Positions 1 to 34,188 of a stretch of 34,188 nucleotides of DNA are shown here, in pieces. The position numbers and the translations under genes are program-made. This DNA is from Clostridiaceae bacterium. Lineage in GTDB: Bacteria; Bacillota; Clostridia; DSM-8532. The notes below the pieces were generated by a model. It made no database searches, was not told the origin of the DNA, and saw only the letters and a program-made list of their open reading frames with translations. Numbering within the stretch: position 1 is the stretch's first letter; the number at the start of each line of letters is the position of its first letter. Location: NCBI GenBank assembly GCA_012523685.1, contig JAAYTR010000073.1, positions 1 through 34,188 of the forward strand, read 5' to 3'.

Positions 1-366
1 CAGGGCGAATGTGCCGGAATGAATATGTCCGGAAAGGATTTTGTATTTGATAAGGCTATCCCAATGAATGCAATAGGCTTGTTCGGAGAACACATCATAA
101 CTGCGGGGACCTATACCGGTCATGTTTATTGTGAGGCCGATAAAAATGGCTTCAAGAAACTGTTTTATTCCGACAACAAATTAAATGGATTTATTATGAT
201 AGGAAATATCGAAAAAGCCGGTATATATACTGCCCTTATCAGAGAAAAAACTCCCCTCGATACTTTGGATTTTAATCTTATCTGCAAAATGCCTGGTCTT
301 ATGGCTTTCAGTAAAGAAGAACGGGCCAGCAAACTGGGAGGTGTATTGAATGAATCTATGCGCTAG
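1..366 (+). CDS. NAD(P)/FAD-dependent oxidoreductase of the glutamate synthase cluster, C-terminal part (5' truncated by window)
   Basis: The frame is open from base 1 and stops at TAG 364-366, so only about 121 C-terminal residues are seen. The visible part has the pattern of the end of NADH-rubredoxin-reductase/NirB-type flavoproteins: a Gly-Glu-Cys-Ala-Gly stretch at the very start, then a long beta-rich C-terminal domain with the segment LNGFIMIGNIEKAG. No nucleotide-binding motif lies inside the window. The glutamate synthase GXGXG subunit starts 17 bases before this stop. In many Clostridia and archaea the split glutamate synthase is encoded with such a flavoprotein, which is presumed to feed electrons to the amidotransfer reaction. 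The family call rests on the C-terminal domain plus context; the electron donor cannot be told. Confidence 0.7.
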   Translation, partial: QGECAGMNMSGKDFVFDKAIPMNAIGLFGEHIITAGTYTGHVYCEADKNGFKKLFYSDNKLNGFIMIGNIEKAGIYTALIREKTPLDTLDFNLICKMPGLMAFSKEERASKLGGVLNESMR

Positions 367-1066
367 AGAATTAGGCTATCAGGCCCTTAATGAAAAAATA
401 CGAAGTACAAACGACGATGTTACAATTGATGATTGCTATGGAGAACGATTCATAGGCTGTGGTGCAAAATCCAGGATCATCACGATTAATGGAACACCGG
501 GCAATGCAATGGGGGCATATCTGGACGGAGCAACTATTATAGTAAACGGAAATGCCCAGGATGCTGTCGGGGACACTATGAATGATGGGAAAATTATTAT
601 TTACGGAAATACGGGGGATGCTCTGGGATACGCTATGCGAGGCGGAAAAATATTTGTTAAGGGCTGTGCTGGATATCGCACAGGTATCCATATGAAGGAG
701 TATCAGGATAAAAAACCGATTATAGTGGTCGGTGGAAGTGCGGGAAGCTTTTTAGGAGAATATCTTGCAGGAGGGCTTATTATAGTTCTTGGACTGGATA
801 CTGACAATTTTCCCGCAGGTTACTTTACAGGTGCTGGCATGCATGGCGGTGAGATATTTATAAGAAGCAGCAAACCACCAAAAAATCTGCCCAAACAAGT
901 TAGTGTAAGTATAGCCGATGAATCGGATAAAAGCAGAATAAAAGATATTTTAGTGGAATTTTCGAATTTGTTTGGGACACCTATGGATGAAATAATGAGA
1001 AAGACCTTTTATAACCTCACACCCAATGCGAAGAATCCATATAAACAGCTTTACACCGAGAACTAA
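350..1066 (+). CDS. Glutamate synthase alpha-subunit domain 3 (GXGXG) as a stand-alone protein
   Basis: A 238-residue protein made of the right-handed beta-helix GXGXG domain that closes the large subunit of classical glutamate synthase. Successive turns can be read at about residues 47-60, 67-80 and 87-100, each with a G-N-x-x-D/N-A-x-G pattern, followed by further glycine-rich turns around GGSAGSFLGEYLAGG. The amidotransferase and FMN/Fe-S synthase domains are absent, so this is one piece of a split glutamate synthase, expected to assemble with separate glutaminase and synthase subunits encoded upstream of the window. A GGGAGGTG ribosome binding site at 336-343 fits the ATG at 350, which overlaps the previous gene by 17 bases, so the two are translationally coupled. 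The domain family is secure. The exact role in catalysis (a structural helix that positions the ammonia channel) is family knowledge. Confidence 0.85.
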   Translation: MNLCARELGYQALNEKIRSTNDDVTIDDCYGERFIGCGAKSRIITINGTPGNAMGAYLDGATIIVNGNAQDAVGDTMNDGKIIIYGNTGDALGYAMRGGKIFVKGCAGYRTGIHMKEYQDKKPIIVVGGSAGSFLGEYLAGGLIIVLGLDTDNFPAGYFTGAGMHGGEIFIRSSKPPKNLPKQVSVSIADESDKSRIKDILVEFSNLFGTPMDEIMRKTFYNLTPNAKNPYKQLYTEN

Positions 1067-1143
1067 TAAGATTTGCTTACTACCACGACCAAATCAAATG
1101 TTGCTATTATTACAAGCTAAAGTTTAAAGAAAGGTGGGATGTT

Positions 1144-1713
1144 ATGGACAGTGCGCTAATTATATCATTTTCAAAAAAGAGCATTGAATATTTGACAGAA
1201 ATCCTGGAAGAGGCATCTGTTACAAACATCACCGCTATTTCAACCGCGTGCGAAGCAAGGTGTATTCTGAAAGAAAAAGAGTATGATTTATGTATAATAA
1301 ATGCTCCGTTGCCTGATGAATTTGGAGATTGTCTTGCCCGTGAGATTACCGAAAAACAAACCAGCGAAGTCATTTTAATTGTAAAATCTGAATTGTTTGA
1401 AGAAGTATCGGACAGAGTTGAGGAATTTGGCGTGATAACCATAGCCAAACCAATAGGAAAGCATTTTTTCAAAAATGCCCTGAAGCTGGCTTTTGCCATT
1501 CATAAGCGCATTAAAGCAATAAAATGCGAAAACGGAAAACTAATTCAGAAAATTGAAGATATACGGATTGTTGACAGAGCAAAATGTATTTTAATTTCCC
1601 ATCTTTCCATAACTGAACCGGAAGCACACAGATATATTGAGAAGCAGGCTATGGATATGAGGCAGACAAGAAGAAAGGTAGCAGAGGAGATATTGAGAAT
1701 ATATGAAAATTGA
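1144..1713 (+). CDS. ANTAR-domain RNA-binding antiterminator with degenerate receiver domain (NasT/NitR-like)
   Basis: This 189-residue protein has an N-terminal receiver-like domain (about 1-115), a linking helix, and a C-terminal ANTAR domain (about 125-186) that binds paired hairpins in mRNA leaders and prevents termination. The receiver is degenerate: the phospho-acceptor position is Asn53 (CIIN instead of hydrophobic-D), the N-terminal acidic pair is missing (LIISFSKK), and the switch Thr/Ser position is Lys, although the later KP pair is kept. It is therefore unlikely to be controlled by a histidine kinase. ANTAR regulators sit beside glutamine synthetase and glutamate synthase genes in Clostridia (NitR in Clostridium saccharobutylicum). 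The upstream glutamate synthase genes and downstream dapF suggest nitrogen-status control. A strong AAAGGTGGG site at 1131-1139 fixes the start. It overlaps dapF by 11 bases. Confidence 0.85.
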   Translation: MDSALIISFSKKSIEYLTEILEEASVTNITAISTACEARCILKEKEYDLCIINAPLPDEFGDCLAREITEKQTSEVILIVKSELFEEVSDRVEEFGVITIAKPIGKHFFKNALKLAFAIHKRIKAIKCENGKLIQKIEDIRIVDRAKCILISHLSITEPEAHRYIEKQAMDMRQTRRKVAEEILRIYEN

Positions 1714-2542
1714 ATTCACAAAAATGCATGGCTGTGGCAACGATTATATATATATAAACTGTTTCGATAAAGAAATAGAATACCCTGAAAGACTTTCTGT
1801 TACTTTGTCAGACCGCCATTTTGGAATAGGAGGCGATGGAATTGTCTTGATATGTAAAAGTGATGTTACCGATGCAAAAATGAGGATGTTCAACATTGAC
1901 GGTAGCGAAGGGAAAATGTGCGGCAATGCCATAAGATGCGTTGGAAAATACATTTATGATAATGGGATCGCTAAAAAGAACCCGCTTACTATTGAAACCT
2001 TAAGCGGGATTAAAACTCTGGGAATAAATACAGAAAACGGGCTTGTTTCAACAGTCAGAGTGGATATGGGAAAAGCGGAGCTTGAGCCTTCAAGAATTCC
2101 TGTCAATCTTCCCGGTGAGCAAATCGTGAATTATCCGTTGAACATAAAAGATAATATCTACCATGTAACATGTGTTTCGATGGGAAACCCGCATGCGGTT
2201 GTGTTTTGTGATGATGTAGCGGGTTTAAATCTCGCCGGAATCGGCCCTTTATTTGAGAATCATGAAATATTTCCCGAACGTGTTAATACAGAATTCGTAA
2301 AGATAATTGATAAGAATACCATAGAAATGCGGGTATGGGAGCGGGGCAGCGGTGAAACTCTTGCCTGCGGGACAGGCGCCTGCGCTGCAACAGTCGCGGC
2401 AGTACTAAACGGATATTGCACCAAAGGCGAAGACATCCATGTTCTGCTTTCGGGCGGAGAGCTAATCATCAATTATACTGATGAAACGGTATATATGACC
2501 GGAGGCTGCGTCAAGGTCTTTGAGGGAGTAGTTGAGATATGA
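1703..2542 (+). CDS. dapF: Diaminopimelate epimerase
   Basis: Converts LL-diaminopimelate to meso-diaminopimelate, the cross-linking amino acid of peptidoglycan and the lysine precursor. The 279-residue length is typical. Both catalytic cysteines of this cofactor-free epimerase are visible: Cys73 in the MCGNAIRC motif and Cys222 in ACGTGACA, and the N-terminal HGCGND motif is present. The ATG at 1703 lies inside the end of the ANTAR gene (11-base overlap), so the two are almost certainly co-transcribed. The enzyme supplying its substrate, DapL, lies two genes downstream beyond pyrG. The gene is followed by a 443-bp repeat-rich gap with no obvious intrinsic terminator directly after the stop. 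Confidence 0.97.
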   Translation: MKIEFTKMHGCGNDYIYINCFDKEIEYPERLSVTLSDRHFGIGGDGIVLICKSDVTDAKMRMFNIDGSEGKMCGNAIRCVGKYIYDNGIAKKNPLTIETLSGIKTLGINTENGLVSTVRVDMGKAELEPSRIPVNLPGEQIVNYPLNIKDNIYHVTCVSMGNPHAVVFCDDVAGLNLAGIGPLFENHEIFPERVNTEFVKIIDKNTIEMRVWERGSGETLACGTGACAATVAAVLNGYCTKGEDIHVLLSGGELIINYTDETVYMTGGCVKVFEGVVEI

Positions 2543-2566
2543 GAGTAAATGAGATTCCAGCTTTAG

Positions 2567-2647
2567 TGTCATTCTGAGCGTTAGCGAAGAATCTTAGCAT
2601 AGACATCAAAGATCCTTCGACTCCGCTACGCTCCGTTCAGGATGACA
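2567..2647. repeat. Imperfect inverted repeat of the GTCATTCTGAGCG / CGCTCCGTTCAGGATGAC type
   Basis: The left arm starts TGTCATTCTGAGCG at 2567 and runs into GCGAAGAATCT. The right arm runs from AGATCCTTCG at about 2610 to CAGGATGACA ending at 2647. The two pair imperfectly, the right arm being longer. An extra half-site, CAGGATGACA, follows at 2671-2680, and a related half-site occurs near the window end (34031-34056). No T-run follows, so this is not an ordinary terminator. Palindromes of this look are dispersed in many bacterial genomes (my recollection, not searched). Confidence 0.7.
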
Positions 2648-2692
2648 GTTTTGGGGTGCTACGCGACTCTCAGGATGACAGTAAACGTAGCA

Positions 2693-2804
2693 GGTGCCGT
2701 GAGTGATGTCAAATGGCGTCAGCGGAGCATGGATTGCGTAGCTACGCGACTTGAATCCCGGATGGATTCACGGAGCGGCGCATTTGACTCACTCTACAGG
2801 CACC
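2693..2804 (-). repeat. Hairpin element copy A: long inverted-repeat arms around a conserved core
   Basis: The outer arms GGTGCC...GAGTGA...TCAAATG (2693-2720) and CATTTGACTCACT...GGCACC (2776-2804) are complementary over about 26 positions with short bulges. The core (2721-2775) contains AGCGGAGCATGGATTGC, the perfect palindrome GCGTAGCTACGC (2736-2747) and a small GAATCC/GGATTC hairpin (2753-2769). The core matches, on the opposite strand, the core of the element at 34076-34181, whose arms differ in sequence but also pair. The strand given is that which aligns with the second copy. No open frame or T-run is associated. Confidence 0.75.
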
Positions 2805-2814
2805 AAACCAGTAG

Positions 2815-2843
2815 GACATGACACCTGCCCCCGTGTCTCATGT
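2815..2843. repeat. Short palindrome, ACATGACAC / GTGTCTCATGT
   Basis: The arms at 2816-2824 and 2833-2843 pair except for a two-base bulge, around a C-rich loop (CTGCCCCC). It resembles the gggacgg...gtgtcc class of small dispersed palindromes, another of which lies after pth (33908-33952). The remainder of the gap, 2844-2985, shows nothing recognisable apart from the pyrG ribosome binding site at 2971-2978. No convincing promoter or pyrG attenuator could be found. Confidence 0.5.
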
Positions 2844-2985
2844 GTATATACTAACCCTGACATAGGATGACAGTCTGTACAGCCGCTAAACTTGTATACG
2901 ATGCGCTAATGATGACATTAACAGGTTGGTGTAAGGTTTCACAGTGAATTACGCAAGAGAATCTTTTAGAAAGGGGAGAAACAAC

Positions 2986-4584
2986 GTGACAAAATTTATA
3001 TTCATTACGGGTGGTGTCGTATCAGGCATTGGAAAGGGCATCACAGCCGCAAGCCTGGGAAGGCTTTTGAAGCAAAGGGGATTAAAGGTTGCATCACAAA
3101 AACTGGATCCGTATATTAATGTGGATCCCGGTACTATGAGCCCGTTTCAGCATGGTGAAGTCTTCGTGACTGACGACGGGGCAGAAACCGACCTTGACCT
3201 GGGACATTATGAACGTTTCATTGATGAAGATTTAACCAGGTTTTCCAACCTGACTTCAGGCAAGGTTTATTGGAGTGTACTGAATTGTGAACGTTCCGGA
3301 GGATATTTGGGGGAAACAGTTCAGGTCATTCCACATATTACGGGAGAAATAATAGGTTTTATCTATGCCGGAGCTGAGAAAAGCGGTGCCGACGTATTGA
3401 TAACAGAAATCGGCGGTACTACCGGTGATATTGAAAGCCAGCCCTTTTTGGAAGCAATCAGACAGATTTCTCTTGCTAGAGGCCGTGAAAACTGCCTTTT
3501 TATTCATGTTACACTCGTTCCGTATCTGAAAGGCTCTAACGAGCATAAATCAAAACCTACGCAGCACTCGGTCAAGGAACTCCGTTCAATGGGTATATCC
3601 CCTGATATTATTATTGCCCGCGCTGATGAACCTCTGGATGACACTATTAAGGCAAAAATCTCCCTGTTTTGCAATGTAAAGCGGGATTGTGTTATAGAAA
3701 ATCTTACTGTGCCATGCCTCTATGAAGCTCCGCTTATGCTGAATGAAAGCGGTCTTGATGAAGTGGTATGTCGTGAATTGAACCTTAAAACAAAAGACCC
3801 GGACCTGCGTGAATGGAAAGACATGGTGCAAAAGATCAGAAAGCGCCAAAGAGAAGTTGTTATAGCCATTGTGGGTAAGTACGTGAAACTCCCCGATGCC
3901 TACTTATCTATAATTGAAAGTTTAAACCATGCAGGATATGATACAGGCTCAAAAGTCAGGATAAAGTGGGTAGAAAGCAGTAATCTTACAAAGCAAAATG
4001 TAGCGGATGAATTGAAAGATGCGGAAGGAATTATCATTCCCGGCGGCTTTGGGGACAGAGGCGTGGAAGGCAAAATAATTGCATGTCAATATGCAAGGGA
4101 TAACAATATACCGTTCCTGGGGATTTGTCTTGGTATGCAAATTTCTGTTATTGAATTTGCACGGAATGTATGTGGACTTAAAGATGCTCACTCCTCAGAG
4201 TTCAATGAGATTTGCGCCCATCCTGTAATTGATTTGATGGAAGATCAGATTGGGATAACACGCAAGGGAGGAACTATGAGGCTTGGGGCTTATCCGTGTA
4301 AAACAAAAAAGGAAACCAGACTTCGGGACCTGTATGGTAAAGAATTAATCAGTGAACGCCATAGGCACAGATATGAATTTAATAATAAATACAGAGAAGT
4401 ATTAAACCGGAACGGAATGGTGATAAGCGGGGTGTCTCCTGACAATAAGCTTGTAGAGGCAATAGAACTTGCAAATCATAAGTTTTTTATTGGTGTACAA
4501 TACCACCCCGAGTTCAAAAGCCGTCCCAACAAGCCTCATCCTCTGTTCCTGGGGCTGTTAAAAGCAGCTATTGAAAAGGAATAA
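2986..4584 (+). CDS. pyrG: CTP synthase (glutamine-hydrolysing)
   Basis: Makes CTP from UTP with ATP and glutamine ammonia. The N-terminal synthase domain opens with [16 protein letters not shown], which carries the P-loop, and includes the [20 protein letters not shown] stretch. The C-terminal class I glutaminase domain has the nucleophile motif FLGICLGMQ and the His/Glu of YHPEFKSRP. The GTG at 2986 is preferred over the longer frame starting at 2944, because AAGGGGAG (2971-2978) sits 7 bases upstream and the family starts right at the synthase strand. This gives 532 residues, the usual length. dapL follows 31 bases downstream. No CTP-responsive attenuator hairpin with a T-run was found upstream, so its regulation is unknown. 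Confidence 0.97.
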
Positions 4585-4615
4585 CCGATTTATAATATAT
4601 TTTGAGAGGTTTAGA

Positions 4616-5812
4616 ATGAATATAAATAAAAATTATTTAAATCTTAATGACAGCTATCTTTTTTCATTGATTGCTAAAAAGGTAAATGAATATAAACAGC
4701 AAAACCCTGAAAAAGAAATAATCAGTTTAGGTATAGGAGATGTTACGTTGCCACTTACTCCTGCAGTTATAAACAGAATGAGCAAGGCTGTTTCTGAAAT
4801 GGGCAGCGCCGCATCATTTAAAGGCTATGGTGAAGAACAGGGGTATGGGTTCTTAAGGAGAGCTGTCAGCGGATATTATGAGCAAAAAGGTGTCGGGCTG
4901 AATGAAAAAGAGATATTTATAAGTGATGGAGCCAAAAGTGATTTGGGCAATATACTTGATATATTTGATGTAAATAATACGGTCATAATACCGGACCCGG
5001 TTTATCCTGTATATGTGGATACAAATATTATGGCAGGCAGAAAAATTATATTTATTGACGGTAATGTTAAAAACAGCTTTTTGCCTATGCCGGATGAAGA
5101 ATTATACGGAGATATTGTTTATTTGTGCTCACCTAATAATCCAACCGGAGCGGTTTACACAAAAGAGCAACTGAAGATTTGGGTGGACTGGGCATTGGAA
5201 AAGGAAGCGGTCATTCTGTTTGACAGTGCTTATGAAGCATTTATTCAGGATAGCGATTTACCAACAAGTATTTATCAGATTGATGGAGCAAAAAACTGTG
5301 CTATTGAATTCTGTTCTCTTTCAAAAACAGCAGGGTTTACCGGAACCCGTTGCGGTTATACAGTGGTACCAAAAGAGCTTGAAAGAAACGGTACATCATT
5401 GAATAAGCTGTGGCTGAGACGGCAGACAACCAAGTTTAACGGGGTTCCATACATAGTACAAAAAGGAGCGGAGGCAGTTTTCTCCAAAGAGGGTTTAGCG
5501 CAGATTAAGGATAATATCGACTATTATCTTGAGAATGCCAGAATTATAACCGATACCTTAAATCAATCAGGTATTTGGTATACAGGAGGAAACAACTCGC
5601 CTTATATATGGCTGAAATGTCCTGAAAATATGTCATCCTGGGGGTTCTTTGATATTCTTTTGAGCAAATATAATATTGTAGGCACTCCGGGAGTGGGTTT
5701 CGGCAATAACGGCGAGGGGTTTTTCCGCTTGACTGCCTTTGCCAGTCGGGACAATGTTAATAAAGCCATGAACAGAATACAGCAAAGTGGTTCACCTTTT
5801 ATAAATATCTAG
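4616..5812 (+). CDS. dapL: LL-diaminopimelate aminotransferase
   Basis: A PLP-dependent class I/II aminotransferase that converts tetrahydrodipicolinate directly to LL-diaminopimelate using glutamate, bypassing the succinyl and acetyl branches. DapL hallmarks are present: ISDGAKSD, DPVYPVYVDTNIMAG, CSPNNPTGA and the PLP lysine Lys237 in SLSKTAGFTGTRCGY. The ATG at 4616 is chosen over the frame opening at 4571 because GAGAGGT (4604-4610) precedes it and the N-terminus then matches the family. The result is 398 residues, slightly short of the typical 410. With dapF nearby, the route tetrahydrodipicolinate to LL-DAP to meso-DAP is complete in this block. An 11-bp direct repeat (TAGCATATACT, 5810-5830) overlaps the stop codon, and a terminator-like hairpin follows. 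Confidence 0.95.
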   Translation: MNINKNYLNLNDSYLFSLIAKKVNEYKQQNPEKEIISLGIGDVTLPLTPAVINRMSKAVSEMGSAASFKGYGEEQGYGFLRRAVSGYYEQKGVGLNEKEIFISDGAKSDLGNILDIFDVNNTVIIPDPVYPVYVDTNIMAGRKIIFIDGNVKNSFLPMPDEELYGDIVYLCSPNNPTGAVYTKEQLKIWVDWALEKEAVILFDSAYEAFIQDSDLPTSIYQIDGAKNCAIEFCSLSKTAGFTGTRCGYTVVPKELERNGTSLNKLWLRRQTTKFNGVPYIVQKGAEAVFSKEGLAQIKDNIDYYLENARIITDTLNQSGIWYTGGNNSPYIWLKCPENMSSWGFFDILLSKYNIVGTPGVGFGNNGEGFFRLTAFASRDNVNKAMNRIQQSGSPFINI

Positions 5813-5847
5813 CATATACTTAGCATATACAATTATATATGAACAAC

Positions 5848-5899
5848 GGCGTTCACCGAATGATGATTATAAATTATCCGGTGAACGCCTTTACTTTTT
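5848..5899 (+). terminator. Intrinsic terminator or attenuator between dapL and asnB
   Basis: A perfect 11-bp stem, GGCGTTCACCG (5848-5858) with CGGTGAACGCC (5879-5889), is followed by TTTACTTTTTG. The asnB ATG lies only about 13 bases beyond the T-run, with no room for a separate promoter. asnB therefore depends on read-through or on conditional termination here. Seen directly; the regulatory role is inferred. Confidence 0.8.
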
Positions 5900-5912
5900 G
5901 TGGGGTGTTTTT

Positions 5913-7754
5913 ATGTGCGGAATAGCTGGATTTTGTAATTTCGATATAGACTTTATTGATAAAAGTGAATATTGGACCGGTGTTTTAACAGAAATGAGAA
6001 AAGCTGTTGCTCATCGCGGCAGTGACAATGTTGGTGAATTGTTGCGTGAGCATGTGGGACTCAGCCATACCCGTCTGTCCATAAGAGATCTGTGCAATGG
6101 CAGGCAGCCAATTATAAGAGAAATTGACAATAAGGAGTACGTAATTGTATATAATGGAGAAATTTATAATACTGATGAGCTGATGCCTGAATTAGATAAA
6201 GCAGGATTTATATTTGAAACAACCACTGATACTGAGGTAATTCTATATGCTTACATCTATTATGGAATAAATTTTGTAAATAAATTAAACGGTATTTTTG
6301 CTTTCGCGATATGGGACGGTGCAGAAAAAAGACTGATATTGTACCGTGACCGCTTAGGTGTGAAGCCTTTATTTTATACTATTCAAGACAATACCATAAT
6401 TTTCGGATCTGAAATAAAGGCAATTTTTTGCTTTCCCGACATAAGGCCTGAAATTGATATAAACAGTTTCAGAGAGATTTTTGGCATAGGGCCTGCACGC
6501 ACTTCGGGCAATGGTGTTTTTAAGGGTATTTATGAAATAAAACCCGGGTATTATTCGATATTTTCAAATAAAGGCTTTGATTCAGTGCGTTATTGGGATA
6601 TCACCGGGAAAGAGCATACCGATAACTATCAGCAAACAGTGGATAAGGTGTCGTTCCTGGTGCGTGATGCTGTAAGAAGACAAATGGTATCCGATGTTCC
6701 TGTTTGCAGCTTTTTGTCGGGTGGGATTGACTCAAGTATTGTAACTGCAGTGGCATCGGATTTTTTAAACGATAGAGGTGTTGTGCTTAACACTTTTTCT
6801 TTTGATTTTAAAGATAACAGCCTGTACTTCAGATCAAATGCTTTTCAGCCTGACCGGGACGGACCTTTTATTGACGTAATGCTGGGGAAATACCAGCTTA
6901 ACCACATCTGCCTTGAATGTGATGAAAGCAGTCTGGCAGAATTGCTTTATACATCAGTGGACGCAAAGGATTTACCGGGTATGGCTGATATTGATTCTTC
7001 ACTCTTATATTTTTGTTCTCTGGTTAAGATAAATAATAAAGTTGCATTAACAGGTGAATGTGCGGACGAAATCTTCGGCGGATATCCCTGGTTCTATAGA
7101 GACGATCTTTTCTGGTTTGACGGATTTCCCTGGTCAAAGAACGTACAAACAAGAATGATGCTTCTATCCGATGATTTTATAAGTGAGCTTAAGCTGGAAG
7201 ATTATATTTCTGAAAGATATATGGAATCTCTAAGGGAAGTTCCGTGCCTTGAGGGAGAAAGTCAGATTGAGAGAAGACGGAAAGAAATAGCATATCTCAA
7301 CATCAAATGGTTTATGCAGACATTACTGGACAGAATGGACAGGGCAAGCATGCATTCCGGTCTTGAAGCAAGAGTACCATTTGCCGACCACAGAATTGTT
7401 GAATACGTATTTAATGTACCGTGGGATATGAAATACAGAGGGGGAATCGAGAAATCACTTCTGAGAGAAGCGTGTAAAGACCTGCTGCCCAAAAAAATCC
7501 TGTTTCGTAAAAAAAGTCCTTATCCCAAAACATATAATCCCAATTATATGCGAAAACTGGTTCAAGTGTTTTCGGAAATCATAAACAATTCAAATTCGCC
7601 TGTCATGTCATTTACCGAAAAGAAAAAAGCGCTTTCTTTGATTCAGGCTCCCACTGAATACGGTAATCCATGGTTCGGCCAGTTAATGGCTGATCCCCAG
7701 CTTATGGCTTATATGATTCAGGTAAATTACTGGCTTGAAAAGTATCATTTATAA
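5913..7754 (+). CDS. asnB: AsnB-type glutamine-dependent amidotransferase (asparagine synthetase family)
   Basis: Class II glutaminase plus ATP-dependent amidating domain, 613 residues. The ATG at 5913 makes Cys2 the N-terminal nucleophile (MCGIAGF), as the family requires, and a GGGGTG site lies upstream. The glutaminase half shows HRGSDN, YNGEIYN and TDTEV; DRLGVKPLFY bridges the domains. The synthetase half has the pyrophosphatase loop SFLSGGIDSS (about residue 265), CADEIFGGY and LEARVPFADHRIVEYV. The default activity is aspartate to asparagine. Family members in Bacillus subtilis (AsnB), lactobacilli and corynebacteria (LtsA) instead amidate meso-diaminopimelate in wall precursors. The position after dapF and dapL makes that alternative reasonable here but does not prove it. 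Expression is probably set by the hairpin just upstream. Confidence 0.9.
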   Translation: MCGIAGFCNFDIDFIDKSEYWTGVLTEMRKAVAHRGSDNVGELLREHVGLSHTRLSIRDLCNGRQPIIREIDNKEYVIVYNGEIYNTDELMPELDKAGFIFETTTDTEVILYAYIYYGINFVNKLNGIFAFAIWDGAEKRLILYRDRLGVKPLFYTIQDNTIIFGSEIKAIFCFPDIRPEIDINSFREIFGIGPARTSGNGVFKGIYEIKPGYYSIFSNKGFDSVRYWDITGKEHTDNYQQTVDKVSFLVRDAVRRQMVSDVPVCSFLSGGIDSSIVTAVASDFLNDRGVVLNTFSFDFKDNSLYFRSNAFQPDRDGPFIDVMLGKYQLNHICLECDESSLAELLYTSVDAKDLPGMADIDSSLLYFCSLVKINNKVALTGECADEIFGGYPWFYRDDLFWFDGFPWSKNVQTRMMLLSDDFISELKLEDYISERYMESLREVPCLEGESQIERRRKEIAYLNIKWFMQTLLDRMDRASMHSGLEARVPFADHRIVEYVFNVPWDMKYRGGIEKSLLREACKDLLPKKILFRKKSPYPKTYNPNYMRKLVQVFSEIINNSNSPVMSFTEKKKALSLIQAPTEYGNPWFGQLMADPQLMAYMIQVNYWLEKYHL

Positions 7755-7830
7755 GTAAATAGTGACCGGATTCTGCCACATCATAATAATCAGTATTACC
7801 ACGCAATGTAAGTGTTTTTATTATTTATAG

Positions 7831-7859
7831 TTTTGTATTAATGATTATAAATATATAAT
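7831..7859 (+). promoter_or_regulatory. Possible weak sigma-A promoter for the 7914 membrane protein gene
   Basis: TATAAT at 7854-7859 lies 17 bases after TTTTGT at 7831-7836. The region is very AT-rich, so a chance match is quite possible. No terminator for asnB is evident in 7755-7830. Confidence 0.3.
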
Positions 7860-7913
7860 TATAACAATAGTCTATTAACTAAAGATAAAAACTTACCATC
7901 GGAGGGTATTAAT

Positions 7914-8420
7914 TTGAAGGAAAAGGCAGCAACCACATTTTTATTTACAATTTTATTTGTTTTGATGTTTGCTACTGTATCAAATGCCAACTCATCATGG
8001 CACTGGGTAACAGTTAGTCCTTTAAAGGTTTTACCTTTTGCAGTATTCTTTACCCTGCTTATTGAGACTGCTGCAGTAGTTTTTGTCGGGAAAACGGTTG
8101 ATATTAAAAAAACATTTATTGTGGTTACCTTAGCAAATATATTTTCATTTTTGGCGCCAGGCTTTTTTCGCGCATATAGGTTTATTCCTACAAGTGGTGC
8201 ATTCAGTCTGTATGCTGCCTTTAATAAGGGCCCGTATTATATTATATTAACCGGATATTTGGTTTTAACGCTTTTGGTTGAGCTGCCAGTCGTATATTTT
8301 TCACTTAGAAAAGAAGCAAGAAATAAATGGAGTTTCATAATATCAATAATCACATCAAATATTATTACAACTGTTCTTGTGGCTATATGCGAACGACAGA
8401 TTTGCATAGGAAGATGGTAG
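7914..8420 (+). CDS. Membrane protein of unknown function with signal peptide
   Basis: 168 residues. A TTG start at 7914 is supported by GGAGGGT at 7901-7907. The N-terminus looks like a cleavable signal (lysines, then a hydrophobic run ending in a Ser-Asn-Ala site near residue 25), followed by NSSWHWVTVSP and about four hydrophobic segments (roughly 36-57, 65-85, 105-128 and 137-158). The mature N-terminus would face outside. No catalytic or binding motif is recognised. It stands apart from both neighbours: a 159-base gap separates it from asnB, and the sigma-A promoter of the ribosomal protein operon follows it. Homologues may exist in Clostridia, but I do not recognise the family. The coding call rests on the ribosome binding site and the clear membrane-protein composition. 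Confidence 0.75.
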   Translation: MKEKAATTFLFTILFVLMFATVSNANSSWHWVTVSPLKVLPFAVFFTLLIETAAVVFVGKTVDIKKTFIVVTLANIFSFLAPGFFRAYRFIPTSGAFSLYAAFNKGPYYIILTGYLVLTLLVELPVVYFSLRKEARNKWSFIISIITSNIITTVLVAICERQICIGRW

Positions 8421-8501
8421 AAAACGAGCATTTTAATAAAAATAATTTATTAAAGACATGTAGATATAGTTTATTTAAAAATAATACCAAAAAATTTCTG
8501 T

Positions 8502-8530
8502 TTGACATGAAATATCGCCTGTGCTAAAAT
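8502..8530 (+). promoter_or_regulatory. Sigma-A promoter of the rplU-prp-rpmA operon
   Basis: A consensus TTGACA (8502-8507) and TAAAAT (8525-8530) are separated by exactly 17 bases. Transcription would start near 8537, at the 5' edge of the predicted leader structure. Confidence 0.85.
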
Positions 8531-8535
8531 ATAAC

Positions 8536-8627
8536 GGCAACCGCACGAAAAAGGGTTTGTAAATCAGTTATGCACATGAATTTTTGCATACTGTCCCTTC
8601 CAGGCGAGATTGGTAGGAGGAGGTGCC
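8536..8627 (+). ncRNA. Probable ribosomal protein L21 leader (autoregulatory 5' UTR structure)
   Basis: Nested complementarities fill the untranslated leader: GGCAACC (8536-8542) with GGTGCC (8622-8627) as a closing stem, AAGGG (8551-8555) with CCCTT (8595-8599), and CAGTTATGC (8565-8573) with GCATACTG (8586-8593), with one bulge. The closing stem uses the bases just after the AGGAGGAGG ribosome binding site, so folding could limit initiation. L21 leaders are a described class in Firmicutes, and position and shape fit; membership was not tested with a covariance model. Confidence 0.6.
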
Positions 8628-8629
8628 AT

Positions 8630-8938
8630 ATGTACGCAGTCATCGAGACAGGTGGCAAGCAGTACAAAGTTCAGGAAGGTGATGTCGTCTTCGTTGAGAA
8701 ACTCCCGGTTTCTGAAGGCGAGGAATATACTTTCGACAAAGTACTTGCAGTGTCAAAAGACGATGAACTCATAACAGGAAATCCTGTTGAAGGAGTTACC
8801 GTTACTGCTAAGGTGTTAGCTCAGGGCAAAGATAAGAAGATTATCGTATTTAAGTACAAGCCCAAAAAGAACTACCGCAAAAAGCAGGGTCACAGACAAC
8901 CGCATACAAAGGTTCAGATCGAGAAGATCAACGCATAA
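8630..8938 (+). CDS. rplU: 50S ribosomal protein L21
   Basis: A 102-residue protein starting [14 protein letters not shown], the family's near-invariant N-terminus, and ending in the basic stretch [15 protein letters not shown]. It binds 23S rRNA in the large subunit. The ATG at 8630 follows AGGAGGAGGTG and is chosen over an in-frame upstream ATG at 8570, which would add 20 residues unlike any L21 and lies inside the structured leader. It is first in the compact rplU-prp-rpmA set, the standard Firmicutes order, driven by the sigma-A promoter at 8502-8530. The leader probably provides feedback control. Confidence 0.97.
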
Positions 8939-8943
8939 TAGTT

Positions 8944-9276
8944 ATGACCAGAGCTGTGATTAGCCGTTTGAATAACGGAGATATTATTGGGTTTAATATC
9001 AGAGGTCATGCGGGAGCTGCCCGAAACGGAGAGTTTGACATGGTATGCGCAGCGATATCGGCTGTGGGATATACGGCTCTCGGAGGTTTGGATGAACTCT
9101 GCGGGGTAAATACCTATAAAGAATCCGATGGGAATCTTGAAATGGAATTACCTGAAGATATGACCGCTGAGGCGTGGGCTAAGGCCCAGATTATACTTAA
9201 GACTATGGAAATAGGTCTTAGGCAAATTGAAAATCAGTACTCGAAACATATACAAGTAAGTTTTAAGGAGGTGTAG
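8944..9276 (+). CDS. prp: Ribosomal-processing cysteine protease Prp
   Basis: A 110-residue YsxB-family cysteine protease that removes the N-terminal extension of L27 before ribosome assembly. The catalytic pair is visible as His22 in RGHAG and Cys35 in DMVCAAISA. It is encoded between L21 and L27 as in other Firmicutes, and the neighbouring L27 carries the expected cleavage site. The ATG at 8944 comes 5 bases after the rplU stop and has no clear ribosome binding site, so translation is probably coupled to rplU. Confidence 0.93.
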
Positions 9277-9278
9277 CC

Positions 9279-9557
9279 ATGATCAGAATTAATCTGCAGC
9301 TATTCGCTCATAAAAAGGGAATGGGTAGCACAAAGAATGGCCGTGACAGTGAATCTAAGAGATTAGGTACTAAAAAAGGTGATGGCCAGCCCGTATTGGC
9401 AGGAAATATACTGGTAAGGCAAAGAGGCACCAAAATTCATCCCGGTACTAATGTCGGAATAGGTAGTGATGATACACTATATGCACTCATAGACGGCAGG
9501 GTGAAGTTTGAAAGACTCGATAAAAAAAGGAAAAAGGTAAGCGTTTATTCAGCTTAA
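9279..9557 (+). CDS. rpmA: 50S ribosomal protein L27 with cleavable N-terminal extension
   Basis: A 92-residue L27 with the conserved body [15 protein letters not shown] and [10 protein letters not shown]. The first nine residues, MIRINLQLF, form the Firmicutes extension cut by Prp after Phe9, leaving Ala10-His-Lys-Lys as the mature N-terminus that reaches toward the peptidyl-transferase centre. An AAGGAGGTG site overlaps the end of prp and sits 7 bases from the ATG. It is the last gene before the stem-loop at 9581-9601. Confidence 0.97.
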
Positions 9558-9578
9558 AGACAGGCTATACTGGTATAG

Positions 9579-10901
<1,323 letters not shown>

Positions 10902-10910
10902 GAGAAAAAT

Positions 10911-11204
10911 ATGATAACAGGAAAACAAAGAAGTTATTTAAGAAGTTTAGCAAACAGCGTTCCGGCCATTTTTCAAATAGGCAAAAACGGAATTGATGAA
11001 AATGTTATTCGCCAGTTCAGGGAAGCTCTGGAGGCAAGAGAACTGGTTAAAGCAAGTGTATTGAGAAACTCAATATATACAGCAAAAGAGGCATGTGAAG
11101 AGCTTGCTCAGGCCCTTGATGCAGAGATAGTTTCGGTCATCGGGAAAAGATTTGTGCTTTATAAGGAATCAAAGAATAATAAAGTTATTGAATTGCCAAA
11201 TTAG
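10911..11204 (+). CDS. yhbY: YhbY-family (CRM domain) RNA-binding protein
   Basis: A 97-residue protein consisting of one CRM domain, which binds pre-50S ribosomal RNA. The characteristic GxxG loop is GKNG in FQIGKNGIDENV, and the family pattern of K-x-R-x-x-L-x-x-L-A at the N-terminus (GKQRSYLRSLA) is clear. It is co-transcribed with obgE (9-base gap), in keeping with a shared role in large-subunit maturation. After the stop, a small hairpin without a T-run (ATTCCTGC/GCAGGAAT, 11217-11236) separates it from the next gene. Confidence 0.92.
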   Translation: MITGKQRSYLRSLANSVPAIFQIGKNGIDENVIRQFREALEARELVKASVLRNSIYTAKEACEELAQALDAEIVSVIGKRFVLYKESKNNKVIELPN

Positions 11205-11297
11205 ATGATGAGTGAGATTCCTGCATCCGCAGGAATATTCTCTGCAGGAACGCTTTAATAAGACCGTAATTATACAATATTGAAGATGGTGAAATTT

Positions 11298-12155
11298 ATG
11301 ATTTGGTTTGGTCCGGCAGGAAATTCTAACAGCTTTTATGATCAGGGATTTTCCCACTCGTGGCAAATGCCGGAATGGCTCTCTGAAATGGGTCTGAACA
11401 CTTACGAGTATCAGTGCAACAAAGGGGTTAATCTTAAGGACGAGACAGCCCGGAAAATAGGCGAGAAGGCTAAGGAAGCAAATATACGTTTGAGTGTTCA
11501 CGCTCCCTACTATATTAACCTTTCAAGCGCTGAACAGGAAAAGAGGGATAATTCAGTAAAATATATTATGGATACCCTGAGGGTTGCTATGATTATGGGC
11601 GCAAACCGTATAGTGGTTCATCCCGGCTATGTATCAAAAATAACAAGGAAAACAGCCGTGGAACTTGCAAAGGCAACATTGCTTGAAGCCATTAAGGAAG
11701 CTGATGATGCAGGGTATTCTGATATAACCATCTGTCCTGAAGTGCTGGGTAAAAACAATCAATTGGGCAGCCTAAGCGAAGTATTGGAATTATGCGATCT
11801 GGACGAAAGACTGATACCCTGTCTGGACTTCGCACATTTACATTCGCTGACCCAGGGCGGAATGAATTCTCAGGAAGATTTTATCAAAGTATTTGATACT
11901 GTAAAAAAGCATTTGGGAGAAGAAAGAGCAAGAAAACCCCATATTCATTTTAGCCGTGTAGAATTCGGAAAAGGCGGCGAAAAGAAGCACTGGAGCTATG
12001 CCGATACTAAGTATGGTCCTGATTTCGATCCTCTGGCAAAAGCAATCATAGCTCTTGATTTAGAGCCTGTTATTATTTGCGAGTCCCGGGGAACAATGGC
12101 AGAGGATGCTTTGACTTTGAAAGAAATATACTTAAAACACCTTAATAACCTCTGA
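11298..12155 (+). CDS. Endonuclease-IV-like TIM-barrel protein (probable AP endonuclease family)
   Basis: About 285 residues of the Nfo/xylose-isomerase-like TIM barrel. Most metal ligands of endonuclease IV have counterparts: His in SVHAPYYINL, His in VVHPGY, Glu in CPEVLGK, Asp and His in DFAHLH, His in HIHFS and Glu in CESRG. The late Asp-x-His ligand pair appears as Lys-Lys-His (EKKHWSYAD), so the Asp is not conserved. The likely role is cleavage at abasic sites in DNA repair, but this FGPAGNS-type subfamily differs from classic Nfo and the substrate is unproven. ATG 11298 gives the family-like start MIWFGPAGNS with GATGGTG as ribosome binding site; ATG 11286 and TTG 11280 are in frame upstream. 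It converges with the prenyltransferase gene two bases away. Confidence 0.75.
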   Translation: MIWFGPAGNSNSFYDQGFSHSWQMPEWLSEMGLNTYEYQCNKGVNLKDETARKIGEKAKEANIRLSVHAPYYINLSSAEQEKRDNSVKYIMDTLRVAMIMGANRIVVHPGYVSKITRKTAVELAKATLLEAIKEADDAGYSDITICPEVLGKNNQLGSLSEVLELCDLDERLIPCLDFAHLHSLTQGGMNSQEDFIKVFDTVKKHLGEERARKPHIHFSRVEFGKGGEKKHWSYADTKYGPDFDPLAKAIIALDLEPVIICESRGTMAEDALTLKEIYLKHLNNL

Positions 12156-12157
12156 TC

Positions 12158-13102
12158 TTAAATTATCAATGAAATAATAAGGCTTAGTATTAAAGGAAAC
12201 ATGATTAAAACAAGGTTTACTACTGCAAGACCGAAGGTATCCTTTTTCGTTTGAAGGCCGTAAAAAACTCTTATATTCTTATACACCTTATACGCAGTAA
12301 ATAATGTCAACAAGGATATCGGCGGCAAATAGCCAATTACTGCACAGAAGATTATATCCAAATATGCCAAAGCATAAATAAGTCCATATAAAATCAGCGC
12401 TTTCTTCTTACCGATTTGGATAGGCAGAGTATAGCGTCTGTTAGTAAAATCATCTTCCATATCGCAGATATTATTAGCGAGCATTATATTGGCAATACAG
12501 AAAACAGCAGGCAATGAAGATAATATGACCGGAAGCAGCATTACCCAGTTAATACTAAAAACGATACTGGTATTATTAATAATAAGTGTCAGTGGAGAGT
12601 AATCAAGAATAGAGGCATATACCACCAAAAATGGTATCATGAGCCCCATAAAAACCCCTGAAAACACTTCGCCGAAAGGTGTTCTTGAAATAGGAAGAGG
12701 CCCTGCAGAGTAGAGGATACCCATCATAAATGACAGCATTCCCAATACCAATAAATATAAATCTGTTCTCACGAAAGTAAGAATGCCGAACACAATTGCA
12801 AGAGCAAACAGGACTACTATTGTCAATAATACAGTGCTCTCTTTAAGCCCGAATTGACCGATAGCATTATGAACCTCAAAATTATAGCCTTCTTTTTTGA
12901 TTGCTTTTTTATAATCCTGATAATTATTAAGGGCTGTGGTAAACATATCAAAGCAAAGAAGAGATATAAAAAAGTAAAGGATGTTTAAAAAATTTAAGGT
13001 TTCATACTTGTATAGGGTGTAAAGAACCCCGAAAGCAAATGGTGTTACACTTGCAATTTTGGTTTGTATCTCAACAAGTTTTAAGAAGCTTTTAACTCTC
13101 AT
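12158..13102 (-). CDS. menA: UbiA-family prenyltransferase (probable MenA, 1,4-dihydroxy-2-naphthoate polyprenyltransferase)
   Basis: A 314-residue integral membrane protein with about eight or nine hydrophobic helices. The two polar motifs of the UbiA family are present: NNYQDYKKA near residues 59-67 and NNICDMEDD near 210-218, which bind Mg and the prenyl diphosphate. The first resembles the MenA form (N-x-x-x-D-Y-K-K). The start is ATG 13102, preceded by GGGGTGA, rather than the in-frame ATG at 13126, which lacks a ribosome binding site. It is transcribed divergently from aroQ with overlapping promoters. No other menaquinone gene lies in the window, so the acceptor substrate is inferred; other UbiA activities remain possible. 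Confidence 0.8.
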   Translation of the reverse strand: MRVKSFLKLVEIQTKIASVTPFAFGVLYTLYKYETLNFLNILYFFISLLCFDMFTTALNNYQDYKKAIKKEGYNFEVHNAIGQFGLKESTVLLTIVVLFALAIVFGILTFVRTDLYLLVLGMLSFMMGILYSAGPLPISRTPFGEVFSGVFMGLMIPFLVVYASILDYSPLTLIINNTSIVFSINWVMLLPVILSSLPAVFCIANIMLANNICDMEDDFTNRRYTLPIQIGKKKALILYGLIYALAYLDIIFCAVIGYLPPISLLTLFTAYKVYKNIRVFYGLQTKKDTFGLAVVNLVLIMFPLILSLIISLII

Positions 13103-13144
13103 TTTGCATTCACCCCAATTTAGCATATAATATCGGTTTACTTA

Positions 13145-13173
13145 ATTATATCCATTTTATTGCTGTATGTTAA
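13145..13173 (-). promoter_or_regulatory. Sigma-A promoter for the prenyltransferase gene
   Basis: On the minus strand, TTAACA (13168-13173) and TATAAT (13145-13150) are separated by 17 bases. It physically overlaps the plus-strand aroQ promoter at 13160-13188. Confidence 0.65.
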
Positions 13174-13188
13174 GAAATTAGATACAAT
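13160..13188 (+). promoter_or_regulatory. Sigma-A promoter for aroQ
   Basis: TTGCTG (13160-13165) and TACAAT (13183-13188) are separated by 17 bases, about 68 bases before the aroQ start. The two opposed promoters share 14 bp, so polymerase cannot occupy both at once. Confidence 0.65.
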
Positions 13189-13256
13189 AAATATGATTGA
13201 AGTGTTTCTGCTGATTGCTCAGTGTAATCTGAATGTGAAAGGGGCATGAATAATAG

Positions 13257-13697
13257 ATGATAAGAATAAGAGTTCTTAACGGATCAAACCTGAACCTGCT
13301 GGGGACCAGAGAGCCCGGTGTATATGGCACTCAAACTTTGCAGGATATAAAGAGCAGGCTTGAAGAGGAGGCCAGTGCATACAGCATAGAACTGGATTTT
13401 TATCAATCCAACCATGAAGGTGATATTGTAGACAGAATACATGAGGCATATCACAAGGGATATAACGGGATTATTATTAATCCGGGAGCATTTACCCATT
13501 ACAGTTATGCTATCCGTGATGCAATAAGCGCAACAAATATATCCACTATAGAAGTTCACCTTTCCAATATTCATGCCAGGGAGGAATTCAGATCCAGGTC
13601 TGTTATTGCGCCCGTTTGTATGGGACAGATATGCGGCCTGGGTTCGGATGCATATTCGGCGGCGCTTTTTGTTTTACATAGACGGTTTCAGTCCTGA
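13257..13697 (+). CDS. aroQ: 3-dehydroquinate dehydratase, type II
   Basis: Third step of the shikimate pathway: dehydrates 3-dehydroquinate to 3-dehydroshikimate, working as a dodecamer. At 146 residues it has the family signature NLNLLGTREPGVYG with catalytic Tyr23, NHEGDIVDRIH, NPGAFTHYSYAIRDA and EVHLSNIHAREEFR with catalytic His101. The usual GPNLN is GSNLN here, a minor change. The ATG at 13257 is the only good start; its GGGG-type binding site is unusually far (about 12 bases). It precedes the M24 peptidase and efp, an arrangement common in Firmicutes. Confidence 0.95.
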   Translation: MIRIRVLNGSNLNLLGTREPGVYGTQTLQDIKSRLEEEASAYSIELDFYQSNHEGDIVDRIHEAYHKGYNGIIINPGAFTHYSYAIRDAISATNISTIEVHLSNIHAREEFRSRSVIAPVCMGQICGLGSDAYSAALFVLHRRFQS

Positions 13698-13723
13698 AAA
13701 TACTTAATGAGAGGAATAAGCTG

Positions 13724-14797
13724 ATGAACAACAGACTGGAAAAATTAAGACAATTATTAATAGAGAATAACTGCAATGCATGCCTGATTGCCGGAAGGGC
13801 AAATACCATATACTTTTCGGGATTTACAGGTACAACCTCATTATTATTGGTCAGTATCGACAAAGCATGGCTGATTGTTGACTTCAGATATACAATACAA
13901 GCCAGAGAGCAGGTATATGAGGGTATTGAGGTCATTGAAATCAAAAAAAGCTTTTATTCTACATTAAATGAAATTGTAAATAATAATTCGATAGATATTA
14001 TTGGTTTTGAGGGTCAAGCCCTTACTGTTTCAGAATACAACAGAATTAAGGAAAAGCTTACGAGAGCCAAAAAACTGGTGAGATTTGACAGTCAGATAGA
14101 CTGGATTCGCAGTATCAAGGATTCCGATGAAATAGAGCGGATACAGCAGGCGGTACTATTAGGAGACAAAGTTTTTGAACATATAATTAAATTTATAAAA
14201 CCTGGGATGAAAGAAACGGAAGTTGCTGCAGAATTGGAATACACAATGAAAAAACTGGGAGCAAAAGGGCCTTCGTTTGAGAGTATTATAGCTGCAGGAC
14301 ACCGATCTGCCATGTGTCACGGCACGGCAACTGACAATATTATTAAGAACGGTGATACGGTGGTTTTGGATTTTGGAGTAATTTACCGCAATTATTGTTC
14401 TGATATGACGAGAACAATATTTATTGGAGAACCGAAAAAAGAACTGGCAAGAATATATGATATTGTAAAAAAAGCTCAGCAAGCGGCTCTGGATGGCATT
14501 AAATCAGGAATGAGCGGATATGATGCAGATAAAATAGCCAGAGATATTATAGCCGAAAACGGGTATGAGGAAGCATTCGGACATAGTCTGGGTCATGGTG
14601 TGGGTTTAGAGATACATGAGGAACCCAGATTGTCCGAAAAAAGTGAGGATATTCTAAAAGACGGAATGGTGTTTTCTGTAGAACCCGGTATTTATGTAGA
14701 AGGCCTTGGGGGTGTAAGAATAGAGGATATGGTGGTATTAGTTGACGGTAAGATCAGGAATTTTACTACCAGCCCTAAAGAAATGATTATTATATAG
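13724..14797 (+). CDS. M24-family Xaa-Pro aminopeptidase/dipeptidase
   Basis: A 357-residue cytosolic metallopeptidase that removes residues N-terminal to proline. The N-terminal creatinase-like domain spans about residues 1-130. The C-terminal pita-bread domain contains all five metal ligands: the two Asp in VLDFGVIYRNYCSDMTRT, His in GHSLGHGVGLEIHEEP, Glu in SVEPGIY and Glu in VRIEDMV. The ATG at 13724 has GAGAGGAA upstream. It lies 26 bases after aroQ and upstream of efp, a recurrent trio. Whether it acts on dipeptides (PepQ) or longer peptides (PepP) cannot be told from sequence alone. Confidence 0.93.
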   Translation: MNNRLEKLRQLLIENNCNACLIAGRANTIYFSGFTGTTSLLLVSIDKAWLIVDFRYTIQAREQVYEGIEVIEIKKSFYSTLNEIVNNNSIDIIGFEGQALTVSEYNRIKEKLTRAKKLVRFDSQIDWIRSIKDSDEIERIQQAVLLGDKVFEHIIKFIKPGMKETEVAAELEYTMKKLGAKGPSFESIIAAGHRSAMCHGTATDNIIKNGDTVVLDFGVIYRNYCSDMTRTIFIGEPKKELARIYDIVKKAQQAALDGIKSGMSGYDADKIARDIIAENGYEEAFGHSLGHGVGLEIHEEPRLSEKSEDILKDGMVFSVEPGIYVEGLGGVRIEDMVVLVDGKIRNFTTSPKEMIII

Positions 14798-14802
14798 ATG
14801 AC

Positions 14803-14886
14803 TCGGCATACTTTAGCCGATCTGAGGAGTCAGCTCAAGGGAAGGATTTTTATATTGCAATATGAAGGGATATAACTTTTCCCTTG
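14803..14886. promoter_or_regulatory. Nested palindromes between the M24 peptidase gene and the efp promoter
   Basis: A small stem-loop TCGGC/GCCGA (14803-14820) is followed by the perfect arms CAAGGGAA (14836-14843) and TTCCCTTG (14879-14886) around the palindrome ATATTGCAATAT (14852-14863). There is no clean T-run. The right arm touches the efp -35 box. It could be a terminator of the upstream gene or an operator; the role is unknown. Confidence 0.4.
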
Positions 14887-14912
14887 CATACACAAGCATA
14901 ATAGCTTAATAT
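14884..14912 (+). promoter_or_regulatory. Sigma-A promoter for efp
   Basis: TTGCAT (14884-14889) and TAATAT (14907-14912), spacing 17. This suggests that efp is transcribed on its own as well as from upstream. Confidence 0.6.
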
Positions 14913-14959
14913 TAAATGGTAAGAATTTACCGAATTTTTATAGGAGAGGTTTGCTTATT

Positions 14960-15517
14960 ATGATCGTTGCAGGTGATTTTAAAAATGGCACAACTTTTGA
15001 AATGGAAGGGCAGGTTTATCAGATTATAGAATTCCAGCATGTAAAACCCGGAAAAGGTGCTGCTTTTGTAAGAACTAAGATAAGAAATGTTCTGACAGGA
15101 GCCACAGTAGAACGTACATTTAGTCCTACTGACAAGTTCGAGAAGGCACAAATAGTCAGAAGGGATATGGAATATCTGTATAATGACGGTGACTTGGCAT
15201 ATTTCATGGATACCGAGAATTATGAACAATTGCCTATAAACATGTCCACCATCCAGGATGCTCTTGTTTTTGTAAAAGAGAATACAATTTGCAAAGTTCT
15301 TTCATACAAGGACAATGTTTTTGGTGTAGAGCCTCCTATGTTTGTAGAACTGGAAGTTACAGAAACCGAACCCGGTTTTAAAGGCGATACGGCAACCGGA
15401 GCAACCAAACCGGCCACTGTGGAAACAGGCGCTCAGGTAAAGGTTCCGCTCTTTATTAACCAGGGAGAGATAATCCGTATAGATACCCGGACCGGCGAGT
15501 ACATGGAAAGAGCATAA
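14960..15517 (+). CDS. efp: Translation elongation factor P
   Basis: Relieves ribosome stalling at polyproline stretches by entering between the P and E sites. The 185-residue length is exactly typical, with the three beta-barrel domains and the start [14 protein letters not shown]. The tip loop is KPGKG with Lys32 as the residue modified in many bacteria; which modification is used here is unknown. ATG 14960 is chosen over an in-frame TTG at 14951 because TAGGAGAGG (14941-14949) is well spaced only for the ATG. It is followed by a clear terminator. Confidence 0.97.
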
Positions 15518-15546
15518 GAAAACTTAATTTATACTGATATGAAAGA

Positions 15547-15579
15547 TGGAGTCCTTTTTAGGACTCTGTTTTTGTCTTT
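15547..15579 (+). terminator. Intrinsic terminator after efp
   Basis: GAGTCCT (15549-15555) pairs with AGGACTC (15560-15566) around a TTTT loop, followed by TGTTTTTGTCTTT. Confidence 0.85.
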
Positions 15580-15608
15580 GCATAAATCAAGGAATTTATC
15601 CAATACTA
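15579..15608 (+). promoter_or_regulatory. Forespore sigma-G/sigma-F type promoter for spoVT
   Basis: TGCATA (15579-15584) followed 17 bases later by AATACTA (15602-15608) fits the sigma-G pattern (G-h-A-T-r, then CATnhTA) except for the first -10 base. It ends 47 bases before the spoVT start. spoVT is a known sigma-G gene in Bacillus subtilis, which supports the reading. Confidence 0.6.
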
Positions 15609-15655
15609 TGTATGAAACAATTTAGACAGTGGGTCTTTGGAAGGAGGTAAATTTT

Positions 15656-16210
15656 TTGAAGGCAACAGGTATTGTTAGAAGAATTGACGATCTGGGAAGA
15701 GTAGTTATACCAAAAGAAATTAGAAGAACTTTAAGAATTAGAGAGGGTGACCCCCTTGAAATCTATACAGACCGGGAAGGAGAAGTTATTCTAAAGAAAT
15801 ACTCTCCCATAGGTGAATTAGCTGATTTTGCCGAAGCATATGCTGAATCACTTCACAATACAAGCGGACACATAATTGCAGTTGCAGACAGAGATTCAAT
15901 TATTGCTGTTTCGGGCGGTTCTAAAAAGGAGCTGTTAGAAAAAACACTAAGCCCTGATGTCGAAAAAGTAATAGAAAATCGAGATATGTTTATAGCTCAG
16001 TCAGAAGAATCCCAACGTATTCCGGTAATAAGTGATGAAAAGGGCAATCTGAAATACACATCACAAGTGATTTCCCCAATTATATCTGAAGGGGATGCCA
16101 TAGGTGCGGTTCTTATGCTTTCTACCGATCCCAAGGTCAAAATGGGAGATGTAGAAACAAAACTGGTGCAATCAGCGGCAGGTTTCCTTGGTCGTCATAT
16201 GGAGCAATAA
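15656..16210 (+). CDS. spoVT: Stage V sporulation transcription factor SpoVT
   Basis: A forespore-specific regulator of 184 residues. The N-terminal AbrB-like swapped-hairpin DNA-binding domain (about 1-50) has the signature ATGIVRRIDDLGRVVIPKEI. The C-terminal GAF-like domain (about 55-180) presumably senses a ligand. The TTG at 15656 is preferred because AAGGAGGT lies 7 bases upstream and the protein then starts at the conserved KATGIVRR; the longer in-frame ATG at 15629 would add residues across the ribosome binding site. It is a single-gene unit between two terminators, with a sigma-G-like promoter. Confidence 0.96.
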   Translation: MKATGIVRRIDDLGRVVIPKEIRRTLRIREGDPLEIYTDREGEVILKKYSPIGELADFAEAYAESLHNTSGHIIAVADRDSIIAVSGGSKKELLEKTLSPDVEKVIENRDMFIAQSEESQRIPVISDEKGNLKYTSQVISPIISEGDAIGAVLMLSTDPKVKMGDVETKLVQSAAGFLGRHMEQ

Positions 16211-16235
16211 AATTATAGAGTATCAAAAGCAAAAA

Positions 16236-16270
16236 CAAGACAGGAAAAGTTTCCTGTCTTGATTTTTTAT
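16236..16270. terminator. Bidirectional intrinsic terminator between spoVT and the FAD protein gene
   Basis: A perfect 11-bp stem, CAAGACAGGAA (16236-16246) with TTCCTGTCTTG (16251-16261). It has ATTTTTTAT on the plus side and an A-run (AAAAA at 16231-16235), which gives a T-run on the minus side. It serves both converging genes. Confidence 0.88.
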
Positions 16271-16292
16271 AAATCGTTCATACCAATAACGC

Positions 16293-17678
16293 TTATTTTT
16301 CGGCTATTACTCTTGCTACATGGATACCGCTGGCTGCTGCCTGCGAAAGTCCGCGGGTTATTCCTGCACCGTCACCTATTGCATAGAACCCGGGAAGCTC
16401 AGTTTCAAATTCACTGGTCAGAAGTAACCTTGAACTGTAGAATTTAACCTCAACACCATAAAGAAGAGTATCATAGTTGGCTGTACCGGGAGCGATCTTG
16501 TCGAGAGCGTTTATCATCTCTATTATATTGTCCAGATGTCTCTTTGTAAGTACAAGGCTTAAATCTCCCGGGGTTGCTTTCAATGTAGGAACGGTAAAGC
16601 TCTGTGCCAGCCGGTGTTCGTTTGTGCGTTTACCTTTTATCAAATCACCAAACCGCTGTACCAGAACTCCTCCTCCCAGCATATTTGAGAGCGAGGCAAT
16701 TCGTTTTCCGTATTGATAAGGTTCATTAAATGGTTTAGTAAACCGGTTGCTGACCAGTATAGCAAAGTTTGTGTTTTCGCTTCTATAGGCAGGATCAGTA
16801 TAACTATGGCCATTAACCGTTATAATCCCGTCAACATTTTCACTGACAACATGCCCGTAAGGATTCATGCAGAAGGTTCTTACCAAATCTCCGTACAACT
16901 TTGTCCTATATAAAAACTTGGACTCATATACAATGTCTGTAATATTCTCAAATACTCTGGCAGGAAGTTCTACTCTGACCCCGATGTCAACCTGATTGTT
17001 TATTAATTGCAGGTTAAGCTTCCGACACTGAGCAGCAAACCATTCGGCGCCAGACCGTCCGGGTGCAACTATCAGATATTTGCATACAGCAGCTTTCCCG
17101 TTAGTTAGTGTTATTTTATATCCCGCCTCTTGCTTTTCAATGGATTCTACCCCTGATTCACAAGAGATTTCAACCCGTTCACTAAGGTAGTCAAAGATTT
17201 TTGTGAGTATCTGTCTGTTGTTTTCTGTACCCAAATGCTTAACATCAGCCTCTAAGAGGTGCAGGTCATGGGAGAGAGCCTTTCTGGCTATCTCACGGGC
17301 TTCGGGAGAATTAGTGGAATATCGCTTTAAAGTTGCACCGAAACTTACATTTATCGTATCAACATATTCTATCAAATCCATTATTTTGTTTGAATCAAGG
17401 TATTCGTTAAGCCATCCACCAAACTGGGTAGTAAAATTATATTTACCGTCGGAGAAAGCACCTGCACCTCCGAATCCGTTCATAATACCGCAGGAGTTAC
17501 AGTTAATGCAGGTTGAAACCCTCTTCTCAACAATGGGACACATTCTGTTATATATATCTTTTCCCTGCTCAAGCATCAGTATATCCATGCCCGGCATTAG
17601 CTTTTGAAGCTCATATCCGGCAAAAATACCGGCAGTTCCACATCCAACAATTATAGTATCGTAGCTGTTTTTCTTCAT
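16293..17678 (-). CDS. FAD-dependent oxidoreductase (COG2509 type)
   Basis: A 461-residue flavoprotein. The N-terminal Rossmann motif is VGCGTAGIFAGYEL. A cysteine-rich segment near residues 47-66 (CPIVEKR...CINCNSCGI) leads into GFGGAGAFSDGKYN, which is characteristic of this uncharacterised group. YLIVAPGRSG and the C-terminal GFYAIGDGAGITRGLSQAA complete FAD binding. The Cys cluster could bind metal or act in redox, but the substrate is unknown. The start has AAAGGGGT seven bases upstream. The gene is divergent from pcrA, with a LexA-like box between them, and ends at a bidirectional terminator facing spoVT. Confidence 0.8.
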   Translation of the reverse strand: MKKNSYDTIIVGCGTAGIFAGYELQKLMPGMDILMLEQGKDIYNRMCPIVEKRVSTCINCNSCGIMNGFGGAGAFSDGKYNFTTQFGGWLNEYLDSNKIMDLIEYVDTINVSFGATLKRYSTNSPEAREIARKALSHDLHLLEADVKHLGTENNRQILTKIFDYLSERVEISCESGVESIEKQEAGYKITLTNGKAAVCKYLIVAPGRSGAEWFAAQCRKLNLQLINNQVDIGVRVELPARVFENITDIVYESKFLYRTKLYGDLVRTFCMNPYGHVVSENVDGIITVNGHSYTDPAYRSENTNFAILVSNRFTKPFNEPYQYGKRIASLSNMLGGGVLVQRFGDLIKGKRTNEHRLAQSFTVPTLKATPGDLSLVLTKRHLDNIIEMINALDKIAPGTANYDTLLYGVEVKFYSSRLLLTSEFETELPGFYAIGDGAGITRGLSQAAASGIHVARVIAEK

Positions 17679-17728
17679 CGAAAAACCCCTTTCTGATCAA
17701 ATGCGTATATCAAGTTAAGCGCCTATAT

Positions 17729-17757
17729 ATTATACCACACATTATGTACACCATCAT
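17729..17757 (-). promoter_or_regulatory. Probable promoter of the FAD oxidoreductase gene
   Basis: On the minus strand, TATAAT (17729-17734) is preceded at 17 bases by ATGATG (17752-17757), a weak -35. The LexA-like box starts at the next base. Confidence 0.45.
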
Positions 17758-17771
17758 CGAACATTTGTTTG
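17758..17771 (+). promoter_or_regulatory. LexA (SOS) box upstream of pcrA
   Basis: CGAACATTTGTTTG matches the Gram-positive LexA/DinR consensus CGAACnnnnGTTyG in all fixed positions. It lies two bases from the -35 of the pcrA promoter and abuts the -35 of the divergent gene, a plausible place for repression of both. Confidence 0.7.
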
Positions 17772-17773
17772 AT

Positions 17774-17802
17774 TTGAGCCCGGCTCTGTTATATACTATA
17801 AT
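17774..17802 (+). promoter_or_regulatory. Sigma-A promoter of pcrA
   Basis: TTGAGC (17774-17779) and a perfect TATAAT (17797-17802) with a 17-base spacer, 53 bases before the pcrA ATG. Confidence 0.75.
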
Positions 17803-17854
17803 GGTAAAGCAAATAAACATTAAAGAATAGCATTACCCGATTTGGAGGGGAAAT

Positions 17855-20071
17855 ATGAAGATTTTACAAGGCCTGAATCCGGAACAAAAACAGGCCGTTA
17901 TGCATACAGAAGGACCCTTGCTGGTTCTTGCGGGAGCAGGTTCAGGCAAGACAAGGGTATTAACTCATAGAATAGCGTATTTGGTAGAAGAGAAGCTGAT
18001 TCGTCCATGGAACATTCTGGCCATAACCTTTACAAACAAGGCGGCAAGAGAAATGAAAGAAAGAATGGAAAAGCTTATCGGGCCGGAATCCAATAACATA
18101 TGGATTGGAACATTCCACGCTTGTTGCGTAAGAATATTAAGGCGGGAAATTGAAAAACTGGGTTATGACAGGAGCTTTGTTATATATGATACCGATGATC
18201 AGAAAAGCTTGGTTAAGACTTGCCTGGACCAGTTAAATATTAATGAGAAGAACTTTCCACCCCGCACAGTTTTAAACGAAATCAGCCGGGCTAAGGACGA
18301 ATTGATTGATCCGGAAAGATTCTCTCTGATGTATGCTTCTGACTATCGGATGAGCAAAATTGCCGCCATATATGAGCTATACCAAAAAAAGCTCAAGGCT
18401 AATAATGCGCTGGATTTTGATGATATAATCCTGCTTACCATACGAATTTTATCAAGCTTTCCTGAGGTTTTGGACTATTATGCAGATAAGTTCAGGTATA
18501 TTATGGTGGATGAGTACCAGGATACTAATACAGCCCAGTACATGCTGGTGAGCATGCTTGCCGCAAAACATGGGAATATATGTGTTGTGGGCGATGATGA
18601 CCAGATGATATACGGCTGGAGGGGAGCCAACCTTCGAAATATACTCGATTTTGAGAAGGATTATCCTGACTGCCGGATTATTAAGCTTGAGCAGAACTAT
18701 CGCTCAACAAAAACCATACTTAATGCTGCTAATAATGTAATTAAGAATAATAGCGGAAGAAAAGAAAAGAAGCTTTGGACAAATAATACTGAAGGCAAGG
18801 TCTTAAACAGGTATGAAGCTGTAGACGAGCGTGATGAGGCATATTATATTGCAAGCACCATAAAGGCACTTAAGAACTCGGGCAGGTCATATAATGATAT
18901 GGCCATTCTTTACAGACTGAATGCCCAGTCCCGTGTGTTGGAGGAAATGCTGATGAAGCAGGGTGTTCCGTATAAAATATATGGAGGCCTTAAGTTCTAT
19001 GCCCGAAAGGAAATCAAGGATGTTATAGCTCTGCTCAGAGTTGTTCAGAACGGGAACGATGATATCAGTCTGAAAAGGATTATTAATGTTCCTAAGAGGG
19101 GCATCGGGAAAACTACTCTGGATAGGGTGGAACAGTATGCAATAAGTGGAGAAGTCAGCATGTACAAAATAATATCCATGATAAATAACTACCCGGAGCT
19201 TTCCCGGGTCAGCAAAAATCTGCAGGAATTCCTTTATTTCATTGAGAGCATGAAGGTTTTGGCAGCTAAAACAGATTTGGTAGAATTTATTGAACTATTG
19301 ATTGATAAAAGCGGTATTGTAAAAGAACTTGAAGCAGAGATGACAGTGGAAAGCAGAACACGAATAGAGAATATCAGGGAATTTATTTCTGTGGCACGGG
19401 AGTTTGAGATTACCACCGAGGAAAAGCCGACTTTAGAGGATTTTCTGGCTCATATATCTTTGGTAGCCGATATTGATGATACCGAAGAGGTTGGGGATCG
19501 TGTGGTAATGATGACTCTTCACAGTGCCAAAGGTCTTGAGTTTCCTGTGGTATTTATTGTGGGAATGGAAGAAGGGGTGTTTCCAAGCTATAGATCATCA
19601 GCCGAAGAGGATGAGCTTGAGGAAGAGCGGCGCCTGTGCTATGTGGGAATAACCCGTGCTATGGAGGAAGTCTATCTTACCAATGCAAAATGCCGTATGC
19701 TTTTCGGAAGCACTACCTATAACCGGGAATCACGATTTATAGGAGAGATACCCGATGAACTTATTACTCACACCGGGGACACATCAACACAGGATAAATC
19801 AGCATTTTTCAAGAAGAACTCCGCATTTATGCCCCAGGGTAAGGTAATGGATTTGTCTGACCTTAAAGCCAGAATTAAAGAGTTTAATCGAATGTCAGAT
19901 GATAACGCTTCACTGGTTAATGTTGGAGACCGTGTTGTGCATAAAAAATTCGGCCAGGGTATTGTAAAAGCTAAAGTGAGGGAAAGTGAAGATTTCCGGC
20001 TGGACATTGATTTTGAACAATATGGGATGAAACGCCTCATGGAGAGCTATGCAAGGCTTAAAAAGGTATAG
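17855..20071 (+). CDS. pcrA: ATP-dependent DNA helicase PcrA/UvrD
   Basis: A superfamily 1A 3'-5' helicase used in excision repair, rolling-circle replication and removal of recombination intermediates. At 738 residues it shows motif I AGAGSGKT, Ia TFTNKAAREM, II VDEYQDT (about residue 217), III GDDDQMIYGWRG (about 246), IV EQNYRST, V MTLHSAKGLEF and VI CYVGITRA (about 594). The C-terminal tail ends in a Tudor-like fold (VGDRVVHKKFGQGIV) typical of PcrA, which contacts RNA polymerase. GGAGGGG precedes the ATG. The LexA box at 17758 predicts DNA-damage induction. Confidence 0.96.
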   Translation: MKILQGLNPEQKQAVMHTEGPLLVLAGAGSGKTRVLTHRIAYLVEEKLIRPWNILAITFTNKAAREMKERMEKLIGPESNNIWIGTFHACCVRILRREIEKLGYDRSFVIYDTDDQKSLVKTCLDQLNINEKNFPPRTVLNEISRAKDELIDPERFSLMYASDYRMSKIAAIYELYQKKLKANNALDFDDIILLTIRILSSFPEVLDYYADKFRYIMVDEYQDTNTAQYMLVSMLAAKHGNICVVGDDDQMIYGWRGANLRNILDFEKDYPDCRIIKLEQNYRSTKTILNAANNVIKNNSGRKEKKLWTNNTEGKVLNRYEAVDERDEAYYIASTIKALKNSGRSYNDMAILYRLNAQSRVLEEMLMKQGVPYKIYGGLKFYARKEIKDVIALLRVVQNGNDDISLKRIINVPKRGIGKTTLDRVEQYAISGEVSMYKIISMINNYPELSRVSKNLQEFLYFIESMKVLAAKTDLVEFIELLIDKSGIVKELEAEMTVESRTRIENIREFISVAREFEITTEEKPTLEDFLAHISLVADIDDTEEVGDRVVMMTLHSAKGLEFPVVFIVGMEEGVFPSYRSSAEEDELEEERRLCYVGITRAMEEVYLTNAKCRMLFGSTTYNRESRFIGEIPDELITHTGDTSTQDKSAFFKKNSAFMPQGKVMDLSDLKARIKEFNRMSDDNASLVNVGDRVVHKKFGQGIVKAKVRESEDFRLDIDFEQYGMKRLMESYARLKKV

Positions 20072-20192
20072 TATAATATGATTACAACTCAAAAAGCTAT
20101 AGCATGGTTTTTGATGAAAGTTAACAGAACTTCATTGCATCCGCCAGGAATGTGCGTGTAATCATAATATTGAACGGTTACGGGAGAAGCTT

Positions 20193-21275
20193 ATGGATGA
20201 TTTTAGAAATCCGTTAAAAGATAGCAATAAGTATAATGAAGATCTTAACAGCCTTCTTGACCAAATGGATAATGTCTTAAAGAGAAATCCACTGGGAGGA
20301 GTTTACGACGACCTTTTTTCAAGAAAACTTCCCATAATTGATGACTTTACTCCTTCTTACCCTAAAAACGGGCAGAATGCGCAGTTTGACCCGGGGCATA
20401 ATCCGTTTGATTCCAATGAGGTTGAGGATACGGCACCCCGGAAGAGTCTTGATGAACTTATGGAGGAGTTGAACAGTCTTGTTGGCCTCAAAAAGGTTAA
20501 AGAGGATGTCAAATCTCTGACTAATGTTGTAAAGATAATGAAGATGCGTAAAGAAAGGGGACTGCCGGAAGTAGAAATGTCCCTGCATCTTGTTTTCACA
20601 GGGAATCCGGGGACGGGTAAAACCACTGTAGCAAGACTGCTCGCTGGTATTTACAGGGAAATCGGTGTACTGTCAAAAGGGCATTTAATAGAAGTGGACA
20701 GATCAAAGCTCGTAGCCAAATATGTCGGGCAGACTGCTCCTCAGGTAATGGAAGTTGTAAATGAAGCAATGGGAGGAGTCCTTTTCATAGATGAAGCCTA
20801 TTCCCTGGTTTCGCGGCGGGGTGAAAACGACTTTGGTTATGAAGCTGTGGATACGCTTCTAAAAGCTATGGAGGATAACCGCGATGACCTGATAGTCATT
20901 GTGGCCGGTTATCCGGATAAAATGGAGGAATTCCTTGACTCCAACCCCGGCCTTCAATCCCGTTTTAACAAATATATAAATTTTGATGATTACTCACCTG
21001 AAGAGCTTATGGATATCTTCAGAGGAATGTGTAAGAAGAATGGATATAAGCTGACCGGGCCGGCTGAAGAAAAGGTAAAGCAAATGCTCGACTTTCTTCA
21101 TGAGACAAGATCCGACAGTTTTGCAAATGCCCGTACAGTCCGGAATTTATTTGAGAAGCTTCTCACTATCCAGGCCGACAGACTGGCAGCATTTGAATCG
21201 GTCAGCGATGAAGACCTTTCTTCAATAACAGAAGAAGACCTGGATAAAGTTGACCTTAATGAGCTTATGAGATGA
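20193..21275 (+). CDS. CbxX/CfqX-family AAA+ ATPase (SpoVK-like)
   Basis: 360 residues. An N-terminal extension of about 90 residues, polar and probably flexible, precedes one AAA+ domain. Walker A is GNPGTGKT (137-144), Walker B LFIDEA (197-202), with the pore-loop region KYVGQTA (176-182) and a likely arginine finger in LQSRFN. The AAA core is close to Bacillus SpoVK, needed late in sporulation, and to Rubisco-activase-like CbxX proteins. No Rubisco genes are present, so a sporulation or remodelling role is the best guess. The 121-base gap after pcrA has no clear terminator or consensus promoter. GGGAGAA provides the ribosome binding site. Confidence 0.8.
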   Translation: MDDFRNPLKDSNKYNEDLNSLLDQMDNVLKRNPLGGVYDDLFSRKLPIIDDFTPSYPKNGQNAQFDPGHNPFDSNEVEDTAPRKSLDELMEELNSLVGLKKVKEDVKSLTNVVKIMKMRKERGLPEVEMSLHLVFTGNPGTGKTTVARLLAGIYREIGVLSKGHLIEVDRSKLVAKYVGQTAPQVMEVVNEAMGGVLFIDEAYSLVSRRGENDFGYEAVDTLLKAMEDNRDDLIVIVAGYPDKMEEFLDSNPGLQSRFNKYINFDDYSPEELMDIFRGMCKKNGYKLTGPAEEKVKQMLDFLHETRSDSFANARTVRNLFEKLLTIQADRLAAFESVSDEDLSSITEEDLDKVDLNELMR

Positions 21276-21278
21276 TTT

Positions 21279-22442
21279 TTAGCTGTAACGTCTATTTTTC
21301 CTGACAACCAGTGATAAGGCAAAGAAAGCTGTACCAAAGCAAAAAACTATTGCCATATCTGATAAAACAGGCTTAATATATGCAGCATCAAAATGTGTCA
21401 GTTGTGCGATTTGATTATTAGCCTTTACATACCAGTAGGAAGGCGTAAAACTTGCTATTTTAAGAGCTGTACTTCCCAGAAATTCAGCCGGTACAAATAC
21501 TCCACTTAAGAAACAGCTGCCCAGAACAACGACATTTGTTATAGCCGATATTGCTTCAGTTCCCTTTGCCACACTTCCAATAAAAAACCCCATACCCGAA
21601 CCGCAGAAGGCAAATATGAAGGAACTTATAATAAAATAAAAAGTATTTAAAGTGAGGATATTTTTAGCGTCAATAATAAGGCAGAATATAACCATTATTA
21701 GCCATGATACCATAGCAAACGTTAAATTAGCTAAAATAAATTGCAGGTTGGCAGCAGTATCACTTAATGGGGAGCAGCCCGCTCTTCTTTTTAAATCCCT
21801 GTCATTATAGGATATCATTAAGGCTGACATTCCCAGAATAAGGATTGAGAGCAAGGAGTAAGCCAGGTAATTGAAAAAGTAATTACTGTAATTTAAGTCT
21901 GCTTTTGGTTCTGAATAAGGAATTTCCACATTTGTTTCTTTAGAAAGATTCTCTTTTAAATGTGAGACCAGTTCTTCCTGCGTGATGCCATCTGTATGCT
22001 GAATATATAACCTTGCTGTGTTCAGGTATTTATTTATGGCTAAATCAATATAAGCACTGCTGTAAGAATCAGGTACAGTGGTCTTTTTAAGTGGCATATA
22101 ATCGCCGTTTAAGAATTTCTGAGTGAAGCCTTCTGGTATGCGAAGAATGTAGATGACCCTTCTAAAGAAAAGTGCATCCTGCAAGGCTTCTGTTTCATCA
22201 GGAAGTTCGATAAAATTTGCCGTTTTGCCAAGCTCAGCCTTAAGGCCTTCTATTAAAGGACTTTCTTCCTCATTTATAAAAACAATGTTTGTTTTCACGC
22301 GTGAAAATGTTTCCTGCTCTTTATAAGATTTCTGTGCCGATGCAGCCATTAAGGAAGATACAATTAAAAACACAATAATATATATTAGTAAGTTTGGTAT
22401 ATTTTTTCTGGTTATTTTCATGCAAAGCTTATAAACTGGCAT
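21279..22442 (-). CDS. ABC-2 type exporter permease (second permease, LnrN/LnrM-like)
   Basis: A 387-residue membrane protein with the ABC-2 plan: one N-terminal helix (about 16-34), a large extracytoplasmic segment (about 35-185), then five or six helices, including the stretch ...ITNVVVLGSCFLSGVFVPAEFLG near the end that marks this family. The start ATG 22442 has AAGGAGGCG upstream and overlaps the preceding permease by 14 bases. With its partner it forms the membrane part of a two-permease exporter. Its stop lies four bases from that of the AAA gene, which converges on it. Confidence 0.85.
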   Translation of the reverse strand: MPVYKLCMKITRKNIPNLLIYIIVFLIVSSLMAASAQKSYKEQETFSRVKTNIVFINEEESPLIEGLKAELGKTANFIELPDETEALQDALFFRRVIYILRIPEGFTQKFLNGDYMPLKKTTVPDSYSSAYIDLAINKYLNTARLYIQHTDGITQEELVSHLKENLSKETNVEIPYSEPKADLNYSNYFFNYLAYSLLSILILGMSALMISYNDRDLKRRAGCSPLSDTAANLQFILANLTFAMVSWLIMVIFCLIIDAKNILTLNTFYFIISSFIFAFCGSGMGFFIGSVAKGTEAISAITNVVVLGSCFLSGVFVPAEFLGSTALKIASFTPSYWYVKANNQIAQLTHFDAAYIKPVLSDMAIVFCFGTAFFALSLVVRKNRRYS

Positions 22443-23565
22443 ACTTTCGCCTCCTTAGGATCAGATAGGTGCCAAAAGTGGCTAATATAGTGAAGACTGA
22501 CAAAAAGGCCATATTGAGAAAATATCTTGACAGGTTGTCGTAATAGTAAAGACTGTATAAAGCATCTGTCAGCAGATTAATAGGATTAATATAAGACAGA
22601 ACGGGTACATTTTGGGCAACAATGTATTTCATGTCCTGAAACATCATGCCGGTAAGAAACGACCCAAGCATTGATATAGTGAGTATGGCTGCGACTTTTA
22701 GGCCTTCTGATTTTTTTACTGTGGCACTTATAAGAGCACCCATCAGTACGCCGGCTATAGAACCGATAATAGTCGTCAGTACTACAAATCCTGCTCTATA
22801 CCCGAAGTCAATTTTCAATACATAGTGCATAAATCCCAACAGAGCGAGCATTTCAATGGAATGAATCAGTAATGCGGCACACAGACTGTAGAGAAAAGCT
22901 TTTAACTTATGGACCGGTGCTACATTTATTCTTGCCGCTAAAGTTGAAATATTAGCCTGAATATCTGTGGTTTCACGCATTCCAAAGAAACCTCCGTAAA
23001 AACATGCCATTGCGATTAAAGAATAAAAATAATTAAGCATAGTTTTCGGTTCAGCATCTGTTCCACTAACCTCTTTAATATAGTTTTCACGATCAGCCAG
23101 GCTTTTAATAACTTCCTGCTGATTGGAAGGATTATTACGCAAAATAGTGCTTGCAGCTGCAACAGTTTGTAAATAATTATCGATGAAGCTTTTTATAATG
23201 TTCTGGCTTAGACCGGATTCCTTTACAACTAACTTTATTTGGGTATCAACGGTTATATATCCCTTAATTAGATTCTCATCAAGAAGTTTTTGAGCGTCTT
23301 CAGCCGTTGCAACCGTAATATTAAACAACCTGCTGTCACCAGTTGAAGCTTCATCCAAAGCTAATCTGAAATATTGATCCTCCTGATATTGCAAATCATA
23401 CACAACAGCAATATCGATAACTTTGAAGACTTCCTGGCTGCCAAGGTTTGAGAAAGCCAGCCGGAAGAATGTGGCAAGAATCAGAGGAAACGCGATTGTC
23501 CAGAATATTGTTGATTTATCCCTCAGCAGGCATTTTAGCCTGTAATTAAAAATATGAGCAAACAT
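22429..23565 (-). CDS. ABC-2 type exporter permease (first permease, LnrM/LnrN-like)
   Basis: 378 residues with the same layout as its neighbour: an N-terminal helix near residues 17-37, an extracytoplasmic domain (about 38-175) and a C-terminal bundle of about five helices including GSIAGVLMGALISATVKKS. The two permeases are alike in plan but diverged, as expected of a heterodimer. GAGAGGCGG precedes the ATG. It lies between the ATPase gene (13-base gap) and the second permease gene (overlap), so the three form one operon. Confidence 0.85.
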   Translation of the reverse strand: MFAHIFNYRLKCLLRDKSTIFWTIAFPLILATFFRLAFSNLGSQEVFKVIDIAVVYDLQYQEDQYFRLALDEASTGDSRLFNITVATAEDAQKLLDENLIKGYITVDTQIKLVVKESGLSQNIIKSFIDNYLQTVAAASTILRNNPSNQQEVIKSLADRENYIKEVSGTDAEPKTMLNYFYSLIAMACFYGGFFGMRETTDIQANISTLAARINVAPVHKLKAFLYSLCAALLIHSIEMLALLGFMHYVLKIDFGYRAGFVVLTTIIGSIAGVLMGALISATVKKSEGLKVAAILTISMLGSFLTGMMFQDMKYIVAQNVPVLSYINPINLLTDALYSLYYYDNLSRYFLNMAFLSVFTILATFGTYLILRRRKYASL

Positions 23566-23578
23566 AAATTACCGCCTC

Positions 23579-24511
23579 TCAATCTCTTAATTCTTTACCG
23601 GTTATTTCAAGGAATACATCATTTAATGTAGGCAATTCCGAATATATTTTTCCAAATTGAATATTCTCCTTTTTAATAAACTCAAGAACATTTTCCAGAT
23701 TGTTTTTCCCTTTACTGGACCTGATTTCAAGCAAATGCCCCTTATATTCGACTGATACTATATTTGGGAGATTCCTGAGCTTTTTCAGGTGTTCTTCTGA
23801 AACATCATAGGATTCCACTGTAATTTTTTCACCCAATGTAATCATGGCCTTTAATTCTTCTTTTGTGCCTGTTGCTATTGCTCTTCCCTTGTCAATTATC
23901 ATAATGCGGCTGCAAATCTGTTCAACTTCCTCCATATAATGTGAGGTGTAAATTATTGTAGCACCTTTTCTGTTAAGCTCTTTTATTCCCTCAAGAATTT
24001 TATTACGGCTTTGAGGGTCTACAGCAACAGTCGGTTCATCGAGTATAATCAGTTCAGGTTTATGGGCAATACCACACGCTATGTTAAGTCTCCTGAGCAG
24101 ACCACCACTGAGCTTTTTGGGATAAAACTTTCTGTAATCGTCCAAATCAACAAATTCAATGGCTTCGTCAACCAGTTCTTTTCGCAGGTTTTTATCCTTC
24201 ACATATAGACCACAAAAGTAGTCAATGTTTTCATATACCGACAATTCATTGTAAACCGCCACATTTTGCATCACTATTCCTATATTGCGCTTAATGTCAT
24301 ATGCCTCAGGTGTCATAGGCTTATCAAAGATCTCAATCTCGCCCTTGTCAAACTTAAGCAGGGACAGAATACAATTTATGGCCGTGGTTTTGCCTGAACC
24401 GTTCGGCCCGAGTAAGCCGAATATTTCTCCTTCTCTGACCGAAAAGGACAGATGGTCTAAAGCAATTAACTCACCATAACGCTTTACCAGGTTTTTAACT
24501 TTTATGACCAT
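23579..24511 (-). CDS. ABC transporter ATP-binding protein (LnrL/DrrA-like)
   Basis: A 310-residue ATPase energising the two permeases. Walker A is GPNGSGKT (35-42), the Q-loop VMQN, the signature LSGGLLRR (134-141), Walker B LIILDEP (154-160) and the switch His in TSHYMEE. A C-terminal domain of about 90 residues follows, as in drug exporters of the DrrA/Nod type. ATG 24511 follows GGAGG at proper spacing; the in-frame ATG at 24535 lies upstream of that site. It is first in the operon, divergent from the two-component genes. The substrate is unknown; a lipophilic antibiotic is the best guess from the Lnr-like gene set. Confidence 0.9.
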   Translation of the reverse strand: MVIKVKNLVKRYGELIALDHLSFSVREGEIFGLLGPNGSGKTTAINCILSLLKFDKGEIEIFDKPMTPEAYDIKRNIGIVMQNVAVYNELSVYENIDYFCGLYVKDKNLRKELVDEAIEFVDLDDYRKFYPKKLSGGLLRRLNIACGIAHKPELIILDEPTVAVDPQSRNKILEGIKELNRKGATIIYTSHYMEEVEQICSRIMIIDKGRAIATGTKEELKAMITLGEKITVESYDVSEEHLKKLRNLPNIVSVEYKGHLLEIRSSKGKNNLENVLEFIKKENIQFGKIYSELPTLNDVFLEITGKELRD

Positions 24512-24580
24512 AAAAAATCCTCCAAACCAATTCATTAATTTAATGATACATTTTCAAAATCTGAAGTATAAGTGTCATGA

Positions 24581-24615
24581 ATCACAAATGGAATATGACA
24601 GATATCACAATATGG
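24581..24615. repeat. Direct repeat ATCACAAATGG / ATCACAATATGG, candidate regulator site
   Basis: Copies at 24581-24591 and 24604-24615 start 23 bases apart, close to two helical turns. They lie in the gap between the exporter operon and the sensor genes. This is a reasonable operator for the NarL-type regulator encoded alongside, by position only. Confidence 0.4.
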
Positions 24616-24640
24616 AGGTGAGAAGTGAGAAGAGAGAAGC

Positions 24641-24672
24641 GGGAGGCGGGAGTGCGGGGCGGGTGACAGGGG
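24641..24672 (+). other. G-quadruplex-capable tract inside a purine-rich stretch
   Basis: G-runs at 24641-24643, 24648-24650, 24656-24659, 24661-24663 and 24669-24672 satisfy the usual four-run G3 rule with loops of 4, 5 and 1. The stretch from about 24611 is nearly all purine (GAGAAGTGAGAAGAGAGAAG). It is conspicuous in otherwise AT-rich intergenic DNA. Confidence 0.55.
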
Positions 24673-24684
24673 CTGCTTAAATTG

Positions 24685-24713
24685 TTGTGTCTGATCCTTA
24701 AAAATGATATTAT
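24685..24713 (+). promoter_or_regulatory. Sigma-A promoter of the two-component operon
   Basis: TTGTGT (24685-24690) and TATTAT (24708-24713) with a 17-base spacer, 43 bases before the kinase start. Confidence 0.55.
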
Positions 24714-24755
24714 GCAAACTGAAGGGGAAACTAATTATGACAAGGAATTACCGTC

Positions 24756-25829
24756 ATGCATAAATACACAGGCCTTATTGACAAGCTAATAATTTTTACA
24801 TGCTGTCTGGTTGTGTATCTTTATCAGACCGATTTAGAGATTTATGCAGCTACTGTGCTCATTAGCTTCATATCCGGTTGTTTATTGAGCTATTTTGATG
24901 ATTACAGGGTTAAAACATTTATAACAGTTGGATTCTCGCTTCTTGCTTTTATATTTCCTGAGTTTATGGTTTTTCTTCCTTTGATTGCTTTTGATATGAT
25001 TTTTCACAACTTACAGGCGTTCAATCTTCTAGCCCTTATTCCATTAGTTGGTTTTTTCAGCAATGAGAATCTCATGCTTCCATTGATAGTGCTAATTATG
25101 GTTATTCTTTCAATTATTTTGAGATATCACGTTGAAACAGGGCGTAGAATGGATACCCGCCATAAAGAGCTTATTGATACTGCCAGGGAAATGTCTATAC
25201 AATTATCGAAGCAGAATCGTGATCTGTTAGAAAAGCAGGATAATGAATTAAACCTGGCTACAATGAACGAGCGTAATCGTATTGCAAGAGAGATACACGA
25301 TAATGTGGGGCATCTATTATCAAGCGCTATTTTACAGTCCGGAGCATTAAAAACAATAAACAGGGATGTTAAACTTAATGACAATCTGCAAGCTCTTCAC
25401 GAAACATTGGCCAAGGCAATGAACAGTATAAGAAACAGTGTCCATGAGCTGTATGATGAGTCTGTAGATTTAGAGGCAAAGGTGTCGGAATTAATAAAGA
25501 ATTTTACCTTCTGCGAAATTGATTTTAGTTATAACATTAGCGGAAATCCTGATAAAAAGCTGAAGTACGCCTTTATATCCATACTGAAGGAAGCATTGAC
25601 TAATATAATAAACCATTCTGACGCAACTAAGGCAATAGTTGCTTTTAATGAACATCCTGCCCTATACCAATTAATAATTCGTGACAACGGAAATGTAAAA
25701 AGTTTTAATACTGGCGATGGTATGGGCATAAGTAATATGATTGACAGGGTCCGCTCATTAAACGGAAATATTAATATAAAAACAACAAACGGATTTGAAA
25801 TTTTTATTTCTATCCCTAAGGAGGTCTGA
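24756..25829 (+). CDS. Sensor histidine kinase, HisKA_3/DesK-NarX type (LnrJ-like)
   Basis: 357 residues. About six tightly packed membrane helices occupy residues 8-122 with almost no extracellular domain, the layout of kinases that sense membrane-active compounds. A coiled linker (130-170) leads to the phospho-acceptor His181 in REIHDNVGH. The ATPase domain has the N-box with Asn283 (ALTNIINHS) and the G-box GDGMGISNM. The regulator follows 3 bases later behind its own AAGGAGGT. It is divergent from an ABC exporter, which it probably senses for. The ATG at 24756 has only a modest AAGGA site. Confidence 0.9.
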   Translation: MHKYTGLIDKLIIFTCCLVVYLYQTDLEIYAATVLISFISGCLLSYFDDYRVKTFITVGFSLLAFIFPEFMVFLPLIAFDMIFHNLQAFNLLALIPLVGFFSNENLMLPLIVLIMVILSIILRYHVETGRRMDTRHKELIDTAREMSIQLSKQNRDLLEKQDNELNLATMNERNRIAREIHDNVGHLLSSAILQSGALKTINRDVKLNDNLQALHETLAKAMNSIRNSVHELYDESVDLEAKVSELIKNFTFCEIDFSYNISGNPDKKLKYAFISILKEALTNIINHSDATKAIVAFNEHPALYQLIIRDNGNVKSFNTGDGMGISNMIDRVRSLNGNINIKTTNGFEIFISIPKEV

Positions 25830-25832
25830 CAA

Positions 25833-26459
25833 TTGAGGATACTTATCATTGATGATGATAAACTGGTAACAGCTTCGCTCAAGACTATACTGGAAGCTGA
25901 TGAAGAAATTGAAGTTGCAGGTATTGGCTATAGCGCTAATGAAGCGATAGAATTATATGATTCTCTAAAGCCGGATGTGCTTCTTATGGATATCAGGATG
26001 GATGGCATGACCGGCATAGAAGCGGCAAAAATTATAATCCAGAAACATAGTTCCGCCAAAATTCTTTTTTTAACTACTTTTTCAGATGATGAATATATTG
26101 CAAAAGCATTTCTAACAGGTGCGAAAGGCTATATTTTGAAGCAGGATTTTGAAAGCATTATTTCTTCTGTTAAAGCTGTTTATATGGGACAGAGAGTGTT
26201 TGGGGATGAGATTATCACCAGAATACCTGCCCTGTTGAATAATAACAGTGCTAAGACTGACAGACATATTCATAACCTTACCGAAAGGGAAATCGAGATT
26301 GTAACCCACGTGGCAGACGGCTTATCCAATAAGGAAATTTCAGAAATGATATATCTCAGTGAAGGAACAGTCCGCAATTATATCAGCGCTATTTTGGAAA
26401 AGCTGGACTTGCGGGATCGGACTCAGCTTGCAATCTATTATTACAAATATATCAAATGA
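25833..26459 (+). CDS. NarL/LuxR-family response regulator (LnrK-like)
   Basis: 208 residues. The receiver (about 1-120) has the acidic residues Asp7-Asp9, phospho-acceptor Asp53 in LLMDIRMDG, the switch Thr in FLTTFSDD and Lys in YILKQDF, so it should be a working receiver. The C-terminal LuxR-type helix-turn-helix is seen in LTEREIEIVTHVADGLSNKEI and GTVRNYISAILEKL. The TTG start at 25833 has AAGGAGGT seven bases upstream. It is paired with the kinase immediately before it. The likely target is the divergent exporter operon, with the ATCACAAATGG repeats as candidate sites. Confidence 0.93.
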   Translation: MRILIIDDDKLVTASLKTILEADEEIEVAGIGYSANEAIELYDSLKPDVLLMDIRMDGMTGIEAAKIIIQKHSSAKILFLTTFSDDEYIAKAFLTGAKGYILKQDFESIISSVKAVYMGQRVFGDEIITRIPALLNNNSAKTDRHIHNLTEREIEIVTHVADGLSNKEISEMIYLSEGTVRNYISAILEKLDLRDRTQLAIYYYKYIK

Positions 26460-26471
26460 AAGTACTGTTAT

Positions 26472-26488
26472 TTCCCGCATAGCGGGAA
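26472..26488. terminator. Hairpin after the response regulator gene (weak terminator)
   Basis: TTCCCGC (26472-26478) pairs with GCGGGAA (26482-26488) with a three-base ATA loop, 12 bases after the stop. The following sequence is AT-rich but lacks a solid T-run. Confidence 0.45.
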
Positions 26489-26568
26489 GTAAATACTATT
26501 TCAGAGGTTCCTTTCATATAATTTAGTATTACGTTTTTACCAAAGACAAATATATGGAGGAACCATAG

Positions 26569-28917
26569 ATGGAAAACATAACATCTCTCAGGAGCGAAAA
26601 GAGTTTATTAAAATATATTATCAGTCGTCTTTCTGACATTAAACTTTATCATGTTATTGGTTTTCTGATTTGCTTTGTTTTTTCAAGAGCAAATCTTTTT
26701 GGTGTTATAAGGCCTTTTGCTTCAGCATTTTATGTTGTAGCAGGGTTTAGTGGAGTATCCAAAGCTGTCGCCATTGTATCAATCACCCTTGGCAATGCTA
26801 TTTTTTCTAATTTCTTTGAAACAATAAGACAGCTTCTGGCTTTTATATTATTTGAGGTTCTTTTACATGTAGTCCTGACTAATAGTGCAAGAAATAATTC
26901 TGTCTTTGCCCGGTCGGTACTTATGTCATTTATTATTGGAATTACCGGACTTGTAAGAGGTGCGGTCCAGGGATTTCATCTTTACGATCTTGTTGTATCA
27001 CTATTAAGCGGTGTTCTGGTTTTTGTATTCTCTTTGATTATGGCTCCCGGAGCCCAGAATTTCAGGGAAACAAATAGCCGTGGTATATTTGACGGTAAAA
27101 CTCTGTTTTCCAGGATGGTTTTATTGGGAGTAGTCATCATAAGCATGGAAAATGTAATGGTATGGAATTGCGAGCTAGGCTCTATTCTGGCCGGTATGGC
27201 AGTATTAATTGTTGCAAGGCGTAAGGGCAGCAGTGCCGGAGCATTAATTGGTGCTGCCCTGGGGATGGTAATGGCTGTATATAATATACCGGGGGCTCTT
27301 TCTGTACCCGGTATGTTTGCATTAGCCGGAGCAGCTGCAGGCATTCCTGTAAAGACACGAACTTTCAGTGTATCATTGTGGGCTCTGGCAATTATATTTT
27401 TTTCCGGGATTTCAATTCTGGATGGAGGTCTTATAGCAAAATATTATGAAGCACTTGTTTCAGGAATTCTATTTTTACTTATACCAAAAACAATTACAGA
27501 TTTTATTAGTGATGAATTAGCTGGAATGCAGGAGACAGCAGTAAACATCTCTGCCTGCGATTCCAGCCGGACATATGACGCTGCAGACCGGATATTTGTT
27601 TTAGGCAAAGGGCTGGCACGTGTATCCAGAAATATTGAAGAAACAATTCTGGATGATGAAGATGATAAAAGCACTGTTATTCAATGGATCATAGAAGCTG
27701 TGGCGGAAAAGGTCTGCAACCGTTGCAGCATGTGCGACCGATGCTGGAACACACATTTTTATAAGACATACAAATTAATAGAAGATACATTGTTGAATTT
27801 GAAATTGGATGAAAAAGGACAACCGGAAATCCCGGGATGGTTTAAAACCACATGTACAAAACCTGAAAAATTTATTGAAGCCATGGAAACAGCTTATTCA
27901 TTGTATAAAACCGATAAATTATGGAGACAAAGACTTATTGAAAGCCGGATTTTGCTGACCCGACAGGCAAACATAATATCGGGCAGCATTATGACTCTTG
28001 CCCGCAGCCTGGTTGATCATGATGAGAGAGATTATATAACCGAAAGCAGACTTCTTGCAGTTGCCGGGAACAGAGGTCTTCAGGTCAAGTGTTTTCGCTA
28101 CCACAATAAAAAAGAATTTAAACCATATGTGGATGTTTTGGTGGATGCAAAAAACAAAATTGATACAAAAATTCTGGATGAAATAATCCAGGAAAATGTT
28201 CAAAATAATTTCATAATGACAGGTGATTGCAGGAGAGATTTTTTAGGTCATACAGTCTTAAGATACATGAAAAAACCAAAATATAAAACAGTTACGGGAA
28301 TAGCCCGTACAGCTAAGGAGACTTCACTTATATCCGGTGATAATTTTACCTTTTTTATAACATGTAAGGGTTTTCATATAAGTGCCATAAGTGACGGCGC
28401 GGGCAGCGGTAAACAAGCTGATAAATTCAGCCGTACAGCAATTCAGATGCTGGAAAGTTTATTGGATGACGGAATTGAAATCAGTTTGGCAATAAGGCTG
28501 TTAAACCTGTATTTAAATATGCGCGGAGAAAACGAACGGCTGGCAACAATTGATTTGTGCTCCATAGATCTATCCTGCGGGGCTGCTTCGTTTTATAAAT
28601 ACGGTGCTTCTACGTCATATGTAAAAAGCCGGTATGGTACAGAAGAAATATCTGTCAGCAATAATGATTCCGGTTCTGCCAGGCCGCTTCATTATAAACC
28701 TGTCAATCTGACGGGAGGAGATTTTGTAATCATGTTATCTGACGGCATTCTTGAAGCATTTTCGGTTTCAGGCGAGTCCACCGGATTGCAAGAATATATC
28801 GAAGGGCTGGATACAATTAACGCGCAGCTTATGGCAGAAGGAATAATTGATGAAGCAAAAAAACGCTGCCGGGGAAAACATGATGATATGACAGTACTGG
28901 TTACAAAACTTTGGTAA
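26569..28917 (+). CDS. spoIIE: Stage II sporulation protein E (PP2C-type phosphatase)
   Basis: A 782-residue sporulation phosphatase that dephosphorylates SpoIIAA to release sigma-F in the forespore and interacts with FtsZ at the polar septum. Domain I has about ten membrane helices (roughly 30-315). A central region follows with a Cys-rich motif, VCNRCSMCDRCW (about 382-393), as seen in clostridial SpoIIE. The C-terminal PP2C domain (about 590-782) contains SDGAGSGKQADKFS and the metal motif MLSDGILEAF, and ends with KHDDMTVLV. ATG 26569 has GGAGG at 26556-26560. That site can pair with GGTTCCTT upstream. No Spo0A box was convincing. Confidence 0.95.
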   Translation: MENITSLRSEKSLLKYIISRLSDIKLYHVIGFLICFVFSRANLFGVIRPFASAFYVVAGFSGVSKAVAIVSITLGNAIFSNFFETIRQLLAFILFEVLLHVVLTNSARNNSVFARSVLMSFIIGITGLVRGAVQGFHLYDLVVSLLSGVLVFVFSLIMAPGAQNFRETNSRGIFDGKTLFSRMVLLGVVIISMENVMVWNCELGSILAGMAVLIVARRKGSSAGALIGAALGMVMAVYNIPGALSVPGMFALAGAAAGIPVKTRTFSVSLWALAIIFFSGISILDGGLIAKYYEALVSGILFLLIPKTITDFISDELAGMQETAVNISACDSSRTYDAADRIFVLGKGLARVSRNIEETILDDEDDKSTVIQWIIEAVAEKVCNRCSMCDRCWNTHFYKTYKLIEDTLLNLKLDEKGQPEIPGWFKTTCTKPEKFIEAMETAYSLYKTDKLWRQRLIESRILLTRQANIISGSIMTLARSLVDHDERDYITESRLLAVAGNRGLQVKCFRYHNKKEFKPYVDVLVDAKNKIDTKILDEIIQENVQNNFIMTGDCRRDFLGHTVLRYMKKPKYKTVTGIARTAKETSLISGDNFTFFITCKGFHISAISDGAGSGKQADKFSRTAIQMLESLLDDGIEISLAIRLLNLYLNMRGENERLATIDLCSIDLSCGAASFYKYGASTSYVKSRYGTEEISVSNNDSGSARPLHYKPVNLTGGDFVIMLSDGILEAFSVSGESTGLQEYIEGLDTINAQLMAEGIIDEAKKRCRGKHDDMTVLVTKLW

Positions 28918-28920
28918 AAG

Positions 28921-30315
28921 CTAATTATCACCACCGGCAAGAAACATTTCTCCAACGCGATAGACATTTCCAGCGCCCATGGTAATAACAAGATCGCCGG
29001 CAGTTGCATTCTCATGAAGAAATTTGACAATGTCGTCAAACTTGGGCAAATAGACCGAGTTACCAGTATTTAGATTTATCCGGTCGTTTAAAACACGGGA
29101 GCTGATAATACCCGTATCTTTTTCTCTGGCAGCATATATATCGGTTACTATTACAGTATCAGCCTGTGCAAAAGATCTGGAAAAATCATCAATAAGCTCA
29201 AAGGTTCTGGTATAAGTGTGGGGTTGAAATATACAAAAAAGACGATTAGTGGCTAATGCTCTTACAGCACTCAAGCTGGCCTGTATTTCAGTAGGGTGAT
29301 GGGCATAATCATCCATAACCCTGATACCATATATTATTCCTTTATCCTCAAGACGCCTGTGGGTGCCTTTAAACTTTTCCAAACCATTTATTATGGCGCT
29401 CTTACTAACACCTAAACTATGGCATGCTGCAATGGCAGCCAGTACGTTTGACACATTATGAAGTCCGGGTACAGCCAGATTAATGCTTGCCCACCGTGAT
29501 TTTTTGTGCATAATTGTTGCATTTGCATAACCCTGCTTAAATGTAACGTTTTCACAACTCCAGTCAGCATCAGCAGAATTAATACCATAAGTTATGACAG
29601 GACGTGTTAAAACTTTTAAAACAGTTTTGGTTTGAGGATCATCAATATTAAGTATAATCGTTCCCGGACTCCTTACATTGCCGAGAAAGCTTTCAAACGA
29701 TTTACGTATATCATCCACATCCTTAAAGAAATCCAGATGATCGGCATCGATATTAAGAACAATGGCCAGGGATGGCCTAAAATGCAGAAAGCTGTTTTTA
29801 TACTCACAAGCCTCGGCTATAAAATAGTCACTGCCGCCAATACGGGTATTTCCACCTATCAGATCCAGCAATCCCCCTACATGAATAGTAGGATCGAGAC
29901 CTGCTTCCAACAGGATTGATGAAATCATGGATGTAGTTGTTGTTTTTCCGTGTGTACCCGAAACAGCGATACAGTTTTGAAACTGGTCCATTATGGCACC
30001 TAAGAGTTCGGATCTTTCAATAGTTGGAATATTGCGTTTTGCTGCTTCAACAATCTCAGGGTTATCATTGGAAACAGCAGCTGTATAAACAACGAGATCC
30101 GGATTATCAATGTTAGAACCTGCATGGGAGTAGTATATGGTTGCTCCCTTACTCTCTAATCTTTTTGTTATTTCTGATTCAATCAAATCGGAGCCTGAAA
30201 TTTTAACACCTTTATGCATCAGAATTTCAGCAAGGCCACTCATGCTTATGCCGCCGATTCCTATCATATGAACTTTCATATCGTCTTTATCCCATAAATA
30301 ATTTTGATGCTCCAT
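28921..30315 (-). CDS. murC: UDP-N-acetylmuramate--L-alanine ligase
   Basis: Adds L-alanine to UDP-MurNAc, the first peptide step of peptidoglycan synthesis. The 464 residues hold the N-terminal Rossmann motif HMIGIGGISMSGLAEIL (about 16-32), the ATP loop SGTHGKTTT (119-127), the central domain with NIDADHLDFF and the C-terminal Mur domain with VMDDYAHHPTEI. CGGAGTG lies before the ATG. Its end is four bases from that of convergent spoIIE. It sits next to spoVG-glmU-prs-pth on the other strand, a setting common in Clostridia. Confidence 0.97.
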   Translation of the reverse strand: MEHQNYLWDKDDMKVHMIGIGGISMSGLAEILMHKGVKISGSDLIESEITKRLESKGATIYYSHAGSNIDNPDLVVYTAAVSNDNPEIVEAAKRNIPTIERSELLGAIMDQFQNCIAVSGTHGKTTTTSMISSILLEAGLDPTIHVGGLLDLIGGNTRIGGSDYFIAEACEYKNSFLHFRPSLAIVLNIDADHLDFFKDVDDIRKSFESFLGNVRSPGTIILNIDDPQTKTVLKVLTRPVITYGINSADADWSCENVTFKQGYANATIMHKKSRWASINLAVPGLHNVSNVLAAIAACHSLGVSKSAIINGLEKFKGTHRRLEDKGIIYGIRVMDDYAHHPTEIQASLSAVRALATNRLFCIFQPHTYTRTFELIDDFSRSFAQADTVIVTDIYAAREKDTGIISSRVLNDRINLNTGNSVYLPKFDDIVKFLHENATAGDLVITMGAGNVYRVGEMFLAGGDN

Positions 30316-30404
30316 AATACACTCCGATTCTCAATATTTCAGATAGAATTATATATCAAATACAAGCATTTATTCAAGGAAAGAAAAGATTGATAATGAT
30401 GAGG

Positions 30405-30462
30405 CTGATTTTGCCATATTATCAAATTAAGCTACTAAAAATAATTTTATGGCAAAAATCAG
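30405..30462. repeat. Inverted repeat upstream of spoVG
   Basis: CTGATTTTGCCATA (30405-30418) pairs with TATGGCAAAAATCAG (30448-30462) with a single bulge, around a 29-base AT-rich loop. It lies in the 307-bp gap between the divergent murC and spoVG genes, before the sigma-H promoter. It could be an operator or a structured transcript; nothing else stands out in 30316-30540. Confidence 0.55.
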
Positions 30463-30543
30463 TTTAACTTGTGTATTAATGCGGATTTCCAGCGATTTTA
30501 CTCAGAGAGATTATGGTAAATATTAAAAATTATTTTTTAAAAA

Positions 30544-30572
30544 GCAGGAATTTTGGAATATTTGGCGAATTT
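30544..30572 (+). promoter_or_regulatory. Sigma-H promoter of spoVG
   Basis: GCAGGAATT (30544-30552), an 11-base spacer and GGCGAATTT (30564-30572) match the sigma-H consensus (RnAGGAwww, then RnnGAATww) at every defined position. Bacillus subtilis spoVG is the classic sigma-H gene. Confidence 0.85.
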
Positions 30573-30622
30573 ATATATCAAACATAAAACTACATTGTTA
30601 TATCGGAAGGTGGGCTGCTAAA

Positions 30623-30913
30623 GTGGAGATTACAGACATTAGAATTCGTAAGGTTGATGCTGAGGGTAAAATGAAGGCAGTGGTGTCAGTTACTTTTGAC
30701 AATGAATTTGTCGTTCATGACATCAAAATAATTGAAAGCCAGGGCGGACTGTTTATTGCAATGCCCAGTCGTAAAACCCCAACTGGTGAATTCAGGGACA
30801 TTGCGCACCCAATTAATGCGGATGCAAGAAATAAGGTGCAAAATGCGATACTGGAGAAATACCAGTCAATGCTGGCGGAAGAAGAAGCCGCCGGTACAAT
30901 GCTTAAGGAATAG
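30623..30913 (+). CDS. spoVG: Septation/sporulation regulator SpoVG
   Basis: A 96-residue small nucleic-acid-binding protein that affects asymmetric septation, capsule and other genes. The family core is clear: [11 protein letters not shown] at the start, [20 protein letters not shown], and [21 protein letters not shown]. The start is GTG 30623 with GGAAGGTGGG upstream. It is the first gene after the sigma-H promoter and ends at a strong terminator, so it is largely a one-gene unit. Confidence 0.97.
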
Positions 30914-30933
30914 TTTCCTAAGGCTGATGCGCT

Positions 30934-30968
30934 TAGGCACTTCTTGATTATGAAGTGCCTATTTTGTT
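30934..30968 (+). terminator. Intrinsic terminator after spoVG
   Basis: A perfect 10-bp stem, TAGGCACTTC (30934-30943) with GAAGTGCCTA (30952-30961), followed by TTTTGTT. Confidence 0.85.
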
Positions 30969-31070
30969 GCAATAAAATATGTAAAATGTCAATTGCATTA
31001 CTATTATAAACATGAGAAAATGAATATAGGTAATAAACAGTATTATAAATATTCGGGGGGTATAAAGCTC

Positions 31071-32348
31071 TTGCAAGAACTGGTGGCATTTATTATTATA
31101 TCGGATAAAGGAACCGGTATGAATTCGTTATCGCCCAAATATATCCATAATATATGTGGACAAGCGATGTTATCATATACAATTGATGCAAGTCTTGAAG
31201 CGGGTTCAGATAAACTTGTGGTTGTGTCAGGTCAAAATCCGGATTCTATTAAGGAATCTATACCAGAAGACACTATTTTAGTACATCTTGATGAAGAATC
31301 CAAAGATGATAATCTTATAAAAAAACTGCAGGAAGTCCTGAAAAATAACGAAAAGGGAACGATACTAATTTTACCTGGTGAATACCCGACTATAAGCGGC
31401 AGCACTCTTAAGTCAGCATATGAATATCACCAGGAAAAGAATAATGATGTTACTGTTCTGACCAATTCAGGGGGAAGTCTGTCCGATATTTGTTTTTTAA
31501 ATACCGATTTATTGTTAACTGAAGTTTTAGATCTGGAAGAAGAGGATCAATTCGATAATTTTTCAATAAAGAATATAATTAAGAAGTTCTATGCCAAAGG
31601 TAAAAAAGTCAGCGGCTATAGAGCTTCTAATTCTGAGGAACTGCTTAAGGTTAATGACAGGAGTCAGTTGTCTGAGGCAGAACGTATAATACTGGACCGG
31701 ATTATTAAAAAACATATGGATAATGGTGTTACCTTCCATTTACCCGAAACCTGTATGATTCATAATAAAGTAATAATAGGAAAAGATACGATAATTCACC
31801 CCGGAACACAACTGGAGGGAAATACGGTGATTGGCGGCAATTGCCATATAGGACCGTATTCCCGGATTGAAAACAGTGTTGTTAAAGACGGGGTTCATTT
31901 TATGTATTCAGTAATGCTTGAATCACAGATAGGCAATAACACAAAAGTCGGGCCTTTTGCTTTTATCAGACCCGGCTCAAATATTGGTGAAAATATAAAG
32001 ATTGGCGATTTTGTTGAAATAAAGAATTCCAACATTGGAAATAATTCAAAAGTACCGCACCTGTCGTATATAGGAGATGCTGATATAGGGAAGCATGTCA
32101 ACATAGGATGTGGTGCTATAGTAGTTAATTATGATGGCAAAAAGAAAACCAGGACCACTGTTGGTGACAATGCGTTTGTAGGATGCAATGTTAACCTTGT
32201 ATCACCTGTCAAAATAAATGATTATGCATATATTGCGGCCGGTTCAACCATAACCGATGAAGTACCGGAATATTCATTGGCTATTGCCAGAAACCGACAA
32301 ACAATAATTGCTGACTGGGTAAGACGAAAAGGACTGGACAAAAAATAA
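31071..32348 (+). CDS. glmU: GlmU-like protein: intact glucosamine-1-phosphate acetyltransferase domain, degenerate uridylyltransferase domain
   Basis: Normal GlmU acetylates glucosamine-1-phosphate (C-terminal half) and then makes UDP-GlcNAc (N-terminal half). The C-terminal left-handed beta-helix here (about 225-425) is well kept: [10 protein letters not shown], catalytic His330 in [20 protein letters not shown] and YIAAGSTI. The N-terminal domain (1-220) is not. The signature LAAGxGTRM reads IISDKGTGM (residues 9-17, Asp12 for Gly and Gly16 for the catalytic Arg), the metal Asp of GDVP is Glu104, and the loop equivalent to PTGYGRI...VEEKDA is missing between about residues 130 and 140. Total length is 425 against about 455. 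VNDRSQL (194-200) still marks the domain end. TTG 31071 is chosen because CGGGGGGT lies upstream; the longer frame begins at TTG 30993. Uridylyltransferase loss is inferred. Confidence 0.88.
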
Positions 32349-32379
32349 TTATTATCTTAGTTGGAGGTTGTTAGTTTAT

Positions 32380-33342
32380 ATGAATCTTCATGGCAAAGAC
32401 ATTAAGATTTTCGCTGGGAATTCCAACAGACAGCTTGCAGAGGAAATTGCATTAAAGGTTGGATTGCCCTTGGGGGAAGCGATAGTATCAAAGTTTTCCG
32501 ACGGGGAGACAGCGATAAGCATTAATGAGGTTGTGAGAGGATCGGACGTATTTATTATCCAATCTACCTGTACACCTGTTAATGATAATATAGTTGAACT
32601 GCTTATTCTGGTTGATGCACTCAGGCGTGCTTCAGCAGGACGTATAACCGCTGTTATCCCATATTTCGGATATGCACGTCAGGACCGCAAGGCCAAAGCC
32701 AGAGATCCCATTTCAGCAAAACTCGTGGCAAACCTTATAACAGTCTCCGGAGCTGACAGGGTTCTCACAATGGATCTTCATGCCCCGCAGCTTCAGGGAT
32801 TCTTTGATATTCCGGTGGATCATCTTTTGGGAACACCTATTCTTGCACAGTACTTTTATAAAAAGTTTGGTGGAAAGACTGATGACGTAGTGGTTGTGTC
32901 ACCTGATGTAGGCAGTGTAGGAAGATCAAGAAAATTTGCCGAAAAGCTTGACGTACCACTGGCAATCATAGATAAGAGAAGACCTAAAGCCAATGTTTGT
33001 GAAATAATGAATATTATAGGTGACGTAAAAGGCAAACGGGCAATATTGGTGGATGACCTGATTGATACTGCCGGCACTGTTGTTAATGCCGCCAATGCTA
33101 TGGGAGATATGGGGGCAAGGGAAGTGTATGCCTGCTGTACCCATGGAGTTCTTTCAGGTCCTGCGATTGATAGAATTCGCACCTCAGCCATTAAAGAGCT
33201 GGTGACACTGAACACTATACCGCTGCCTGCCGAAAAGCGAATAAGTAAAATTACAACCCTCTCGGTTGGAGATGTTTTTGCTGAGGCTATTGAAAGAATT
33301 TACGGAGATATATCGATCTCAACACTATTTACACAACAATAG
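32380..33342 (+). CDS. prs: Ribose-phosphate pyrophosphokinase (PRPP synthetase)
   Basis: Makes PRPP from ribose 5-phosphate and ATP for nucleotide, histidine and tryptophan synthesis. The 320 residues include [11 protein letters not shown], the signature [33 protein letters not shown] and the PRPP-binding loop [12 protein letters not shown], the marks of a class I enzyme. ATG 32380 is preferred over an in-frame TTG at 32368, which directly abuts the GGAGG site (32363-32367). It lies 31 bases after glmU and 8 before pth, in the conserved glmU-prs-pth order. Confidence 0.97.
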
Positions 33343-33350
33343 AGGTTATT

Positions 33351-33911
33351 ATGTTTATTTTTGCCGGACTGGGAAATATGGGCCCCAAATATGAGAGAAC
33401 CCGACACAATGTCGGGTTCGATACTATTGATTATCTTGCAGCACTATATAGAATCAATAATTTCAAATCTAAGCATAAGTCCTTAATGGCAGAAGGAATA
33501 ATTCAGGGACAGAAGGCTCTTCTGGTAAAACCGCAAACTTACATGAACAACAGCGGAGAGGCTATCCGCCAGATCATGGACTATTATAAGGTGCCCTATG
33601 AAAATCTTGTTGTTATATATGATGATGTGGATTTGGACGTAGGGCACATAAGAATAAGAGCCAAAGGCGGTGCCGGAACTCATAACGGTATGCGCTCCAT
33701 AATAAGCCATACAAAAACAGAAAACTTTCCGCGTATACGTATCGGAATCGGCAAAGCTCCGGAGAGGATGGATTTGGCTGATTATGTATTGAGCCGTTTT
33801 TCCGATGAAGAGCGAAAACAGGTCAATATTGCTGTTGAGAATGCCGCAAAAGCAGCCGTAACAATAATTTGCGCCTCTATTGAGATAGCAATGAGCAAGT
33901 ATAACACATAA
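33351..33911 (+). CDS. pth: Peptidyl-tRNA hydrolase
   Basis: Recycles peptidyl-tRNA released from stalled ribosomes. At 186 residues the catalytic His19 is in TRHNVGF, with Asn67 in TYMNNSG, Asp92 in YDDVDL and Asn112 in GAGTHNGMRS (the usual GGHNG is GTHNG). The ATG at 33351 has GAGG a few bases upstream and follows prs by 8 bases. The stop codon lies within the left arm of the palindrome at 33908-33952, which may end the transcript. Confidence 0.96.
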   Translation: MFIFAGLGNMGPKYERTRHNVGFDTIDYLAALYRINNFKSKHKSLMAEGIIQGQKALLVKPQTYMNNSGEAIRQIMDYYKVPYENLVVIYDDVDLDVGHIRIRAKGGAGTHNGMRSIISHTKTENFPRIRIGIGKAPERMDLADYVLSRFSDEERKQVNIAVENAAKAAVTIICASIEIAMSKYNT

Positions 33912-33952
33912 GACAGGGGACGGTTCCGTGTCCTATTTTAACCCTGTCTTAT
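33908..33952. repeat. Palindrome of the GGGGACGGTTCCGTGTCC type overlapping the pth stop
   Basis: Perfect 11-bp arms ATAAGACAGGG (33908-33918) and CCCTGTCTTAT (33942-33952) enclose a smaller GGAC/GTCC palindrome. No T-run follows, but the structure is stable enough to act as a 3' end. Small palindromes with this inner sequence are dispersed in clostridial genomes (recollection, not searched). Confidence 0.65.
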
Positions 33953-33964
33953 AAGAAAATTGCC

Positions 33965-33982
33965 TTGCTGCCGCGGCGGCAA
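33965..33982. repeat. Near-perfect GC-rich palindrome TTGCTGCCGCGGCGGCAA
   Basis: An 18-base sequence self-complementary except for one opposed pair, in the gene-free end of the window. There is no T-run or neighbouring gene to explain it. The stretch 33983-34030 shows nothing recognisable. Confidence 0.5.
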
Positions 33983-34030
33983 CTTTCTTGATATACGCAA
34001 GCTCATATTAAGAATAATGCGAACTGTATT

Positions 34031-34056
34031 GTCAATCTGAACGGAGTGAAGAGTCT
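34031..34056 (+). repeat. Half-site of the GTCATTCTGAGCG-type repeat
   Basis: GTCAATCTGAACGGAGTGAA followed by GAGTCT aligns with the complement of the right arm of the repeat at 2567-2647. The matching second arm is not seen in the window. It lies directly before hairpin element copy B, as the first repeat lies before copy A. Confidence 0.5.
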
Positions 34057-34075
34057 TTTTACGTTAAACAGGTGA

Positions 34076-34181
34076 GCGGCTGTAGACCGCTGCGATTTAG
34101 CGCTCCATTTCCAACATCCAGTTTCTAGTCGCGCTCGCTATGCAATCCATGCTTCGCTTTAAATCGCAGCAGCCACGCCGC
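34076..34181 (+). repeat. Hairpin element copy B: paired arms around the same core as copy A
   Basis: The arms GCGGCTGTAGACC...GCTGCGATTTA (34076-34103) and TAAATCGCAGC...GCCGC (about 34159-34181) pair with a bulge at CTGTAGA. The core (about 34101-34158) contains AGTCGCG...GC and GCAATCCATGCTTCGC, aligning over about 60 bases with the reverse complement of the core at 2721-2780. The arm sequences differ from copy A, but pairing is kept in both. Confidence 0.75.
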
Positions 34182-34188
34182 TTAATTA

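Follow-up and report, generated by a model that had tools for sequence, protein, structure and literature searches.

We asked whether the GlmU protein encoded in the window (the whole stretch of 34,188 nucleotides of clostridial DNA analysed here) still has both of its activities, acetyltransferase and uridylyltransferase, and, if only one is left, which enzyme could carry out the other step. The gene lies in the order spoVG-glmU-prs-pth, of which spoVG-glmU-prs is the usual position of glmU in Firmicutes (conserved synteny). The features of the region, in window coordinates, are the following.

28921-30315, reverse strand: murC-like open reading frame (read from its translation), a cell-wall gene whose pathway uses UDP-GlcNAc-derived precursors.
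30623-30913, forward strand: spoVG, upstream of glmU, a neighbour conserved in Firmicutes (PF04026, E = 3e-39).
31054-31061, forward strand: G-rich stretch, read directly from the sequence, 5' of the TTG start of glmU; a putative ribosome-binding site.
31071-32348, forward strand: glmU, 425 amino acids with a TTG start; predicted acetyltransferase-only GlmU with a degenerate uridylyltransferase half.
31071-31664, forward strand: degenerate N-terminal uridylyltransferase half of glmU, residues 1-198.
31092-31121, forward strand: former glycine-rich loop, in which LAAGxGTRM has become IISDKGTGM; residues 8-17, including the preceding Ile.
31380-31382, forward strand: Glu104, where GDxP would have its metal-binding Asp.
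31464-31484, forward strand: junction NSGGSLS, residues 132-138, where the GYGRI...EEKDA...EIN segment is short by 34 residues.
31725-32345, forward strand: intact acetyltransferase half, a left-handed beta-helix, residues 219-425, with His330 at 32058-32060 and NYDG at 32127-32138.
32368-33342, forward strand: prs (ribose-phosphate pyrophosphokinase), the conserved downstream neighbour of glmU (PF13793, E = 8e-53).
33351-33911, forward strand: pth-like open reading frame (peptidyl-tRNA hydrolase), read from its translation.

No Rfam family was found in 28000-34188. The window also carries spoIIE (stage II sporulation protein E) at 26569-28917, which together with spoVG suggests a spore-forming lineage.

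The original prediction described a GlmU with the loop IISDKGTGM (Asp12 and Gly16), Glu104 in the metal-binding position, an acetyltransferase half that keeps His330 and NYDG, and a frame open throughout. Translation of 31071-32348 bore out each of these points: IISDKGTGM occupies residues 9-17, NYDG residues 353-356, and all 425 residues lie in one open frame. We then compared the GlmU motifs column by column with those of 16 intact relatives. The window protein has lost the L, A, A, G and R of the loop, LGTGHA, the Asp of GDxP, the Gly of GYGR, the Glu of E(E/H)KDA and the Asn of EINSG, all of which are invariant or near-invariant among the 16. The loss of LGTGHA, and with it of the uracil-contacting motif QxxxLGTGHA, adds to the changes recognised originally. 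A gap near residues 130-140 had also been noted, and it is there, but its size had been put too low, at ∼25-30 residues: the sugar-binding segment comprises 7 residues in the window protein versus 41 in the intact sister species, so that 34 are missing by alignment. In the N-half the Lys of 'PK' and the Asn/Asp of VNDR are retained, and the acetyltransferase half keeps its hexapeptide repeats as well as His330 and NYDG.

In a profile scan the protein scored above the TIGR01173 cut-off owing to its C-half, so that automatic annotation would label it bifunctional; it narrowly missed the cut-off of PRK14354 (435.5 versus 450). It shares with the canonical bifunctional GlmU described by these two models its operon position, two-domain layout, intact acetyltransferase site and predicted fold, but differs from it in having a destroyed uridylyltransferase site and 34 residues fewer. 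Judged from the sequence, uridylyltransferase activity has very probably been lost, and the best reading of the gene is a vertically inherited glmU that would have been reduced to a glucosamine-1-phosphate acetyltransferase. A search of the open-access literature returned no description of a clostridial GlmU that is an acetyltransferase only.

The N-half is decayed in 12 of the 14 species sampled from the genus, the other two (G004 and G009) having a complete, motif-perfect GlmU of 458 residues. As the 11 other species that share the changes were assembled separately, chance and sequencing error are excluded, and so, with an open frame, is a frameshift. The substitutions at the former catalytic sites differ from species to species, and the N-half is kept, not deleted, in all 12 degenerate members. 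In all 75 GlmU sequences fetched from outside the genus, the canonical motifs were wholly or mostly retained. Independent decay was seen in G017, of the same family, and in G036, of another family, where the 34-residue loss also occurs, and the tree of the C-domain requires at least three changes between the intact and degenerate states. Elsewhere in the class GlmU is found in shortened and C-only forms (G033, G037 and G048). The reverse split of GlmU exists too: stand-alone N-domains of ∼251-299 residues, lacking the acetyltransferase half, are encoded at G044:C84, G052:C1, G116:C5 and G141:C3 (also G055:C1 and G185:C109). The acetyltransferase domain was undetected in G016, G022, G026, G039, G045, G046, G049 and G057 as well, and in these eight genomes either acetylation must have been replaced too or GlcNAc-1-P must come by another route.

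If the N-half is inactive, can another enzyme in the same genome make UDP-GlcNAc? A separate pyrophosphorylase had been proposed at the outset. Searches for a second GlmU N-domain and for UAP1-type proteins (PF01704) gave no result, either in the window's own genome (94% complete, 322 contigs) or in the genus. A candidate was located on a different contig from glmU, at G000:C275:1014-1940, where a 309-residue nucleotidyltransferase is encoded. This protein passes the PF00483 cut-off and is a full-length relative of PDB 3pnn (E = 8e-80), a structure from Porphyromonas gingivalis deposited as 'conserved domain protein' without an assigned function; a literature search on 3pnn returned no relevant paper and none testing activity. 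The motifs AAGxGSR, KQ, GT(GH)A and DD are invariant in 21 homologues. Profile comparison related the family to intact GlmU N-domains with 98.5% probability, and the alignment matched the AAGxGxR loop, the Q, GTGHAV, DD/GD and the (A/G)E(F/Y)(F/Y)L segment. We rejected as replacements the other PF00483 proteins of the genome: one of GalU type and those of GlgC/GlgD type (types read from sequence), and a glucose-1-phosphate cytidylyltransferase-like protein whose best match was TIGR02623, just under the cut-off. Beside the 3pnn-family gene on G000:C275 lies a reverse-strand open reading frame (L140:1960-2835) that is fast-evolving and of unknown function; its relatives hold the same position in several members of the genus.

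Next, we asked whether the presence of a 3pnn-family gene follows the loss of the GlmU N-domain. Within the genus it was present in 10/10 degenerate genomes that are ≥94% complete and in 0/2 intact genomes; two further degenerate genomes lack it and are 81% and 86% complete. At the level of the class we used 391 evenly drawn genomes and counted the N-domain as lost at E > 1e-40; the scores are bimodal, with none falling between 1e-32 and 1e-52. An intact N-domain was missing in 157 of the 391. Either the 3pnn family (89 genomes) or a UAP1-like PF01704 protein (46 genomes) was present in 135 of these 157 versus 45 of the 234 intact genomes, raw counts that are inflated by kinship within families, as the genomes are related; when stratified by family (Mantel-Haenszel), the association had an odds ratio of 13 (p = 5e-10). 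The two families occurred together in no genome, compared with 16.6 expected (hypergeometric p = 3e-10). The one PF01704 protein tested was UAP1-like (E = 3e-80 to UDP-GlcNAc diphosphorylase), which means that the reaction lost from GlmU is the very one catalysed by this alternative partner. The eukaryotic-type UAP1/AGX, a different family and one not seen in this genus, stands in for the GlmU N-domain in 46/157 genomes. An intact N-domain and a 3pnn-family enzyme were both present in 41 genomes, indicating that the enzyme has another role too, probably in salvage. Neither the 3pnn family nor PF01704 was found in 22 genomes that had lost the N-domain: eight come from one small-genome family, about eight are <90% complete and about six are unexplained. 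The eight members of this small-genome family (0.8-1.2 Mb) are G037, G075, G129, G152, G197, G292, G306 and G322.

The gene neighbourhoods point to where such an enzyme may have come from. In other families, 3pnn-family genes adjoin those for a NahK-like kinase (E = 3e-92 to N-acetylhexosamine 1-kinase), GalE and sometimes NagB, neighbours that fit a salvage route from HexNAc through HexNAc-1-P to UDP-HexNAc. The bifidobacterial NahK/GalE salvage of lacto-N-biose likewise has a kinase, a uridylyl enzyme and an epimerase in one cluster. Bifidobacteria, however, use a UDP-glucose-dependent transferase in that pathway, whereas the enzyme here would be a UTP-dependent pyrophosphorylase. NahK was not found in the window's own genome nor in most of the genus, and the enzyme there would therefore draw on de novo GlcNAc-1-P, which in this genus probably comes from the GlmU C-domain. 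The members of the genus that do carry NahK (G007, G008 and G012) each have two 3pnn-family copies, one adjoining NahK and one not. Among the relatives sampled that have the 3pnn family but not NahK, 12/13 are without an intact GlmU N-domain, and only G044 has one, as a stand-alone protein; this pattern agrees with a salvage enzyme having been drawn into de novo synthesis.

What does the degenerate N-half still do? An AlphaFold2 model of the window protein (mean pLDDT 89.6 over the whole protein) still has a folded N-domain, and its best PDB matches are full-length GlmU structures, with S. aureus GlmU (9dqf) at the top. In degenerate pairs the N-half has a dN/dS of 0.14-0.24 and a dN 3-5 times as high as in the C-half, against a similar dN of both halves in intact pairs; this means that the N-half is relaxed, yet is not a neutral pseudogene. 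The predicted fold, the purifying selection and the retained 'PK' Lys and VNDR Asn/Asp could be taken to mean that the N-half still catalyses uridylyl transfer, slowly or via altered residues. We regard this as highly improbable, as the loop has lost its Arg and Gly, LGTGHA and the metal-binding Asp are missing, and so is the whole sugar-binding segment, and the variation of the substitutions by species speaks of released constraint and not of a new active site. Alternatively, the N-half may control the acetyltransferase as a regulatory domain, a role that the original prediction also allowed, or as a sensor of a ligand, in keeping with its retention under purifying selection in all 12 genus members. 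This also seems very unlikely: the residues of the pocket vary freely across species, no new conserved site was seen, and the shortened and C-only forms in the class indicate that GlmU can in principle do without this half. The selection and the predicted fold are explained equally well if the N-half is purely structural; it would then be a remnant that has no catalytic function but, still folding, is probably a scaffold for the trimeric beta-helix.

Two further explanations concern the source of UDP-GlcNAc. GlmR (YvcK) is, like the enzyme proposed here, a second UDP-GlcNAc-making enzyme beside GlmU; it is CofD-related (TIGR01826) and has been reported as an accessory uridyltransferase to intact GlmU in Listeria, Bacillus and Staphylococcus, the purified protein converting GlcNAc-1-P and UTP to UDP-GlcNAc (PMC10128056). 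Its gene is present genus-wide and in the window's own genome (partial at a contig end, TIGR01826 above cut-off), so GlmR could supply UDP-GlcNAc here while the 3pnn-family enzyme does something else. However, within the genus and family GlmR occurs equally whether GlmU is intact or degenerate and thus does not track the loss; it was undetected in at least nine genomes without an intact GlmU N-domain, all nine with the 3pnn family or UAP1, and it leaves the mutual exclusion of these two unexplained. As a general replacement GlmR is ruled out by this distribution, and as the source of UDP-GlcNAc in this genus we consider it quite unlikely. The other explanation starts from a PF00483 family clustered with galE that a 2017 study named GalY and predicted to act in place of GalT (PMC5583593). 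The GalY (Amuc_0031) family may be the same as the 3pnn family, whose genes here often adjoin galE; if so, the substrate could be galactose-1-P. On this view the enzyme would mainly be a pyrophosphorylase for galactose-1-phosphate or a general one for UDP-hexoses, and lifestyle would indirectly account for its coincidence with GlmU decay. Such a proposal predicts neither the link to GlmU N-domain loss within families nor the exclusion of UAP1-type enzymes, and NahK, as a HexNAc kinase, is more informative as a neighbour than GalE; we find the proposal unlikely. A broad UDP-sugar pyrophosphorylase would account for both the link to GlmU loss and the UAP1 exclusion.

We therefore return to the reading in which GlmU has become an acetyltransferase only and the uridylyl step has been displaced by a recruited pyrophosphorylase of salvage type. 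Sequence, phylogenetic profile and genome context all support the original idea of an acetyltransferase-only protein with a separate pyrophosphorylase elsewhere, and we hold this reading to be quite probable. The GlmU C-domain would release GlcNAc-1-P, from which, with UTP, the 3pnn-family enzyme on C275 most likely makes UDP-GlcNAc. Most likely the family first supplied the uridylyl step in the salvage of N-acetylhexosamines, acting between NahK and GalE; it would then have been recruited for de novo synthesis, and the GlmU N-domain would have decayed after this enzyme could do its job. Displacement by the 3pnn family or by a UAP1-like enzyme appears to have occurred repeatedly in Clostridia. 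More broadly, we think it likely that 3pnn-family proteins form a third, so far unrecognised, class of UDP-GlcNAc pyrophosphorylases in bacteria, which came from HexNAc salvage and repeatedly displaced the GlmU N-domain in Clostridia, with outcomes that range from a full-length but degenerate GlmU, via a C-only acetyltransferase, to the loss of the whole protein.

Such repeated displacement of the uridylyltransferase half by an uncharacterised family would be a wider finding than a single GlmU variant, and it predicts a function for 3pnn, a structure deposited without one. It also means that annotation by TIGR01173 credits the window protein with an activity that it has very probably lost. GlmU is viewed as a near-universal, bifunctional and essential enzyme and as an antibacterial target. 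If its uridylyltransferase half is replaceable, as it would be in lineages across 48 of the 86 families sampled from the class, many gut and digester bacteria would escape inhibitors aimed at that half, and metabolic models built on a bifunctional GlmU would fail for them.
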